Source: Paenibacillus polymyxa
GTDB lineage: Bacteria; Bacillota; Bacilli; Paenibacillales; Paenibacillaceae
DNA: 64,000 bases
Direction: 5' to 3'
Assembly: GCF_001719045.1 (NCBI RefSeq)
Contig: NZ_CP015423.1
Span: 5,083,501-5,147,500 of the forward strand
In this document: positions 1 to 64,000 of the stretch, one piece after another
How the letters are laid out: each line of letters opens with the position of its first letter
Position numbering within the stretch: position 1 is the stretch's first letter
The notes under the pieces: generated by a model
The model's database searches: none
The model's input: the letters and a program-made list of their open reading frames with translations, nothing else
Told to the model about the DNA's origin: nothing
Translations under genes and position numbers: made by a program

Positions 1-405
1 AACGACCTTTATCACCCGGAGAGCAAGCTGTTTCCTCCACATAATATACGTGGAACCAACGGACGACATTTGTTTGGCAAGCTTCGTAGCCTCTATGAGC
101 AACAAAGTGATCTTATCTACTGGTTGGATAAAACACGGTACAGTGCTTTTGCGGGCACAGATCTGGAGCTCAGGCTGCGTGAACGTGGTATTCTGGAAGT
201 TCATCTGATTGGTGTGTGTACAGATATATGTGTGCTGCATACGGCTGTAGATGCTTATAACAAAGGTTTTGCTATTACTGTATACAAGGACGCTGTGGCG
301 AGCTTTAATCAAGCTGGACATGATTGGGCTTTGGGTCATTTTGAAGGAAGTCTTGGAGCCGCGGTACGGTCGGCTGAGGATACGGTTTTACGTCAGAAGA
401 AGTAA
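1..405 (+). CDS. pncA: Nicotinamidase, isochorismatase-like hydrolase (3' part)
   Basis: The reading frame is open from base 1, so the start lies upstream; 134 residues of the C-terminal part are visible. The enzyme deamidates nicotinamide to nicotinate in the cytoplasm. The fragment shows the family's catalytic Lys region (WLDKTRYSAF) and the nucleophile motif GVCTDICVLHTA, in which the second Cys is the expected catalytic residue, followed by the usual DAY-rich helix. The next gene, about 120 bases on, is nicotinate phosphoribosyltransferase, which uses the product; the pair is a typical NAD-salvage arrangement. The 5' end cannot be judged. Confidence 0.9.
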   Translation, partial: NDLYHPESKLFPPHNIRGTNGRHLFGKLRSLYEQQSDLIYWLDKTRYSAFAGTDLELRLRERGILEVHLIGVCTDICVLHTAVDAYNKGFAITVYKDAVASFNQAGHDWALGHFEGSLGAAVRSAEDTVLRQKK

Positions 406-527
406 AATAACTTAACGATTGTGCACTAATGTCCGATAACAAAATGGAGCCGGATATTGCTGAATCTGGGCAGATGAGGCGGTACGCTGCACCACAAACC
501 TGGGGACAGTCAGAGAGGATGATTACG

Positions 528-1991
528 ATGCAGTCAACGAGCCTCGCATTACATACAGATAAATATCAGATTAATATGATGTACGCCCATTGGGTGAACG
601 GAAGTCATCAGCGTAAAGCTGTGTTCGAGGCGTATTTCCGTAAACTCCCTTTTGGTAATGGATACGCCGTGTTCGCTGGTCTGGAACGCATTGTGAATTA
701 TATTGCAAATTTGCGGTTTACAGAAGAGGACATTCGCTACCTGTCTGAACAGGAGGAGAAATACGATCCCATGTTCATGGAGGCGCTTCGCCAGTTTAAG
801 TTTGGTGGAACGGTCCATTCGATGAAAGAAGGAGCACTTGTTTTTCCAAACGAGCCTTTGGTACGTGTTGAAGGAACGATTATGGAAACGCAGCTTGTCG
901 AGACGGCATTGCTGAATTTTATGAACTATCAGACGCTCATTGCGACAAAGGCATCACGCATCAAGCAGGTGGCAAGTGACGATACACTGCTTGAATTTGG
1001 AACACGGCGTGCGCAGGAAGCTGACGCAGCGATTTGGGGAGCACGGGCAGCTTATGTGGCAGGTTTTGACGCGACTTCTAATATGCTGGCAGGCGAGCAC
1101 TTTGGAATCCCGACGAAGGGGACACATGCCCATTCATGGGTGCAGACCTTTATGACGGAGCAGGAGGCGTTTGACGTGTATGCGAAGGTTTTACCAGACC
1201 AGGTTACACTGTTGGTAGACACCTTTGACACGCTGGAAAGCGGTGTTCCTCATGCGATTCGGACAGCAAAAATGCTGGAGAGTCAGGGCAAGCGTATGAA
1301 TGCAATCCGTCTGGATAGCGGTGACTTGGCTTATCTATCCATTCAGGCGCGGGAAATGCTCGATGCTGAAGGCTTAGATTACGTACAAATTGTAGCTTCC
1401 AATGATTTGGACGAAAATACGATTTTTAACCTGAAAGCCCAAGGGGCACGTATTGATGTATGGGGTGTAGGAACACAGCTTATTACGGCTTCAGATCAAC
1501 CATCGCTCGGCGGGGTGTACAAGCTGGTTGAACGAGAAGTGGATGGCGAAATGTTGCCGACGATTAAGATCTCGGGTAACCCAGAAAAAGTATCCACACC
1601 AGGCAAGAAGGATGTATATCGCATTGTGGATAAGAAGAAAGGGAGAGCTGTAGCCGATTATATTTCTTTCCCGGATGAAGAGCGTCCGCGTAATGGTAAG
1701 CGCCTGAAGCTGTTTAACCCTTTACATCCGTATATGAAGAAGTATGTAGAAAATTATGAAGCCGTGCCAATGCTTGAGCCTATTTTTATAAATGGACAGA
1801 AGGTATATGAGCTTCCTGAGCTGGATGAAATTCGTGCCTACCATACTTCACAGTTGAAACTGTTTTGGCCAGAATATTTGCGGAAGCTGAACCCTGAAAT
1901 TTATCGTGTAAATCTGAGCGAGAAGGTATGGGAGCTGAAGCAAAAGCTGATCGACAGCTATATGCAGCCCGAAGTTGAAGAAAAAGAATAG
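528..1991 (+). CDS. pncB: Nicotinate phosphoribosyltransferase
   Basis: This enzyme makes nicotinate mononucleotide from nicotinate and PRPP, the second step of the Preiss-Handler salvage route. The frame is open from 429, but the best start is ATG 528: GAGAGG sits about 9 nt upstream, and the protein then opens SLALHTDKYQINM as in Bacillus homologues. That gives 487 residues, the usual length. GTHAHSWVQTF carries the conserved His region, and RLDSGDL and the later glycine-rich segments fit the phosphoribosyltransferase barrel. It follows pncA closely and is probably co-transcribed. A hairpin terminator follows the stop. Confidence 0.93.
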   Translation: MQSTSLALHTDKYQINMMYAHWVNGSHQRKAVFEAYFRKLPFGNGYAVFAGLERIVNYIANLRFTEEDIRYLSEQEEKYDPMFMEALRQFKFGGTVHSMKEGALVFPNEPLVRVEGTIMETQLVETALLNFMNYQTLIATKASRIKQVASDDTLLEFGTRRAQEADAAIWGARAAYVAGFDATSNMLAGEHFGIPTKGTHAHSWVQTFMTEQEAFDVYAKVLPDQVTLLVDTFDTLESGVPHAIRTAKMLESQGKRMNAIRLDSGDLAYLSIQAREMLDAEGLDYVQIVASNDLDENTIFNLKAQGARIDVWGVGTQLITASDQPSLGGVYKLVEREVDGEMLPTIKISGNPEKVSTPGKKDVYRIVDKKKGRAVADYISFPDEERPRNGKRLKLFNPLHPYMKKYVENYEAVPMLEPIFINGQKVYELPELDEIRAYHTSQLKLFWPEYLRKLNPEIYRVNLSEKVWELKQKLIDSYMQPEVEEKE

Positions 1992-2000
1992 TTGGAAGAA

Positions 2001-2030
2001 GCACCTCATGAATGTATGGGGTGCCTTTTT
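2001..2030 (+). terminator. Terminator after pncB
   Basis: GCACCTC...GGGGTGC forms a short stem followed by a T-run (CCTTTTT). It lies between the convergent pncB and moaB genes. Confidence 0.7.
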
Positions 2031-2057
2031 GTGTCGCGGCATGTAGGAAATAGGAGC

Positions 2058-2573
2058 TTATTTATAAATTTCTCTCATCACATGTCGTAGCTCAGGGACA
2101 ATAATGCGTTCCATTGCCAAACGAACGGCTCCGCGTGAGCCAGGCATAGAAAATACAGCTGTCCGACCCACAGTACCAGCTACAGCCCGGCTTAATATAG
2201 CTGCTGAACCAATGTCCTCAGCAAAGCTTAAATAACGGAAGATTTCCCCAAAGCCAGGTAGTTCCTTATCCAGTAGAGAGGAGACGGCTTCATATGTAGT
2301 ATCACGTGGAGAAATACCGGTACCGCCTGTCAAAAGTACAGCCTCGATGTCATTCTGTGCCGCTGCTTCGGATACTAACTGCTGAATACCTTCGTAGTCA
2401 TCCTTGACGATGACATATCGAACAACCTTATATCCATTGGTTTCTAGTAGATCCATGAGCAATTGTCCCCCGGTATCTGTTTCCACGGTACGTGTGTCCG
2501 AGACAGTCACGACCATGCAATTAACCTGTTGCGGGGATTCCTGTCGATGCTCCTCTACGGAAGACATATTCAT
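2058..2573 (-). CDS. moaB: Molybdenum cofactor biosynthesis protein B
   Basis: A MoaB/MogA-family protein that binds molybdopterin during molybdenum cofactor assembly. The core shows VTVSDTR near the N-terminus, the family motif LLTGGTGISPRDTTYEA and PGSRGAVRLAMERIIVPEL near the end. The frame extends upstream, but AAGGAGTG on the minus strand places the start at ATG 2573, giving 171 residues, which is normal for Bacillus MoaB. It stands alone here and converges on pncB. No other cofactor genes are nearby. Confidence 0.88.
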   Translation of the reverse strand: MNMSSVEEHRQESPQQVNCMVVTVSDTRTVETDTGGQLLMDLLETNGYKVVRYVIVKDDYEGIQQLVSEAAAQNDIEAVLLTGGTGISPRDTTYEAVSSLLDKELPGFGEIFRYLSFAEDIGSAAILSRAVAGTVGRTAVFSMPGSRGAVRLAMERIIVPELRHVMREIYK

Positions 2574-2835
2574 TAAAATGTTCACTCCTTGATCGATGGT
2601 TAGACATACACTTTTTACAATAGAGCAATGACTGAGTGTATGCAAGTCAGAAACAGGGGCTAAAAATCCATGTGATTAATATCCTTGCACTTACATACTG
2701 GAATATAGTACACTTCCTTACATAAGTCGGGATTGTTTTGTTTTTATTTTATTGTAAGCGCGCACATCAAATGATTAATCTCAAGGATCAGCGGGTAATA
2801 GTACAGCAGGGTCAACAACTGGGAGGTAATGTAAT

Positions 2836-3165
2836 ATGAATCATTCATACCAACAATGCGTGGATGCTTGCCTGGAATGTATGAACGCTTGCAATGTATG
2901 TTACGTAGCGAGTTTGAAGGAATATGATTTAGCTATGCTGCGTGAATGTATTCGAGTGAGTAGGGAATGTGCAGAAATATGCGGATTTGCTGCTCAAATG
3001 CTGCAGCGCGGAACGGATTTTGCCGAGCAAATCTGTGAGCTGTGCGCCAAGGCCTGTGAGGTATGTGCTGCTGAATGCAGCAAGCATTCCCATGATCATT
3101 GCAAACATTGTGCAGAAGCCTGCCGTCGTTGCGTTCAGGCATGCCGCCAATTGGTGGCAGTGTAA
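2836..3165 (+). CDS. Four-helix-bundle copper-binding protein (DUF326 type)
   Basis: A 109-residue cytosolic-looking protein with 18 Cys, spaced in CxxxC and CxxC patterns over several helices (for example CVDACLECMNACNVC and CELCAKACEVCAAEC), plus a His-rich HSHDHCKHC segment. This matches the DUF326 / YhjQ family of small copper-storage four-helix bundles, where the Cys residues line the core and bind Cu(I). There is no signal peptide. GGGAGG sits 9-10 nt before the ATG. A single gene, with no copper transporter next to it. Confidence 0.85.
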   Translation: MNHSYQQCVDACLECMNACNVCYVASLKEYDLAMLRECIRVSRECAEICGFAAQMLQRGTDFAEQICELCAKACEVCAAECSKHSHDHCKHCAEACRRCVQACRQLVAV

Positions 3166-3234
3166 TTACATATATGGAACTAGTGCCTGAAGAGGAAATA
3201 AAAGATTGCTTTCTACTGAATAGGTTTGTATAAT

Positions 3235-3529
3235 AATTGGAATTAACGTCATGGAACGGGAGAGTAGCAGCGGAGCCGTATCATTACAGCGAGCCGGAAG
3301 AGGTGGAAGCCGGTATGAGGTCCGATGTGAAGCGCACCCGGGAGACGGTTGATCCAACGAGCAGAATTTCTAGTAGATCAGCCCGGCAGACACCGTTATT
3401 AGTCATTGGAGTGAAATCGCGATTTGTGTAAGTTAGCTTTAGCTGCACAACCGATTTACGAAGAGTGGTACCGCGGGGATATTGAAGTTCTCGTCTCTTG
3501 AATTATTTCAAGAGGCGGGAGCTTTTTTT
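3235..3529 (+). promoter_or_regulatory. T-box leader of argS
   Basis: The 14-15 nt T-box core AGAGTGGTACCGCGG is at 3462-3476 and is followed by a competing intrinsic terminator. Upstream, GGGAGAGTAGCAG and the apical segment CAGCGAGCCGG...GGTGGAAGCCGG are typical of Stem I. The 3' side of Stem I reads GAAG-CGC-ACC, so the likely specifier is CGC (Arg) at 3333-3335, agreeing with the downstream arginyl-tRNA synthetase. Uncharged tRNA-Arg would stabilise the antiterminator and turn argS on. The 5' boundary is approximate. Confidence 0.88.
3489..3529 (+). terminator. T-box regulatory terminator
   Basis: TCTCGTCTCTTGAA pairs with TTCAAGAGGCGGGAG, followed by seven Ts. It is the off-state hairpin competing with the T-box antiterminator before argS. 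Confidence 0.88.
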
Positions 3530-3560
3530 GTTAGATTCTATAAAAAGAAGGAGAGAGATC

Positions 3561-5291
3561 ATGTTAGTGAGGATTGCTGCTCAAGCGATATTGGCCCATA
3601 CGGGCTTGGAGGAAAAAGAAATTTTATCTTTATTCGAGGTGCCTCCGCAGCCTGAATGGGGAGATGTAGCGTTTCCCTGTTTTGTGCTGGCTAAGAAGTT
3701 TCGAAAGTCTCCGCAGCACATTGCAATGGAATTAGCGGAGGTAGTGAGCCATGAAGAAGGTTTAACTGCTTCAGCATCGGGTGCCTACGTAAATATAACA
3801 TTGGATCGATCGGTTCATATTCCGCTTATGCTTGCTGAGTTGAGCAAAGCTGATTTCCTCAGGCCCAATATCGGACACGGACAGCGGGTGGTCATTGATA
3901 TGTCTTCGCCCAATATTGCCAAACCGTTTGGTATTGGTCATCTTCGCTCTACTGTTATTGGTGCTGCCTTGTATCGCATACTTGGTGAAACCGGATATGT
4001 CCCAATTAGTGTGAATCATCTTGGAGATTGGGGAACACAGTTTGGCAAGCAAATTGCGGCCTATAAAAGATGGGGAAATGAGGAGCAGCTACAACATGAT
4101 CCGATTGGTGAATCGCTGAAACTGTATGTGCGTTTTCATCAGGAGGCCGAGCATGATCCAACTTTGGAAGATGAAGGCCGCGAGTGGTTCCGACGTTTGG
4201 AGCATGGGGATGCTGAGGCTCAACAACTATGGGAGTTTTTTGTTGAAGTCAGTCTGGGTGAATTTGATCGTATGTACCAGCGCCTGAACATTACATTTGA
4301 CCATGTGCTGGGAGAAAGTTTTTACAATGATAAGATGCAGGCAGTTGTTGCTCAATTAAGAGCAAAGGGATTGCTGGAGGAAAGTGATGGCGCGCTCGTA
4401 GTTCGTCTGGAAGACGAGGAACTGCCGCCATGTCTTATTCTAAAAAAGGATGGGACTACCATTTATCCGACACGTGATCTGGCAACAGCGATTTATCGTC
4501 ATGAAGTGATGAAGGCTGATCGGCTTCTGTACGTCGTTGGTGGGGAACAGAAGCTGCATTTCCAGCAGGTGTTTGCGGTGCTGAAACATGCAGGAGAGGC
4601 ATGGGCGGAGCAGTGTGAGCATGTGCCGTTTGGATTAATGCGGTTTGCGGGTAAGAAAATGTCTACAAGACGTGGAAAAGTTGTCAAACTGGAAGAGGTG
4701 CTGGATGAAGCTATAGCCCGTGCTCAAGCCATCATTACTCAGAAGAATCCCGATTTGCAGGAACAACAGGCAGTAGCAGAGGACGTTGGTATTGGGGCGA
4801 TTATTTTTGGTGACTTAAAAAACAACCGGCTGAATGAAGTGGATTTTTCGTTGGAGGAGGCGCTGACCTTTGAAGGTGAGACCGGGCCTTATGTGCAGTA
4901 TACTCATGCGCGCATACGCAGCCTTCTGGAGAAAGCTCATGCTCGCGCCGATGTTGATGTTATTACTAATTCTACCGACAACGCCCTTGTCCAAGATAGC
5001 CATTCTCGTGATTTGAATGACATATCGGATGAAATGTTTGGTGACGCAGGTTGGGCGCTGCTTAAGCAGTTGGATCGTTATCACGGACAACTGATACGTG
5101 CGGCTCGCCAACTGGAGCCTTCGGTTATTGCGAGATTTGCACTGGATACGGCCCAGGCGTTCAACCGTTTTTACGCCAAGGAAAGGATTGTCGATGGTGG
5201 ACGCTGGCGTATTCAATTGGCGGAACAAACTGCGGATATTCTGGCATGCGCGCTGCAACTTCTTGGTCTGAAAGCACCGAATCGGATGTAA
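3561..5291 (+). CDS. argS: Arginyl-tRNA synthetase
   Basis: A class I aminoacyl-tRNA synthetase that charges tRNA-Arg. The HIGH-type motif is in FGIGHLRSTVIG, the KMSK-type motif in AGKKMSTRRGK, and the N-terminal additional domain and C-terminal DALR anticodon domain (ending ALQLLGLKAPNRM) are present. The frame is open from 3498 through the T-box terminator, so the real start is ATG 3561, preceded by AAGGAGAG; the protein is then 576 residues. Regulation is by the T-box leader just upstream. The next 260 bases to the SLH gene hold no clear gene. Confidence 0.95.
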   Translation: MLVRIAAQAILAHTGLEEKEILSLFEVPPQPEWGDVAFPCFVLAKKFRKSPQHIAMELAEVVSHEEGLTASASGAYVNITLDRSVHIPLMLAELSKADFLRPNIGHGQRVVIDMSSPNIAKPFGIGHLRSTVIGAALYRILGETGYVPISVNHLGDWGTQFGKQIAAYKRWGNEEQLQHDPIGESLKLYVRFHQEAEHDPTLEDEGREWFRRLEHGDAEAQQLWEFFVEVSLGEFDRMYQRLNITFDHVLGESFYNDKMQAVVAQLRAKGLLEESDGALVVRLEDEELPPCLILKKDGTTIYPTRDLATAIYRHEVMKADRLLYVVGGEQKLHFQQVFAVLKHAGEAWAEQCEHVPFGLMRFAGKKMSTRRGKVVKLEEVLDEAIARAQAIITQKNPDLQEQQAVAEDVGIGAIIFGDLKNNRLNEVDFSLEEALTFEGETGPYVQYTHARIRSLLEKAHARADVDVITNSTDNALVQDSHSRDLNDISDEMFGDAGWALLKQLDRYHGQLIRAARQLEPSVIARFALDTAQAFNRFYAKERIVDGGRWRIQLAEQTADILACALQLLGLKAPNRM

Positions 5292-5552
5292 GCAAAGAGA
5301 ACAAAGGGGAGCGAGGTTTGCCGGCGGGATACTGCTACCCAGATCCGGTTCTTCCAAGGGGATACTGTAAAAGGTAATCTGTTACAGGCACTTTTGGGTA
5401 TGTATAAAGATTGTGAGCAGAAAAGAGTTAGACGGGTTACACTAATCGCAGGTATTCCACTGTTTTGCAACCAATTTGTGCATATTTGAAACATTTGATG
5501 CTTTTATTGCGTCGGTAAGTATAGAAGCAAAGTAAACATGGAGGTGTATCTC

Positions 5553-6521
5553 ATGAAAAAAAATAAAAGCGTGGCAGTTGCCCTGCTTGTCGTCTGCTCA
5601 TTGGCTGTGGCTACGTCGGCTTCTGCTTTTCGTGATATAAAGGGAGCTGAACAGGAGAAGATCGTAAAGTCACTTCAGGATAAAGGAATTATCCAAGGAA
5701 TAACCAAGGATAAATTTGCACCGGATCAAACGCTCACCTATGCACAAGGAGTACATTTGGTTGTTCGTGCGATGGATCTTCAGGTAATGCCTGATTTCAC
5801 AACGGGTTCCTTTGCAAACATTCCGGCTTCCGCATGGTATGCTCAGTCCTATCGGATTGCGGCCCAACACCAAATTCCTTTGTCACCAGATATTGATCCA
5901 AGCACCCGTATGACAAGAGAACAATTTGCGAATATTCTGTATAAAGCAGTGAGTGCAACGGGTGAATATCCAACTGTCCGTATGTTAGTTAATGTAGCGG
6001 ATGGCAAAAAATTAGATCAGGAATCAAACGCAGCAGTTCAATTCCTGCTGTTGACCAAAATTGCAAAATTGGACGAACAGAGCAACTTTAACCCGGATCG
6101 TAAAGTAACGCGGATGGAGGCAGCAGAAATGGTCTATAACGCATCCGAATTTGTACAAAGTCATAAAACGGTTGAAGCTACTCCTGAAAATCCGGCTGAG
6201 CCTGTAGATCCGGTTCAACAAAATAATATTAGTATGAGCATAGAGAAGACAAATGACCAGCAGAACAAAGTGACAATCACCCGTCTGCAGGCACCTAATC
6301 CAGGTTACGGCATTGAAGTGGATCACATCGACTACGTAGATGATACGAATGCAGTAATTTACTACAAGCTGACTAGTCCAAAGCCAGGGGAAATGAATAT
6401 TCAGGTCATTACGGATACCCACACAAGTACGTTGGTAGACAGCAAGTATAAGGTTACGCTCAAAGCAGTAGATGGAACAGTGTTTCCACCCACAGGAACA
6501 GGCACGTCTGTAGCTAAATAA
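5553..6521 (+). CDS. Exported SLH-domain protein, possible PrcB-like C-terminal domain
   Basis: 322 residues from ATG 5553, chosen because GGAGGTG lies 6-7 nt upstream; an in-frame ATG at 5538 overlaps that site. MKKNK plus a hydrophobic stretch ending ATSASA is a Sec signal peptide. Three SLH-like repeats follow (about residues 26-75, 87-130, 146-195; for example KLDEQSNFNPDRKVTRMEAAEMVYNA), suited to binding cell-wall polymers. The last ~80 residues (YGIEVDHIDYVDD...KPGEMNIQVITD) resemble the PrcB C-terminal protease-inhibitor-like domain; that part is inference. Monocistronic, with a strong terminator behind it. Confidence 0.8.
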   Translation: MKKNKSVAVALLVVCSLAVATSASAFRDIKGAEQEKIVKSLQDKGIIQGITKDKFAPDQTLTYAQGVHLVVRAMDLQVMPDFTTGSFANIPASAWYAQSYRIAAQHQIPLSPDIDPSTRMTREQFANILYKAVSATGEYPTVRMLVNVADGKKLDQESNAAVQFLLLTKIAKLDEQSNFNPDRKVTRMEAAEMVYNASEFVQSHKTVEATPENPAEPVDPVQQNNISMSIEKTNDQQNKVTITRLQAPNPGYGIEVDHIDYVDDTNAVIYYKLTSPKPGEMNIQVITDTHTSTLVDSKYKVTLKAVDGTVFPPTGTGTSVAK

Positions 6522-6553
6522 AATTACAAGCCATATGTCCTATATAAAAATAA

Positions 6554-6596
6554 ACCAGCGAGCCTCCAATGTGTAGGAGAGGCTCGCTGGTTTTTT
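6554..6596. terminator. Strong terminator between convergent genes
   Basis: A 13-bp stem ACCAGCGAGCCTC / GAGGCTCGCTGGT followed by TTTTTT. It ends the SLH gene and may also serve the minus-strand ABC operon. Confidence 0.85.
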
Positions 6597-6644
6597 CATG
6601 CCAAATGTTCATCGTTAGCCCTAAGCAATTGGGCTATTCAAGCT

Positions 6645-8729
6645 TTAAATGCTGACTTTGCCAGTAAGCAAGTCATCTTGCGCAGGAGGCGTAGCAGAGA
6701 TTGAATCTGATTCTGTTGCAACTGTTCCCGACTGGAGCTGATACATTTGGAAGTAACGCCCGCCTTGGGCCATAAGCTCGTCATGGCTACCCCGTTCAAC
6801 AATTTCACCCCGATGCAGTACCAAAATTTGATCCGCACTGCGAATGGTGGACAAACGGTGAGCAATGATAAAGGTCGTACGTCCCTTCTTGAGCACCTCA
6901 AGAGCGGATTGGATGAGCGCTTCCGTTTCGGTGTCAATATTGGCAGTAGCTTCATCCAGAATTAAAATTGCGGGATCAAAGGCTAGTGCACGAGCGAAGG
7001 AAATAAGCTGGCGTTGCCCGGCTGATAAGGTGCTGCCTTTTTCAATAACAGGCTCATCGAATCCTTGCGGCAAATGGGCCAGCAATTTGTCGGCTCCAAC
7101 GTCATGCAGCGCTTTATTCACCTGTTCTCTCGTGATTCGGCTGTCTTCGAGACTGACATTAGAGGCTACCGTACCTGTAAACAAATATGGATCTTGAAGA
7201 ACAATACCCATATGATGGCGAAGCCATTGCTTAGGGATGTCTTTGACAGACGTTCCGTCAATGGTGATCGTTCCTTTTTGCGGATCATAGAACCGGAATA
7301 GCAGGTTGATAATCGAACTTTTGCCTGATCCGGTATGTCCGACAAGGGCAACTGTTTGCCCGGGCTGTGCTGTAAAGGAAATATGTTTAAGTACATCATC
7401 CTTTTTGTAGGCAAAGGAAACGTCGTTAAACTCTACCTGGCCTTTGTAGCGCGGCATCGTGCCGTCCGTCACCGGCTCTCCAGTTTCGTCCATCAACTCA
7501 AATACGCGTCCTGAGGATACGATGGAAGTATCCAGTACAGCGAGTTGGTTGACCATACCCGTCATAGGTTGGAAGAGTCGTCCCAATACATCGACGAAGG
7601 CATACAATACGCCTAGTGAAACAGCACTACCTGTAGTTCCGAGCGCCTCAGATCCAAAATACCACAGCACGACGGCAAAGGCGAGATTTCTCAACACGTT
7701 GACTAAGTTGTGCGAAGTGAAGGCGTTCAAATTCAGCATTTTATTCTGATGCTTCATATAGTCATCATTCAGTTCCTCAAACTCTTGCTGCGTTTGTTTC
7801 TGGTGGCGGAACACGCGAATAATGGACATCCCTTGAATCGATTCATTGATAATCGCATTAATTTCACTGAGTCTGGACCGAATGATCGTATTATAGCGGG
7901 TGGCGACCTTGCGATACAATACAATCCACAAGATCAGTAACGGTACAATAAACAGAGAGATAAGACCCAGTCTGAAGTCCAGCAAAAAGAGTGCAACATA
8001 TACCCCTGCCATCGTCACAATCCCTGAAGTGAAATTGGAGAGCACAGCCACAAACAAATCTTTGACTGCCTCAGTGTCATTCGTAACACGGGATACGACT
8101 TTGCCTGCAGGCAAGTTATCAAAAAAGTAAACTGGCAGCCGCTGGATGTGAGCGTAGAGATCAAGCCGAAGCTTTTGTATGACCTTGTTCGCCGAGGATT
8201 GCAGCCAGTATGTTTTGCCGAATTCAGCAAAAATGGAAATAACCAGGAAGAAGCAATACCAGCCAATCAGCTGAAAGATACCGGGCATTTCCGGTTTGTA
8301 AAAGCTATACAGTTCATCAGCTGTCAGAGCCTTAGCTTCATAGCGAAAGGTGTCGGAGTCGCGTGTCACAGTCAGCGTTCCGTTTGTGAAGGAGCGGTTA
8401 CCGTCAGCCACTTGAACCGAGCCATCGACAAATACGAAAGATTTACCAACTTGTAAAATCCTCGCTTCGCGACCTTTAGTCTCCCCGGACTCAAAGCGAT
8501 CTTCACGCTTAAAGTGGGTTCCAGCATAACTTACAGTGCCGTCCACACGAGTTGTTTCATAAAATGGTTTTTCAATAGCGAGCATATGGTCGTCGATCAT
8601 CGTTTTGGCGATGAAGGGACCAGCCAGCTCGGCGGCTACTCCGATAGCCAAAGCGATGAGAGCGGCGATAAAACCTGCTTTGCTCGTCAGCGCGTACTGG
8701 AATAGCCTTTTGCCGATATTGGGTTTCAT
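6645..8729 (-). CDS. ABC exporter half-transporter, YheH/BmrD-like subunit
   Basis: 694 residues: an N-terminal six-helix membrane domain interrupted by an extra segment of about 100 residues between the first helices (about residues 45-145), then an ATPase domain with Walker A GHTGSGKSS, signature LSAGQ and Walker B LILDEA followed by T, that is DEAT. The large insertion between the first helices is typical of the BmrD/YheH partner of heterodimeric multidrug exporters. Its ATG overlaps the stop of the upstream subunit by one base (TAATG), so the two are translationally coupled. The substrate is not known from sequence; drug or peptide export is likely. Confidence 0.85.
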   Translation of the reverse strand: MKPNIGKRLFQYALTSKAGFIAALIALAIGVAAELAGPFIAKTMIDDHMLAIEKPFYETTRVDGTVSYAGTHFKREDRFESGETKGREARILQVGKSFVFVDGSVQVADGNRSFTNGTLTVTRDSDTFRYEAKALTADELYSFYKPEMPGIFQLIGWYCFFLVISIFAEFGKTYWLQSSANKVIQKLRLDLYAHIQRLPVYFFDNLPAGKVVSRVTNDTEAVKDLFVAVLSNFTSGIVTMAGVYVALFLLDFRLGLISLFIVPLLILWIVLYRKVATRYNTIIRSRLSEINAIINESIQGMSIIRVFRHQKQTQQEFEELNDDYMKHQNKMLNLNAFTSHNLVNVLRNLAFAVVLWYFGSEALGTTGSAVSLGVLYAFVDVLGRLFQPMTGMVNQLAVLDTSIVSSGRVFELMDETGEPVTDGTMPRYKGQVEFNDVSFAYKKDDVLKHISFTAQPGQTVALVGHTGSGKSSIINLLFRFYDPQKGTITIDGTSVKDIPKQWLRHHMGIVLQDPYLFTGTVASNVSLEDSRITREQVNKALHDVGADKLLAHLPQGFDEPVIEKGSTLSAGQRQLISFARALAFDPAILILDEATANIDTETEALIQSALEVLKKGRTTFIIAHRLSTIRSADQILVLHRGEIVERGSHDELMAQGGRYFQMYQLQSGTVATESDSISATPPAQDDLLTGKVSI

Positions 8730-10498
8730 TAGGATACCTCCCCTGAGGTCAGATCAGATTCCACTTGTTGCCGTTCATACTGTTGTCGGTACCATCCGTC
8801 AGCCTGAAGTAGCTCGCTGTGGGTCCCTTCCTCAATAATGCGTCCTTGCTCCAGCACGACGATCCGGTCTGCATGTTCTACAGCGGAAAGGCGGTGGGTG
8901 GAGATCAAGGTTGTTTTACCCGAGCGCTTACGTCGGATATTGTCAATAATCCTTGCTTCCGTCCGGGCATCTACTGCAGATAGTGCATCGTCGAGCAATA
9001 GAATATCCGGATCACCGATAAAGGCGCGCGCCAGCGAAACACGCTGCTTCTGGCCGCCGGACAGGGCGATACCTTTTTCTCCGACCAGTGTATCCAGCCC
9101 ATCAGACAGGGTACCTAAATCCTGGTCGAAGGCAGCAGTACGGATAGCTTCCATAATGTCGTCGTCATCTGCATGAGGTTTTCCGAATTGAATGTTCTCG
9201 CGCACCGATTTGGAAAACAAAATTTGCTCTTGCGGCACGTAGCCGATCCAGCTGTGTAGTTGTTCTACTGCAATGTCCTCTAGACGTATGCCGGAGATTA
9301 AAATATCACCACTACCCGTCGGATATTCATGTAGTAGCTGTTTGAGCAGCGTGGATTTCCCACTGCCTGTTCTACCGACGACACCTAGCGTTTCTCCGCG
9401 TTTGAGCTCCAGACTCACATGTGACAGATTGTCAATAGTAGAGGTAGGGTAACGGAAGGTAACGTCTTTCATCCTGATGGATTCGAGGCGATCCACTGGA
9501 ACAGGTTGAGCTGCATCTTGAACATCTGGCTGGACATCGAGAGTTTCATTAACTCGGTCCAAGGAAGCGCTACCGCGCTGCATAATGTTAATCAGCTCTC
9601 CAATGGCAAACATCGGCCAAATCATCATTCCTAGATACATATTAAAGGAGACCAGTTCGCCTAGCGTGATATCGTTATGAAATACCAGATAAATACCATA
9701 CCCGAGTCCAATGACGTAGCTAAGTCCTACACATAAACGAATTGTTGGTTCAAAGAGGGCATCCATCCGAGCGACAGCCAGATTTTTACGAAATACATCG
9801 TCGGTAATATCGGCGAAACGCTTTTCGTCCATTCGTTCTTGCACATAGGCGCGAATGACTCGGATACCTGCCACGGATTCCAACACCTGATCGTTCATAT
9901 CACCAAATGCATCTTGTGCCAGTGTGTAACGCTCGTGAACGGCTTTACCGTAAATGCTCATAGCCAGTGCGATAAAAGGTAGGGGCAGGATAGCTGCCAG
10001 TGTCAACTTCCAACTGATTAGAGTGCCCATGGCAACTAATACCACGCTCAGATAGACCGTAGAGTCTGTCAGTGTCAGCATGCCGAAGCCCGCTGTACTT
10101 GCTACGGAGCGAAGGTCGTTCGTGGCACGAGCCATCAGATCCCCAGTGCGGTTGCGTTCAAAAAATGGAGGGGTCATTCGCAGCAGATGATTCATAAAGC
10201 GTGTGCGCAGTAGGCGTTCCACCAGATTGGCACCACCAAACAGCTTGTGCATCCATATGTACGTAATGTAGTAGATGACGGCTAGAATGCCTATGATGTA
10301 CAAAATATAACGCCAAAGTGAGGACCAGGAAATTGAACCACGCACAATTTCATCAATGGCACTACCAAGCAGCCGAGGTGGAGCAAGCTCCAGCACACCA
10401 ACGGCTATCAGCAAAAACAATCCAATGGAGTATCGGCTTCGTTCTCTTTTAAAAAACCAGCTCAAATTTTTAAGTACCGAAAACAAGAGGAATCCCAT
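8729..10498 (-). CDS. ABC exporter half-transporter, YheI/BmrC-like subunit
   Basis: 589 residues with a six-helix domain and an ATPase domain: Walker A GRTGSGKST, signature LSGGQKQR and Walker B LLLDDALSAVD. The Walker B carries DD rather than DE, meaning a degenerate ATP site, as in the catalytically impaired half of heterodimeric exporters. The N-terminus FSVLKNLSWFFK matches Bacillus YheI closely, so the true start may be TTG 10486, which has AAAGGATGGG 8 nt before it; ATG 10498 has its ribosome site directly adjacent. The operon lies downstream of a leader ORF and terminator like those of bmrBCD. Confidence 0.85.
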   Translation of the reverse strand: MGFLLFSVLKNLSWFFKRERSRYSIGLFLLIAVGVLELAPPRLLGSAIDEIVRGSISWSSLWRYILYIIGILAVIYYITYIWMHKLFGGANLVERLLRTRFMNHLLRMTPPFFERNRTGDLMARATNDLRSVASTAGFGMLTLTDSTVYLSVVLVAMGTLISWKLTLAAILPLPFIALAMSIYGKAVHERYTLAQDAFGDMNDQVLESVAGIRVIRAYVQERMDEKRFADITDDVFRKNLAVARMDALFEPTIRLCVGLSYVIGLGYGIYLVFHNDITLGELVSFNMYLGMMIWPMFAIGELINIMQRGSASLDRVNETLDVQPDVQDAAQPVPVDRLESIRMKDVTFRYPTSTIDNLSHVSLELKRGETLGVVGRTGSGKSTLLKQLLHEYPTGSGDILISGIRLEDIAVEQLHSWIGYVPQEQILFSKSVRENIQFGKPHADDDDIMEAIRTAAFDQDLGTLSDGLDTLVGEKGIALSGGQKQRVSLARAFIGDPDILLLDDALSAVDARTEARIIDNIRRKRSGKTTLISTHRLSAVEHADRIVVLEQGRIIEEGTHSELLQADGWYRQQYERQQVESDLTSGEVS

Positions 10499-10588
10499 CC
10501 TTTCATGATAAGTTCATTCGAGAGTTGTGTACCATTTTGAAGAAACAACAGCGGCTTGCTACCACAAATATGATCCGGCAACAGGCGC

Positions 10589-10621
10589 AAAAAAGGCATA
10601 CCGTCCGCAGACGATATGCCT
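10589..10621 (-). terminator. Attenuator-like terminator upstream of the ABC operon
   Basis: On the minus strand AGGCATATCGTC...GACGGTATGCCT forms a stem followed by TTTTTT. It lies about 90 nt upstream of the first ABC gene and on the same strand, so transcription must read through it. A competing upstream hairpin (TTTTTCAG...CTGAAAA, roughly 10636-10682) is also possible. Confidence 0.75.
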
Positions 10622-10704
10622 TAAATCTCAATATCATATGGCGCGCAGGTATTTTCAGCACACTCACCACTGAAAAACTGCTCAAACGCAGGCAGCCACT
10701 CGTA

Positions 10705-10818
10705 TTAAACCATACAACGCGAATGGCCCAATTTTGAAGGATGCGACAGGGGAGATGCTCCGGTATGAAGTTGTTGTGTTTGTAGATGTGGGTAAAATGC
10801 AATAGGAAATTTTAGCAC
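10705..10818 (-). CDS. Short leader ORF, bmrB-like in position
   Basis: A GTG codon at 10818 is preceded on the minus strand by AAAGGAGTG at 6 nt and opens 37 codons (starting VLKFPIAFYPHL) ending with TAA at 10705-10707. It is followed by a potential hairpin and then an intrinsic terminator, all before the ABC exporter pair. In B. subtilis, bmrB is a small ORF in the same place and controls bmrCD by ribosome-mediated attenuation. Similar control is inferred from layout only; the peptide is not recognised. The frame stays open after the TAA to 10621, so a broken 65-codon gene is the alternative. Confidence 0.45.
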   Translation of the reverse strand: MLKFPIAFYPHLQTQQLHTGASPLSHPSKLGHSRCMV

Positions 10819-11071
10819 CGGTAACACTCCTTTCTTCCTCAAAATGGGTTCATTCTAACATGAGTAATCGTTCAAATTGGTAATAAATTTCAAAATGGAT
10901 CTCGTATGGTTGAATCTTAACACCCTTTTTTGCGAATTGTCAAACCTTTTTCAAAAAAATGTATATGACTTGTCCAAGAAGCTCGCTGGGTTGAGACCGG
11001 TTGGTGGTCATTCTAAAAGATGCTATGATATAGTTGGCAGACGTCATTGTACAAGGAGATGAGCATAACGT

Positions 11072-11374
11072 ATGAGCATACAGGTAACTGAACCTGCGGC
11101 ACAGTGGTACATTAAGGAGCTTAGTTTGAATCGTGGAGATTCGATCCGTTTTTTTGTTCGCTATAGCTCTGGCGGTGGGTTGCATCCAGGCTTTTCTCTG
11201 GGAATTGCCGTAGAGCCGCCGCAGCACCCCGTATTACAGCATGAAGCGGCTGGCATTACGTTTTATATGGAGGACCAGGATTACTGGTATCTGAAGGGCC
11301 ATCATCTGGAAGTTAAGTATTTGGAGGAACATGATGACATTATTTACACCTATGTTGAGGATGAACAACCTTAG
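11072..11374 (+). CDS. HesB/YneR-family protein
   Basis: 100 residues resembling the HesB-like (IscA-fold) domain: an N-terminal ITV-type opening (IQVTEPAAQWYIKEL), SIRFFVRYSSGGG and a central glycine-rich turn. Unlike IscA it has no Cys at all, so it should not carry an iron-sulfur cluster itself; YneR of B. subtilis is similar. The role is unknown. AAGGAG is about 12 nt from ATG 11072. Single gene ended by a strong bidirectional terminator. Confidence 0.75.
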   Translation: MSIQVTEPAAQWYIKELSLNRGDSIRFFVRYSSGGGLHPGFSLGIAVEPPQHPVLQHEAAGITFYMEDQDYWYLKGHHLEVKYLEEHDDIIYTYVEDEQP

Positions 11375-11416
11375 TGTTCCACTGTCAATCATAGCGTGCA
11401 AATAGTTTGGACATGA

Positions 11417-11477
11417 AAAGCGGCGGAGTATCGTGTTACAGGAGATAAGCCTGTACATGATGCTCCGCCGCTTTTTT
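11417..11477. terminator. Long bidirectional terminator
   Basis: AAAGCGGCGGAG...CTCCGCCGCTTTTTT with an inner stem TTACAGG / CCTGTA. A-run on one side and T-run on the other, between convergent genes. Confidence 0.85.
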
Positions 11478-11502
11478 GTGGTCAAGGCGGGTATGTCGTA
11501 TG

Positions 11503-12015
11503 TCAAGGGTTGTTAAGTATCGGGCCATCGAGTGCAAAATCAAAATCATCAATGTCGTACACATGTACAGGTACGGAAGCTTCGATAATGCGGTGGATCC
11601 AGTCCAATTGATCCGTCAGAATGGGTAATGATTCACGCTGAGCTGTCAACACCAGTTCAGTCTCAATTGGATCAAAATATTCTCCGTAATGCGCTGTATC
11701 AACAGCATTAATGATGATGAGTGATGTATTGGCATCGAATAGAATAGGCAAGCTCTTGGCCCAAGGCATCTGAAGGGCACGCCGAATTTTTTTCTGATTC
11801 AACGGTTCCTCAAAATAACTGATCAACTCGCTTACCTTCCGCTTCACATGTTGATCGTCCATAGGATTATCCATGAGCGGCTCTGTGCTGTCCTGGAATT
11901 CGTATAGTTCTAGCAGTGATGTGTAAGGCACTATATATTCCACAGGGGCGGGAGATGTAAGTAGTTGGCCGTATATAGCCACCATTACAGCTTCCGTTAC
12001 AAATTGTCGAGACAT
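11503..12015 (-). CDS. Conserved hypothetical protein, 170 residues
   Basis: Not assigned to a function. It starts MSRQFVTEAVMVAIYGQLL and has a mixed alpha/beta look, with an acidic stretch DIDDFDFALDGP near the C-terminus; there is no signal peptide or membrane helix. A GCTTGACC-like, rather weak ribosome site (GGAGGCTTGACCG) precedes ATG 12015. It converges on the HesB/YneR gene and shares its terminator. It resembles a Paenibacillaceae protein of unknown role as far as I can recall; no catalytic motif is visible. Confidence 0.65.
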   Translation of the reverse strand: MSRQFVTEAVMVAIYGQLLTSPAPVEYIVPYTSLLELYEFQDSTEPLMDNPMDDQHVKRKVSELISYFEEPLNQKKIRRALQMPWAKSLPILFDANTSLIIINAVDTAHYGEYFDPIETELVLTAQRESLPILTDQLDWIHRIIEASVPVHVYDIDDFDFALDGPILNNP

Positions 12016-12130
12016 CGGTCAAGCCTCCTGCATTTACCAAATTATGCGATATGAGTATACCACAAAGCGGGACTGAATTCAGCCCGACATGCAGATTGCT
12101 ATCATGTATTCCTATATTTGTTGTACGAAT

Positions 12131-12574
12131 TTAGCTGCGGCCAATTAACAAGGAAAGCAATCCGGCAGCAATTAGAGGTCCAACAGGAACTCCTTTAAAG
12201 AAGGCAACGCCAATGACGGTCCCGATCAGTAGACCTGTCACAATAATGGGCTGTCCAGACATTAAAGTTACTCCGCGGCCGCCAAGATAGGCTACCAGAA
12301 TTCCGATACCAATCGCGAGCAGTGATTTCCAGTGCAGGAAAGACTCCATCACCTGATTGATACTGATTTTACCGCTGGCTAGCGGGGTCATGACCCCGAT
12401 CGTCAAAATAATAATTCCGATCGTCAGGCCATACTTTTCAAGCCAGGGGAAAGCAGTGTGAAAGCTGGTTACCCGCAGTAGCAGTAATACAACCATGGCA
12501 ATAGTCACGGTAGAGTTGCCACTAACAATCCCTAGACCAGCCAATACCAGTAAGATAAGTGAGCTGTAATCCAT
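12131..12574 (-). CDS. DUF441 membrane protein
   Basis: 147 residues, mostly hydrophobic, with four predicted membrane helices: about 5-30, 45-65, 83-103 and 113-143. The pattern [42 protein letters not shown] is typical of the DUF441 family (YtwI-like), whose function is unknown. It begins 22 nt after the stop of the ypdA gene on the same strand, so both are probably one transcript. Confidence 0.8.
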
Positions 12575-12596
12575 ACAGATGTTCTCCTTCGTTTAT

Positions 12597-13568
12597 TTAG
12601 CTTTGGATATGTTCGGCGATTTGTCGCCCGTGCCAGCGGCCTGTTTCAATAAAAACTTCATTGGCATTGCTGCCTGAAGCGATGACCCCGGCGACATATA
12701 CACCTGGGATGTTCGTTTCCATCGTGGCAGGATTAAATTCTGGTTTGTCCAGATCCTCAGCCATGTGAACGCCGACAGACTCCAGCAGTTTTCGTTCCGG
12801 GTGAAATCCGGTCAGTGCCAGTACAAAATCATTCTCGAGTCGGAATGCTTCAGTGTCCAGCGGATTGACTATGACATGATCTGGATGGATTTCGGTAATG
12901 CGTGCGCCTAAGTGCAGCGTGATTTTCCCTTTTTGTACCATACTGTCAAACAGTGGACGTACCCACGGCTTGATGTATTGGGACAACTCGCTTCGACGAT
13001 ATACCATATCAATCGTAGCTCCGACCCGGACCAATTCCATCGCAGCATCTACCGCAGAGTTACTGCCACCGATGACTGCGACCCGGGTTCCTGTATAGGG
13101 ATGGGCTTCGCTGAAATAGTGCGTGACTTTATCCAATTGTTCCCCGGGAATGCCTAAATAGTTCGGATGATCAAAATATCCTGTAGCCACTACGACATAA
13201 CGGGACGAATACGTTTTGGTTATTTCTCCTTTGCTCAGGGTATGTACGGTAAATGTACCGTCATCCTGGCGATGAATGGACTGGGCCTCCTCATAATGCT
13301 GAATGTTCAAGTTATAATGAGTGGCTACCTTACGATAGTACGCCAGTGCTTCATGACGATAAGGTTTGTCATTAGGGGTGCTGAATGGAACATCACCGAT
13401 TTCCAGTAGTTCGGCGGTGCTAAAAAACTGCATGTTCGTCGGATACAGAAAAATGGAGTGAACGATGTTGCTTTTTTCAATAATGACAGTTTGCAAACCT
13501 CTGCGGCTGCATTCGATTGCAGCGGATAGTCCGCAGGGTCCGCCACCGATAATGATTACGTCGTGCAT
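12597..13568 (-). CDS. ypdA: YpdA-type bacillithiol disulfide reductase
   Basis: 323 residues of the two-dinucleotide-binding flavoprotein class. FAD-binding GGGPCGLSAA is near residue 8, the NADPH motif GGSNSAVDAAMEL near residue 165, and a second FAD segment near PGVYVAGV at the C-terminus. The stretch IFLYPTNMQFFSTAELLEIG is characteristic of YpdA. Family members reduce oxidised bacillithiol with NADPH. GGAGG lies before ATG 13568. It lacks the CxxC of thioredoxin reductases. Likely first gene of a two-gene transcript with the DUF441 protein. Confidence 0.85.
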   Translation of the reverse strand: MHDVIIIGGGPCGLSAAIECSRRGLQTVIIEKSNIVHSIFLYPTNMQFFSTAELLEIGDVPFSTPNDKPYRHEALAYYRKVATHYNLNIQHYEEAQSIHRQDDGTFTVHTLSKGEITKTYSSRYVVVATGYFDHPNYLGIPGEQLDKVTHYFSEAHPYTGTRVAVIGGSNSAVDAAMELVRVGATIDMVYRRSELSQYIKPWVRPLFDSMVQKGKITLHLGARITEIHPDHVIVNPLDTEAFRLENDFVLALTGFHPERKLLESVGVHMAEDLDKPEFNPATMETNIPGVYVAGVIASGSNANEVFIETGRWHGRQIAEHIQS

Positions 13569-13863
13569 TTGGATGAACCTCCAGTTGTATTGGTTTATTA
13601 CGCCAGTTTTGTAGGGTTAACATTATTTTGACGATTAAAAACGGATCTCAGGATTGAAGCAAATAGCTCAGTATGTGAGAAGGTTTCAAATAATAATCCT
13701 ACCGCAATGCAAACACAATATCCAGCCGTTTTCAGAAAGAGATGACGGACAGTGAAGATTGACAGCCACTTTTAGCAAACATATAATTAGATATATATCT
13801 ATTTCGTGTAATTGAATTCGCTTGCATAGCAAGTACGTACTAGTGAAAAGAGGTGCAATAACG

Positions 13864-14460
13864 ATGCAACTGGATAAAATGGTCAATTATCATAAAGCAC
13901 TTGCTGATCCAACGCGAATGCGCATATTACTTCTTTTGTCACGTGGGGAGATGCATGGCCAAGCTTTGGCGAAAAAGCTGAATTTATCCCAGCCGACTGT
14001 TACACATCATGCTTCCAAACTCCGTGAGGCTGGGTTGATTAAGGAACGACGTGATAAAAACACGGTATATTTTACACTGAATCCAGAGCTGATCCGGCAG
14101 CATGCCGAGGCGACGGTACAATTTATTTTCGAAAAAGGAGAGGGGGAGGAAGAGATGTCAGAGTTGAATGAAACGCTGGAGGCGTCGGTCTTACGCAATT
14201 TTTTTTCCAAGGACGGCAAGTTGCGCCAAATCCCTGCACAGTATAAGAAAAAATTGATTGTACTTCAGATGCTGGCAGAAAAGTTGGAGCCAGGCCGTAT
14301 GTATCCTGAACGTGAATTAAACGAGTGGATCAAGCAATACCATGAGGATTTTGCAACGATTCGGCGTGAGCTGATTATGCATCAGTTTATGTACAGGGAA
14401 CGGGAAATGTACGAATTGAACCCGCGTGAGATGTGGACACGCTGGGATCAGGTACGCTAA
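13864..14460 (+). CDS. ArsR-type HTH regulator with DUF2087 domain
   Basis: 198 residues. Residues 5-85 form a winged-helix domain (KALADPTRMRILLLLSRGEMHGQALAKKLNLSQPTVTHHASKLREAGLI), typical of ArsR-like repressors. No metal-binding Cys pair is seen. The C-terminal ~80 residues (RNFFSKDGKLRQIPAQYKKKLIVLQMLAEKLEPGRMYPERELNEWI) match DUF2087. AGAGGTG about 9 nt upstream selects ATG 13864 over an in-frame ATG at 13822. The ligand is not known. It is divergent from ypdA, with a 295-nt AT-rich intergenic region. Confidence 0.82.
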   Translation: MQLDKMVNYHKALADPTRMRILLLLSRGEMHGQALAKKLNLSQPTVTHHASKLREAGLIKERRDKNTVYFTLNPELIRQHAEATVQFIFEKGEGEEEMSELNETLEASVLRNFFSKDGKLRQIPAQYKKKLIVLQMLAEKLEPGRMYPERELNEWIKQYHEDFATIRRELIMHQFMYREREMYELNPREMWTRWDQVR

Positions 14461-14501
14461 ACGAAACTTGACAAAGATTTCAAAAAAGTTTCGTAGCAGC
14501 C

Positions 14502-14530
14502 TTGACAGACAATTGATGGACTTGTATGAT
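14502..14530 (+). promoter_or_regulatory. Near-consensus sigma-A promoter of the leader region
   Basis: TTGACA (14502-14507), 17-nt spacer, TATGAT (14525-14530). The best housekeeping promoter noticed in the window. It drives a transcript carrying a 23-codon ORF and two similar terminators. Confidence 0.8.
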
Positions 14531-14560
14531 AAAGGAAATTTTAGGAGGAGGCGATGTTAT

Positions 14561-14632
14561 ATGCGTACGAACATGAATGGATGGGTTCAGCAGCAGAATG
14601 ACTTGTCTCCCGCACGGACGATGCACGGTTAA
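14561..14632 (+). CDS. 23-codon leader peptide candidate
   Basis: ATG 14561 is 9 nt after GGAGG (14547-14551) and encodes 23 residues ending DLSPARTMHG. It lies about 30 nt after a TTGACA-17-TATGAT promoter. Two stem-loops (around 14633-14656 and 14666-14688) and a terminator follow at once. An overlapping 15-codon ORF from ATG 14554 is the other possible reading of the same ribosome site. No homologue is recognised. Its position suggests a translated leader controlling the RsgA-like gene downstream; this is inference. Confidence 0.45.
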   Translation: MRTNMNGWVQQQNDLSPARTMHG

Positions 14633-14690
14633 AGACTGTATAGATCTATAGTCTTGGCTTAGCAGTTGGTTGGACAGTAGAACCAACGAA

Positions 14691-14722
14691 ATCCGCAGGG
14701 AGTGATTCCCTGCGGATTTTTT
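14691..14722 (+). terminator. First leader terminator
   Basis: ATCCGCAGGG-AGTGATT-CCCTGCGGAT plus six Ts, 58 nt after the leader ORF. Confidence 0.85.
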
Positions 14723-14827
14723 ATGGTTAGGCGTCTTGTTATCCAGTTGTTGATTCTGGGGAGTGGTCCGTGTGAGACCGCTTGCTTAAGTGAACGAACG
14801 GATCACATCGGCCTGAATCGTATACCC

Positions 14828-14856
14828 TCCGCAGGGAAACCCCTGCGGATTTTTTG
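14828..14856 (+). terminator. Second leader terminator with the same stem
   Basis: TCCGCAGGG-AAAC-CCCTGCGGA plus six Ts. The stem repeats that of 14691-14722. It lies about 85 nt before the RsgA-like start. The 5' arms and 3' arms of the two hairpins could cross-pair. Confidence 0.82.
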
Positions 14857-14941
14857 CGTTGTTTGCATGCGGGGAGAAAAAATGTACACCTATCGAATAA
14901 CACTACGATCAAAAATAAACGATGATTTCAGGAGGAAAACA

Positions 14942-16039
14942 ATGAGTATACATGAATACGGTTGGTCTGATTACTGGAACGGTTTTTGGGACCAATGGAA
15001 GCAAAGCTATGAGGAAAGAGCAGGAAATACACAGGTACGTCCTGCCCGCTTGATTGCCGATTATGGACAAAAGGTGAAGCTTATCACAATGGATGGAGAA
15101 CGCTGGGGAGCGGCTTCAGGTAAGCTACGACATGCTATGGTAGATCCGGCGGAAATGCCGGCTGTAGGGGACTGGCTGGCAATCACCACGTCGGATGAAG
15201 TGTCGGATGCAGTAATTCATGCCGTCTTGCCACGTAAAAGTCGAATATCTAGGCAGGCCGCGGGCTTTGAGACGAAGGAGCAACTGATCGCGACAAATGT
15301 GGATACGCTTTTCCTTGTTAATGCGCTGAATCATGATTTTAATATGCGCAGACTGGAACGGTATTTAATTATGGCTTGGAACAGCGGGGTAAACCCGGTT
15401 GTCGTTTTGAGTAAGAGTGATCTTTGTGAAGATGTCGAACAGCGGGTTGCTGAAGCGGAGGGAGTTGCTCCTGGTGTACCTGTTATCGTTATTTCTGCTT
15501 TGCAGAACGAAGGCAGAGAGCAACTGGAGGCGTTTCTTCAACCTGGCTTTACAGTTGCTTTGACAGGCTCTTCCGGTAGTGGCAAATCCACGATAGTAAA
15601 CTGGCTCTCCGGGTCTGAAGTTCAACTGACACAGGATGTGAGGGAGGAAGATAGCCGGGGCAGGCACACAACCACTCACCGACAGCTTTTTCCCATCGCA
15701 AAGCAAGCTGTTCTGCTGGATACACCCGGCATGCGTGAGCTTAATCTGTGGGATGATTCCATGGGAGTCGCCCATACCTTTACAGATATTATGGAAACGG
15801 CGCAGCAATGCCGTTTTGCAGATTGCAAGCATAAGGGCGAAGCTGGATGTGCAGTGGAGGAAGCTATAGAGAGAGGGGAATTGTCGGAATCCAGAGTGAA
15901 CAATTATCGCAAAATGCAGCGTGAACTGGAATATCAGGCGCGTAAGGAAGCGGATCGACGCAGGAAAGATAGCCGGTCAAGCACAGCCCCGGGTCGTAGG
16001 GATCAGCGAAGCGGCTGGCGACGTGATGTGGAGTGGTAA
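14942..16039 (+). CDS. RsgA/YjeQ-like circularly permuted GTPase
   Basis: 365 residues from ATG 14942, which has AGGAGG 6 nt upstream; the frame extends back through the leader but without support. The order of G motifs is permuted: SKSD (G4) comes before the P-loop GSSGSGKST (near residue 203) and DTPGM (G3). A C-terminal zinc knuckle CRFADCKHKGEAGC follows. Family members act in late assembly of the 30S subunit. The N-terminal part is longer than in the ~300-residue Bacillus RsgA, so this may be a paralogue, not the main RsgA. The basic Arg/Ser-rich tail may bind RNA. Confidence 0.85.
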   Translation: MSIHEYGWSDYWNGFWDQWKQSYEERAGNTQVRPARLIADYGQKVKLITMDGERWGAASGKLRHAMVDPAEMPAVGDWLAITTSDEVSDAVIHAVLPRKSRISRQAAGFETKEQLIATNVDTLFLVNALNHDFNMRRLERYLIMAWNSGVNPVVVLSKSDLCEDVEQRVAEAEGVAPGVPVIVISALQNEGREQLEAFLQPGFTVALTGSSGSGKSTIVNWLSGSEVQLTQDVREEDSRGRHTTTHRQLFPIAKQAVLLDTPGMRELNLWDDSMGVAHTFTDIMETAQQCRFADCKHKGEAGCAVEEAIERGELSESRVNNYRKMQRELEYQARKEADRRRKDSRSSTAPGRRDQRSGWRRDVEW

Positions 16040-16121
16040 GCCAAGCTGCAGTGAAGCATCAAATGTAAAAATATAAGAAAATCTAAGTTGTAGTCGGCAT
16101 ATGGTATAAAGGGGTGAATAT

Positions 16122-16460
16122 ATGCCGAACTACAGCATTGTGGTGGATTTATCGGATCGTCGTTTATATTTGAAAGATGGAGATCAGATTGTTCTTAGTT
16201 ATCCAGTCGGTATTGGCAAGCTGGCTACACAGACACCGCATGGGCAATTTACGATTATTAACAAACAGCCCAATCCCGGCGGCCCTTTCGGAGCGTTCTG
16301 GATGGGGCTGTCCAAGCCGCATTATGGCATTCATGGCACCAATGAGCCATGGTCCATTGGCAAGATGGTGTCACATGGCTGCATTCGAATGCAGAATAAG
16401 GATGTGCTTGAGCTTCAGGAAAAGGTAAGTATAGGCACGCCAGTCACGATACAGCCGTAG
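16122..16460 (+). CDS. L,D-transpeptidase (YkuD domain only)
   Basis: 112 residues consisting of little more than a YkuD domain. The catalytic motif [20 protein letters not shown] contains the invariant His and the nucleophilic Cys. Such enzymes make 3-3 crosslinks in peptidoglycan or attach proteins to it. There is no signal peptide, LysM domain or membrane helix, which is unusual for an enzyme acting on the wall but is seen in small Bacillus homologues (e.g. of the YciB/YkuD class). GGGGTG precedes ATG 16122. Single gene. Confidence 0.85.
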
Positions 16461-16578
16461 CGGCTAGAAGACACTAGATTCTGTATCTACTCAGACGTGG
16501 AAACCGCGTCCTAGGCTGTATCTGTGAAGCGTATTTCATGGCGAACGGCCGTAACTTTAGGTTAGATACTGCGTTTAG

Positions 16579-17598
16579 TTACGATTTGGGTTGGATAGGG
16601 ATACGGGCTTCAATCTGTTTGGAGCCCTCTTTGTCGTCTGCGGATTTGGCTAACGGTCCCGAAAGGCGTTCCCCTTGTGTACCGTACGCCTGTTTGGCGT
16701 TAGTCCACATATCTTCGTTCGGTTCGAAAATTATGACTATGGTATAGTGGTTGGCAAGGCTCGGCTTTTTGACCCTCATGCTGAAGGAGCCGTCAGGCAT
16801 AACTTTGGTTTGATCATCGTAGCCAAACTGCCATCGTCCCGGAAAATCAATCGTGAGTTTGACGTCCGACCCTTCCAGCAAATTGCTGCGCGCATATACA
16901 TGATAATAGTTACCTTCTTGCTTCACATCAGGCTTAATCCACACTTGAGGGCTACCGTAGTCCTTAGGTTTATTCCAGACGGGCTTAACTAAAGGGGTAT
17001 TGCGTTCTTGTTCAGGATCAAATTCAGCCCCAATCCGAACTTCATGCAGAAGCTGTTTGTTTTCTTCGTATTGATATACATAAGGACCTTCTAATTTGTT
17101 GCCACCGCTGCCATACAGATTTCGTATTTCATTGTCTTGGTCATCTGGACGGAACAGAACAGTCAGATCCATACTGCCTTGTATTCCGGGGCGTTGTACC
17201 TGGAGTACAAAACTTCCATCCTTTTGAACGGTTGTCTCATCCGTGTACCCAGTTAACAGGGAGTTTTTGACCGCAAGATTCCCTTTGATCCGTGCTCCGG
17301 CCGGGAGGTTGGAATGTCCTGTAACCTTCACGGTATTTTTATCAATGCTAACGCCACCTGATATTTCGACATAGCTGCTGCCTTGCTTATGGACAGGTGT
17401 ATGATTGGCAGCTCGTTCATCAAGGGATGATGCGCCTTGGTTGGGATTACCCGTTACGGTGTAGGCACGTGCTTCAGCTTCATGTAGGGCCATACTCCGG
17501 GTTGAAGCTTTTTCCCTGCTGCATGCAGCCAGCATCGTTAGGATTAAGAATGCACATAAAAGGTTCCAGCCTATTTTGGTAATCATGTGTTTACTCAT
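16579..17598 (-). CDS. Lipoprotein with tandem duplicated domain
   Basis: 339 residues from ATG 17598 (AAGGAG upstream). A hydrophobic signal ends in the lipobox LAAC, so Cys is lipidated and the protein sits on the outer face of the membrane. Two homologous segments of about 110 residues follow. Each has a VTGHSNLPAGARIKG- or VYARSNLLEGSDVKL-type start, a DGSF strand, a PD/PN turn and an AYGTQGERLSGP / LYGSGGNKLEGP end. The function is not known; the repeats look like beta-sandwich domains. Intergenic DNA on both sides. Confidence 0.75.
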   Translation of the reverse strand: MSKHMITKIGWNLLCAFLILTMLAACSREKASTRSMALHEAEARAYTVTGNPNQGASSLDERAANHTPVHKQGSSYVEISGGVSIDKNTVKVTGHSNLPAGARIKGNLAVKNSLLTGYTDETTVQKDGSFVLQVQRPGIQGSMDLTVLFRPDDQDNEIRNLYGSGGNKLEGPYVYQYEENKQLLHEVRIGAEFDPEQERNTPLVKPVWNKPKDYGSPQVWIKPDVKQEGNYYHVYARSNLLEGSDVKLTIDFPGRWQFGYDDQTKVMPDGSFSMRVKKPSLANHYTIVIIFEPNEDMWTNAKQAYGTQGERLSGPLAKSADDKEGSKQIEARIPIQPKS

Positions 17599-17814
17599 GG
17601 TTTTTGCTCGCTCCTTGTCCATAGCTTCCAGGCTTAACGTGATAAAATTTTCGAAACTTTATGTATTTACCCTAATTAAAGGGTATGTAATCCCGTCTGC
17701 TTTATCCTATAAGTAACGTACCTGTTTAAACAACAGACAGAATGGTTAAAAATGGATAGCCTGATCATCCCCTTGAAAAGCAGGGGCAGCTTGCTGTAAA
17801 GGAGCCTGAGTCAT

Positions 17815-17964
17815 ATGTCCATTGACCGTTTTATCTTAAAAAAGCTGGACAACTGCCGGGAAGAGCATACACGCGCTAATTTACTAGAACTGTTTAGAAT
17901 ACGGATTGAGAAGGCGCAGAATAAGGAACGAGGCGGTAAAAAAGGTTATCGCAGAATACTTTAA
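17815..17964 (+). CDS. Small basic protein, 49 residues
   Basis: ATG 17815 follows AAAGGAG by about 9 nt and opens 49 codons (start MSIDRFILKKLDNCREEH, end GGKKGYRRIL). The peptide is charged and probably helical, with no membrane segment. A terminator follows at 18031. It is too short for ordinary ORF filters, but the ribosome site and terminator support it. No family recognised. Confidence 0.5.
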   Translation: MSIDRFILKKLDNCREEHTRANLLELFRIRIEKAQNKERGGKKGYRRIL

Positions 17965-18030
17965 ATAGAGTCTAATCAAATGCATAAGCTGCGGTAAGTC
18001 ACATGTATCATGTTTCAAAGCTGCTGATAT

Positions 18031-18062
18031 GGAGAGGGTGCTGAAATGCCCCTCTCTTTTTT
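18031..18062 (+). terminator. Terminator
   Basis: GGAGAGGG...CCCCTCTC then TTTTTT, about 65 nt after the 49-codon gene. Confidence 0.7.
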
Positions 18063-18091
18063 GTGTCTAATGTGGACAAAAAAAGTCCCTC

Positions 18092-18331
18092 TTAATAGAG
18101 GGACAATGCCAATGAATCATTTTCACTAACGCTATGCAGGATGGCTTCACAACCGACAATCTCTATACTGATCAAAGAGTTAAGACATTTTTGAAGGGCA
18201 CGCTTGCCGCTGGAGATTTTATTCTCCAAAGTGTTACTTAGAAGTTTTAATGTTTTTTGTACCGGTTGCTTATTTTCTTGATTGAAGTATACGGGAATAC
18301 GTTTGTTTTGAAATGTAATTAATGTTCTCAC
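18092..18331 (-). CDS. Small hypothetical protein, 79 residues
   Basis: GTG 18331 is preceded on the minus strand by GCGAGGTG at about 6 nt; an in-frame GTG at 18340 overlaps that site. The product starts VRTLITFQNKRIPVYF, is predicted to be alpha/beta, with a Lys-rich centre (KTLKLLSNTLENKISSGKRALQK). It has no recognised domain. The 380 nt between it and the YukD-like gene form a divergent promoter region. Confidence 0.5.
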   Translation of the reverse strand: MRTLITFQNKRIPVYFNQENKQPVQKTLKLLSNTLENKISSGKRALQKCLNSLISIEIVGCEAILHSVSENDSLALSLY

Positions 18332-18340
18332 AAAAATCAC

Positions 18341-18720
18341 CTCGCCTGAGTTATTTCATGGCTTCATTGTAGTGCCCGTTTCTTAAAATTACCTTAAAAA
18401 CACCTTATAAAAACATAAAGGTCTGAAAAATTTACAAAGTGTTCACAACAATCTAGGTAACAATCGAATTTAGTTCTAACTAATCGACAAAATGACGTAT
18501 ATCCCCATATTAAAAACAATTAAATACATATTATTGATGCTAATGACTCTACTAATGTGAGAAAATATGACTAAAGTCGCTGTTTTATTTTTGGAGTGGG
18601 TATTTTGTAACAAATTGACAGTCTAATAGTCGGATGCTACAGTTACGATAGCCATATTTCCGTAGAAATAGGCTTTTTGCGTGAACTTTGCTATATATTA
18701 AGGATCGGGAGGGATGACAG
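18341..18720. promoter_or_regulatory. Divergent promoter region of the type VII cluster
   Basis: 380 nt without a gene, AT-rich. TTGACA (18615-18620), 17 nt, TACAGT (18638-18643) is a plausible promoter for the secretion genes. No riboswitch or repeat was recognised. A Shine-Dalgarno GGGAGGG lies 7-8 nt before ATG 18721. Confidence 0.5.
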
Positions 18721-19041
18721 ATGATCCTGACCGTGCTTTCAGGACGACAGGAAACAGAGTGGTTTGACATCGAGGTAGCTGATGAATACTCGGTGGAACA
18801 TTTAAAGTTGATGCTGGGTGTGCGCATTTTCGGCGAGCCTCCAGCGGAAGGCATGCAATATATTATGGAAGCAAAGTTCCCGGAAGGGCTTTGGTTCAGG
18901 GTGGGGGATAACCAGCTACTCACAGGATCAGGCTTGCGGGAAGGCTGTACTGTGCGTATTCAGCGCGCTTTTTCGACAACTCAGGACGAAGCGCCTGTGT
19001 ATGGAAGGCGTTCTCTGTTTCAAAGTGAAAAAAATGGGTAA
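18721..19041 (+). CDS. YukD/EsaB-like ubiquitin-fold protein
   Basis: 106 residues with the beta-grasp pattern of YukD/EsaB: opening MILTVLSGRQETEWFDIEV, a helix around VEHLKLMLGVRI and a closing SGLREGCTVRIQRAF. In Firmicute type VII systems this small cytoplasmic protein is encoded with the EsxA substrate and the EssC ATPase. Here it is the first gene, 67 nt before essC. Assignment rests on fold-like pattern and context. Confidence 0.75.
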   Translation: MILTVLSGRQETEWFDIEVADEYSVEHLKLMLGVRIFGEPPAEGMQYIMEAKFPEGLWFRVGDNQLLTGSGLREGCTVRIQRAFSTTQDEAPVYGRRSLFQSEKNG

Positions 19042-19108
19042 ATACACACATGAAATTATATGAAACCTTGGTAAAATGAAATAGTAAGCGAAAAGGGGGA
19101 CTTTTGTC

Positions 19109-22100
19109 TTGAATGCATTATACCAGCGATCCCCGAGATTACGGCCGGCGCTCCGAGAGGAGAAGCTGGAGATTTTACGGCCTCCGGCTGAGCCGAGCAA
19201 GCCGTCTTTTTCTATTATATCTATACTTATTCCGTTAATGATGACGTTGGTGACTATAGGCTTTTACGTATATATGAGCAAAACAGGTAAGATGGGCAAC
19301 AGTAACTATTTGATGTTCCAGATGGTCACTGTGGTCATGATGCTTACATCTTATACGATTCCTTTTTTCGTCTATCTAAATAATAAGAAGGAATACAAGC
19401 GCAAGCTGGAGGAACGGGACCGCATGTACCGGGAACAGCTCCAAAAGCATCGTGAAGAACTTGAAATGAAACGCGAGGAGCAAATTCGCACACTATATGA
19501 AATTCACGGTGACCCGCAAATATGTACTCAAATTGTCAAAAACCGCAACAGTTCACTCTGGGAACGATCACCTGAGGATGAGGACTTTTTGCAGGTGCGT
19601 ATTGGAACTGGACAAGTTCCCTTTCATATTAAATTGCAAATTCCACGCCCAGACGGTTATGATCGAGATCCTTTGTTGGGAGCTGCGGATGAACTGGAAG
19701 AAGAATTTCGTCTGGTAGACGCCGCTTCCATTGCATTACCGCTATTTCAATCCAAAGTGGTTGGATTGGTCGGCGAACGGGAGCATACCCTTGCTGCGTT
19801 AAGAGTCATCTTGGCACAAGTGACGGTTCGTCACTCGCCAGATGAAGTGAAAATTGCTTCCTTCTATGACGAGCGAGAGGAAAGTGAATGGACTTGGATG
19901 CGCTGGCTCCCACATGTGTGGGATGATGACCGAATCCAGAGAATGATGTCAGACCGCAGTAGCAGCGCACATCAACTAGCTGATTTTCTGTTTGCCAGAC
20001 TGAACCGCCGTAAAAATAATCGCAATGATCGTCAGGGCAGAGGGATGGAAGTCCCGTGTTATGTCGTTGTTTTATCTGACACCCAGCTGATTGAGGAAGA
20101 ACCGTTGCTGCCGTTGTTACTGGAGGACGGCCGAGCCATTGATGCGTGTACGATTGTGCTGGCTTCTCGTAAAGAGGCTTTGCCGATGCAGTGTCAGCTG
20201 ATTGTGGAGGCTTCCAAAGAGCAGGGCGTATATGCCCGCAAATCAGAATCGGCGGAGGTTGAACAGCAAAGTTTTAAACCGGATCGTTTATCAAAAGAGG
20301 AAGCCGATGCATTGGCGCGGTACATGGCTCCTATTCGCTTGAAGCGTTCCTCTGCTTCTGATATTCCCGCTGTGCTGCCTCTGTTTGATATGATGAGCGT
20401 AGCGAGTGTAGCAGAACTGGACGTGGCAGATCGGTGGCGACGTAACCGCCATCCTGATACCTTACCCGTACCGATGGGCGTGCGAGCAGGCGGCAAGAAG
20501 ATTATGATTAACCTGCATGATAAGATAGAGCGTCAAGGACATGGTCCCCATGGCTTGATCGCCGGTACAACGGGTTCAGGGAAGAGTGAGGTTATCCAAT
20601 CCATCGTAGCCTCGCTTGCTGCCGAGTTTCATCCGCATGATCTTGCTTTTATGCTGATCGATTACAAGGGTGGAGGCATGTCTAACACGTTCGTTAACTT
20701 GCCGCATGTGGTGGGTACGATTACGAACTTGGACAATAATTTGATTGAACGTGCCAAAATATCTCTTAAAGCAGAACTGGTTCGTCGACAGAAGATATTG
20801 AACGATGCAGGCAATTTACAGCATATTGATGAATATTACAGACTACTCCGGCAGCGGCAGGAACAACCGCTGCCTCATCTGGTTATTATTATTGATGAAT
20901 TTGCACAATTAAAGCGGGATCAGCCAGAGTTCATGGACGAGCTAATCAGTATTGCTGCGATTGGGCGGACACTAGGTGTCCATTTGATTTTGGCAACGCA
21001 AAAGCCCGCAGGTGTCGTGGATGATAAGATCTGGAGTAACTCCAGGTTCCGCATCTGCTTACGGGTGCAAAGCGAAGGTGATAGCCGTGACATGTTGAAA
21101 ATACCGAATGCTGCGTGGATTACGAAGCCGGGACGAGGATATTTTCAAGTGGGTAGCGACGAGGTTTTTGAAGAGTTGCAGTTTGCTTGGAGCGGTGCGC
21201 CGTATATAGGCAACAGCGATATTTCTTCTGCACTACCTGTCCATGAAGTGAGACTGAACGGGAAACGTGAAGCGCTACTGACGGGCGGAGAACGGGCAAG
21301 CTCAGGCTTAAAAGGTGAAGAAGCTCCTAAACAGCTTCAAGTATTTATTGATTATATTGCGAATGAGGCTGCTAAAGCAGGGATCGAACGACTTCAGGGA
21401 CCGTGGCTTCCACCGCTGCCTGAATTGCTGGATTTAACAAATCTGCCTGCATGCACCGAAATAGATAGTACATCATCATCTTTGGAGCTGAAGGCTCTTA
21501 TGGGTCTGGTCGATGATTTGCCGAATCAGCGGCAGGAGCCGATTTATGCATCGCTGGATCATGGTCATTGGGCTGTGTATGGCATGCCGGGCATGGGGAA
21601 AACGACCTTTTTGCATACGTTGCTGATGTCCACGGCTCAGCGTTTTACTGCGAATCATTGGAATGGTTATATCATTGACATGGGTCGAACGATGCGCGAC
21701 TTTGGGGAACTTCCCCAAATCGGGGCTGTTATGATGGCTGAGGAGGATGACCGGATCAAGCGATTGTTCCGTTATCTGTTCAAGATGGTGGCCGTACGCA
21801 AGGAAATGCTTTCCGAGGCTGGTGTCAAAACAATAAGCTCTTATCGACGTTCTGCTGTCGAGGATATTCCGCAAATTGTCGTAGTCATTGATGGATATCT
21901 TAATTTCCGTAATGCTTATCCAGATGAAAATGAACTGCTGGAATCTCTTTTGCGAGAAGGAGGTAGTCTAGGTATCACGTTTATCATTACGGCGAACCGG
22001 ATTACCGATGTGTTTGAGAAATTCCGCAGTAACATACCGAATGCTGTTTCTTTTGAAATGTCCGACCCGAGTGACTATTATTATGCGGTAGGACGACCAG

Positions 22101-23104
22101 CCAAAACGCCAGGACCGTTAATTCCAGGCCGCGCCCTGGTTAAAGGACATGTTCCTCCGCTGGAGTTCCAAACGGCTTTGCCTTCACCAGGTGAAGATGA
22201 GACGGAACGATCAGCACGGTTACGTCGCAATATCGCTGGCATTGCGCAGGAATGGAAAGGCAAGCACGCACCAGCCATTCTTCCATTACCTGAGCGGATT
22301 CCACTGTCGGAACTGCTTCAGCAGTGGGATCAGACAAGTGGACCCTCGGGCGCACTTCCTTATGAGGTGCCTGTAGGTCTACAGAGTGACGATCTTGAGC
22401 CTTTTCTCCTGAATCTAAAAGAAGGGCCCAATTTTATCGTGGGTAGTCCAATGGAGGGTGGAAAAACCTCTTTTCTAATGAGTTGGATTATATCGCTCGC
22501 TTATTACACATCACCTAATCAATTGGAAGTCTATACGATTGATACACGCTATGGAGGCGGAGGACTATCTAGATTACGGCATCTTCCTCATGTTAAGGCT
22601 GCTGCCGAAAGCGAAGAAGAAATGGGACCTCTGGTACAGAAAGTGTATGATATCGTTCAACAGCGGAACAAGGAAGGGAATGATCCCGAATTGCTCCTGG
22701 TCATTGATGATGCGGATATGTTAAGTAAGCAACTGAACGATTTTATGATAAAGGATCAGCTCTCCGCCATTGTACGGTTGGGACGTGATCGCAATGTGCA
22801 TGTCGTGCTATCGGGTGTGCCATCTGATTTTCCTACCTTTGGTGTGGACTGGTTTAATGATGTCAAGGCAAGCCAAAGCGGTATGCTATTTGGAACACTA
22901 GATTCGAATGATCTATCGTTCTTTCGTATCCCTTATTCGGAGGCGAACGCCGCTGCTGGTGGCCTAAAAGTCCTGCCACCTGGGCAGGGATACTACGTAC
23001 GGCGCAAATTTACCAGGATAAAAGCGGCAATTCCCTTCTCAGAGCAAGTGAGCTGTGAGGATTGGATAACGAAAATTCGTGACCGATGGCATGTTGTAGT
23101 TTGA
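19109..23104 (+). CDS. essC: Type VII secretion ATPase (EssC/EccC-like)
   Basis: 1331 residues starting at TTG 19109, 8 nt after AAGGGGGA. The N-terminus LYQRSPRLRPAL...ILRPPAEPSK is of the EccC type; the FHA domains of Bacillus EssC are absent. Two membrane helices (about 35-56 and 69-91) precede three FtsK/SpoIIIE ATPase domains. Domain 1 has GTTGSGKSE (about 486) and Walker B VIIIDEF. Domain 2 has GMPGMGKTT (about 825) with a degenerate VVVIDGY. Domain 3 has GSPMEGGKTS (about 1111) and LLLVIDDAD. This is the motor that recognises and exports WXG100 proteins. Confidence 0.92.
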   Translation: MNALYQRSPRLRPALREEKLEILRPPAEPSKPSFSIISILIPLMMTLVTIGFYVYMSKTGKMGNSNYLMFQMVTVVMMLTSYTIPFFVYLNNKKEYKRKLEERDRMYREQLQKHREELEMKREEQIRTLYEIHGDPQICTQIVKNRNSSLWERSPEDEDFLQVRIGTGQVPFHIKLQIPRPDGYDRDPLLGAADELEEEFRLVDAASIALPLFQSKVVGLVGEREHTLAALRVILAQVTVRHSPDEVKIASFYDEREESEWTWMRWLPHVWDDDRIQRMMSDRSSSAHQLADFLFARLNRRKNNRNDRQGRGMEVPCYVVVLSDTQLIEEEPLLPLLLEDGRAIDACTIVLASRKEALPMQCQLIVEASKEQGVYARKSESAEVEQQSFKPDRLSKEEADALARYMAPIRLKRSSASDIPAVLPLFDMMSVASVAELDVADRWRRNRHPDTLPVPMGVRAGGKKIMINLHDKIERQGHGPHGLIAGTTGSGKSEVIQSIVASLAAEFHPHDLAFMLIDYKGGGMSNTFVNLPHVVGTITNLDNNLIERAKISLKAELVRRQKILNDAGNLQHIDEYYRLLRQRQEQPLPHLVIIIDEFAQLKRDQPEFMDELISIAAIGRTLGVHLILATQKPAGVVDDKIWSNSRFRICLRVQSEGDSRDMLKIPNAAWITKPGRGYFQVGSDEVFEELQFAWSGAPYIGNSDISSALPVHEVRLNGKREALLTGGERASSGLKGEEAPKQLQVFIDYIANEAAKAGIERLQGPWLPPLPELLDLTNLPACTEIDSTSSSLELKALMGLVDDLPNQRQEPIYASLDHGHWAVYGMPGMGKTTFLHTLLMSTAQRFTANHWNGYIIDMGRTMRDFGELPQIGAVMMAEEDDRIKRLFRYLFKMVAVRKEMLSEAGVKTISSYRRSAVEDIPQIVVVIDGYLNFRNAYPDENELLESLLREGGSLGITFIITANRITDVFEKFRSNIPNAVSFEMSDPSDYYYAVGRPAKTPGPLIPGRALVKGHVPPLEFQTALPSPGEDETERSARLRRNIAGIAQEWKGKHAPAILPLPERIPLSELLQQWDQTSGPSGALPYEVPVGLQSDDLEPFLLNLKEGPNFIVGSPMEGGKTSFLMSWIISLAYYTSPNQLEVYTIDTRYGGGGLSRLRHLPHVKAAAESEEEMGPLVQKVYDIVQQRNKEGNDPELLLVIDDADMLSKQLNDFMIKDQLSAIVRLGRDRNVHVVLSGVPSDFPTFGVDWFNDVKASQSGMLFGTLDSNDLSFFRIPYSEANAAAGGLKVLPPGQGYYVRRKFTRIKAAIPFSEQVSCEDWITKIRDRWHVVV

Positions 23105-23120
23105 AGGGAGGTGGCTCATA

Positions 23121-23963
23121 ATGTTAACGTTTCAAGCTTCCAAGCAGAAGTTAATAACCCTCAAGGCGAAGGAACTGTTTTTTCTAGCAGGCGTATTGGG
23201 TTCTGACAGACTGCTTGGGGTGGAAGATCCGTTTAAGGGCTATCTAGCAGAGGAGTTGGCGGAAGAGTGGGAGCAGGTAAAAGCTACTCTTTTGGAAAAG
23301 GGTTATCTAAAGCGGGCAGATAAGGGCAAAGAGCTAGCAATGCCTCCTACCGTTTTTTCAAGAGTCGCTATCGCGGGATTATCCAACAGGGCTTGCCGTA
23401 TACGCTATGTGCGGGGAGGCAAGCAGTTTGAAGGCTATCTCCATTGCACGAACGAACGTGTAGTGGAACTCGTGAAATCCGCTGATGAACCCGATGAGTA
23501 TCGACTGTACGATCTGGGTAATGTGGAAAAGGCTTGCGAAACATTGGTTGATAAAATGGGTTGGGTAGATCGACTTATGCCTGAATCCCCCGCACTTATG
23601 TTCTCCAAGCAGGCATTTAATAAAATTTACGAGCAGTCGGCAGGAGAAAGTGTATCTCTGATCAGCAGTAAACTGACCGAGGCTAGCGGAGATGCAGAGG
23701 GGTCTGCAAGCCTGGCTCAGTCTTTGAGTTCCCGTGTAGCCGAGGGAGAATTGCAATTGCTGGTCTGGAACGGTAGGGAGTGGGAGTCACAACGGGCAGC
23801 CTTTGTCCTGTGTCCCGCAATGAACTGGATATTTCGGATGAGCTCCAGTGGTAACGGAGACTGGCTGATTGCAGCTATGGCTTCAAGAGATCAGTTTGTG
23901 GATTTATTATTAAATTGGTTGAAACAGTCGGCAGTGAATGAAGAAGTGACAGAAGAAGGGTGA
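23121..23963 (+). CDS. Type VII cluster protein, possibly EspG-like
   Basis: 280 residues, starting 17 nt after essC with GGGAGG 9 nt upstream. No signal or membrane segment. The early region (ELFFLAGVLGSDRLLGVEDPF...EEWEQVKATLLEKGYLKR) and the later IRYVRGGKQFEGYLH strand pair recall the order of elements in mycobacterial EspG chaperones, which bind secreted substrates in the cytoplasm. The resemblance is weak and by eye. An unknown accessory component of the exporter is the safe call. Confidence 0.6.
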   Translation: MLTFQASKQKLITLKAKELFFLAGVLGSDRLLGVEDPFKGYLAEELAEEWEQVKATLLEKGYLKRADKGKELAMPPTVFSRVAIAGLSNRACRIRYVRGGKQFEGYLHCTNERVVELVKSADEPDEYRLYDLGNVEKACETLVDKMGWVDRLMPESPALMFSKQAFNKIYEQSAGESVSLISSKLTEASGDAEGSASLAQSLSSRVAEGELQLLVWNGREWESQRAAFVLCPAMNWIFRMSSSGNGDWLIAAMASRDQFVDLLLNWLKQSAVNEEVTEEG

Positions 23964-23968
23964 TGGAT

Positions 23969-24505
23969 ATGCGCATTCGAGTTGAACCGGATGTGCTTCG
24001 GGGGCTTAGCGGGCAGCTACAGCATGCGGCGGAGCAAATTCAACAGTTAACAGCAGGTTTGGAGCAGGCGTTACAATCGCTGGATTGGGATGTATCTGCA
24101 CGCGAGGCGATCTTGAATCATTGGATGCAGGCCAAGCGGATGTCAGAACAGATCCATGCTTACCTCCATACATCAGGTACACAACTGAACCGAAAGGCAG
24201 AGCAGTTTCAGTCTGTTGATCACAACTATCAAACGATTCTGTCATTTGCCAGCCAACCATTGGGACGACCCGTCACGATGCTCGATTGGTCGAATCAGCA
24301 ATCACCGTCTATTCTGCCTGGGCAAGCTTCGGAAGGAGGCAGTCTGATTTCAAACCCGCAGTCTGTCGTACATGCCATTGCTGGTGTACAGTCTTCGGAT
24401 ATAGAAACGTTGCATCAGGATATTCTGATGCAGGCGTCTTCTAGCAGTCCGCAGGATTGGTATTTTACTGATCCCTCTACAGCAAGAGATCAGCCTGTCG
24501 CTTAG
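23969..24505 (+). CDS. WXG100-superfamily-like protein without the WxG motif
   Basis: 178 residues. The best start is ATG 23969 with AAGGGTG 7 nt upstream; GTG 23960 and ATG 23963 overlap the previous stop (TGATG), so coupling is likely. Residues 1-95 form two amphipathic helices with a LDWDVSAREAILNHW turn in place of WxG, as in EsxA-like proteins. The remaining 85 residues are Ser/Gln-rich and low in structure. It is probably a substrate or co-substrate of the system. Confidence 0.65.
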   Translation: MRIRVEPDVLRGLSGQLQHAAEQIQQLTAGLEQALQSLDWDVSAREAILNHWMQAKRMSEQIHAYLHTSGTQLNRKAEQFQSVDHNYQTILSFASQPLGRPVTMLDWSNQQSPSILPGQASEGGSLISNPQSVVHAIAGVQSSDIETLHQDILMQASSSSPQDWYFTDPSTARDQPVA

Positions 24506-24754
24506 TTGGGAACGCGTTCCGGGACAATCTGGATCGACTGCAAAATTTACTTGAATTCGTTTCGCAATTCCCGGCTTTATGGGACTTATTAGGTGGTTGT
24601 TTTGTTAATATTATACTGTTAGGTGCTGTTTTATAGTTAAAAAGTGGGATTATAACAATTAGGTCCTTTGCCTTTTGTAGGGAATTAAATAGCCATAGTA
24701 CAATTTGAACCAGATAAACAAAAACATTATTTATCATCAAGGAGGACGCAAAAA

Positions 24755-25030
24755 ATGGCAGGACGCATTTTAATTACCCCAGAACAGGTTGATCAGGTGG
24801 CTAACCAATTTAAACAAAGTGGTGAACAAAGCCAGCAGATCGTTTCCAGTTTGACACAGTCCATCTCAGGTATGGAAGGTCAATGGGAAGGTATGACTAA
24901 GCAACGCTTCTTCCAAGAGTTTCAGGAAGCTAGCAAACAAATGCAAGCTTTCGTAACGACTTTGAATAGCATCAGCCAAGAATTGACAGCTATCGCTAAC
25001 AAATTCCGTACGGTTGACCAAACGAAATAA
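24755..25030 (+). CDS. esxA: WXG100 protein EsxA
   Basis: 91 residues, the classic WXG100 length: helix, W44-E-G46 turn (GMEGQWEGMTK), helix. Such proteins are exported as helical dimers by EssC. The start TPEQVDQVANQFK is typical. The C-terminus carries FRTVD, close to the YxxxD/E export signal. AAGGAGG precedes the ATG. A 250-nt AT-rich gap upstream suggests its own promoter, which fits the high output expected for an abundant substrate. Confidence 0.95.
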   Translation: MAGRILITPEQVDQVANQFKQSGEQSQQIVSSLTQSISGMEGQWEGMTKQRFFQEFQEASKQMQAFVTTLNSISQELTAIANKFRTVDQTK

Positions 25031-25124
25031 GTTGCCTTGCCTGATAGGGATCAACTTATCATACACCACTCTAAAAAGAAGCAATATGTGAGCCATTCCT
25101 CATGGTTTGGCACAGGATGTTCAG

Positions 25125-25158
25125 GAAAAACCGGGCGATCTTCGGATACCCGGTTTTC
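25125..25158 (+). terminator. Terminator after esxA
   Basis: AAAAACCGGG-CGATCTTCGGATA-CCCGGTTTTC stem-loop. It separates esxA from the kinase gene. Confidence 0.75.
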
Positions 25159-25231
25159 TTGCCATCCATAGATGTATATAATAAGGTGAGGAATACTAGC
25201 ATACTGAATGATGTAAGGAGAGGGATGTTTC

Positions 25232-27277
25232 ATGTCTTTTCAACCGAATCCGGGAGACGAATTGATCATAAACGGCACAGCTTATGTGGTTGGGCGACAT
25301 CCCGCTGCACCCGGTTTAGCCTATGCTCAAGCAGGGCGACAGGGAATTGTATACCAGCTAAATGCCAAAAACGGAGCGCCGCATGAGGCCAAAGCCCTTA
25401 AGGTGTTTTTTCCGAAGTTCCGCATCCCGGCTATGGTTTATCAATCGGAGCATATGGAAGCATACGGGGATATTCCCGGTTTGCAGGTATGCAAGCGTGA
25501 TGTGCTCACTCCAGAAAGAAACGGAAGTCTGATCGCCGAGCAGCCTGATTTGCTGTATGCGGTGCTGATGCCATGGGTTCACGGTATGACATGGTTCGAT
25601 TGTCTCACAGATCAGCGTCAGCTTGAGGCTTCCGATAGTCTGGCTTTAGCCAGAGCATTGGCAGGGATCGGTTCAGCTATGGAGCAAAAAGGATTGGCGC
25701 ATTGTGATTTATCGGCGCCGAATGTAATGCTTCCGTTTTTTTCTGAAGTGGAACTGCCTCAAGGCACGTCAGCTGTGGAATTGGTGGACGTGGAACAAAT
25801 GTATAGTACTAAAATGGATCGTCCAGATGCTCTATTGGCAGGTTCGCCAGGGTATGCCGCCCATCGTACCGTCCACAGCGGGTTATGGAGTGCGTATGCA
25901 GACCGTTTTGCAGGGGCAATTATTATAGGAGAAATGCTAGGCTGGTCTGACCGTGTAGTAGTGGACAAAGCGTGGGGCGAAAGTTATTTTGATCAGCATG
26001 AAATGCAGACGCCTTGTGAACGTTATTTTATTTTACGAAAATCACTTGAATCCCGGTGGGGCAGCAAGGTGGTAGAATTGTTCAGCCGTGCCTGGGATAG
26101 TCAGGATTTAAGCAGTTGCCCTACTTTTGGCGAATGGCTGGTTGTACTTAATGCCGTTACTGAGCAGGAAATTCCAGTTGAGGCTATAGAACCGGAGCCT
26201 GCTGCGACAGAAACAATAGAATCGGCAGCGGTGGGCGGCCTTGCCAGTGAAGCTGCACCCTCTTTGTCAGCGCCTGCACCGCTCAAAGCTGAACAGGCTG
26301 CATTGCTAAATCAGGCTGCTCTGGAGCAGGGAGAGCGTGGGGTAACGGACAAGCTGTTCCGACAGGCACGTGATTTGGAGCAGCAAAACAAACCTGCTGC
26401 AGCGCTAGAAGTATACCGGTCGTTGTATCATTTTGTAGAAGACGGTAGTCCTCTGCATGTGGAGGTGTCGGCTGCGATCACAGGGCTAGAGGAGCAGTTG
26501 AATCCCAAGACGCCAGAGCAACCTGAAAAATCAAAAGCCTGGTATCGATCCAAAGCATTTATCGTGACAACTGCGGCCGCAGTCGTTGTATTGGCAGCTG
26601 GAATCCCAGCCGTGAATATTCTTGCAGATCAGTCCAATCAGCGGCAAATCGAGGCAGCCAAGCAGGAAGAGGCAGCGAAGGCTGCAAAGGCGGCCGAGGA
26701 AAAGCTGGCAGCCGAGCAGGAAGCGGCTCAAAAATTGCTGACGGAGAAACAACGACAGGAAGCGGAACAGCAGACCAAACAACAGGCACTTGCTGCTCAA
26801 AAGCAACAGGAGGAGCAGAAGAAACAGCAAGCCCTTATCGCTCAACAGGTTAAATATGAAGCTTATCTCGCCCAAAAGGAACAAAACAAGCAGGCGGCTG
26901 CCAAGTTGGCGAAGCAAAAAGCGTATGATCAACAGGCAAAGTATGAAAAATACTTGGCTTTGAAAAAAGAGCAGGAAGCTCGTGCCGCCCAGGAAGAGGC
27001 AGCTCGTAAGGCAGCAGCCGAGGCGGAACAAAAGCAAAAAGAGTCCATGCATGCACGAAACAAGGAGAACGTTCTTCAGCTTATTTCCCTGTACAACAAG
27101 GCGTATGCCTCTCAGGAAGGTGGAAGCGCTGCGAAGGCTAAGAGCTTTGCCAAGCGTTTTAGAACACTATATGATAGTAATCCTTCTTATTATCGTTCGG
27201 TAGGTGAAGTGGGATATCGGGCTTCCTCGATTTATAACTTTTTAGGAGATACGAATTTCAGACTGCCTAAAATTTAA
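25232..27277 (+). CDS. Membrane-anchored Ser/Thr kinase-like protein of the type VII cluster
   Basis: 681 residues. An N-terminal protein-kinase domain has a Gly-rich loop (GRQGIVYQL), a beta-3 Lys (ALK57VFF) and the catalytic loop HCDLSAPNVML (H157, D159, N164); DFG is replaced by VDV. An Ala/Glu-rich linker follows, then one membrane helix (about 443-465), then a 170-residue Gln/Lys/Ala coiled coil and a small globular end. EssB/YukC of other type VII systems has the same kinase-fold, helix, outer-domain order but a dead kinase. Here the key residues remain, so activity is likely. It precedes vWA and PP2C genes. Confidence 0.8.
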   Translation: MSFQPNPGDELIINGTAYVVGRHPAAPGLAYAQAGRQGIVYQLNAKNGAPHEAKALKVFFPKFRIPAMVYQSEHMEAYGDIPGLQVCKRDVLTPERNGSLIAEQPDLLYAVLMPWVHGMTWFDCLTDQRQLEASDSLALARALAGIGSAMEQKGLAHCDLSAPNVMLPFFSEVELPQGTSAVELVDVEQMYSTKMDRPDALLAGSPGYAAHRTVHSGLWSAYADRFAGAIIIGEMLGWSDRVVVDKAWGESYFDQHEMQTPCERYFILRKSLESRWGSKVVELFSRAWDSQDLSSCPTFGEWLVVLNAVTEQEIPVEAIEPEPAATETIESAAVGGLASEAAPSLSAPAPLKAEQAALLNQAALEQGERGVTDKLFRQARDLEQQNKPAAALEVYRSLYHFVEDGSPLHVEVSAAITGLEEQLNPKTPEQPEKSKAWYRSKAFIVTTAAAVVVLAAGIPAVNILADQSNQRQIEAAKQEEAAKAAKAAEEKLAAEQEAAQKLLTEKQRQEAEQQTKQQALAAQKQQEEQKKQQALIAQQVKYEAYLAQKEQNKQAAAKLAKQKAYDQQAKYEKYLALKKEQEARAAQEEAARKAAAEAEQKQKESMHARNKENVLQLISLYNKAYASQEGGSAAKAKSFAKRFRTLYDSNPSYYRSVGEVGYRASSIYNFLGDTNFRLPKI

Positions 27278-27361
27278 TATTTCATATGTTTATATATGGG
27301 CGGAATGATAGATACAAAATAGATGGAGATAGAAGGTAACTGAGGGGAGCATGTACAAACC

Positions 27362-28114
27362 ATGAATTATACAATACAGGCTTCACAACGTACTCCCGCC
27401 CTGATCATTTACCTGATTGACATCAGCGCGTCGATGAACATGCTGATGGAGGGGCGGCGGCGTATTGACGTTGTATATGAAGCTATATCGTTGGCGATCC
27501 GGCAGATGGTTTTTCGGTCAACCAAAGGAAATCGGCTGACAGCGCGTTATCGGATTGCGATTTTGGCTTATAGTGACGACGTGTATGACCTGCTGAATGG
27601 TGTCAAGGGGATAGATGAAATTGCGGCCATTGGCTCGTTGCCCGATTTGACACCCAAACGATTCTCAGATTCTGCAAAAGCCTTCTTGCAGGCTGAACGT
27701 ATTTTGCAGGCGGAATTACCAGGGATGCAGGATTGCCCTGCACCTTTGGTCTGTCATATGACAGATGGGGTTTCTACAGGCGATGATCCAGAACCGATTG
27801 CGAAGCGTATTATGAGCATGAGTGTACCGGACGGTAATGTACTGGTGGAAAATATATTTTTATCCGACAGGTTGCTGGAAACGCCTATTCAGGACCCCCG
27901 TCGCTGGAAAGGTCTGACGCATAATACGCCGTTGCAGGATGAACATGCTGTGAAATTGCGTGATATGTCTTCTGTACTGCCTGAAAGCTATCGAGAAATG
28001 CTGTTTGAGGCAGATTATCAGTTAGGTGAAGGAGCCATTATGATGCTGCCCGGAACCTGTGCGGAACTGGTGTCCATTGGGTTCCAAATGTCGGCCGCAA
28101 CGCCTGTACGGTAA
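27362..28114 (+). CDS. von Willebrand factor A domain protein, TerY-like
   Basis: 250 residues, nearly all one vWA domain. The metal-ion site is visible: IDISASM (residues 20-24, DxSxS), then a Thr in the RF(S)DS region and CHMTDGVSTGDD. No signal peptide, so probably cytoplasmic. The vWA, PP2C and kinase trio is known as the TerY-P triad in other gene settings. GGGGAG is about 12 nt from ATG 27362. It is followed 12 nt later by the phosphatase. Confidence 0.82.
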   Translation: MNYTIQASQRTPALIIYLIDISASMNMLMEGRRRIDVVYEAISLAIRQMVFRSTKGNRLTARYRIAILAYSDDVYDLLNGVKGIDEIAAIGSLPDLTPKRFSDSAKAFLQAERILQAELPGMQDCPAPLVCHMTDGVSTGDDPEPIAKRIMSMSVPDGNVLVENIFLSDRLLETPIQDPRRWKGLTHNTPLQDEHAVKLRDMSSVLPESYREMLFEADYQLGEGAIMMLPGTCAELVSIGFQMSAATPVR

Positions 28115-28126
28115 GGAGGTAAAAGC

Positions 28127-28963
28127 ATGAATCCACTGCTGTCCCTGCTCCCGGCGAGCAAAAAAAAGGGAATGAATGCAAGGCTGACTCAGCAATTTGC
28201 TTACATAAGCTCTCAGACAGGCGATCAGCCTTTATCATCTCATCACAGTCGTTTTATGTGTCGTTATGGCTATGGAAGGTCTGCCGAATCTGCCAGTATG
28301 GGGGAAAGCGGACAGGATTTCGCCGCAGTACGTATTCATAAATCCGTCTGTTGTTTTGTCTTGTGTGATGGTGTCGGGCTCAGTTACCGAGGAGATTTTG
28401 CAGCCCGCTATCTGGGTTCTTCTTTACTGGATTGGATGGAACGGGGACAAGATCTGTCTGCTGATCAATTGAGAGTGTACCTTGAACGTTTGGCAGGTAC
28501 AGCGGCAGAGGAACTGGATCGGCAGCCTTTGGATCACGAATCAGGCTTAATGCGTTCGGTATTGGAAGATAAACGTCGTCAGGGAAGCCAGTCCATGTAT
28601 ATTTGCGGTAAAATCGAACTGCCGAAGCGTGGTAGTCGTGGCCGTCTCCGACTTGCCTGGCAAGGAGACTCACGGTTGCGACTATGGAACGGTGCCGAAG
28701 AAATTAGCGAGCTGTTCGATCATACTTTCTCTACAGCGGAGCGCTGGTCTACAAGTCGTGGGCCGATTGGAGGGAAGCCTCATTGGTATGAAAGAAGCAT
28801 ACCCGCGGATATGCCGATGAGATTACAGGTATATACGGACGGTTTATCCGATTTAGACCCCATTCGCGAGCCTGTCCCTGATGAGCAGATACAGGTATTG
28901 CTGGATGCATCCCATACCGGGGGACTTGATGATGATGCTGCATTTATTGAGTTGCAGTGGTAA
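28127..28963 (+). CDS. PP2C-family Ser/Thr phosphatase
   Basis: 278 residues with PP2C-type metal-binding motifs: CDGVG (residues about 84-88), GD near the N-terminal half (SYRGDFAARYLG) and a terminal GGLDDDAAFIEL with the metal Asp pair. LAWQGDSRLRLW is the central GDSR motif. AAGGAGG lies before ATG 28127. It likely reverses phosphorylation by the upstream kinase. Last gene of the cluster, followed by a terminator. Confidence 0.85.
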   Translation: MNPLLSLLPASKKKGMNARLTQQFAYISSQTGDQPLSSHHSRFMCRYGYGRSAESASMGESGQDFAAVRIHKSVCCFVLCDGVGLSYRGDFAARYLGSSLLDWMERGQDLSADQLRVYLERLAGTAAEELDRQPLDHESGLMRSVLEDKRRQGSQSMYICGKIELPKRGSRGRLRLAWQGDSRLRLWNGAEEISELFDHTFSTAERWSTSRGPIGGKPHWYERSIPADMPMRLQVYTDGLSDLDPIREPVPDEQIQVLLDASHTGGLDDDAAFIELQW

Positions 28964-28972
28964 ATAAATAAG

Positions 28973-29020
28973 AAAAGGACGTTATACAACCATGGATATG
29001 GATGTATACGTCCTTTTTTT
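28973..29020 (+). terminator. Terminator of the type VII / kinase cluster
   Basis: AAAAGGACGTTATACA...TGTATACGTCC followed by seven Ts. Confidence 0.85.
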
Positions 29021-29226
29021 GATGAATACATAGAACATACGATTCTTTAAGATATTTGTAGAATGTAACGAGGAAAAGAAGGAAAGAGGCGCTAATACGC
29101 GTAATATTCGCTCTTTTCTTAAATATCACAAAGGAATAGCAAAAAATGCGCAAAAATAGTGATTATAAAGTATATCCTTTTGGGTAATCTTGTGATTATA
29201 CAGATTACAGAAAGGGAGCGATACAT

Positions 29227-30036
29227 ATGAGCTACACATATGCAGGAGGCGCGCGCTTTGAAGGCAAAACCGCTCTAATCACGGGAGCTGGTTCTGGGAT
29301 TGGCAAGGCAACGGCCATTCAGATGGCTAGAGAAGGAGCGAATGTCGCTCTTTTTGACGTAAGTAATGAGCGCATTTCGGAGACGGAAAGAGAAATTAAT
29401 GCTATACGTGAGGGATCAGCGCGGGCTTTTGACGTGGACATTGCCGATCCGGTGCGTGTGGAAAAGGCAGTTCTGGAAGCGGTTGAATTATTTGGCGGAC
29501 TGCATATCATTTTTGCTAATGCGGGGATTAACGGGGTCGTCGGACCGATTGAGGATCTGAGCATTGAGGATTGGCGGCAAACATTGTCCACGAATCTGGA
29601 TGGTACCTTCCTGACGGTGAAGTATACAATACCACATTTGAAAAAGAACGGTGGCGGCAGCATTATTATTACCAGCTCCATTAATGGAAATCAGCGCTTT
29701 ACCAGCTTTGGGATGTCAGCCTATAGCACATCGAAGGCGGGTCAAACCGGTTTTGCTAAAATGGCTGCGCTGGAGCTGGCTAAGTTCCGTATTCGTGTGA
29801 ATGTCATCTATCCGGGTGCCATCTCGACGAATATTGATGAAACCACGGAGAAATCGGAAGGGTTAAAGCAAATTACCATCCCCGTCAAGTTTCCCGAAGG
29901 AGGACAACCGTTGGCTGATGGGCCGGGTCAACCCGAGCAGGTAGCTGATTTGGTGACATTTTTGGCCTCTGATCATTCGCGACACATTACTGGCGCACAA
30001 ATTGTCATTGATGGGGCAGAGTCGTTATTGTTTTAG
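29227..30036 (+). CDS. SDR-family NAD(P)-dependent oxidoreductase
   Basis: 269 residues of the classical short-chain dehydrogenase fold. TGAGSGIG binds the cofactor; FANAG, the Ser in ITSSINGN and YSTSKAG (Tyr-x-x-x-Lys) form the active site. DVSNER after beta-2 (acidic Asp) suggests NAD rather than NADP. The substrate cannot be told. AAGGGAG precedes ATG 29227. It stands alone between the type VII cluster and CRISPR array 1. Confidence 0.88.
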   Translation: MSYTYAGGARFEGKTALITGAGSGIGKATAIQMAREGANVALFDVSNERISETEREINAIREGSARAFDVDIADPVRVEKAVLEAVELFGGLHIIFANAGINGVVGPIEDLSIEDWRQTLSTNLDGTFLTVKYTIPHLKKNGGGSIIITSSINGNQRFTSFGMSAYSTSKAGQTGFAKMAALELAKFRIRVNVIYPGAISTNIDETTEKSEGLKQITIPVKFPEGGQPLADGPGQPEQVADLVTFLASDHSRHITGAQIVIDGAESLLF

Positions 30037-30100
30037 AAATAGAGCATTCTCTGGGACAGAGAAATGTTTTGTGGTATCCTGAGTGTATTATCTTGGTTAC

Positions 30101-30281
30101 GGTGCGAATGTGAAGCTCACATAAAAAACCTGGATCCTTCGCACCTCGAAATTTGTCGAAATGGTTTTGAATTAGCTTTCTTCGTTAGAAATCAATAATC
30201 GATTCAAGCTTTTTTGACATCGTTTTTTTCGAAAATGCATGGAATTAATATCATTAGGGTATTAAATCCTTCATTTTCGCT
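30101..30281 (+). promoter_or_regulatory. CRISPR leader 1
   Basis: 181 nt from a nested palindrome (GGTGCGAATGTGA...TCGCACC, 30101-30145) to the first repeat element. Closely similar to the leader of array 3. TTGACA at 30214-30219 is a probable -35 element for the pre-crRNA. It ends CATTTTCGCT. Confidence 0.82.
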
Positions 30282-31402
30282 GTCGCACTCTATGTCGCAC
30301 TCTGTATGGAGTGCGTGGATTGAAATTATCGAGAAAGGAGGACAAGGAAGATGCTAGAAAGGGTCGCACTCTGTATGGAGTGCGTGGATTGAAATCTCGG
30401 TGCTGACGCGTCCATAACCAGCAGCACGGTCGCACTCTGTATGGAGTGCGTGGATTGAAATGCTCAGGCTCGAAATGGACGGTTCAGGCGTCCCGCAGGT
30501 CGCACTCTGTATGGAGTGCGTGGATTGAAATGTCCATAGACCTAGCACCTACAGCAAAAATTCCTGTCGTCGCACTCTATATGAGTGCGTGGATTGAAAT
30601 GCTTCGGAATCGGTCAAACGCCAGTGTGGGCCAAGCCGTCGCACTCTATATGAGTGCGTGGATTGAAATTCATTAACCACGGTCGATTGATCGTAACACC
30701 TAAACGTCGCACTCTATATGAGTGCGTGGATTGAAATTCTCCATGCAACGGCCTGATAGTGACGTGCTGGAGTCGCACTCTATATGAGTGCGTGGATTGA
30801 AATGATCTGGTTGTCCTCGACATCCGCGGTGGATATAGAGTCGCACTCTATATGAGTGCGTGGATTGAAATCATTCTTAATTGTGTTAACTCTAAAAACG
30901 TCTCCGTCGCACTCTATATGAGTGCGTGGATTGAAATTAAGTATGGATGGCGAAATCTAAACGGGACGAGTAGGGGTCGCACTCTGTATGGAGTGCGTGG
31001 ATTGAAATTGCATTAGATGAGTGATCACGTTCGGCCTTACTATAGTCGCACTCTGTATGGAGTGCGTGGATTGAAATAGACGTAAGCCACCAAGCAAAGA
31101 AACAATTCTCCCAGGGTCGCACTCTGTATGGAGTGTGTGGATTGAAATTATTACGTTCGTGAGTTTGGTGATTCTGTCGCTCTGGTCGCACTCTGTATGG
31201 GGTGCGTGGATTGAAATGACACAAGAATTCGACAGACAGGAAGGAATTTCCGTCGCACTCTGTATGGAGTGCGTGGATTGAAATTCGAACATGAACACGC
31301 GTGGTATCTCCCCGTCGACGTCGCACTCTGTATAGAGTGAGTGGATTGAAATATGATGAATGGAGGACGTCCTCAAGAAAGAAATAGGCGCACTCCATGT
31401 GA
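30282..31402 (+). CRISPR. CRISPR array 1 (type I-C-like repeats), 16 full repeats
   Basis: Repeats begin GTCGCACTC and end GTGCGTGGATTGAAAT. A 12-nt stub GTCGCACTCTAT (30282-30293) directly joins the first full repeat at 30294. Repeats 1-4 and 11-16 are 33 nt with GTATGGAGTG in the middle; repeats 5-10 (30569-30937) are 32 nt with ATATGAGTG. Spacers are 33-38 nt. Repeats 13, 14 and 16 carry mutations, and a 16-nt degenerate repeat of the array-3 type closes the array (31387-31402). The transcript should run left to right. No cas genes lie beside it. Confidence 0.97.
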
Positions 31403-31717
31403 CAATTGACGATGCGGCAGGATTCACGGTCAGTCGTTACGGCATATGGTTTTGTTTGACTGGTATGCTTTGCATAGTTCTCAGGGCTTCAGCCGCAGAA
31501 GGAAGAAAATAAAATCGAAGTGAAACGATCTTTGTGATATGTACAATGCTCGCAATGGGCGCGATGAGAAGCAATGATGCGGGGGAATGAGGCAAGAATA
31601 TGAGGACGTACAGGGGATAAAATGCGGAAGAACCACCGAAGGATGAAAAATCCAGTGCGGTGGTTCTTTTTTTTCACTCGTCTTGTATGCCATCATTATA
31701 GGGGGAGGGGATGAAGG
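31403..31717 (+). other. Gap between array 1 and the MocR gene
   Basis: 315 nt with no credible gene. The only element seen is the terminator at 31626-31674, which would end array 1 transcripts before the regulator gene. Confidence 0.5.
31626..31674 (+). terminator. Terminator downstream of array 1
   Basis: GAAGAACCACC...GGTGGTTC followed by eight Ts. Confidence 0.85.
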
Positions 31718-33202
31718 ATGTTCCAGGATTTCAAGCTCGTAAGTGACCGGCCGGTCTCGATACAAGTAAAAGAATACGTCAATCGTTTAATTATAAAAGG
31801 GGCGCTTCAGGCGGATCAGAAGCTACCTTCCACACGAGAAATGAGCGTTCTGCTTAAGGTGAGCCGCAATACAGTCATTGCAGCCTATGAAGGCTTGGAG
31901 GATGACGGGTTTACGTATGCGATTCCCGGAAAGGGTAGTTATGTGGCCGCCATGGTGGGCCAGTCGGCCGTAGATAACGGAGGATCTGACGGCTCTGCCA
32001 CTTGGGAGATCGACTGGAAGGCAAGAATGAACGAGTATGCTGTATTGGCTGTTGATCTGGATATGATGAAGCAGGGCATTCGTGCCCAAAAGGGAACTAT
32101 CTCGTTCACAAGCATCGCTCCGGATGAGCAGCTGTTTGATCTGGGGGATGTAAGGCGAGCTTTTATGGATCGGATGGCAATCGAAGGGCAGGTGCTGCTC
32201 AACTACGGCTATGCTAAGGGCTACAAGCCGCTGATTGATTACCTGATGCATTATATGGAGAACAAGGGCGTCGATATAATTGGCAAGGATATGCTGATTA
32301 CAGGCGGGTTTACAGAAGGCTTTGACATTGTGCTGTCGGCTTTACGCCCTTCTGCACGCCGCGGAGCGGCAATTTGTGAAAATCCGACCCATCACACAGC
32401 GATCAAAAATTTGAAGTTGCAAGGATTTGAGATTACCGGCATTCCGATGGAGTGTGACGGTATTGATGTAGAGCGGCTAGAGGAGGTATTGCAGACCAAT
32501 AGCTTCGATTTGGCTTATTTGACTCCTTCCTATCACAATCCGACAGGCATCGTCATGTCGCCAGCAAAGCGCAGCGCTGTTATGAAATTAATGATGAGCT
32601 ATCAGATTCCGGTGATCGAGGATGGATTCAATGAGGAGCTGCGTTACTCGGGAGCGCATATTGCGCCCTTAATAGCGACAGCAGGCCAAGGGAACGGAGT
32701 AATCTATATTGGCAGCTTCTCCAAGGTGCTGTTCCCTGGCTTGCGTGTAGGCTGGGTGCTTGGAGACCGAGCACTGATTGACACTCTGGAAAGCATTAAG
32801 CGTGCGCGCACCATTCATACCTCAACAATCGATCAATCGATTTTATACCAATATATGCTTAACGGAAATTTCGATAAACATGTAAAAAAAGCACGTACAG
32901 AGTATAAGCGCAAATATGAGCTGACAAAGACATGCTGTGAAGCACATCTTCCTGAGGCGCAGGTGTCTGGTGACGGGGGCTTGCATTTGTTCCTTACCTT
33001 CCCGACAGGCGTAAATACACGCCAGCTGCTAGAAGCTTGCACAGAACAGGGTGTCATTTTTACACCGGGAGACAAGTTTTTTATTCAAGAAGGCGAAGGG
33101 ACGAATACATTGCGGCTTGGGTTTTCACGAGTAACAGATGAAAATATCGAACGGGGTATTCAAATAATCGGTAAACAGACGCGTAAATTTCTTAAGGCAT
33201 AA
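31718..33202 (+). CDS. MocR-family (GntR HTH plus aminotransferase) regulator
   Basis: 494 residues. Residues 10-75 are a GntR winged helix (STREMSVLLKVSRNTVIAAYEGLEDDGF). The rest is a fold-type I aminotransferase-like domain with the PLP-binding Lys in IGSFSKVLFPGLRVGWVLG. MocR proteins use PLP or an amino acid-PLP adduct as signal and usually control adjacent genes. Here D-Ala-D-Ala ligase and aminotransferase genes follow on the same strand, the likely targets. GGGGGAGGGG lies upstream of ATG 31718. Confidence 0.88.
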   Translation: MFQDFKLVSDRPVSIQVKEYVNRLIIKGALQADQKLPSTREMSVLLKVSRNTVIAAYEGLEDDGFTYAIPGKGSYVAAMVGQSAVDNGGSDGSATWEIDWKARMNEYAVLAVDLDMMKQGIRAQKGTISFTSIAPDEQLFDLGDVRRAFMDRMAIEGQVLLNYGYAKGYKPLIDYLMHYMENKGVDIIGKDMLITGGFTEGFDIVLSALRPSARRGAAICENPTHHTAIKNLKLQGFEITGIPMECDGIDVERLEEVLQTNSFDLAYLTPSYHNPTGIVMSPAKRSAVMKLMMSYQIPVIEDGFNEELRYSGAHIAPLIATAGQGNGVIYIGSFSKVLFPGLRVGWVLGDRALIDTLESIKRARTIHTSTIDQSILYQYMLNGNFDKHVKKARTEYKRKYELTKTCCEAHLPEAQVSGDGGLHLFLTFPTGVNTRQLLEACTEQGVIFTPGDKFFIQEGEGTNTLRLGFSRVTDENIERGIQIIGKQTRKFLKA

Positions 33203-33307
33203 GGATTAAGAAAAGAGCTATAGAGAAGGAATATTGTTTCGAAGAAGCAATAGCGATCGGATGAACATCCGTAGCCACATAAAGATTTTGAAGAAAAATG
33301 AGGTGTC

Positions 33308-34240
33308 ATGATGAAAATTGGCGTTATTATGGGCGGTATTTCCTCTGAGCGTGAGATTTCTCTGCAGACAGGTCAAGAGATGATCAATCATTTGGATCGC
33401 AGCCGTTATGAAGTGGTTCCAATGGTGATCGAGCAGCGAGCGGATTTAATCGCGCAGGTCCAGCAGGCAGGCATTGATATCGCGCTGTTGGCACTGCATG
33501 GTCAGTATGGCGAGGACGGCACGGTGCAGGGAGCGCTGGAGACACTGGGCATTCCCTACACAGGCAGCGGTGTCCTGGCAAGCAGCTTATGCATGAATAA
33601 GCAGTTGTCCAAGATGCTGTTGAAGGCAGCGGGTGTGCATACGCCTTCAGGCCTTTACTGGCAGGGGATGGACGATTATGATCCGCAGGTGGTGGAGCAT
33701 TTGGGCTACCCGGTTATTGTGAAGCCGAATATGGGGGGATCCAGCATCGGCATCCAGCTTGTACAAAATGAGAAGGAACTGCTGCCGGCTGTTCAGGAGG
33801 CTTGCAGCTTGGATCAAGCGATCTTGATTGAGCCCTATTATGAAGGGACGGAGATTACCTGCTCCATCGTAGATGGCGAGGTATTACCGATTATTAGCAT
33901 TAGCTCCGCTCGTTCGAAGTGGTTCGACTACAAAGCAAAATATGAGGTCGGCGGCGCTGAGGAGAAGGTGATCGAGCTTCCCCCCGTTATTGAGCAGCGT
34001 GTGCGCGAGGCGGCACTGTCCAGCTACCGGCTGCTGCAATGCAAGGTCTATGCAAGGATCGATATGATTTTGTGTCAGGATAGACCTTACGTGCTGGAAG
34101 TGAACACATTACCGGGAATGACCGCCAACAGCCTGCTTCCGAAGAGTGCGGCAGCTGCGGGTATAACCTTTACACAGCTACTCGACCAAATTATTGCCAG
34201 CTCGCTCCATGAGCGGAAACAGGAATGGAGGATGGCGTAA
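33308..34240 (+). CDS. ddl: D-alanine--D-alanine ligase, ATP-grasp
   Basis: 310 residues, the short DdlB type. EREISLQTG near the N-terminus, KPNMGGSSIG (ATP-grasp loop), the omega-loop YKAKYEVGG and EVNTLPGMT at the metal site are all present. It joins two D-Ala for peptidoglycan. ATG 33308 and 33311 are both possible after GAGGTG. The gene is probably a second copy beside the cell-wall ddl, as it sits in an operon with a MocR regulator and an aminotransferase; whether it uses D-Ala or a related substrate cannot be told. Its stop is one base before the next start. Confidence 0.87.
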   Translation: MMKIGVIMGGISSEREISLQTGQEMINHLDRSRYEVVPMVIEQRADLIAQVQQAGIDIALLALHGQYGEDGTVQGALETLGIPYTGSGVLASSLCMNKQLSKMLLKAAGVHTPSGLYWQGMDDYDPQVVEHLGYPVIVKPNMGGSSIGIQLVQNEKELLPAVQEACSLDQAILIEPYYEGTEITCSIVDGEVLPIISISSARSKWFDYKAKYEVGGAEEKVIELPPVIEQRVREAALSSYRLLQCKVYARIDMILCQDRPYVLEVNTLPGMTANSLLPKSAAAAGITFTQLLDQIIASSLHERKQEWRMA

Positions 34241-34241
34241 T

Positions 34242-35426
34242 ATGTTTAGTGAAATGGGGACAGGGCGGTTTGTATCCTCGCGCGTACGGGATATTCGCCC
34301 ATCGGGAATTCGCGCTTTTTTTGATCTGAATGCAGCAGGCGGAGGTACAATCGCCCTTGGGGTCGGAGAGCCTGATTTCGTTACACCGGACAAGGTACGT
34401 GAAGCTTGCATTCAGGCACTGCGTGAAGGACAGACGAAATATACTTCGAATGCCGGCTTGATGGAGCTGCGGGAGGAGATCTCTGCTTATTTTTCCGGCA
34501 GCTTTGCGCTTTCCTATGACCCTGAGCAGGAAATGATTGTGACGGTGGGGAGCAGTGAAGCCGTCGACCTGGCGCTGCGAGCAGTGATCGATCCGGGTGA
34601 CGAGGTGCTGATTCCAGCGCCAAGCTATATTGCCTATGAACCCATTACCCATCTGCATGGCGGTAAAATTGTAGAGGTGGCGGCTACGGCAGAGGAGCAA
34701 TTCAAGCTGACCCCGCAAGCGCTGCAAGCGGCAATTACACCTCATTCAAAGGTTTTAATGATCAATTATCCCTGTAATCCAACTGGAACAGTTATGACGG
34801 AGCAGGATTGGCTGCCGATTACAGAGCTCATTATCAAACATAATCTGGTCGTCATTTCGGATGAAGTGTATGCCGAACTGACTTACGGGAGAAAGCATGT
34901 CAGTATCGCCTCCTTGCCGGGCATGAAGGAGCGTACGATTGTCATCAGTGGTTTTTCCAAAGCATTTGCGATGACAGGCTGGCGGGTAGGCTATGCGTGC
35001 GGTCCGCATGAGCTGATTGCCGGCATGCTGAAAATCCACCAGTACACAGCCATGTGTGCGCCCACCATTGCACAGATTGCCGCGCTGGAATCATTGCGCC
35101 ATGGCTTGGCTGCCAAGGATGAGATGATGGCGAGCTACAATGAACGTCGCAAGCTGTTTGTGGCTGGCTTGAATGCAATCGGGCTTGCTTGTCATGAGCC
35201 TGAGGGGGCTTTCTATGCCTTCCCTTCAATTACTTCTACTGGCATGTCATCTGAGCAGTTTGCACTTCGTATGCTGAAGGAAGCGAAGGTGGCGGTCGTA
35301 CCGGGACATGTATTCGGATCAGGCGGAGAGGGCTTTATTCGCTGCTCATATGCAGCCTCGCTCGTCGATTTGGAGAAGGCGCTGAAACGGATGGGAAGGT
35401 TTATGCAGGTAATGCAGCCGGTATGA
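34242..35426 (+). CDS. PLP-dependent aminotransferase, class I/II
   Basis: 394 residues from ATG 34242, chosen for GGAGG 10 nt upstream and the 1-nt gap to ddl. The sequence opens SSRVRDIRPSGIRAFFDLN, has the family's GVGEPDF and NYPCNPTG motifs and the PLP Lys in VISGFSKAFAMTGWRVGYA. It is close to the PatA/AspB class, which transaminates several L-amino acids. With ddl and MocR it may shift amino-acid pools feeding wall synthesis; that is inference. Confidence 0.88.
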   Translation: MFSEMGTGRFVSSRVRDIRPSGIRAFFDLNAAGGGTIALGVGEPDFVTPDKVREACIQALREGQTKYTSNAGLMELREEISAYFSGSFALSYDPEQEMIVTVGSSEAVDLALRAVIDPGDEVLIPAPSYIAYEPITHLHGGKIVEVAATAEEQFKLTPQALQAAITPHSKVLMINYPCNPTGTVMTEQDWLPITELIIKHNLVVISDEVYAELTYGRKHVSIASLPGMKERTIVISGFSKAFAMTGWRVGYACGPHELIAGMLKIHQYTAMCAPTIAQIAALESLRHGLAAKDEMMASYNERRKLFVAGLNAIGLACHEPEGAFYAFPSITSTGMSSEQFALRMLKEAKVAVVPGHVFGSGGEGFIRCSYAASLVDLEKALKRMGRFMQVMQPV

Positions 35427-35480
35427 TGAACAGGGTTAATAACTCAACTTTTGCAGAACGTCTTTATGAAATATTTTACA

Positions 35481-35517
35481 ATACCTTTATGTTTTTTGAA
35501 AACATAAAGGTATTTTT
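35481..35517 (+). terminator. Terminator of the MocR-ddl-aminotransferase unit
   Basis: ATACCTTTATGTTTT-TTG-AAAACATAAAGGTAT followed by TTTT. Confidence 0.87.
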
Positions 35518-35543
35518 CTGATCAATGTAGTGGATATTTCTGG

Positions 35544-35684
35544 ATGCATTTACCCAAAGCCAGAACGTTTAGCTTTGGAGTTAACTGGTGGAACCTTGCT
35601 TTTAAATGCGCTATCGATGAATTAAATATATTCGAATGTGCGCTTCCTCCTTCACAGGTGGCAGAACTGGCAGAGGTGAAATAA
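35544..35684 (+). pseudogene. C-terminal remnant of an unknown protein
   Basis: A 46-codon frame from ATG 35544, open further upstream to about 35517, reads MHLPKARTFSFGVNWWNLAF and ends LPPSQVAELAEVK. The composition looks like real protein, with paired Trp and an amphipathic end, yet it has no ribosome site and follows a terminator directly. It is likely the 3' remnant of a deleted gene beside array 2. No family recognised. Confidence 0.35.
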
Positions 35685-35728
35685 GTCCAGGCAGGAATTT
35701 GTTGCTAAGCCAAAAAGCGAGTCTGTCC

Positions 35729-35909
35729 AGGTGCGAATGTGAAGCTCACATGAATTCTCCGAGAGTTTCGCACCTCAGATTTTGTCGAATTATATCGAAT
35801 GTGAACAAATTTTAAACGATCGCAAGAGGATGAGGTAATATTAGATGCGTTTTTGCCAAAATAACGCTAGAATGTTACTTAAATAGGGGGCATTTGACCC
35901 ATTATCGCT
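35729..35909 (+). promoter_or_regulatory. CRISPR leader 2
   Basis: Exactly 181 nt from the palindrome (GGTGCGAATGTGA...TTTCGCACC, 35729-35773) to the first repeat, as in leaders 1 and 3, although the middle part has diverged. Ends ATTATCGCT. Confidence 0.8.
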
Positions 35910-36943
35910 GTCGCACTCTATATGAGTGCGTGGATTGAAATTTTGTTCCTCGCTCAGCATGCGGATCAGGTGTATGGTCGCACTCTATATGAGTGCGTGG
36001 ATTGAAATTGAGTCGTCCATTGTAAGAATGCATGTTGAGTATCCGTCGCACTCTATATGAGTGCGTGGATTGAAATTTTGCAGTACTTAGGAGTCCAAAT
36101 GTAAAAGGAAGTCGCACTCTATATGAGTGCGTGGATTGAAATTGATATAGATGATTGGTCGCATGTATGATATCTCGTCGCACTCTATATGAGTGCGTGG
36201 ATTGAAATACTGAGCAACCACTTCAATTGCATGTTCCTCTTCTGGTCGCACTCTATATGAGTGCGTGGATTGAAATATTTTAAAGTTGATCCAATGGCTA
36301 TGATAAAAATGTCGCACTCTATATGAGTGCGTGGATTGAAATAACACTACAATCACACGAGCAAAAGTCTTGTTCGCGTCGCACTCTATATGAGTGCGTG
36401 GATTGAAATATATTGCGTTTTACAGTAGAAATTATCTTGCATGCCAGTCGCACTCTATATGAGTGCGTGGATTGAAATATCGACATAGAGGTGGACGATT
36501 ACCATATCCTCGGTCGCACTCTATATGAGTGCGTGGATTGAAATTTCAAGGGCTATCGTACACGGCTTGAGGACGCAGTTTCGTCGCACTCTATATGAGT
36601 GCGTGGATTGAAATTGTGCTGTCCTGGCGCACCCTTAACTCGCTTACCTGTCGCACTCTATATGAGTGCGTGGATTGAAATCAATACCGAAATGATGGGG
36701 GGTGGAATTATTAAAGTCGCACTCTATATGAGTGCGTGGATTGAAATGGATCAGGAGCAATGGGCATAGCATCCGGTTCAGTCGCACTCTATATGAGTGC
36801 GTGGATTGAAATGCGTATCCAGACGGTTTATGCTCGGTGTAGCAAAGAGTCGCACTCTATATGAGTGCGTGGATTGAAATATCAAATGACACGCCAGCAC
36901 TGGCAGGGCATCCCGCAGTCGCACTCTATATGAGTGCGTGGAT
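35910..36943 (+). CRISPR. CRISPR array 2 (type I-C-like), 15 repeats plus a truncated one
   Basis: Fifteen 32-nt repeats with ATATGAGTG in the centre and no repeat mutations noticed, from 35910 to 36880, and a sixteenth (36918-36943) that stops after GTGCGTGGAT and lacks TTGAAAT. Spacers are 33-36 nt. The uniform repeats suggest a younger or better maintained array than array 1. It abuts decayed cas1 sequence directly. Confidence 0.97.
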
Positions 36944-37582
36944 CATGACGGAGCAGCCGCCACTTGGTCGTACGAGTGGAGAGCGCCTCTTTATCCGAAA
37001 TCATGAAGAGGTCCGTGAAGTGAGGAGCTGGAGATTTTACGCGGTTTGGAGGGGACGGCGGCAGTTCAGTACAATTCCGTGTGGGATGATCTGATCTTGC
37101 AGCAAAAAGATGATTTTTATTTCCATGGACGCCATAAGCGCCCGCCGTTAGATAACGTGAATGCCCTATTATCTTTTGCCTATACACTGTTGTCCAACGA
37201 TATGAAATCCGCACTAGAAGCTGTCGGTCTATGCTTATGTAGGTTTTCTGCATAGAAGATCGTCCAGGGCGAGCCTCCTTGGCACTGGATGTGATGGAAG
37301 AGCTTAGAGGAGTATATCCCGACCGTTTTGTTCTTACATTATTAACAAAAAATGATTCATGGCAAAGGATTTTACAAAAAAGAAAACGAGGCTGCTATGA
37401 TGGACGATGATACGAGGAAAATCGTATTGAAGGCATGGCAAGAACGGAAACAGGAAAAAATGATTCATCCTTATTTGAATGAGAAAATGTCTTGGGGGCT
37501 TGTGTCCTATTGACAGGCTTTGCTCTTAGCTAGATATATTCGTGGAGATCTGGACGAGTACCCTCCATTTTTGTGGAAGTAG
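36944..37582 (+). pseudogene. cas1: cas1 (type I-C) pseudogene, 5' truncated
   Basis: Cas1 signatures appear in shifting frames. 37022 on: EELEILRGLEGTAAVQY, then LILQQKDDFYFHGR and KRPPLDNVNALLSFAYTLL. After a one-base loss near 37230 comes DAYVGFLHR; after a one-base gain near 37255 comes [16 protein letters not shown]; after a slip in the A-run at 37346-37352 comes [19 protein letters not shown], a TGA at 37511, and [18 protein letters not shown] to TAG 37582. The N-terminal half is missing. Not functional. Spacer integration by this locus must be lost. Confidence 0.9.
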
Positions 37583-37583
37583 G

Positions 37584-37835
37584 TTGATCTTGTTAATACT
37601 AATTACGTATGATGTAAGTACATTAGATAGAGAAGGCAGAAAAAGACTGGAAAAGGTTGTGAAAAGGTGCGTAGACCACGGACAAAGGGTGTAAAATTCC
37701 GTGTTTGAGTGCATTTTGGATTCGACCCAGTTCCGCCGTTTAAAATATGAATTAGAAGAATTGATAGACAAAAAAGAAGACAGCCTGCGTTTCTACAACT
37801 TTGGAGATAGCTATAAAAAGAAAGTAGAGCAATAG
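37584..37835 (+). pseudogene. cas2: cas2 (type I-C) pseudogene with one nonsense codon
   Basis: The frame reads [30 protein letters not shown], then TAA at 37692-37694 in place of an expected Gln codon (CAA to TAA), then NSVFECILDSTQFRRLKYEL and RFYNFGDSYKKKVEQ to TAG. The start codon would be TTG 37584; no ATG is present at the expected place. Apart from the nonsense change the gene is full length, so decay is recent. It lies in the normal I-C order cas1-cas2-leader-array with array 3. Confidence 0.9.
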
Positions 37836-37879
37836 GGGCTAAGGAAGCTTACGATATGGAAAGCCCACTGATTTTATAA

Positions 37880-38060
37880 GGTGCGAATGTGAAGCTCACA
37901 TAAAAACCCCGGGTCCTTCGCACCTCGAAATTTGTCGAAAAGTATTAAAATTGCTATTTAACCGTAAAAGTCAATAGTTGATCCAAGCTTATTTGACATC
38001 AGTTTTTGCGACAATGTGTAGAATTGATATCATAAGGGTATCAATTACTGCATTTTCGCT
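37880..38060 (+). promoter_or_regulatory. CRISPR leader 3
   Basis: 181 nt with the same palindrome (37880-37924) and the same CATTTTCGCT end as leader 1. TTGACAT is conserved in both. Directly downstream of the cas2 remnant, the normal place of a type I-C array. Confidence 0.82.
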
Positions 38061-38895
38061 GTCGCACTCCATGTGAGTGCGTGGATTGAAATACTTGACA
38101 GGCCAAGCAGTAGGGGCGCGTGTTCGAGTCGCACTCCATGTGAGTGCGTGGATTGAAATAAGACGCAACAAAGCTAAACGCTATTGAACAGGAAGTCGCA
38201 CTCCATGTGAGTGCGTGGATTGAAATATTTTTCTTGTGCATCGTTTTATTTCTCCTTGATGTCGCACTCCATGTGAGTGCGTGGATTGAAATGGATCCGT
38301 TATCGACGCCAACGGCGCATGGCTGACGTCGCACTCCATGTGAGTGCGTGGATTGAAATTTCCAGCAGGGCATCTTTAATGCCACTAATACTGTCGCACT
38401 CCATGTGAGTGCGTGGATTGAAATATATAAGACCTCCTAGTAGAAAAGCCCACCTTTTAGTCGCACTCCATGTGAGTGCGTGGATTGAAATTGTATAGAC
38501 CGTGTGCGGTGCGAACACATAGTAAGGGTCGCACTCCATGTGAGTGCGTGGATTGAAATCTTGGATGATCGCATTTACAGCCATACGGCGAACGCGCGTC
38601 GCACTCCATGTGAGTGCGTGGATTGAAATAATATCTTAGGCAATTCCTCGCACAATTCAGGACAGGTCGCACTCCATGTGAGTGCGTGGATTGAAATCGC
38701 AAAATGAAAACGCGAGAGCAACAAGCAAAAATCGTCGCACTCCATGTGAGTGCGTGGATTGAAATGTCATGAGTCTAGCCGGGGTTGTCATAAGTGTAAG
38801 TCGCACTCTGTATGGAGTGCGTGGATTGATATTATCTTGCCGTTACTATTTGTGTAGCAGAGGTGCTATGTCGCATTCCATGTGAGTGCGTGGAT
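38061..38895 (+). CRISPR. CRISPR array 3 (type I-C-like), 12 repeats plus a truncated one
   Basis: Repeats 1-11 are 32 nt with CCATGTGAGTG in the centre (38061-38765). Repeat 12 (38800-38832) is the 33-nt GTATGGAGTG type seen in array 1, with one change near its end. Repeat 13 (38870-38895) is mutated and stops after GTGCGTGGAT. One spacer (about 38227-38260), read on the other strand, looks like a ribosome site and gene start (AAGGAG...ATG). This is the array natively linked to cas1-cas2. Confidence 0.97.
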
Positions 38896-39057
38896 GGTAT
38901 GAAAAAGAAGGCTTGTTTCGTGGCCTGCCCAGCAGTGAATAGGTGAAAATTTCTTCTTAACGGATTTCTTATTCGACAAATTCCCCCTTACTTTTATGCA
39001 ACAATTAACTAACATTTACAATGGTTGAAGTATAAATTAAGGTGGGAGTTGCTGCTT

Positions 39058-39240
39058 ATGAGAATTTCCATGAGTAAGTTTTTAAAGCGCTATGCAGCGA
39101 TTTTGTTGGGCTACGCAATATGTATAGGGTTATTTTACGCTTTGGGATATAAGATGAGCGCTATGGGAATCTATGCAATTTTGACAGGAATTGTGACTGG
39201 AGAAATAATCAACTTCGTATTATCAAAGCGAGAGAAATGA
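39058..39240 (+). CDS. Small membrane protein, 60 residues
   Basis: ATG 39058 with GGGAG at 8-10 nt; upstream in-frame starts lack a ribosome site. Two hydrophobic helices (about residues 12-29 and 33-53) joined by a short loop, ending LSKREK. A terminator follows within 10 nt. The function is unknown. Confidence 0.6.
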   Translation: MRISMSKFLKRYAAILLGYAICIGLFYALGYKMSAMGIYAILTGIVTGEIINFVLSKREK

Positions 39241-39248
39241 ACCTAGGT

Positions 39249-39282
39249 ATCCCCTGATTGCATCAACATCAGGGGATTTTTC
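39249..39282 (+). terminator. Terminator
   Basis: TCCCCTGAT...ATCAGGGGA followed by TTTTT. Confidence 0.85.
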
Positions 39283-39492
39283 ATGTAATTAAAAGGTCCA
39301 ACAGAGTTTCTGCACGGGACCTCTATATCATTTACTGGTGAGAATGCACATAGGGAAATGAATCCGTCATGTCAACTCTGTGAAACCTTTTATTTCGGCA
39401 ATCCAATTTTACTTTTGCTATTCGTTTTCACAATCTTCCCTTGTGTGTGAGTTATGCTGAATTTTCGTTATAAACATTAGCTGCATAATATA

Positions 39493-39521
39493 TTGACAGA
39501 TGGTTAATTATGGAGAAGAAT
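39493..39521 (+). promoter_or_regulatory. Promoter of the TPR-type regulator
   Basis: TTGACA (39493-39498), 17 nt, AAGAAT (39516-39521), about 50 nt before the coding start. The rest of the 39283-39572 gap shows nothing else. Confidence 0.55.
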
Positions 39522-39572
39522 AGAGGGTGATTTTTAAAATAATGGAATTTTTATGTGAAGGGTGGTTATGAC

Positions 39573-40967
39573 TTGAAGCATACACCTACGATTTCAGCGG
39601 AGTTTGAGGATTATCTAAAACAAAATGATATGACGTTGAGTCAATTTGCCGAATATTCAGGGGTTCATCAAAGAACACTTAGTCATTGGATTACTCAGCA
39701 TCGTCCTGTTTCCATACAGCAGCTAGACCGAATCACTGTGGCTATGGATTTGCCAGAAGGCTATTTTTACGATCTATACATAGAAAATTACATCATTGAC
39801 CTTTCCCCGAATTTTAGGCGAATCGAGCCATTATTGTATCGTTGTGCGGAGCTGGACAAGCTGGATGCAATCCGTCGAATGGTTGGACATATCATGGATA
39901 ATCCGCTGTATGCGACTAGGCTATTTGATGTTGCAGAAGCATTATTTGAACAGGGACGACATGCTGCTGCGCTGCCTCTCTATGAGAATGTCGCAGAAGT
40001 GGAGAAATATCAGCATTCTGAACGCTTGGCCACCTGCCAATATCGTATATTCTCGATTCAAGTTGGAGACGACCAAAGCCGTAATCTCAAGGCAGCAACG
40101 CTATTTGAACCCTTCGTGGAACGTCTGGATGAAATAGACCAGCTTGATGCGCTAAAAGATTTGGCGAATGTGTATCGATCTTTGCGCTTGTGGGACAGGC
40201 TTGATGTGACCGCTCGAAAAATGAGAGATAAAGCGGAAATCCAATATACATTAGAGCATCAGCAGAAAAAGCGAAAGTCTGCGGAAATTGAAAAGAGGCT
40301 GAGCCGTCCATTGTTTGTGTATATCACCTATGCTGATTTATTGTGTGCAAGTGTCTGTGAAGCCCAAGGTGATTATCAACAAGCTCTACAATATACATAC
40401 GCCTACGTTAATTTAGATTGGGTCAAAGAGACAGATGAGGATACTCTGCATTGGATTAAACTATTTCAAAATTGGGCGCTATGTAATACTTACGTTAATA
40501 AATTATTATCCGGAGATATAAGTGTGCTTCCGGATTATGTTGAATATATTAGTGTATCATCAAACACCACTAAAGAAATGGTTACTCAACTATTGAATAT
40601 TATGATGGCGGCTAACCGATTTCAAGTTGATGTGGATGAAGTACTTAAGCAGTTCGAAACGGAGATCGATTCGATCACCCAACAGCAACCATCTGCTGAT
40701 ATGTACACTCATCGAGTGGTTCCAGAACAATTAACGCGTTTTAAATATGAACTGGCTAAATACTACTTAAATAAAGGTAATTATTCATATGGATTTAAAA
40801 ATTTACTAGACGTTTTATCTAAATCATTAGTCATTAACAAAGAAGCCTTTTTCATTAGCTGCATAAGATTATTTGAGCAGTTCAAACAATTTGCAGACTT
40901 TAGATTGTGTACAAAGTATGAAAGTTTAGTTAGAGAAGGGCGAAAAGAAAGATTATTTTATTATTAA
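39573..40967 (+). CDS. HTH plus TPR-like regulator, possible RRNPP/AloR type
   Basis: 464 residues from TTG 39573 (AAGGGTGG about 7 nt upstream; GTG 39555 overlaps that site). Residues 8-65 are a Cro/C1-type HTH (MTLSQFAEYSGVHQRTLSHWI). The remaining ~390 residues are helical with TPR-like spacing (ALFEQGRHAAALPLYENV, AQGDYQQALQYTYAYV). This is the plan of RRNPP peptide-sensing regulators; P. polymyxa has many such AloR proteins paired with small secreted peptides. A clear peptide gene is not seen downstream, only a weak 50-codon frame. Confidence 0.7.
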   Translation: MKHTPTISAEFEDYLKQNDMTLSQFAEYSGVHQRTLSHWITQHRPVSIQQLDRITVAMDLPEGYFYDLYIENYIIDLSPNFRRIEPLLYRCAELDKLDAIRRMVGHIMDNPLYATRLFDVAEALFEQGRHAAALPLYENVAEVEKYQHSERLATCQYRIFSIQVGDDQSRNLKAATLFEPFVERLDEIDQLDALKDLANVYRSLRLWDRLDVTARKMRDKAEIQYTLEHQQKKRKSAEIEKRLSRPLFVYITYADLLCASVCEAQGDYQQALQYTYAYVNLDWVKETDEDTLHWIKLFQNWALCNTYVNKLLSGDISVLPDYVEYISVSSNTTKEMVTQLLNIMMAANRFQVDVDEVLKQFETEIDSITQQQPSADMYTHRVVPEQLTRFKYELAKYYLNKGNYSYGFKNLLDVLSKSLVINKEAFFISCIRLFEQFKQFADFRLCTKYESLVREGRKERLFYY

Positions 40968-41001
40968 TAGTTATTAATCATTTCTCAGTGTTGATTCCAA
41001 G

Positions 41002-41154
41002 TTGAATAAAATAAAATATATATGGAAAACGAAGAAGGCAGAATGTTGCTGTGCAAGTAAAGCGGTCGCCTTTACCACGGATTTTAACCTTAATCTGACT
41101 TTATTCAGGAAATACAGGGGCGGTGACGATGGGAAGCAATATCGGGCTGCGTAG
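41002..41154 (+). CDS. Weak 50-codon ORF downstream of the regulator
   Basis: A TTG-started frame 34 nt after the regulator stop, basic at its N-terminus, with a middle part ASKAVAFTTDFNLNLTLF and a Gly/Arg-rich tail (KYRGGDDGK). The position is where a cognate signalling peptide would be, but there is no good ribosome site and no clean signal peptide. Reported as a candidate only. Confidence 0.15.
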   Translation: MNKIKYIWKTKKAECCCASKAVAFTTDFNLNLTLFRKYRGGDDGKQYRAA

Positions 41155-41229
41155 TGAATCAATAGTTGAATTTTAAGTTCATTTTGTAGGAGTCTGTTGC
41201 ATTTTAAATAAACATAAAACGCCAAAAAA

Positions 41230-41262
41230 GTGCCTCTGGAATGCTCCAGAAGCATTTTTTTT
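41230..41262 (+). terminator. Terminator before the Spo0E-like gene
   Basis: TGCCTCTGGA-ATGC-TCCAGAAGCA followed by eight Ts. Confidence 0.8.
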
Positions 41263-41331
41263 GTCGAGCAAATTTTCAAAAAATCCAAAAATTTACGTTT
41301 TGTATTAGGATATGACACAGAAGGGGGAATC

Positions 41332-41499
41332 ATGCTGATGAATCCAGGTGTGACTTTACTTCGTGTCGAACGGGCCAGAAAAAGACTGTACCAAATTCAG
41401 AAGAAATACGGATTTTTAACGCATCCCAAAGTGATTGAACAATCCATGAAACTGGATGAACTATTGAATCAATACCAAACCTGCAAAATGAAATCTTAG
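41332..41499 (+). CDS. Spo0E-like aspartyl-phosphate phosphatase
   Basis: 55 residues. Two helices, with RVERARKRLYQIQKKYG and the signature SMKLDELLNQYQ (SxxLDxLLxxY), as in the Spo0E / YnzD / YisI family, which dephosphorylate Spo0A~P and delay sporulation. AAGGGGGA is 5 nt before ATG 41332 (ATG 41338 is also possible). It is followed at once by a small HTH-like gene. Confidence 0.8.
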   Translation: MLMNPGVTLLRVERARKRLYQIQKKYGFLTHPKVIEQSMKLDELLNQYQTCKMKS

Positions 41500-41502
41500 C
41501 TA

Positions 41503-41799
41503 ATGTGTGTGCAAGACGCGCTTTTAAAGGAAGAAGACGAACTCCAATCCCCAAACCCCAATCAAAATTCTAAATCCTATACTTATGAAGAGGTGGTAAC
41601 GTTGTTGAACAAACGAAATCCTGTAACTCCTTTTGGCTGGAAAATCAAACAAAAGCTAGTTGAAATTCAAATGGATCAGAGAACTTTTTGTGACACCTAT
41701 CATATTCCTGCTAGCCGTTTGTCCAATCTCATTCACGGAACACGTAAGGCCAAAAAATATAGAGTACAAGTATCTCAATTGCTTGGGATCGAAGAATAA
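41503..41799 (+). CDS. Small HTH-like protein
   Basis: The frame runs from ATG 41503, three bases after the Spo0E-like stop, giving 98 residues. TTG 41602 or 41605 after GAGGTGG would give about 66. The core (FGWKIKQKLVEIQMDQRTFCDTYHIPASRLSNLIHGTRKAKKYR) matches a short lambda-repressor-like HTH of the type found beside Spo0E-like genes and in prophages. The target is unknown. Probably co-transcribed with the Spo0E-like gene. Confidence 0.6.
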   Translation: MCVQDALLKEEDELQSPNPNQNSKSYTYEEVVTLLNKRNPVTPFGWKIKQKLVEIQMDQRTFCDTYHIPASRLSNLIHGTRKAKKYRVQVSQLLGIEE

Positions 41800-41923
41800 C
41801 CCTCTTTCTCCTTTATGGATACAGGACATCCTAATGATATGTAAGCTACAGTGGCAAAGGACTCTAGGGTTCTTTAATATAGATTGTACATAGGATGTTT
41901 AATACAAGGAGTGGAAAGGGGCG

Positions 41924-42298
41924 ATGGGGATGTTCTCCAGAATGGCAGAGCAGAAGATTGCCGAGGCGATGGCCAAAGGTGAATTTGATCATTTGCCGGG
42001 AGAGGGCAAGCCACTGGTCATCGAGGATTTGTCACATGTTCCAGAGGAGCTGCGGATGTCGTACAAGCTGTTGAAGAATGCAGGCATTTTACCGGAAGAG
42101 CTTCAATTACAAAAGGAATGTGTCCAGCTACGTGATTTGCTTCACGCTTGTCATGAGGCAGGAGAGCGAGAGCGGATCAGTCGCAGGCTGACTGAAAAAT
42201 CACTACGTCTCCGTATGCTGCTGGAGGAAAGAGGGCTGAATACGTCGTCTGTATTTTATGAATATGAGTCCGCTATGCGTAAGCGACTGGAGGAATAG
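41924..42298 (+). CDS. DUF1992 / DnaJ-homologue domain protein
   Basis: 124 residues, cytoplasmic, helical. The family signature is at the N-terminus: AEQKIAEAMAKGEFDHLPGEGKPL, followed by RMSYKLLKNAGILPEELQLQKE. This is DUF1992 (DNAJC28-like, without a J domain). The role in bacteria is not known. ATG 41924 and ATG 41930 are both possible; GGAAAGGGG precedes them. Confidence 0.82.
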   Translation: MGMFSRMAEQKIAEAMAKGEFDHLPGEGKPLVIEDLSHVPEELRMSYKLLKNAGILPEELQLQKECVQLRDLLHACHEAGERERISRRLTEKSLRLRMLLEERGLNTSSVFYEYESAMRKRLEE

Positions 42299-42362
42299 AA
42301 GCGAGAGGAGCAAAGGGCGGAATGCCCTTGCCCGTACACTTTGATTTCTGTGCTTTACCTCA

Positions 42363-43358
42363 TTACCGTTGCAGTGCAGATAATCTCGTGAGGCATTGTT
42401 TCGTCAGGATGACAGGTTCTTTGGGCAGTTTGTCCAAATGAAAGTCATCGATTAAATCCTCAGCCTTCACAGGCTCAGGTGAATCCAGTAGCCCGGAAAA
42501 ATAGGCGAGCCAGCCAATGACTGCTTCCGGTGTAACCCCTTGTCGGCGCATAGCTCGGAGTGCTACGCCACCATGTCGTTTGGCCAGCCTTCGCCCATCA
42601 GGGCCTAGGACAAGGGGAACGTGTGCAAAACGTGGCGGCTGCAACCCAAAAGCTTGGTACAGCAATAGCTGACGGGGAGTCGAATCGAGAAGATCATACC
42701 CGCGTAGTACGTCGGTCATATGCATATCCGCATCATCGATAACGACAGCCAGCTGATAGGAAAACATGCCGTCGGCTCGTTTGACGATAAAATCGCCCCC
42801 CTCAGCCGCACCAAAGGCCACATGACCTGCTACCTGATCATGAAACGAAATAACGGCATCTGGATATTGCGGTACTTTAAAGCGAAGTGAAGGGAGTTTA
42901 TATTGTGCTTTGGCTACGACATCTTGAAAGCTAAGATTACGACATGCCCCTGAATATGCGGGTCCTTCACCAGACAGTCCATGTGGAGCATGGGCGGCGG
43001 CCAGAATGTCGGCCCGACTGCAAAAACAAGGATACAGTAAATCTTGCCTCTGTAGTTTCTCCAATGCAGACTGGTAGCGTTCCAGCCGTTGGCTTTGAGT
43101 GTAGGAACCGTAGGGACCGCCTACGTCGGGTCCTTCGTCCCAATTCAGCCCGATCCAGCGCAAGTCTTCCATAATCCCTTGCGCCAACTGGCTGCGAGCT
43201 CGCGTCATATCAATATCTTCCATGCGCAAAATATAGGTTCCGCCCAGGGAACGAACGTGCAGCCAGGATAATAAGGCAGTACGAGCGTTTCCTAAGTGTA
43301 TCCATCCCGATGGTGTTGGGGCAAAACGCCCTCTGATGGGTTGGGCCTGTAATTCCAT
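42363..43358 (-). CDS. gluQ: Glutamyl-Q tRNA(Asp) synthetase
   Basis: 331 residues, like GluRS without the anticodon-binding half. The class I HIGH motif is FAPTPSGWIHLGNA, the KMSK counterpart is RRLAKRHGG, and the zinc site CFCSR...YSGACRN is present. The enzyme attaches glutamate to queuosine at position 34 of tRNA-Asp. ATG 43358 is supported by the family's start (RGRFAPTPSG). It is followed by no other gene on its strand. Confidence 0.9.
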   Translation of the reverse strand: MELQAQPIRGRFAPTPSGWIHLGNARTALLSWLHVRSLGGTYILRMEDIDMTRARSQLAQGIMEDLRWIGLNWDEGPDVGGPYGSYTQSQRLERYQSALEKLQRQDLLYPCFCSRADILAAAHAPHGLSGEGPAYSGACRNLSFQDVVAKAQYKLPSLRFKVPQYPDAVISFHDQVAGHVAFGAAEGGDFIVKRADGMFSYQLAVVIDDADMHMTDVLRGYDLLDSTPRQLLLYQAFGLQPPRFAHVPLVLGPDGRRLAKRHGGVALRAMRRQGVTPEAVIGWLAYFSGLLDSPEPVKAEDLIDDFHLDKLPKEPVILTKQCLTRLSALQR

Positions 43359-43674
43359 ACGAAAGTGACCTCGATTCTATGTTCCGTCCTTCAGCAATCA
43401 TATCAACCATATTATAAAACGAACTTGCCGCGAGTGCATCCCGTATAGGAGCTAACACAGAAAACTTACATAGCTGCAATGGCCAGACGGGAAATTTAAA
43501 TATCTGTATAATAGATTTAGAAGAATTATGCACGACAGACCGAAGAGAAGTCCCAGAGGGCAGCTTAGCATTTTCTATTCATTGCTCGATAATTACAGGT
43601 AATGAAAAATTCATAATAATATAGAAATTAAAACTTAGATTCTACGCATCAAGCGTATCATTGGAGAGATTTCA
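43359..43674. other. Divergent intergenic region gluQ / hrpB
   Basis: 316 nt, AT-rich in the right half. No small ORF with a good ribosome site, no hairpin terminator and no clear consensus promoter was seen. Confidence 0.5.
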
Positions 43675-46203
43675 TTGACAGATAAACAACTGCCTATTAT
43701 GCAAGTGATCCCCGAGCTTAAACATACACTGCAATCCCATTCGGCGGCGGTACTGATTGCACAGCCGGGAGCGGGGAAAACGACGGTAACACCTCTGGAG
43801 CTACTGCATGAGCCGTGGCTGGCAGGGCAAAAGATGATGATGCTGGAGCCGAGGCGTTTGGCAGCGCGTGCAGCAGCAGCGCAAATGGCAAAAGCGCTCG
43901 GAGAGCCCACCGGGAAGACCGTGGGTTACCGGGTTCGTATGGATACAAAAGTAGGGCCAAACACACGGATTGAAGTGGTTACGGAGGGCGTACTGACCCG
44001 GATGCTACAACATGATCAGGCGTTGGAGGGAGTAGGCCTGATTATTTTTGATGAGTTTCATGAACGCAGCCTGCATGCAGATTTGGGATTGGCACTTGCT
44101 CTGCAAAGCCAGGCACTGTTGCGACCGGATTTGAAGATACTGATCATGTCTGCCACCCTGGAGGCAGAGCCTGTATGTAGATTATTAGGGGATGCGCCAT
44201 TGCTGGAATGTCCAGGCACTGTATTTCCGGTAGAAACCTTTCATATGTCCAAACCTTCGTCAACTTCATTAGAGTCCTTTACGGCTGAGACGGTAGAAAA
44301 GGTACTTCATACTTCTGAAGGTGATCTGCTGGTGTTTTTACCAGGGGCTAGAGAAATTCACAGAACGGAACGAGAATTGGCTTCAAAGCATTTACCAGCA
44401 CATGTCAAGGTCATTCCGCTGTATGGGAGCATGAAGCTGGAGCAGCAGGATGAAGCAATACGTCCGTCGGCTTCGGGCAGTCGAAAAGTGGTATTGGCCA
44501 CCTCAATTGCCGAGTCTAGCTTGACCATCGCCGGAATCACGGTGGTGATCGACAGCGGACTGTCGCGGGAATCGGTATTTTCCGCGCGGACCGGCATGAG
44601 CCGTTTGACCACGGTCAAGGTGTCCAAGGCCTCCGCCGATCAGCGGCGCGGACGAGCGGGCCGCCTCCAGCCGGGCGTATGCTACCGGCTGTGGAGCGCG
44701 CAGGAGCAAGCGGCGCTCCCCGATGCCAGCCGCCCGGAAATCGCCGCGGCGGATCTGGCCCCGCTCGCGCTGGAGTTGGCAGCCTGGGGCGTGCGCGAGC
44801 CCGCCGAGCTGGCCTGGCTGGATGCCCCGCCTGAGGCCGCGTACCGCCAGGCCACAGGTCTGCTGCACCAGCTCGGCTGTCTGGATGAAGCAGCCGATGG
44901 CACTACAGGCAGCATTACCGCGCATGGGCGCGAGGTGTCCGCCCTGGGCACGCACCCGCGCCTTGGGCACATGCTGTTGCGTGCTACGGCCCTCGGCCTG
45001 GCACCAACTGCCAGCCGTCTGGCTGCGCTGCTGCAAGAGCGTGACCCGTTCCGCGCTCATGGCGGAACGGATTTGCGCCCGCGACTGGATGCCCTGCGCG
45101 AGGCGGCCTATGCCCGCAGCACGCACAGCCTGCTGCGGGCAGCAGACGATACGGTGATTCGCCGTATCGTGCAGGAGAGCCGGCAGCTGCTAGCCAAGCT
45201 GCCGACAGCAGCCGCAGCGCAGGACGAGCCTGACGGCTCCGCGGCTTGCGGGTTGCTGTTGGCCTTTGCGTATCCGGATCGGATCGCGCAGGGCCGGGGG
45301 GATGGTCGCTTTTTGCTTAGCGGCGGTCGGGGGGCGCGACTCGGACAAGTGGAGTGGATGTCGCGTTCGTCCTATCTCGTCGCCGCTGAAGTGGACGACG
45401 AGGGAGCAGACGGTGCTATTCAGTTGGCGGCACCAATTGAACTGCAAGAGCTGGTCGAACATTGCAGTGAAATGCTGTTGGAACAAGCTAACGTATACTG
45501 GGATAGCTCCGCCTCAGCAGTGAGAGCCCGCAAAGTACTGCGGCTGGGCTCACTTGTCTTAAAGGAAACGTCCTATGAGCGACCTCCGGCAGAGGAAGTA
45601 GCTGCTGCCTTGATGCAGGGTGTCCGTGAACGAGGTCTAAAGCTGCTGTCATGGAATCGGCAAACCCTCCAGTTGCAGGCGCGTTTGATTTTTATGCACT
45701 TCTCGGCCCCTGAGGACTGGCCGGATTGCACGGAATCGGCATTGTTGGATTCTCTGGAAGCGTGGCTGCTACCTTTTGCTATAGGAGCCAAAAATGTATC
45801 CGATCTGCAACGGCTTGACAGTGCTGCATTGCTGCTTGGCAGGCTGGATTGGGAACAGCGGCAGCAGCTTGATCAGGAAGCGCCGACGCATATCCGCGTA
45901 CCCAGCGGTTCCCGCATTCCTGTCGATTATTCAAATCCTGAGGCACCAGCGCTGGCCGTACGACTACAAGAGTTGTTCGGTATGGGGGATACGCCTCGTA
46001 TTGGACGCGGACGTGTGCCAATTGTATTGCATTTACTGTCACCTGCCCAGCGACCTGTCCAAGTGACTTCCGACTTGTCCAGCTTCTGGAGCGAGGCTTA
46101 TTTTGAGGTCAAAAAGGATCTAAAGGGCAGATATCCCAAGCATTATTGGCCGGATGATCCACTGGAAGCTGTGGCGACCAACAGAGCAAAGCCAAAGCGT
46201 TAA
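43675..46203 (+). CDS. hrpB: ATP-dependent DExH helicase HrpB
   Basis: 842 residues from TTG 43675, with GGAGAG 8 nt upstream. Walker A QPGAGKTT, DEFH (motif II), SAT, and the motif VI region SADQRRGRAGR are in order, then the HA2-like and HrpB C-terminal regions ending KGRYPKHYWPDDPLEA. HrpB is a DEAH-family RNA helicase-like protein of unclear task in most bacteria. The stretch 44560-45360 is far richer in GC, especially at third positions, than the ends of the gene. Confidence 0.93.
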   Translation: MTDKQLPIMQVIPELKHTLQSHSAAVLIAQPGAGKTTVTPLELLHEPWLAGQKMMMLEPRRLAARAAAAQMAKALGEPTGKTVGYRVRMDTKVGPNTRIEVVTEGVLTRMLQHDQALEGVGLIIFDEFHERSLHADLGLALALQSQALLRPDLKILIMSATLEAEPVCRLLGDAPLLECPGTVFPVETFHMSKPSSTSLESFTAETVEKVLHTSEGDLLVFLPGAREIHRTERELASKHLPAHVKVIPLYGSMKLEQQDEAIRPSASGSRKVVLATSIAESSLTIAGITVVIDSGLSRESVFSARTGMSRLTTVKVSKASADQRRGRAGRLQPGVCYRLWSAQEQAALPDASRPEIAAADLAPLALELAAWGVREPAELAWLDAPPEAAYRQATGLLHQLGCLDEAADGTTGSITAHGREVSALGTHPRLGHMLLRATALGLAPTASRLAALLQERDPFRAHGGTDLRPRLDALREAAYARSTHSLLRAADDTVIRRIVQESRQLLAKLPTAAAAQDEPDGSAACGLLLAFAYPDRIAQGRGDGRFLLSGGRGARLGQVEWMSRSSYLVAAEVDDEGADGAIQLAAPIELQELVEHCSEMLLEQANVYWDSSASAVRARKVLRLGSLVLKETSYERPPAEEVAAALMQGVRERGLKLLSWNRQTLQLQARLIFMHFSAPEDWPDCTESALLDSLEAWLLPFAIGAKNVSDLQRLDSAALLLGRLDWEQRQQLDQEAPTHIRVPSGSRIPVDYSNPEAPALAVRLQELFGMGDTPRIGRGRVPIVLHLLSPAQRPVQVTSDLSSFWSEAYFEVKKDLKGRYPKHYWPDDPLEAVATNRAKPKR

Positions 46204-46249
46204 ATAGAAGCTATTTTATGCTAATCGACTTTTTGAATTTTTGTAAAAC

Positions 46250-46275
46250 GTTTAAACGTCATTATAGTGGGGTAA
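46250..46275 (+). promoter_or_regulatory. Sigma-B-like promoter
   Basis: GTTTAA (46250-46255), 14 nt, GGGTAA (46270-46275) matches the Bacillus general-stress promoter pattern, about 45 nt before a general-stress-type gene. Confidence 0.6.
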
Positions 46276-46321
46276 TGAAAAACGAACCACTCAACACTAA
46301 AATATTTGGGAGGTAACTATC

Positions 46322-46909
46322 ATGGCTAATAACTTAAACGATTATAACGAAAAGAAAATTGTCGGTGTTTTTGATACAGAACAGGAAGCGTCTCGTGCGA
46401 TTGGACAATTGCAGAGCAAAGGAATTCCAAGCAGTGAGATTTCTGTGATCACACGTGACCGTGACGATCTAAGGGCGATTAGTGAAGAGACAGGCACGAA
46501 GGCACCGGAGGGTGTAGCGACAGGTGCGGCTACAGGTGGAGTTGTAGGCGGTGTCGCTGGCTTGCTGGCAGGCATCGGGGCCTTGGCTATTCCGGGTATC
46601 GGACCTATCCTTGCCGCTGGACCTATCGCGGCTACTCTTACCGGAGCAGCTGTCGGAGCGGGAGCAGGTGGCTTGGTCGGTGGACTGGTCGGGCTGGGCA
46701 TTCCAGAGGATGATGCACGTCAATACGAGACATACGTCGATCAGGGCAAGATTTTAGTGCTGGTGGATTCCGCTGACCATCACAGGGATGTTTATGATAT
46801 TTTCCGCACCAACCGTTCGCTGAATGCGGATCGTTACAGAACGTATGATGATACGGTGGCGGACACGCCGCGTACAGATGTGTACACAGATACTAGAAGG
46901 AACCTGTAA
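46322..46909 (+). CDS. General stress protein 17M-like (YflT family)
   Basis: 195 residues. The N-terminal ferredoxin-like segment (KIVGVFDTEQEASRAIGQLQSKGIPSSEISVI) is the YflT/GS17M domain. A Gly/Ala-rich hydrophobic middle (about residues 60-125) with repeated GG and PG could form membrane-associated helices. The end is charged and Tyr/Arg/Asp-rich. GGGAGG precedes the ATG. A sigma-B-like promoter upstream fits stress induction. Confidence 0.8.
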   Translation: MANNLNDYNEKKIVGVFDTEQEASRAIGQLQSKGIPSSEISVITRDRDDLRAISEETGTKAPEGVATGAATGGVVGGVAGLLAGIGALAIPGIGPILAAGPIAATLTGAAVGAGAGGLVGGLVGLGIPEDDARQYETYVDQGKILVLVDSADHHRDVYDIFRTNRSLNADRYRTYDDTVADTPRTDVYTDTRRNL

Positions 46910-46980
46910 ACACTTTACGGCTAGTTAAGAAAGTGATGTACAGTAGGCTTTCCTATTTCCTTTGTATATAGGTTGTTTTT

Positions 46981-47019
46981 ACAGCAGCAGTCTCCCTGAG
47001 AGGGAGGACTGCTGCTTTT
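46981..47019 (+). terminator. Terminator of the stress gene
   Basis: AGCAGCAGTCTCCCT-GAG-AGGGAGGACTGCTGCT followed by TTT. Confidence 0.78.
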
Positions 47020-47179
47020 ACATATTTTTACTCATTGATAAACCTGAGATAAATGATGCTTTGCATGCCGTTGGCACGTTTAACCTTCTATATATTTTTA
47101 CAGAATTGTCGTTATAATAGATTGAGGATTTTGCAAAAATCCTGGATTTATAAATTGCTAGATGTAACAGGAGAGTGAC

Positions 47180-48352
47180 ATGAGTCAAAAAGAGAGAATT
47201 TCCGAAGTCGCTTTGCTGAGAGGGCTGGCTTTTGCGGCCGTTGTTCTTCAGCATTCCGTCGCACACTATGCGGTTGCGCAGGGGGCGCGCATCCAGGACG
47301 GGGTATTGATGACACTTTTACTGCTGTGTTCCAAATTTGCAGTTCCTGTGTTTGTATTTATCACTGGAATGGTGCTATTTTACAATTATGATGGAGCCTT
47401 AAAGTACGGAACGTTTTTACGTAAAAGATTCATGGACATCATCGTTCCTTATATCATATGGTCTCTTTTATACGAATTGGGAAATCAGCTTGCCCAAAGT
47501 GGTGGATATATTCACCCGCTGGATTTTTTCCAGAAGTTGTTGAACGGGAAAAGCAGCTATCATCTATGGTACATCGTTATGATTATTCAATGTTATGTGC
47601 TATTTCCGGTGTTTCGTTATGCGGTCCGTCATTTGTCTGCGCTACTGCCGTCAAAATGGCGACCCGCTGCATTGGCTGGATTTGGCGTACTATATATTTT
47701 GCTCATGTTCGCCGTTGGACCCGTATACCAAGCGATGGATAAGCTCCAGCTTCCGGTCATTACCTCTTGGTTTACCCTGTACGCTGACCGGAATGTGATC
47801 TATTTTTTCTTTTATTTTGTGCTAGGAGCGGCAGCCGGGATGAACGTCAAGCGTTGGAATGCTTGGGTAACCAAAGCACAGATGATATACTGGCCGTTGT
47901 TTATCGTGATTACAGGCTACTTACTGTATGAGATGATCGGTCAGTTCCAGACGCCGCGAGGTACAGTTCTTTCCTTTAACTATTTGTCTCTGCTGCGTCC
48001 GGTCATGGCTGTATATTGCGTTGCGTCTATTTTTGTAGCTTATCGGGTAGCGACGTGGATTGCTCATAAGGGGGGACGTGCGGCGAGTATGCTGACGGCC
48101 ATCGGAACGTTGTCCTATGGAGCGTATCTCATGCATGCCTTTATGCTACGTGTGACCTATTATTTTGACGAGAGGTTGTTTGCAGACTGGAGTCACGTTC
48201 TTCGTACGCTGGCTTCATTCGTTCTCTGTATGATCTTTTCCGTTGCCGGAACATGGCTGCTGGCACGTTTGCCTCTGGGCAAATGGATCGTGGGGCTTCG
48301 GGTTCGTCCTCGCCCGACTGGAGGTCCGCCAGCCTTACAAAAGCAAGCCTGA
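47180..48352 (+). CDS. Acyltransferase-3 family membrane protein
   Basis: 390 residues with about ten hydrophobic segments. The N-terminal RGLAFAAVVLQHSVAH holds the conserved His-containing motif of the OafA-like acyltransferase-3 family, which move acyl groups to cell-surface sugars. IIVPYIIWSLLYELG and HLWYIVMIIQCYVLFPVF are also typical. The substrate is unknown. CAGGAGAG precedes ATG 47180. Single gene with its own terminator. Confidence 0.85.
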   Translation: MSQKERISEVALLRGLAFAAVVLQHSVAHYAVAQGARIQDGVLMTLLLLCSKFAVPVFVFITGMVLFYNYDGALKYGTFLRKRFMDIIVPYIIWSLLYELGNQLAQSGGYIHPLDFFQKLLNGKSSYHLWYIVMIIQCYVLFPVFRYAVRHLSALLPSKWRPAALAGFGVLYILLMFAVGPVYQAMDKLQLPVITSWFTLYADRNVIYFFFYFVLGAAAGMNVKRWNAWVTKAQMIYWPLFIVITGYLLYEMIGQFQTPRGTVLSFNYLSLLRPVMAVYCVASIFVAYRVATWIAHKGGRAASMLTAIGTLSYGAYLMHAFMLRVTYYFDERLFADWSHVLRTLASFVLCMIFSVAGTWLLARLPLGKWIVGLRVRPRPTGGPPALQKQA

Positions 48353-48382
48353 TTTGATAACCCAATCACATATGTTCACAGG

Positions 48383-48424
48383 AGTATCCCAAAGCCAAGA
48401 AATAAGGCCAAGGGATACTTTTCT
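48383..48424 (+). terminator. Terminator
   Basis: AGTATCCC...GGGATACT followed by TTTCT. Confidence 0.75.
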
Positions 48425-48494
48425 ATCTACATTTGTTTAATAGTATACATACTGATAGACTGGATGTTCACATCCATATGGGGAGGGTCGCAAA

Positions 48495-49139
48495 ATGAGT
48501 GGTCCAGATATAAGAAGCGTTTTTCCAATGAAAAATATTAGAAGTCTGTGTTTTTTGAACAATGTAGTGGTTAATCCATATATCGAAATCGGGGATTATA
48601 CCTATTATGACGATGATGATAACCCTTTGGATTTTGAGAAAAATGTCCTTTACCATTTTGATTTTATAGGGGACAAATTAAAGATTGGTAAGTTTTGCGC
48701 GATTGCAGCCAAAGCCAAATTTATTATGAATGGCGCTAATCATAATACAAATGCGTTTACCACTTTTCCTTTTGGAGCGTTTGGTGGAGATTGGGAAGTT
48801 GGTGTACCCAATTTAAGTGGGGGCTACAAAGGGGACACTGTGGTTGGAAATGATGTTTGGATTGGCTACAATGCTAGCATTATGCCCGGAGTTCAAATTG
48901 GTGATGGCGCGATCATTGCGTCAAATGCCGTGGTGACTAAAGATGTTCTGCCATATTCCATTGTAGGAGGAAATCCCGCGAAGTTAATTCGTTATCGGTT
49001 TGATGAGGAAACTATAGCTATGCTCCAAACACTGAAATGGTGGGACTGGGACATCCAAAAAATAACAGAATATATTCCTGTTTTGACAAGTAACGATACG
49101 GAGGCCTTAAAACAATTAATCCAGTCTTCGCAATCGTAA
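48495..49139 (+). CDS. Vat-type xenobiotic O-acetyltransferase
   Basis: 214 residues of the left-handed beta-helix (hexapeptide) class. The catalytic His lies in FIMNGANHNTNAFTTFPF, the same context as in Vat enzymes that acetylate group A streptogramins. Hexapeptide turns VVGNDVWIGYNASIMPGVQIGDG and the SIVGGNPAKLIRYRF end are typical of Vat and CatB proteins. AGGGTCGCAAA gives a modest ribosome site (GGGGAGGG further up). Chromosomal, with no mobile element nearby, so likely intrinsic to the lineage. Confidence 0.83.
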   Translation: MSGPDIRSVFPMKNIRSLCFLNNVVVNPYIEIGDYTYYDDDDNPLDFEKNVLYHFDFIGDKLKIGKFCAIAAKAKFIMNGANHNTNAFTTFPFGAFGGDWEVGVPNLSGGYKGDTVVGNDVWIGYNASIMPGVQIGDGAIIASNAVVTKDVLPYSIVGGNPAKLIRYRFDEETIAMLQTLKWWDWDIQKITEYIPVLTSNDTEALKQLIQSSQS

Positions 49140-49396
49140 CTCTATTTTTTTAGCTTTAGTTACATTATTTCAACATATGAAAAATTCATAATAGAAAGAA
49201 CAATAAAATCATTTCTCAGCGCTTCGCACACTACTCTATATCGCCTCATTCTATATCTCTCACCATCTTAAAACAGGTCACAAGGGATGGAGAGTTCTCA
49301 TAAACTCTTATCTCATCAGAGGAAATAGTGTATGGACGCAGAGTGGTTTATAATGGAAGATAAGGTGCACGAATAAGGTGTGGAGGAGGCTGTGAA

Positions 49397-49759
49397 ATGG
49401 CGTTTATGATATCCCAGCGGGCTTTTATCAAAATTTATCTGATCACAATGGTGGAGAGGCATCGCGGTTATGGATATCAGATGCTCGAATCGATGAAGGA
49501 TGAGTTTAGTGGCTTTGGATATGTTCCGCCTCAGAGCGAGGTTTACCGGGCGCTGCATGAGCTGGTACAGGAAGGCGTTTTTTACCGTACCAAGCGATTG
49601 AAAGGAACAGACCCGCGCGTGGATTTTCAGGAGATTGTACTCTATCACTTTACAGATGATGGGGAGGAGAAAGCACGATTGTACAAGAAGCAGGTCAAAG
49701 CTGATTTGGACCGTTGCTTAGGTATGCTGCATAAAGCGGAACAAGACAACTATTCCTAA
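49397..49759 (+). CDS. Replication terminator protein (Rtp)-like winged-helix protein
   Basis: 120 residues. The stretches SQRAFIKIYLITMVERHRGYGYQ, PPQSEVYRALHELVQEG and LYHFTDDGEEKARLYKKQVKADLDRC follow B. subtilis Rtp nearly end to end (122 residues there). Rtp binds Ter sites and stops the replication fork. No Ter-like sequence was found just upstream, where B. subtilis has one pair, so a transcriptional role as PadR-like regulator is the other option. GGAGGAGG precedes ATG 49397. Oxidoreductase gene follows 16 nt later. Confidence 0.8.
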   Translation: MAFMISQRAFIKIYLITMVERHRGYGYQMLESMKDEFSGFGYVPPQSEVYRALHELVQEGVFYRTKRLKGTDPRVDFQEIVLYHFTDDGEEKARLYKKQVKADLDRCLGMLHKAEQDNYS

Positions 49760-49775
49760 CCACGAAAGGATGAGA

Positions 49776-50783
49776 ATGATGGGTAGAAAGCTGAAATGGG
49801 GAATTTTAGGCACTGCGGAGATCGCCCAAATCGCAGTAATTCCTGCGATTCAGCAATCTGAACGCGGAGAAGTGCTTGGGATTGCTAGTCGTAATGCGGA
49901 TAAAGCCGCTGAGGCCGCCCGGGAGTTCGATATTCCAAAAAGTTATGGAAGCTATGATGAACTGTTGGCTGATCCCGAAATCGGAGCGGTGTACATTCCG
50001 TTGCCAAACCATCTGCATGAAGAGTGGACCATTCGGGCAGCGGAGGCTGGGAAGCACGTTTTGTGTGAAAAACCATCTTCTCTTAGCTCGGCTGGAACAA
50101 GCCGCATGATTGAAGCATGTCAACGTGCAGGAGTGATCTTTGCAGAGGCTTTTATGTATCGCTATCATCCTAAACATCGAAGAATTAAGGAAATTATCAA
50201 TAGTGGGGAAATTGGTGACATTCGCGGCATCCATTGCACGTTTACGTTTAACAATACCGATCAGGCAGATAATGTGCGCTTTAATAAAAACATGGGCGGC
50301 GGCTCGCTATATGATGTGGGCGTCTATCCGATATCAGCCGCTCGTATGTATTTGGACCGGGAGCCGGAGGCAGTGACGGTACATGCCTTATTTTCCCCGG
50401 AGCATGACAACGTCGATATGATGGCTTCCGGCTTGCTGGAATTTCCGGGTGGAGTCAACCTTACTTTCGATTGTGGCATGTGGGCAGCCAACCGTTCCAA
50501 CATGGAAATTCTCGGTAGCAAGGGTACGATTGCGATGCCCAAAATGTTCGGTTGGGAAAGAACGTCTGTGGTACCGCAAATTTTCGTCCACGTCGGTTCG
50601 GTTACGCGTGAGGAACGTCTGAAAGGTTTTAATTCCTTTGAACTGCAAGCGGATGCTTTTGCTAAAGCGGTGCTTGATGGTGTCCCGTTGCCGTATGAGC
50701 CAGAAGATGCGGTGAGCAATATGAAGGTGATCGACGCTTGTATTGAGTCAGCTCGCAGTCGAAAACGGATAGAAATTGGATAA
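49776..50783 (+). CDS. Gfo/Idh/MocA-family oxidoreductase
   Basis: About 336 residues. The N-terminal Rossmann part (KWGILGTAEIAQIAVIPAI) and the EKP motif (HVLCEKPSSLS) bind NAD(P); GGGSLYDVGVYPISAARM is the conserved DxGxYxxxxAR-type segment with the catalytic region. The substrate is probably a sugar or inositol derivative. Starts ATG 49776 or 49779 fit AAAGGATG; 49770 overlaps it. Follows the Rtp-like gene closely; terminator behind. Confidence 0.87.
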   Translation: MMGRKLKWGILGTAEIAQIAVIPAIQQSERGEVLGIASRNADKAAEAAREFDIPKSYGSYDELLADPEIGAVYIPLPNHLHEEWTIRAAEAGKHVLCEKPSSLSSAGTSRMIEACQRAGVIFAEAFMYRYHPKHRRIKEIINSGEIGDIRGIHCTFTFNNTDQADNVRFNKNMGGGSLYDVGVYPISAARMYLDREPEAVTVHALFSPEHDNVDMMASGLLEFPGGVNLTFDCGMWAANRSNMEILGSKGTIAMPKMFGWERTSVVPQIFVHVGSVTREERLKGFNSFELQADAFAKAVLDGVPLPYEPEDAVSNMKVIDACIESARSRKRIEIG

Positions 50784-50811
50784 ACGGGATCACCGTATTC
50801 CCGTAAGGCAT

Positions 50812-50849
50812 AAAAAAGCAGCCTGTCCAAAGGACAAGCTGCTTTTTTA
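50812..50849 (+). terminator. Strong bidirectional terminator
   Basis: AAAAAAGCAGCCTGTCC-AAA-GGACAAGCTGCTTTTTT. Between the oxidoreductase and the convergent yteA-like gene. Confidence 0.88.
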
Positions 50850-50876
50850 GATGAACGAATACATAAGCGTATAGCA

Positions 50877-51446
50877 TTACATATTTTCATCATAATCAGT
50901 GACATCACGCTTGGCGGCAGTTGCAGGCGAGTTCGATGTACCGTATTTTTCTACGGCATCCCATGCGCCCGCATCGTCAAATCGTCCTGCATTTCGTTGG
51001 CGAACCTCACCCGCACCCTTGGGTGGCGGAGTCATGACCTGTTCCTCTACCGGGCGGTCATTCGATAATTCTCGAGTTGGCGTGTGCTCGACGGTATAGG
51101 CTGTATAGGGAATGGCTTGCAACCGTTCAAAAGGAATTTCTTCCCCGCTCTCCACACATATCCCGTACGTTCCATCCTTCATCCGTTGAAGGGCTGCATT
51201 GACCTGCTCCAGCTCGTCTTGCAGCGAATCATTAATCGCCAGATCACGGGACCGTTCAAAGGTTTCTGTCCCTATATCAGCGGGGTGGTTGTCATAGGAC
51301 GAGAGCTCACCTGTAGAATCTGTCAGTGTTTCTCCCAATGGAGCGTTTTCCTGACCGTTTTGTTCAAAATGCTTTTCTAAATCCTTTTTCTGCTCCAACA
51401 ACATATGTTTCAGCTCTGCAAGCTGCGAATCGTTCAAGTGGTTCAT
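50877..51446 (-). CDS. YteA/TraR-DksA-like protein lacking the zinc finger
   Basis: 189 residues from ATG 51446 (GGGGAG upstream; ATG 51452 is too close). The N-terminal coiled-coil region (LNDSQLAELKHMLLEQKKDLEKHF), the DNHPADIGTETFERSRD motif and GTYGICVESGEEIPFERL place it in the YteA / DksA-TraR group. The four-Cys zinc site is reduced to a single Cys. YteA-like proteins are sporulation or stress proteins in Bacillus; the target is likely RNA polymerase by family. Confidence 0.8.
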   Translation of the reverse strand: MNHLNDSQLAELKHMLLEQKKDLEKHFEQNGQENAPLGETLTDSTGELSSYDNHPADIGTETFERSRDLAINDSLQDELEQVNAALQRMKDGTYGICVESGEEIPFERLQAIPYTAYTVEHTPTRELSNDRPVEEQVMTPPPKGAGEVRQRNAGRFDDAGAWDAVEKYGTSNSPATAAKRDVTDYDENM

Positions 51447-51588
51447 GATCATCTCCCCTTCGTGGTCTGGATAAGTGACACGTATGCTCTTTTATACCCG
51501 TTCATAGGGCTGGGCAATCAGCAGAGACTTTTATTCCCAGCCTAGAATGTGATATAAAAAGAATAGTGTGTTAAGGAGGGAATAACCG

Positions 51589-51966
51589 ATGGATGAACAT
51601 ATGAAGCGTCGTCTGGATAAGCAAAAGCAGTTGTTTAAGCAACTGGGCATTCAGCTGGACGCGCTCTCCATTCATGAGAAACAGTTTAAGAATAAAATGC
51701 GCGGCTATGATCCGGACGAGGTGGATGCCTTTCTGGATGAAGTGATCAAGGATTACGAACGCTTTTATGCGAATATAGCCGACCTGATGGACAAGTGGCA
51801 GGAGCAGCAGGCAACCATACGTGATTTGAAAAATGCACCTAAGCCTGCCGCCGACCTTAATGGACTTGACCGTCGTCAACTGGAGGATATCGTTAAGCAG
51901 TTGGAATATAGTGTACGCCAATTAAAAGTGCGAGTACGTCCTGAAAATGACTATTTTCCGGAGTAA
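51589..51966 (+). CDS. DivIVA/GpsB-domain protein
   Basis: 125 residues. FKNKMRGYDPDEVDAFLDEVIKDYERFY is the membrane-binding DivIVA-type N-domain motif; a second helical part (LDRRQLEDIVKQLEYSVRQL) forms coiled coil. The protein is short, like GpsB, and may act at the septum or cell pole. It has an N-terminal extension of about 35 residues before the motif, which GpsB lacks. GGAGGG precedes ATG 51589. Confidence 0.78.
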   Translation: MDEHMKRRLDKQKQLFKQLGIQLDALSIHEKQFKNKMRGYDPDEVDAFLDEVIKDYERFYANIADLMDKWQEQQATIRDLKNAPKPAADLNGLDRRQLEDIVKQLEYSVRQLKVRVRPENDYFPE

Positions 51967-52063
51967 GGTGCAGTAAGCACTGTGTTAGTGCCTCTATTGT
52001 GGTATGATGGAAACATGCATTTTACCAAACATTTAATGAGGCACACACATAAAGGTGGTTAAC

Positions 52064-52498
52064 ATGAGTACCCATTTTTCCGTTAGTATCCATTGTCTGC
52101 TTCTTCTGGCTGAAGGGGCACCGGAGCGAATGACATCGTCACTTATTGCTTCCAGCATCAATACAAACCCGGTAGTTGTGAGAAGGATTATGAGCCGACT
52201 CAAGCAAGCGGGTTTGGTGGATTCGTCGCCTGGAGCACGCGGCTTTCGTCTAAGCATGTCCAGTTCAAACATCAATCTGAAAATGATCTATGAGGCGACC
52301 AAGGATGAAGGTCCGTTGTTCGCCATCCATACCGATAGCAATCATAATTGTGAGGTAGGCAGGAACATAGACGCATTGTTGGATGGTTTATATACCGTGG
52401 CAGAGCAGAAAATACAGGCGTTTTTCGAGACCGTTACGCTGCGAGATCTGGAGCAGGCACTTCAGCAGCGCGTGGGGCAACAAAGTTCATCTGTGTAA
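52064..52498 (+). CDS. Rrf2-family transcriptional regulator (YwnA-like)
   Basis: 144 residues from ATG 52064 (AAGGTGG upstream; GTG 52055 lies in that site). Winged helix HFSVSIHCLLLLAEG and SSINTNPVVVRRIMSRLKQAGLVDSSPGARG. It has one Cys (NHNCEVGRN), so it is not a classical Fe-S Rrf2 with three Cys, but akin to YwnA. The effector is unknown. Confidence 0.85.
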   Translation: MSTHFSVSIHCLLLLAEGAPERMTSSLIASSINTNPVVVRRIMSRLKQAGLVDSSPGARGFRLSMSSSNINLKMIYEATKDEGPLFAIHTDSNHNCEVGRNIDALLDGLYTVAEQKIQAFFETVTLRDLEQALQQRVGQQSSSV

Positions 52499-52522
52499 AG
52501 ACGCTGGTAAGGAGAAATTGAT

Positions 52523-53023
52523 ATGAAAATCATCGTACTTTCAGACACTCATATGCCGCATAGAAGCAAAACGTTACCTAGTCGGCTTGTACAGGAGTTA
52601 AAAGGCAGTGACCTCATTCTCCATGCCGGAGACTGGACGGATTGGTTCGTATATGAACGTCTAGCTGAATTTGCGCCTGTGCAAGGCATTGCCGGAAACA
52701 ATGATGGAATGGACATTGTGGAGCGTTTAGGCTATCAACGAATCGTTGAAGCCCAAGGCAAGCGGATCGGTATGGTACACGGTCACGGCTGGCGAGGCTC
52801 GACAGAAAATATCGCATTGAATACGTTTAAGGGAGAAACGCTGGATTGCCTGATTTATGGACATTCGCATATTCCGGTGGTCAAAACGATTGACGGTCAG
52901 CTTGTCCTTAATCCGGGGTCTCCGACGGACAAACGCGGCGAAGACGAATATTCATTCATCGTGCTGACGATTGAAGCTGATCAGATGGAAGCACAGCTTG
53001 TTCTTTATCCAGATAAACATTGA
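52523..53023 (+). CDS. YfcE/MJ0936-type metallophosphoesterase
   Basis: 166 residues with all calcineurin-like metal motifs: SDTHMPH, HAGDWTD, GNNDG, VHGHGW and YGHSHIP. Family members are broad phosphodiesterases requiring Mn or Mg. AAGGAG precedes ATG 52523. 24 nt after the Rrf2 gene and probably in the same transcript; a [2Fe-2S]-like gene follows. Confidence 0.9.
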   Translation: MKIIVLSDTHMPHRSKTLPSRLVQELKGSDLILHAGDWTDWFVYERLAEFAPVQGIAGNNDGMDIVERLGYQRIVEAQGKRIGMVHGHGWRGSTENIALNTFKGETLDCLIYGHSHIPVVKTIDGQLVLNPGSPTDKRGEDEYSFIVLTIEADQMEAQLVLYPDKH

Positions 53024-53058
53024 TTTAAAACCAACAACTGTTGATTAAAGGGGAAGCT

Positions 53059-53385
53059 ATGGCTATTTTTGAATTAGAACCAATGAAGCATCATGTGTTG
53101 ATCTGCAATGGAGGCACATGTATGCGACATGAGGGTGAAGAAGTTACACAGGCAATTCGGGATGAAATTCGTAAACAAAATGCAGAAGCATATATTCACA
53201 CGACCAGAACTCGCTGTAATGGGCGTTGTCATGATGCTGCGGTTGTGATCGTATATCCTCAAGGGGACTGGTATGGTCAAATGACCCCCGACTCGGGGAC
53301 TCAACTGGTGCAGAAGCTCGTAACGAGAGAGAAGCTGGAACCTCATCTTTTTCATGAGTGTACAGGTCAATCCAGCTCGGAATAA
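53059..53385 (+). CDS. Thioredoxin-like [2Fe-2S] ferredoxin-type protein
   Basis: 108 residues from ATG 53059 (AAAGGGGAA upstream). The Cys set CNGGTC and later RCNGRC is the cluster-binding pattern of thioredoxin-fold [2Fe-2S] proteins (as in NuoE and small cobalamin-pathway ferredoxins). Probably electron transfer; the partner is not known. Terminator follows at 53413. Confidence 0.8.
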   Translation: MAIFELEPMKHHVLICNGGTCMRHEGEEVTQAIRDEIRKQNAEAYIHTTRTRCNGRCHDAAVVIVYPQGDWYGQMTPDSGTQLVQKLVTREKLEPHLFHECTGQSSSE

Positions 53386-53412
53386 TCCAATCAACCATCT
53401 AGTACATGAGTA

Positions 53413-53445
53413 GAGAAAATCTTTGCGGAGATTTTCTCTTTTTTG
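53413..53445 (+). terminator. Terminator
   Basis: GAGAAAATCT-TTGCGG-AGATTTTCTC followed by TTTTTT. Confidence 0.87.
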
Positions 53446-53512
53446 CGTTTAATCCCCGATGTGAAAGGTAAAAGTATAATGTGGACACCAATCCGATAGG
53501 GAGGGAAGTAAA

Positions 53513-53791
53513 ATGGCCCCATTTGAAGATAACCTGCACGATCAGAATGAGCAGAAAGGACAGACGGGGAAAGGAACAACGGAGTCTAAACATCAGAAAC
53601 AGTCGATCAATCGAGATCATGCAGAGCAGTATCCGACAGAGCAGGAAAGCTTGTTCGACCGTTTTGAGATCGAGCAGACGGTAGACGCCATTCCTGTAGA
53701 GGATTTGAAGATGGAAAGACAGGAGGAGAGAGACAAGGATGCAACCAAGCACACCTCTTCCAGTGAGAAAAAATATAATAGTGGCGTATAA
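53513..53791 (+). CDS. Small hydrophilic protein, 92 residues
   Basis: GGGAGGGAAG is about 7 nt before ATG 53513. The product is very hydrophilic and rich in Gln, Glu, Lys and Asp, with one ordered-looking motif (LFDRFEIEQTVDAIPVEDLKM). Likely disordered. No domain recognised. Stands alone between a ferredoxin-like and a nitroreductase gene. Confidence 0.6.
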   Translation: MAPFEDNLHDQNEQKGQTGKGTTESKHQKQSINRDHAEQYPTEQESLFDRFEIEQTVDAIPVEDLKMERQEERDKDATKHTSSSEKKYNSGV

Positions 53792-53897
53792 TCATCAACT
53801 AACTGGTAATATTTAAAAAGAAATCTCTTGACTTTAAGATATATGTAATGTATATTAAGTTACGAAAAGTAATTAATTTTTCTCAGGAGGTAACAAA

Positions 53898-54500
53898 ATG
53901 GCTAAAGACTTCTTCACAGCTCTGAAAGACAGACGCTCCTATTATGGTATTAGCAAAGAACAGGTCATTTCTGACCAACGGATTCAAGAGATTGTAGAGG
54001 AAGCTGTTAAGTACACACCTACCTCTTTCAACTCCCAAACATCACGTGCTGTAGTGTTGCTCGGAGAGCATCATGACAAACTGTGGAATATTACAGAAGG
54101 TATTTTGCGGGAAGTGGTAGGTAATGAAGAACAATTCAAATCTACTGCTGAGAAAATGAACGGTTTCCGCAGCGGTTACGGAACAGTCTTGTTCTTTGAA
54201 GACAACAACGTGATAGCTGGTCTGCAACAACAATTCGAAGCCTATGCGGACAATTTCCCAATCTGGGCTAACCAATCTAATGGTATGCTGCAATTGGTTG
54301 TATGGACGGCTCTGGAACAAGAAGGACTGGGCGCATCCCTTCAGCATTACAACCCATTGATTGATGAAAAAGTGAAAAACGAATGGAACATTCCTGAGCA
54401 TTGGAAACTGATTGCTGAAATGCCATTTGGTAAACCGACATTCCAACCAGGTGAAAAAGAATTCCAGCCTGTTGAAGAACGCGTAAAAACATTTAAATAA
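53898..54500 (+). CDS. Nitroreductase-family NAD(P)H:FMN oxidoreductase
   Basis: 200 residues. N-terminal RRSYYGISKEQ, PTSFNSQTSRAVVL and C-terminal IAEMPFGKPTFQPGEK are the usual FMN-binding points of the small YodC/MhqN-type nitroreductases. Such enzymes reduce quinones or nitro compounds, often under electrophile stress. CAGGAGG is before ATG 53898. Terminator behind. No MarR-type regulator beside it; the HxlR gene is 2 kb away. Confidence 0.85.
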   Translation: MAKDFFTALKDRRSYYGISKEQVISDQRIQEIVEEAVKYTPTSFNSQTSRAVVLLGEHHDKLWNITEGILREVVGNEEQFKSTAEKMNGFRSGYGTVLFFEDNNVIAGLQQQFEAYADNFPIWANQSNGMLQLVVWTALEQEGLGASLQHYNPLIDEKVKNEWNIPEHWKLIAEMPFGKPTFQPGEKEFQPVEERVKTFK

Positions 54501-54546
54501 TTATAATTTTCACGATAAAATGATGATGATTCAGGCTCGACCTGGT

Positions 54547-54577
54547 AAAGCACTGTGGGTATCCACAGTGCTTTTTG
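54547..54577 (+). terminator. Terminator
   Basis: AAGCACTGTGG-GTAT-CCACAGTGCTT followed by TTT. Confidence 0.85.
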
Positions 54578-54740
54578 TCATTCCATTTTTAAGGCATATA
54601 AGCTTTGATATGTACGGACACAGGGGTTAATTCATCCGTTAGTGGGTGATATTATGTTTAAAATTGGATGAGAAGTTTACATTGGTGTTATTGCGGTTTT
54701 ATGCAGATGTCTAGGATAACGCGCATTCAAAGGAGGAAAA

Positions 54741-55667
54741 ATGATGAACTATGATTGCATTATTGTTGGTGGGGGAATTGCCGGATTGCAAGCAGCGATT
54801 CAATTGGGGAGATACAGCAGTCATCGAGTTCTAGTGATAGATTCGGGCTATGGTCGATCTACGCTGTGCCACCAGTATCATAATATTTTGGGCTTTCCTG
54901 ACGGAATTTCTGGTGAAGAGCTGCGACGGCTTGGACGTAGTGAAGCCACAAAACTAGGTACTGAGTTTATTGAAGGGAAGGCAGTAAAAGCCACCAAAAG
55001 AGGTGAGCTTTTTGACATTCAAGTGGAGGCAGAAACCGTGTATTCATCTAAGACGCTGTTATTAGCTACAGGGCTAACGGACCGTTTTCCAAAGCTGGAT
55101 GGTTTACAAGCCTGCTTGGGCAACAGTGTATATGTGTGCCCGGATTGTGACGGTTATGAGGTTCAGGATCGCAGCACGGTTGTCATGGGAGCAGGCAAAG
55201 CAGGAGCTTCCATGGCACTGATTTTATCAGCGCGCACCGATCAACTTGTTTATGTCAATCATGAGCGTTCAGAGGTGCCGGACGAGCTGATTGTGAAGCT
55301 GCAGGAAAAAGGGATTGGCTATAAGGAAGCAGCCATTTCTGAGATTATAACCGGAGAACCGGGCTGTTTTGAAGGAGTGCGGCTGGCTGATGGACAAGTG
55401 GTTCGAGCAGAGCGAGGCTTTTTAGCTTTTGGCAGCAATCATGTTCATTCAGAGCTGGCAGAGCAACTGGGTGTACATCTGCTGCACAATAAGCATATTG
55501 AAACTCATCCTCGCAGCAAAATGACAAATGTGGAAAATGTATGGGTAGCCGGGGACTTAGGAGCTCATGCCGAGCAAGCGACTGTGGCGATGGGAGAAGG
55601 AGCTATGTCAGCGATTTGGATACACAAGGTATTAACTGGTATGAAAACAAAAGTACCGCAGCTCTGA
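54741..55667 (+). CDS. Thioredoxin-reductase-like FAD oxidoreductase
   Basis: 308 residues. The FAD site GGGIAGLQAAIQLGR is at the N-terminus; VCPDCDGYE (CxxC) resembles the redox pair of thioredoxin reductases; MGAGKAGASMALIL is the NAD(P) site, and VWVAGDLGAHAEQATVAMGEG closes the FAD site. It may reduce a small thiol or a thioredoxin-like partner. ATG 54741 and 54744 both fit AAGGAGG. The stop codon lies in the loop of the terminator. Confidence 0.85.
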   Translation: MMNYDCIIVGGGIAGLQAAIQLGRYSSHRVLVIDSGYGRSTLCHQYHNILGFPDGISGEELRRLGRSEATKLGTEFIEGKAVKATKRGELFDIQVEAETVYSSKTLLLATGLTDRFPKLDGLQACLGNSVYVCPDCDGYEVQDRSTVVMGAGKAGASMALILSARTDQLVYVNHERSEVPDELIVKLQEKGIGYKEAAISEIITGEPGCFEGVRLADGQVVRAERGFLAFGSNHVHSELAEQLGVHLLHNKHIETHPRSKMTNVENVWVAGDLGAHAEQATVAMGEGAMSAIWIHKVLTGMKTKVPQL

Positions 55668-55679
55668 GAGCTGCGGTTT
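55652..55679. terminator. Convergent terminator overlapping a stop codon
   Basis: ACCGCAGCTC-TGA-GAGCTGCGGT. The loop TGA is the stop of the oxidoreductase. On the minus strand TACTTTTG follows, so it can also end the 55678 gene. Confidence 0.7.
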
Positions 55680-56007
55680 AGAACGATGGGCGAGTACTCG
55701 TTGGGAGTTGAAGTTCAAAGCGTTTAAATTGATCGCTAATGCCATACTTACGTAAAATTTCCGCTTGTTTGTTACCGATGAGATCAAAATGCGGATAGGG
55801 CTGACGCTGATGAATATATTGGGGGTCTAATCCGTTTTGGTTGCACCATAAGCGCAGCTTGTCCAAATCAGAACATCCCACCTTGGTAACGGTTGTAATG
55901 CCTGGAAAGCGATCATCCAGCCAGTAATGTGTCAGAAAAGCAATTTCACCACCACTGACCTTTCTTTTCCAGGCCATAAGCTCCTGCCGGGTAATGCCAA
56001 ATGCCAT
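55678..56007 (-). CDS. YneQ-like hypothetical protein
   Basis: 109 residues from ATG 56007 (AAGGATG upstream; 56016 lacks a site). MAFGITRQELMAWKRKV, GEIAFLTHYWLDDRFPGITTVTKVGC and YPHFDLIGNKQAEILRKYG closely follow B. subtilis YneQ. No function is known. No membrane or export signal. Convergent with the FAD oxidoreductase. Confidence 0.75.
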   Translation of the reverse strand: MAFGITRQELMAWKRKVSGGEIAFLTHYWLDDRFPGITTVTKVGCSDLDKLRLWCNQNGLDPQYIHQRQPYPHFDLIGNKQAEILRKYGISDQFKRFELQLPTSTRPSF

Positions 56008-56149
56008 CGTTCTCATCCTTCCTTGGCTTATTCTGAAATTATGAGCTGCTGAGCGGTTGTCCCATTATTTTCGTACTATAGTTTGTATTATGATCCACAT
56101 GGGGTAACACAATAACAGGAGACCATGTGTGGCGACCTCCTGTTAGCAG

Positions 56150-56470
56150 TTAAAGCCATCTCTCGGCCCAGCTCTCCACACCATTCAATGCATCACCTAG
56201 CTCTTTACCCTTGCGTGTCAGCGAATACTCAGTACGCACAGGCCGCTCTGTGATGACATTGCGAAGGATCAGGCCGGAAAGCTCTAGTTCCTTGATGCGT
56301 TCGTTCAGCATGCGTTTGCTAAGATCAGGTATAGAGACGTGAATTTCACTAAATCGTTTGGGATGTTCCATCAAAGTATGAATGATGAGAGCGGTCCATT
56401 TTTTGCTGATGATCTGAAAGGACTGTTCCACCTTACCGCACAAAAGCTTAGGCTGCCTGTCGTCGCTCAT
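56150..56470 (-). CDS. HxlR-family transcriptional regulator
   Basis: 106 residues, a winged helix of the HxlR type: one early Cys (KLLCGKVEQSFQIISKKWTALIIHTLMEHPKRFSEIHVSIPDLSKRMLNERIKELELSGL) and a wing with RTEYSLTRKGKEL. Such proteins sense redox or electrophiles, often through that N-terminal Cys. Its regulon could include the nearby oxidoreductases, but nothing in the sequence shows it. GAGGGG precedes ATG 56470. Confidence 0.88.
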   Translation of the reverse strand: MSDDRQPKLLCGKVEQSFQIISKKWTALIIHTLMEHPKRFSEIHVSIPDLSKRMLNERIKELELSGLILRNVITERPVRTEYSLTRKGKELGDALNGVESWAERWL

Positions 56471-56663
56471 CTGAATCCCCTCAATTTCATTGTTGTTTTA
56501 AACAGTATACTAAAAGTAACTCTGTATACCAATAGTAACTATAACGCTTTGTATCAACTGTGACATATTTAACAGTTTTTTCTCTTTCCTTTCGTCAATC
56601 ATACCACAGAAAACGTTATCATTACAGGATATATCGACTGTTCACGATTTCGCTAAAATTTGA

Positions 56664-56693
56664 TTGACTTGCCCCTTATTTTGGGTGTATTAT
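56664..56693 (+). promoter_or_regulatory. Promoter of zwf
   Basis: TTGACT (56664-56669), 18 nt, TATTAT (56688-56693), 67 nt before the zwf start. The rest of the 56471-56760 gap shows no other element. Confidence 0.65.
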
Positions 56694-56760
56694 GGGTTAC
56701 GTTAATTCCTCAGGTAACTTTTAATAACCTCATCTTTATAATGGGAAGAAGGAATAATTC

Positions 56761-58263
56761 ATGGATTCAATGACATTTGTCTTATTTGGAGCGACAGGGG
56801 ATTTGGCGAAACGCAAAATTTACCCTGCCTTGTATAATTTGTTTGTAGAAGGTAAAATTCCGGCTTCCTTTTCTGTAATTGGGATGGGGCGTCGTGAAGT
56901 GGCGGACGAGCAATTTCAAAGTAATGTAGAGCAATCCATTAAGGACTTTTCCAGACACGTGAATGAAGACCGTGCACAGATGGATCAGTTCTTAAGTGCT
57001 TTCCGTTACAGCGCATTGAACGTCAACCACCCGGAAGATTATAAAAAGCTGCTACAGCTTGCTGAGCAACGTGAAAATGACTTGGGAATTCCGGGGAACC
57101 GCATGTTTTACTTATCGGTGGCACCGGAATTTTTTGATGTGATTGCCCTCAATATTCGCGAGAGTGGTTTAGCTGAAACAAAGGGTTGGAAACGGCTCAT
57201 TATCGAAAAACCATTTGGACATGATTTGGAATCCGCACGTGAGCTGAATGATCGCCTAAGCAGAACCTTTGCTGAGGATGAGATTTATCGTATTGACCAT
57301 TACTTAGGTAAGCCCATGGTGCAAAACCTGGAAGCCTTAAAATTTGCTAATCCATTACTCCAAGGAATATGGAACAATCAATACATCGCCAATGTGCAAA
57401 TTACCGCATCCGAGACTGTAGGGGTGGAGGAGCGAGCAGGATACTATGATCATTCCGGCGCTATTCGTGATATGGTACAAAATCACATGCTGCAGGTGTT
57501 GATGATGACGGCGATGAACAAGCCGGGACATGTCACGGCTGATCAGGTGCGTGACGAAAAAAGCAAGGTCATGGACGCGCTTCGTGCGCTTGATCCTTCC
57601 GACATTGCTTCCAACGTGGTTAGAGGCCAATATACCAACGGTGAGATCAACGGAAAAGCAGTTCCTTCCTATAAAGAAGAGCCGGACATCGGACCTGATT
57701 CGCAAAATGATACTTTCATTTCAGCTCGCCTATGGATTGACAACGAACAATGGTCGGGTGTGCCGTTCTATATTCGTACCGGCAAACGTATGAAAGAAAA
57801 ATCTACTCGTATCGTCGTGGAATTCAAAAAGGACAGCACAGATCCTTATGCCGCTCAAGGGCAACCGACTGACCCGAACTTGCTGATCATCCATGTTAAC
57901 CCGGATGAAAAGGTAACGCTGCGTCTGAATAGCAGAGACCCGCTAAACGCTGGTCAACTGGAAACGGTTCTGATGAATTATCATTCCGAGGCTAAGGATG
58001 TACCAGAAGCCTATGAGCGCCTCATCTTTGATGCGCTGCGCGGCGATTCCACCTTTTTTGCTCATTGGAACGAAGTTGAGCTTTCATGGGTGTGGGTTCA
58101 ACCTGTACTGGAAGCTTTTGCTCGTGGTGAGGTTCCACTTCACACGTATGCAGCAGGCTCTTACGGTCCAGAAGCTTCAGATCAATTGTTAGAGGAGCAA
58201 GGCTTTACATGGTGGTTGGACGAAAAGTCCGAAAGCTCTGAGAAAGCAGTCGTTCGTTCTTAA
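56761..58263 (+). CDS. zwf: Glucose-6-phosphate 1-dehydrogenase
   Basis: 500 residues, first step of the oxidative pentose-phosphate pathway. FGATGDLAKRKIYPAL binds NADP, RIIEKPFGHDL-type EKPFG and the active-site RIDHYLGKPMVQN are exact family motifs. AAGAAGGAATAATTC precedes ATG 56761. gnd-like 6-phosphogluconate dehydrogenase follows 54 nt later, so both oxidative enzymes are one unit; the lactonase is 4 kb downstream. Confidence 0.96.
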   Translation: MDSMTFVLFGATGDLAKRKIYPALYNLFVEGKIPASFSVIGMGRREVADEQFQSNVEQSIKDFSRHVNEDRAQMDQFLSAFRYSALNVNHPEDYKKLLQLAEQRENDLGIPGNRMFYLSVAPEFFDVIALNIRESGLAETKGWKRLIIEKPFGHDLESARELNDRLSRTFAEDEIYRIDHYLGKPMVQNLEALKFANPLLQGIWNNQYIANVQITASETVGVEERAGYYDHSGAIRDMVQNHMLQVLMMTAMNKPGHVTADQVRDEKSKVMDALRALDPSDIASNVVRGQYTNGEINGKAVPSYKEEPDIGPDSQNDTFISARLWIDNEQWSGVPFYIRTGKRMKEKSTRIVVEFKKDSTDPYAAQGQPTDPNLLIIHVNPDEKVTLRLNSRDPLNAGQLETVLMNYHSEAKDVPEAYERLIFDALRGDSTFFAHWNEVELSWVWVQPVLEAFARGEVPLHTYAAGSYGPEASDQLLEEQGFTWWLDEKSESSEKAVVRS

Positions 58264-58317
58264 CACTTATAAGAAAGTATATACAAAATATGTTTGCTAC
58301 GGCAGGAGGCCTTTACT

Positions 58318-59211
58318 ATGCAAGTAGGATTAATTGGTTTGGGAAAAATGGGCTTGAATCTCGGAAAAAATTTGATCGATCATAAGCATGAACTTGTCGC
58401 TTACGACGTCAATGCAGCCGCAATCCAAGAAATGAAGGATTATGGAGCTACAGGTGCTTCTACATTGGAAGAGCTTGTACAGGCAACTCAATCCCCTAGA
58501 GTATTATGGATTATGGTTCCTCACCAAATTGTTGATTCTGTGCTGGATCAGCTTCAACCGATGTTGTCCAAAGGGGACATCATTATTGAAGGTGGTAATT
58601 CTCATTACAAAGAGTCTATTGCTCGTCATGCCCGTCTTCAAGAATATGGTATCAGCTTCATGGATGCTGGAACTTCAGGCGGGATGGAAGGCGCACGTAA
58701 TGGCGCTTGTTACATGATCGGTGGCGATCCGGAAGCTTGGGCGGTTGTTGAGCCTATTTTCCGTGACACAGCAGTGGAAAATGGATATTTGTATGCAGGT
58801 AAATCCGGAAGCGGACATTTTCTGAAAATGGTTCATAACGGTGTGGAATACGGCATGATGGCTTCCATCGGTGAAGGATTTGAAGTGCTAGAAAAAAGCA
58901 GCTTTGACTTTGATTATGAACAAGTAGCGCGCGTGTGGAACAACGGTTCTGTTATTCGCTCTTGGCTGATGGGTTTGACTGAACGTGCATTTTCCAAAGA
59001 TGCAAACCTGGACGAAATCCGTGGGGTTATGCACTCTTCTGGCGAAGGAAAATGGACGGTTGAGGAAGCACTGGACATTCAGGCTGCAACTCCAGTCATT
59101 GCTTTGTCCCTGCTGATGCGCTATCGTTCTCTTGATGCGGACACGTTCAACGGGAAAGTGGTTGCTGCGTTGCGCAATGAATTTGGCGGTCACGCGGTAG
59201 AAAAGAAGTAA
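58318..59211 (+). CDS. 6-phosphogluconate dehydrogenase, YqeC-type (decarboxylating)
   Basis: 297 residues, the short form of the enzyme (YqeC/GntZ-like, often NAD-preferring), about 170 shorter than GndA. GLIGLGKMGLNLGKNL binds the cofactor; DAGTSGGMEGARNGACYMIGG and the Lys in GKSGSGHFLKMVHNGVEYGMM form the active site. GGAGG is 8 nt before ATG 58318. Converts 6-phosphogluconate to ribulose 5-phosphate after Zwf and the lactonase. A weak hairpin (59236-59257) follows. Confidence 0.92.
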   Translation: MQVGLIGLGKMGLNLGKNLIDHKHELVAYDVNAAAIQEMKDYGATGASTLEELVQATQSPRVLWIMVPHQIVDSVLDQLQPMLSKGDIIIEGGNSHYKESIARHARLQEYGISFMDAGTSGGMEGARNGACYMIGGDPEAWAVVEPIFRDTAVENGYLYAGKSGSGHFLKMVHNGVEYGMMASIGEGFEVLEKSSFDFDYEQVARVWNNGSVIRSWLMGLTERAFSKDANLDEIRGVMHSSGEGKWTVEEALDIQAATPVIALSLLMRYRSLDADTFNGKVVAALRNEFGGHAVEKK

Positions 59212-59367
59212 TAACAATATAAGTTAGTATCTAACCCCGTAGCTTCACAACTGCGGGGATATTGCTATATGTGTTGGCGTTTATTGGATTTTTGCAAAAC
59301 CTGCATATGCATATTTTTCCTTGTATATCCGCACAATAGGTGAAAAAGGCGGAAGGATGAATAGCAA

Positions 59368-60042
59368 ATGTGCAAAAGGTTTTCGTTATCGGCTGATTTG
59401 GATGAGGTAAGGGATCACTTTGGTATACAACGGGTGATGTATTATTACAAAACACGCTATAACATGAGTCCCACTCAGCATGTTCCAATTGTGCTGTATC
59501 AGGATGGAGAACGGGTACTTGATGAATTTCGCTGGGGATTTATTCCCTACTGGGGCAAGGATTGTGTCAACGCAGACTTGAATACGGTTCGGGTAAATCC
59601 GAGTTATCGCAAGATGGCGGAAACCCGGCGCTGTATCATTCCATGCAATGGATTTTATTATTGGCGAAAATTGGGTAAACGCATGTGTGCTGTACGGGTG
59701 GTGCTGCCGGAACAGAAGATGTTTGCGGTCGCGGGGCTATATGAAGTATGGCAGGATAGTCGTAAGGAGCCTTTACGCACCTGTACGATGATGACAGTTC
59801 ATGCCAATACGGATATACGTGAATTCGATACCCGTATGCCGGCTATTTTGGAAGCTGATCATATAGATTCATGGCTAGATCCGTCTGTCCAGAACATAGA
59901 TGAGCTGTTGCCTCTACTGCGCACATATGAGAAAGGGGACATGAGTATCTATCCAGTGACCCCGCTGGTGGCCAATGATGAACATGATAACCGTGAATGT
60001 ATTCAGGAAATGGATTTGCAGTGGTCCTGGATTAAACCTTAA
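59368..60042 (+). CDS. SRAP-domain (YedK/HMCES-like) protein with altered active site
   Basis: 224 residues beginning MCKRF; Cys2, which in YedK/HMCES bonds to abasic DNA, is present, as are the Arg-Trp-Gly-Phe (FRWGFIPYWGKD) and CIIPCNGFYYW blocks. But the Glu of the usual GFYEW is Tyr here, and the His of the usual HDRMP is replaced (FDTRMPAIL). Thus the fold and Cys are kept while two assisting residues are changed. It may still crosslink abasic sites, or have drifted in function. Cys2 requires Met removal. No lexA-like box was checked. Single gene. Confidence 0.8.
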   Translation: MCKRFSLSADLDEVRDHFGIQRVMYYYKTRYNMSPTQHVPIVLYQDGERVLDEFRWGFIPYWGKDCVNADLNTVRVNPSYRKMAETRRCIIPCNGFYYWRKLGKRMCAVRVVLPEQKMFAVAGLYEVWQDSRKEPLRTCTMMTVHANTDIREFDTRMPAILEADHIDSWLDPSVQNIDELLPLLRTYEKGDMSIYPVTPLVANDEHDNRECIQEMDLQWSWIKP

Positions 60043-60160
60043 ACGTATGGAGATTTTCATCCATTATTGATCATAAGCTTCCCGCCGCCTGCATAGGTAT
60101 GTATTGGGGAACAAGCGTCATGATCCGGGGAGAGGGGAAACGGCCGAAGGAGTATCTCAT

Positions 60161-60184
60161 ATGGGATGGAGGCGATTGGAATGA
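60161..60184 (+). CDS. Seven-codon upstream mini-ORF
   Basis: GAAGGAG is 7 nt before ATG 60161, which opens MGWRRLE and stops at TGA 60182-60184, overlapping the next ATG (ATGA). It contains the ribosome site of the hydrophobic peptide, so its translation would couple to or control it. Confidence 0.4.
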   Translation: MGWRRLE

Positions 60185-60252
60185 GTAACGATACACTCAT
60201 CCAGCTGCTGGTGCTCATGGTGACGATCATCGGTCTGGTCCAAAACCGGTAA
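60181..60252 (+). CDS. 23-residue hydrophobic peptide, toxin-like
   Basis: ATG 60181 with GGAGG at about 8 nt, 23 codons: a polar start (MSNDT), one hydrophobic span (LIQLLVLMVTIIGLV) and a QNR tail. The plan and the near-exact fit of one membrane helix resemble small type I toxins or holin-like peptides of Firmicutes. A terminator follows 18 nt later. An antisense RNA was not identified. It overlaps the mini-ORF by ATGA. Confidence 0.55.
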   Translation: MSNDTLIQLLVLMVTIIGLVQNR

Positions 60253-60269
60253 GTGGCAGGTTCCAGAAG

Positions 60270-60307
60270 GCGGGAGAATTGCCGTAGGCAATCTTCCGTT
60301 TTTTTGT
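60270..60307 (+). terminator. Terminator of the peptide transcript
   Basis: CGGGAGAATTGCC-GTA-GGCAATCTTCCG followed by TTTTTTT. The remainder of 60308-60420 is the leader of niaP with no other element seen. Confidence 0.85.
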
Positions 60308-60420
60308 GTTAAAAAGCTCGCAGATTAAGGAAGCTTACGGTACAATAGATGCTAGGCTACAGGTGACAAGACACCTGAATATACGTCTACATACGATATA
60401 TTTTTAAGGGAGAGCAAATC

Positions 60421-61629
60421 ATGAGTGAATTAACTTCATTACCACCAGCCAAAAAAAGAAAATTGCTGTTTAGCGCAGGGCTCAGCTGGTTGTTTGATGC
60501 TATGGATGTGGGGCTGCTTTCATTTATAGTCGCAGCGTTGGCAAAGGAGTGGCATCTGGGATCTGAGCAAATTGGACTGCTAACTGCAATGAATTCGATA
60601 GGAATGGTGTTCGGGGCCGCTTTGGCGGGGATTTTGGCTGATCGTTATGGCAGACGTGCCATATTAGTGTGGACATTGTTGATCTTTTCTATTGCCAGTG
60701 GATTATCCGCTTTGGCGACAGGTCTCGGAATGCTGCTGGTGCTGCGTTTTATTGCTGGTGCAGGCTTGGGTGGGGAATTGCCTGTTGCTTCGACGCTGGT
60801 GTCAGAATCAGTGCCTGTGAAAGAACGAGGGAGAGCAGTTGTGCTGCTGGAAAGCTTCTGGGCGGCAGGTTGGATCCTTTCGGCTCTTATTGCTTATTTT
60901 GTTATTCCAAAGTATGGTTGGCAAATGGCATTTATTCTCGGCGCAGTACCTGCGCTGTACGCTCTTTATCTGCGCAGAGCTATTGATGATTCACCGCGTT
61001 ATAAGCAGCAAAGCGTCAAACTTCCGCTGCGTGCACGATTGGCTTCGATTTGGTCGGGACCCCATCGCAAGTCTACGCTGATGCTGTGGATTTTATGGTT
61101 CACAGTTGTATTTTCATACTACGGCATGTTCTTGTGGCTACCGAGCATGATGTTTATGAAAGGTTTCGAACTGGTTAAAAGCTTTGAGTATGTGCTGATC
61201 ATGACGCTTGCGCAACTACCAGGTTACTTTACCGCCGCCTATCTGATTGAAAAGCTGGGGCGCAAATTCGTACTGATCATCTACTTGCTGCTCACAGCAG
61301 TGTCCGCCATTTGGTTTGGCACCTCGGAAACGGCGGGAATGCTGTTGGCTGCTGGTATCAGCTTATCCTTTTTTAATCTTGGTGCATGGGGAGCCATGTA
61401 CGCCTATACTCCAGAATTGTACCCGACAGCTGTACGTTCAACTGGTGTGGGTATGGCGGCTGCGTTTGGCCGTATTGGAGGCGTTATCGGGCCTTTTGCG
61501 GTCGGTATACTCGTAGGACAGGGCGTAGCGCTACCATCTATCTTTGTGATTTTCTTCGTAGCTATCTTGATCGGAGCTGCGGCTGTATGGTTGCTGGGTA
61601 CGGAAACCAAAAATCAGGAGATTGACTAA
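60421..61629 (+). CDS. niaP: NiaP-type niacin transporter (MFS)
   Basis: 402 residues with twelve membrane helices. LSWLFDAMDVGLLSFI in helix 1, LADRYGRR in the 2-3 loop, and GAGLGGELPVASTLVSESVPVKERGRAVVLLESFWAAGW are almost identical in pattern to B. subtilis NiaP (YceI). It imports nicotinate/nicotinamide, the substrate of the pncA-pncB route at the left end of the window, 59 kb away. AAGGGAG precedes ATG 60421. A NiaR operator was not identified. Confidence 0.87.
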   Translation: MSELTSLPPAKKRKLLFSAGLSWLFDAMDVGLLSFIVAALAKEWHLGSEQIGLLTAMNSIGMVFGAALAGILADRYGRRAILVWTLLIFSIASGLSALATGLGMLLVLRFIAGAGLGGELPVASTLVSESVPVKERGRAVVLLESFWAAGWILSALIAYFVIPKYGWQMAFILGAVPALYALYLRRAIDDSPRYKQQSVKLPLRARLASIWSGPHRKSTLMLWILWFTVVFSYYGMFLWLPSMMFMKGFELVKSFEYVLIMTLAQLPGYFTAAYLIEKLGRKFVLIIYLLLTAVSAIWFGTSETAGMLLAAGISLSFFNLGAWGAMYAYTPELYPTAVRSTGVGMAAAFGRIGGVIGPFAVGILVGQGVALPSIFVIFFVAILIGAAAVWLLGTETKNQEID

Positions 61630-61684
61630 CCTTTACATTCACCTGTGTAAAGATTCATAATATAAGAGAGAGGAGTGACCTGAA

Positions 61685-62131
61685 ATGGAGCATACCTTTC
61701 TGCTCAAGGCAGACTGGAACGGGGGGCGCAACAGCGACGGCCGTATTGAGGCTGGACAGTTGCGGACTGCAATTTCGATCCCGGCTGAGATGGGAGGCCC
61801 TGGTGTGGGCACCAATCCAGATGAAATGCTGCTCGGTGCCGCCGCTACCTGCTATTTGATTACGTTGGCGGCGATGATGGAGCGCGCGAGTCTCCCGGTG
61901 GCATCACTGGCGCTGGAATCCGAAGGGATTGTCGATGTAACGAACAATATTTTTACATATCGCCGAATTGTGCATCGTCCGCAGGTTCAATTGGCTGCCG
62001 ATGCGACAGAATCGCAGATCGAACAAGCATTGCGACTGGCAGAGCAGGCAGAAACCTCATGCATGATCTCGCGTGCCGTAGCGGGAAATGTGGCGTTGTC
62101 CACAGAGCCCGTGGTGGAGCGCGCCTCTTAA
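61685..62131 (+). CDS. OsmC-family peroxidase-like protein
   Basis: 148 residues, two Cys in the OsmC pattern: AAATCYLITL and AETSCMISRAV. LLGAAATC is the classic helix start. Members reduce organic hydroperoxides, with dihydrolipoamide or bacillithiol-linked donors in Firmicutes. It is of the SACOL1771-like subgroup by length. AGAGGAG before ATG 61685. Followed 69 nt later by the lactonase. Confidence 0.87.
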   Translation: MEHTFLLKADWNGGRNSDGRIEAGQLRTAISIPAEMGGPGVGTNPDEMLLGAAATCYLITLAAMMERASLPVASLALESEGIVDVTNNIFTYRRIVHRPQVQLAADATESQIEQALRLAEQAETSCMISRAVAGNVALSTEPVVERAS

Positions 62132-62200
62132 AGCGATATTTGTAACAGGAGCAATCATTCCAATTGCCCATCATTTTTTTAATCCAAGGAGGACACAACC

Positions 62201-63286
62201 ATGACAGCACAACAAAAATTGCTCGTATTTGCAGGCTCTTACGCCGAATTGGAAGGTAACGGAGTTTATTCGTACACTTTTAATGAACAGACAGGAGCAC
62301 TTACACTACAGGATGAGTTCTCCGGCTTGAAAAATCCTACATTCCTGAATGTGGACGTCAAAAATCGGAAGCTGTATTCCATTGGAGAGACGACTTCTGC
62401 TGCAGGAGCGAAAGTAGGCGAAGCCTCTGCTTTCGAAATTGACCCAGTTAAAGGAACATTTACATTGCTGAATCGTGCGGAAAACGTGGGTGCAACAACT
62501 TGCCACATTCAGCGTGATCCATCTGATCGTTACCTGATTGTAGTCAGCTACCACGGAGGTATGGTGGGACTGGTGTCTCTGACTGAGGACGGCCGTATCG
62601 GTGAGTTGCTGGATGTTAAACAGCATGAGGGCAAAGGAGCGCACCCTGAACGTCAGGATCGTCCACATCCACATTCCAGTTTCTTTAGTCCGGATGGCCG
62701 CTTCCTGTTCGTACAAGATCTCGGTCTGGATCTGATCCGCGTTTACACCATTGATGACAGCAAAGGACAACTGGTGTTTCATGGTGAAACAAAAACCCAT
62801 GCAGGTGCAGGTCCACGTCATTTGACGTTCCATCCGAATGGTAAATTTGCTTTTGTCATTAACGAAGTGGATTCTTCCATTACTTCTTTTGCATATGATG
62901 CAGAGGCTGGCAAGCTCACTGAGCTTGAGAGCGTACCGACATTGCCGTCTGACTTTACAGGTGAAAACACAACTGCTGAAATTGCGATTTCGGGGGATGG
63001 AGCTTATCTGTACGGTTCCAACCGTGGGCATGACAGCATTGTCGTATACGCTGTAGACGGAGCAACTGGCAAGCTGAGCTTGGTCGAGCATGTATCTGCT
63101 GAAGGAGAGCATCCACGCCATTTTGCTTTGACTCCAAGTGGTGACCATATGCTCGTGGCCAACCGCGACACTAACAACATCGTTACGTTCAAAGTGGACA
63201 AGGCAAGTGGACGTTTGACCTACACCGGACAACAAGTAACCGTGTCCAAGCCAGTATGCGTACAGCCTTTTTACTTTTCCGTGTAA
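62201..63286 (+). CDS. pgl: 6-phosphogluconolactonase (lactonase family)
   Basis: 361 residues, seven-bladed beta-propeller type. HPERQDRPHPHSSFFSPDGRFLFVQDLGLD and AGAGPRHLTFHPNGKFAFVINE, and EGEHPRHFALTPSGDHMLVANRDTN are the repeated blade motifs with His/Arg residues of the active channel. Opens the lactone made by Zwf. AAGGAGG before ATG 62201. It completes the oxidative pentose-phosphate set with zwf and the gnd-like gene, though not in one operon. YkgB is the Bacillus counterpart. Confidence 0.88.
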   Translation: MTAQQKLLVFAGSYAELEGNGVYSYTFNEQTGALTLQDEFSGLKNPTFLNVDVKNRKLYSIGETTSAAGAKVGEASAFEIDPVKGTFTLLNRAENVGATTCHIQRDPSDRYLIVVSYHGGMVGLVSLTEDGRIGELLDVKQHEGKGAHPERQDRPHPHSSFFSPDGRFLFVQDLGLDLIRVYTIDDSKGQLVFHGETKTHAGAGPRHLTFHPNGKFAFVINEVDSSITSFAYDAEAGKLTELESVPTLPSDFTGENTTAEIAISGDGAYLYGSNRGHDSIVVYAVDGATGKLSLVEHVSAEGEHPRHFALTPSGDHMLVANRDTNNIVTFKVDKASGRLTYTGQQVTVSKPVCVQPFYFSV

Positions 63287-63370
63287 AAATCGTTTCATTA
63301 ATATCATGCAGAGTGACTAAGTAACGGTATGCGGCTTGTGACCGCTACGAGAACGGATCATTCTTCCGAT

Positions 63371-63436
63371 CGCTGTTGCTCCCGGATTTCTTGTTTGAAT
63401 GTTCAAGGGTAGAAATCCGGGGGCAAAGGCGAACGC
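63371..63436. repeat. REP-like inverted repeat
   Basis: CCCGGATTTCT (63381-63391) and AGAAATCCGGG (63411-63421) with inner CTTG/CAAG and a TTGAATGTTCAA core. Flanking GCTGTTGCT and GGCAAAGGCGAACG are partly inverted too. No T-run, so not a terminator. I believe similar elements recur in Paenibacillus intergenic DNA; not checked. Confidence 0.5.
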
Positions 63437-63554
63437 TCCGCTGCTTTAGTGCTTTTGGCGACTCTTCACTTTTATTTATACAGACTAAAGAAATGAAGGA
63501 CTATGTATATGTGTGATGGTATCGAGTGATTCACTAAGTATAGAGGATTTTTAG

Positions 63555-63592
63555 AAAACGGTTCGTAGATTAATCTGCGGACCGTTTTTATT
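63555..63592 (+). terminator. Terminator-like hairpin
   Basis: AAAACGGTTCGTAGATTAATCTGCGGACCGTTTTT (about 15-bp stem with mismatches) followed by ATTTTTT. Possibly ends transcripts from pgl. Confidence 0.7.
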
Positions 63593-63931
63593 TTTTACCC
63601 AGTCGTTTCTAAGAAAAGTCTTATTATATATGAATATACGATAATATTTTATATATATTCTCATAACCAATCGTTTGGACAACGAGCGCGACTTCTTCAG
63701 ACGTTAATACGGATTGAAGGAGAGATAGAATCGTGATAGACTTTTTTATGGAGTGTCGTCACCTTTCGATTGGTTTGTAGGGGTACAAACGATTTTACCG
63801 AGTTGACGACTCATGTTCTACCATTTAGTGGTTAATCTACAGGGCTGTTAGAATGGTTTTACACATTAGGTTGGCTATAGTCAAAGCCGTTACGAATTTA
63901 TAAACTGAACATCAGAGAATAGGCGGGAAAA

Positions 63932-64000
63932 ATGAAAAATGGAAGAATTATGAATAAACAAGAGAGAATTGTAACAGTCTTTTTATATGGAGTTTTCATT
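63932..64000 (+). CDS. Truncated gene start, probable membrane protein
   Basis: Open from ATG 63932 (GGCGGG just upstream) or ATG 63950 (GGAAGAATT upstream) to the window end. The last codons read ERIVTVFLYGVFI, the start of a hydrophobic segment. Too short to name. Confidence 0.3.
   Translation, partial: MKNGRIMNKQERIVTVFLYGVFI

Follow-up and report, generated by a model that had tools for sequence, protein, structure and literature searches.

RESULTS

Three type I-C arrays and a broken cas1-cas2 pair

The window (the whole 64,000-nt stretch of Paenibacillus polymyxa DNA analysed here) belongs to a complete single-contig genome of 5,756,938 bases (5.76 Mb; G000 in our genome set; 100% complete by tool estimate), and it carries the remains of cas1 and cas2 together with three type I-C CRISPR arrays, A, B and C, with 16, 15 and 12 spacers (43 in total). 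An earlier note on this DNA had placed the broken genes between two arrays; the count is three, as listed here.

30101..30281, + strand: leader of array A; 81% identity to the array C leader region over 198 bp
30282..30293, + strand: 12-nt truncated repeat, read directly; scar at the leader end of array A
30294..31404, + strand: array A; 16 full repeats and 16 spacers, last repeat degenerate
31579..35714, + strand: transaminase / D-Ala-D-Ala ligase block; downstream border of the operon side in relatives, 94% identical in Paenibacillus sp. BJ-4 (G045) and P. brasilensis KACC 13842 (G007)
35730..35909, + strand: leader of array B; hairpin-type start common to A and C, 88% identity to leader B of G007 and G045
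35910..36943, + strand: array B; 15 full repeats and one truncated, 15 spacers
35942..35976, + strand: spacer B1, the most recent in array B; matches the cell's own rlmD perfectly, with TTC on the 5' side
36944..37582, + strand: cas1 relic; 5'-truncated, six frame changes, in-frame TGA
37590..37879, + strand: cas2 relic, taken to the point where the gene stops in relatives; it has a premature stop and, close to its end, a frame change
37880..38060, + strand: leader of array C, from comparison with other leaders and the leader tree
38061..38895, + strand: array C; 12 repeats and a truncated last one, 12 spacers
38093..38127, + strand: spacer C1, the most recent in array C; matches one of the cell's own genes perfectly, a regulator of the AsnC/Lrp family, with TTC on the 5' side

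The repeat pattern has 40 matches genome-wide, every one inside the window, and the repeats and leader are of the types that stand beside Cas8c-bearing operons in relatives, which places them in the I-C lineage. Two repeat types make array A a mosaic, with runs of 4, 6 and 6; the type of its first and last runs is that of the operon-side arrays in G061, G060, G063 and P. terrae PIC167 (G062), and its trailer is identical in kind to that of the array upstream of the transaminase genes in G007 and G045. Most leader matches to relatives stop 12 bp before the first full repeat of array A, and in the leader tree leader A clusters with leader A of G027 (96/88) and of G019 (92/96). The truncated final repeat of array B directly adjoins the cas1 fragment; last repeats truncated at GTGGAT also occur without cas1 behind them, in the last array of G063, in the window's own array C and in the slot-C array of G061 (slot C being the place just upstream of the last array, before a helix-turn-helix (HTH)/TPR gene, which holds the relic in the window). 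Far from the arrays, the third genome match of the array B/C stretch is a lone degenerate CRISPR repeat (G000:C1:254982-255033, about 4983-5034 of L162), perhaps the last trace of a lost solo array.

Two neighbours of the arrays deserve mention in their own right. The HTH_3 and TPR regulator gene at 39555-40967 has many paralogues in its own and related genomes, with a make-up that is presumably like that of peptide-sensing regulators. The transaminase block, 94% identical to G045 and G007 between flanks of only 84-88% and absent from G027 (97% in the flank), has likely undergone recombination or transfer.

State of the cas1-cas2 relic

Stop-free pieces of the relic match Pfam Cas_Cas1 at 37019-37228 (E 1.6e-21) and 37243-37362 (E 1.2e-8) and CRISPR_Cas2 at 37590-37691 (E 5e-7) and 37695-37832 (E 2e-11); piece 37349-37510 gave E 0.012 against Cas_Cas1, below the family cut-off, and piece 37514-37579 (22 aa) had no Pfam match. 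The I-C Cas1 model TIGR03640 matched three pieces, all between model positions 153 and 340 of 340, and therefore about the first 40-45% of cas1 is gone. In one alignment of the relic with seven operons, we counted six frame changes within cas1 (37008 to 37352); a further one lies close to where cas1 meets cas2, and another towards the end of cas2. In addition, cas1 contains an in-frame TGA at 37511-37513 and cas2 a premature stop at 37692-37694. Intact Cas1 and Cas2, as a functional I-C system requires, were not found here (best TIGR03640 score 95 bits against a cut-off of 385, broken frames).

The earlier note had read 36944-37835 as type I-C cas1 and cas2 in decay with the front of cas1 lost, and this reading is upheld by the Pfam and TIGR03640 matches. 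The repeats and leaders are of I-C type, and at the DNA level the relic is 85-88% identical to its seven nearest operons. Its description of cas1 (at least three shifts and a TGA) was right about the TGA but undercounted the shifts. The single CAA-to-TAA change that it gave for cas2 exists as the stop at 37692-37694, but it is not the only lesion, and cas2 of relatives extends about 15 codons beyond the end given there, up to the leader. We agree that adaptation from this locus is dead. With cas1 shifted and missing its front, cas2 stopped and the effector not found, neither adaptation nor interference by type I-C would be expected here; the arrays may still be transcribed.

The decay appears to be fairly recent, as had also been proposed, because differences from operon copies lie mostly at third codon positions: in cas1, their share is 0.71-0.80 for the relic against four operons and 0.74-0.97 for the operon pairs compared, and in cas2, 0.66-0.75 for the relic and 0.72-0.93 for operon pairs. 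The identity of the relic is a mosaic between two operon clades. Separately, a faecal record filed as bacteriophage (MT836695.1, 8133-8772) matches the relic at window 37086-37721 with 67%, and represents either a cas1-cas2 pair on a phage or a misfiled bacterial contig.

No type I-C operon elsewhere in the genome

A profile search of the whole genome for Cas8c (Csd1), which is present in 28 of 75 genus genomes (our own counted among the 75), gave 0 matches. When the 8.7 kb operon DNA of G007 was compared with the 5.76 Mb genome, only the relic and two leaders matched, and cas3, cas5, cas7 and cas4 were not found by this comparison. The I-C Cas1 model matched only the three pieces of the relic, and the Cas3 core model gave five matches, none over the cut-off; the latter model also gave matches in 14 of 14 control genomes, above the cut-off in 6. 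The I-C effector genes, noted earlier as absent, were thus not found genome-wide by these searches, and the Cas1, Cas8c and Cas3 models together with the I-C operon DNA detected no cas genes other than the relic.

The operon slot in relatives

G007 and G045 share one arrangement: an SDR gene, leader A, array A, the operon, one or more arrays and the transaminase block, followed downstream by leader B, array B, leader C, array C and the HTH/TPR gene. The order operon, array, transaminase genes also occurs in the more distant P. massiliensis (G017) and G023 (transaminase block 79% identical; positions in both hand-converted to reversed stretches). In the window, array A leads into its trailer and the transaminase block: the place that the operon takes in relatives is vacant and bounded by arrays. 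Seven relatives (G061, G060, G063, G007, G045, G013 and P. farraposensis UY79, G008) have an open cas1 of 343 codons and a cas2 that stops at the leader start, so that cas2 ends can be recognised upstream of leaders; operons were called intact in relatives when the Cas8c, Cas1 and Cas2 frames are open. The G062 record has a broken cas1 frame, and its contig ends at the operon. The genomes closest by flank, G027 (97%) and G019 (90%), keep leader A and one repeat and are without Cas8c, with leader A and its repeat joined to a slot-C trailer in G019; both have lost more than the window genome.

The earlier view of an operon decaying in place is not supported by this comparison: relatives carry their operon between array A and the transaminase genes, a slot other than that of the relic, and the relic's own slot holds cas1 or cas2 scraps in four relatives (G061, G060, G007 and G045) that have open Cas8c, Cas1 and Cas2 frames elsewhere in the genome. 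In slot C, G061 has a fragment of cas1 and G060 has pieces of cas2; G007 shows a 25-nt cas2 match (E 0.009) plus about 17 nt seen by eye, and G045 a cas2 tail seen by eye.

cas sequence at leaders

The fetched stretches contain 53 arrays with two or more repeats; a leader hairpin lies within 260 bp of 41 of them and is lacking at 12, and 8 of the 41 follow an operon. cas1 or cas2 sequence abuts the leader in 7 of 33 leader arrays unattached to an operon (six by alignment, G007 only at E 0.009, and the G045 cas2 tail by eye), which suggests that the duplicated unit can include cas gene ends; at least 4 of the 12 hairpin-less arrays have a leader by alignment and no cas sequence, and with these the ratio becomes 7/37. 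All five identified slot-C arrays (window, G061, G060, G007 and G045) belong to the seven.

Similar arrangements were seen at other places. In G074 (L071, C30:266000-285999), nine cas2 5' fragments lie within about 11 kb (about C30:273-284 kb), seven of them preceded by the last 60 or so bases of cas1 and eight followed by a leader, most with an array; in these eight, an internal cas2 gap begins at an identical left edge, and its right edges differ by no more than 18 bases. We read this stretch as amplified arrays whose repeated unit includes cas scraps. The solo arrays at G007:C1:2714537-2714991 and G008:C23:5665-6102, with the same cas1 and cas2 scraps and nearly identical leaders, represent another slot with a shared cas relic.

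In the cas1 tree, the slot-C fragment of G061 groups in one clade with the window relic, G013, G007, G045 and G008 (94/83), apart from the operon of G061 itself (91/89), and in the leader tree, window leader C joins the slot-C leaders of G007 and G045 (86/78), with that of G061 in the same open fork. Several observations count against a second cas1-cas2 copy in slot C: the fork uniting the relic and the G061 fragment is open (82/73), the slot-C leader of G060 lies in the other half of the leader tree, and a slot-C array is present in only four of the seven operon-bearing relatives with a readable downstream side, the other three (G063, G013 and G008) having no separate slot-C array with cas remains. 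The G061 fragment and the relic differ at 12, 10 and 18 sites at codon positions 1, 2 and 3, as would be expected after long decay; one common frame change near 37021 and two common substitutions link the two weakly. The shared array-cas1 junction of the window and G061 was rejected as proof of one ancient truncation, as 200 of 20,000 shuffles reached it.

The newest spacers of arrays B and C match the cell's own chromosome

TTC is the type I-C protospacer motif, and it stands 5' of all three protospacers that were located, two in the cell's own chromosome and one on a plasmid. The self-matching spacers (2 of 43) are each the leader-proximal first in their array. Spacer B1 matches at C1:3769572 (contig coordinates) in a gene assigned to TIGR00479 (rlmD; 562 bits against a cut-off of 183.55), and spacer C1 at C1:4115067 in a gene with AsnC-type HTH and Lrp/AsnC domains; with a perfect match outside the array and the proper motif, both qualify as self-targeting by sequence. 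Array A has no self-match, and the other spacers gave none in the own genome at E 0.001. If two self-spacers were placed at random among 43, the chance of both taking one of the three first places would be (3/43)(2/42), about 0.003. A prophage is an unlikely self-target, both sites lying in genes that resemble ordinary chromosomal ones. The rlmD site of B1 was found in 10 of 11 genomes searched (G062 gave no match) and is identical over 35/35 positions in G000, G013 and G045; among these genomes TTC together with a perfect match occurs only in G000, and acquisition of B1 from one of the relatives searched was discarded, as CTC precedes the site in G013 and G045. B1 may have come from a same-species donor instead of the cell itself.

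Spacer B14 (36813-36848) provides the one clean plasmid match, 36/36 in a Zot-domain gene of pPpR313, a P. polymyxa plasmid of 12.9 kb; TTC precedes this protospacer as well. Spacer A5 (30601-30637) is identical over 36 nt to a spacer in the operon-side array of G061, although with another repeat type at its flanks, and spacer A15 is 91% and 89% similar to spacers in two other solo arrays; dating the arrays by shared spacers was abandoned, common spacers being too few. Comparison of the arrays with phage records returned 2 and 3 records, all unannotated faecal ones and none a clean spacer match, and patterns from 4 of the 43 spacers had 0 matches in viral contigs.

DISCUSSION

Reconstruction of the events

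The relic is best read as a second, array-borne cas1-cas2 copy, with the operon proper lost separately. Our model combines this second copy, removal of the operon by array recombination and escape from autoimmunity, and for the three taken jointly we estimate a probability of roughly 0.55. According to this model, a module of cas1, cas2, leader and array would have come to the slot beside the HTH/TPR gene, and the relic would be its remains. The operon proper would have stood where relatives have it, with array A on one side and the transaminase genes on the other, and would then have been lost, probably by recombination between the flanking direct-repeat arrays, leaving a mosaic array A with a truncated first repeat; both this repeat and the 4/6/6 runs fit such a recombination. 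Arrays B and C would have taken up their last spacers from the cell's own rlmD and regulator genes beside TTC, sites at which an active effector would have cleaved the chromosome. Selection for escape from this autoimmunity probably favoured cells without the effector genes, with the decay of cas1 and cas2 following afterwards. The lesions, the negative genome-wide searches for the rest of the operon, the slot positions in relatives and the self-matches with TTC are observed; we infer the deletion mechanism, the order of events and the selection, and consider autoimmunity a likely driver of the loss.

The strong third-position bias of the relic would be unexpected for a copy that was dead before the lineages split and in this respect counts against a second copy. 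The second-copy reading thus needs a copy that was kept functional or was converted by the operon genes; together with the mosaic identity, the bias leads us to read the relic as a second copy that was functional, or overwritten from the operon, until recently.

The same bias could also mean that the relic was the lineage's only operon, which came to lie between arrays B and C after an earlier rearrangement. A single deletion, starting where array B ends and reaching into cas1, would then have taken away cas3, cas5, cas8c, cas7, cas4 and the front of cas1, with point decay next. The simplicity of such an event and the truncated repeat of array B directly at the cas1 fragment speak for this course of events; however, the operon of relatives lies in another slot, four of these relatives hold cas scraps at the place of the relic in addition to their operon, and GTGGAT-truncated repeats without cas1 behind them indicate that the truncation need not be a deletion scar, so that we consider a sole operon unlikely. 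Reading errors are a hardly conceivable source of the lesions: although single-base shifts are typical of some read types, the genome is one contig and 100% complete, the genes neighbouring the relic have open frames while several lesions are confined to less than 0.9 kb, and neither the missing 5' part of cas1 nor effector genes that were found nowhere would be explained by artefacts with genes intact in the cell.

As regards the autoimmune driver, the main rival is that the self-spacers were acquired when interference was already dead. Under this reversed order, adaptation genes would have worked on and self-spacers would have entered without killing, in agreement with their first positions in both arrays, with the recent decay of cas1 and cas2, and with TTC motifs that suggest a still intact, motif-selecting adaptation. 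A long period of free acquisition should, however, have given more than one self-match per array, and cas4, which is needed for motif choice in type I-C, is gone together with the effector genes; we regard the reversed order as possible but less than probable. Use of the arrays by another effector type, such as a type III-B Cmr module, is improbable: both I-C and III-B loci are reported for P. polymyxa A18 (PMC6465253), but no Cas1 other than the relic's and no Cas3 over the cut-off were detected in the present genome.

Comparison with known systems

The locus resembles type I-C CRISPR-Cas (Cas1c TIGR03640; Cas8c/Csd1 TIGR01863) in its repeats and leader, in a cas1-cas2 pair directly before the leader, in the TTC beside three located protospacers and in the 85-88% DNA identity of the relic to seven operons; it differs in that no effector gene or Cas4 was found in the genome and that cas1 and cas2 are broken. 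Within the species, P. polymyxa CACC1094 is described with cas1, cas2, cas5, csd1 and csd2 and four arrays with 39 spacers, according to the accessible part of that report (PMC13298791). Orphan arrays left behind when cas genes are lost offer a possible parallel, as the window has three arrays, their repeats mostly well kept, in a genome where no I-C operon was found; in contrast to such arrays, one window array keeps a recognisable cas1-cas2 pair at its leader, and relatives show stages of the erosion.

Stern and co-workers (2010) reportedly described an enrichment of self-spacers next to the leader where a genome's cas genes are damaged. In the part of a review available to us (PMC6990116), self-targeting spacers make up 0.4% in one survey, and the escape routes from autoimmunity include deletion of a cas gene or the whole locus. 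The chromosomal self-spacers beside TTC and the lost operon are similar to such an escape; unlike the cases covered in that part (PMC6990116), the present one is natural, the self-spacers are still the first in two arrays and we infer the causal order. Several arrays with related repeats are likewise known beside a single Cas locus, with duplication named as one source in the accessible text of PMC12814883, whereas here 7 of 33 operon-free leader arrays carry cas1 or cas2 abutting the leader, a point of difference from that text as far as it was available. In openly available full text, we recognised no report on this locus or on cas-tailed leader modules in Paenibacillus.

Implications

The loss event at this locus is of a known kind and unusually legible. 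As a tentative generalisation, to which we give somewhat less than even odds, the type I-C operon of this Paenibacillus group, lying between direct-repeat arrays, may be an excisable cassette, which self-spacers would cause to be removed in one step with a hybrid array left behind, and arrays may multiply together with the 3' ends of cas1-cas2 and the leader. A broken cas1-cas2 pair beside an array is not by itself proof of a decaying operon, as it can be a scrap of array duplication; if the generalisation is true, such a pair would often be the birth mark of a duplicated array instead of a dying operon. The stages of loss in the window genome, G027 and G019, together with the operon-bearing relatives, make the order of events testable by strain sequencing. 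The locus would be a natural record of an immune system soon after its death: two arrays hold the cell's own genes as their latest memory, and the machinery that would use it is gone.
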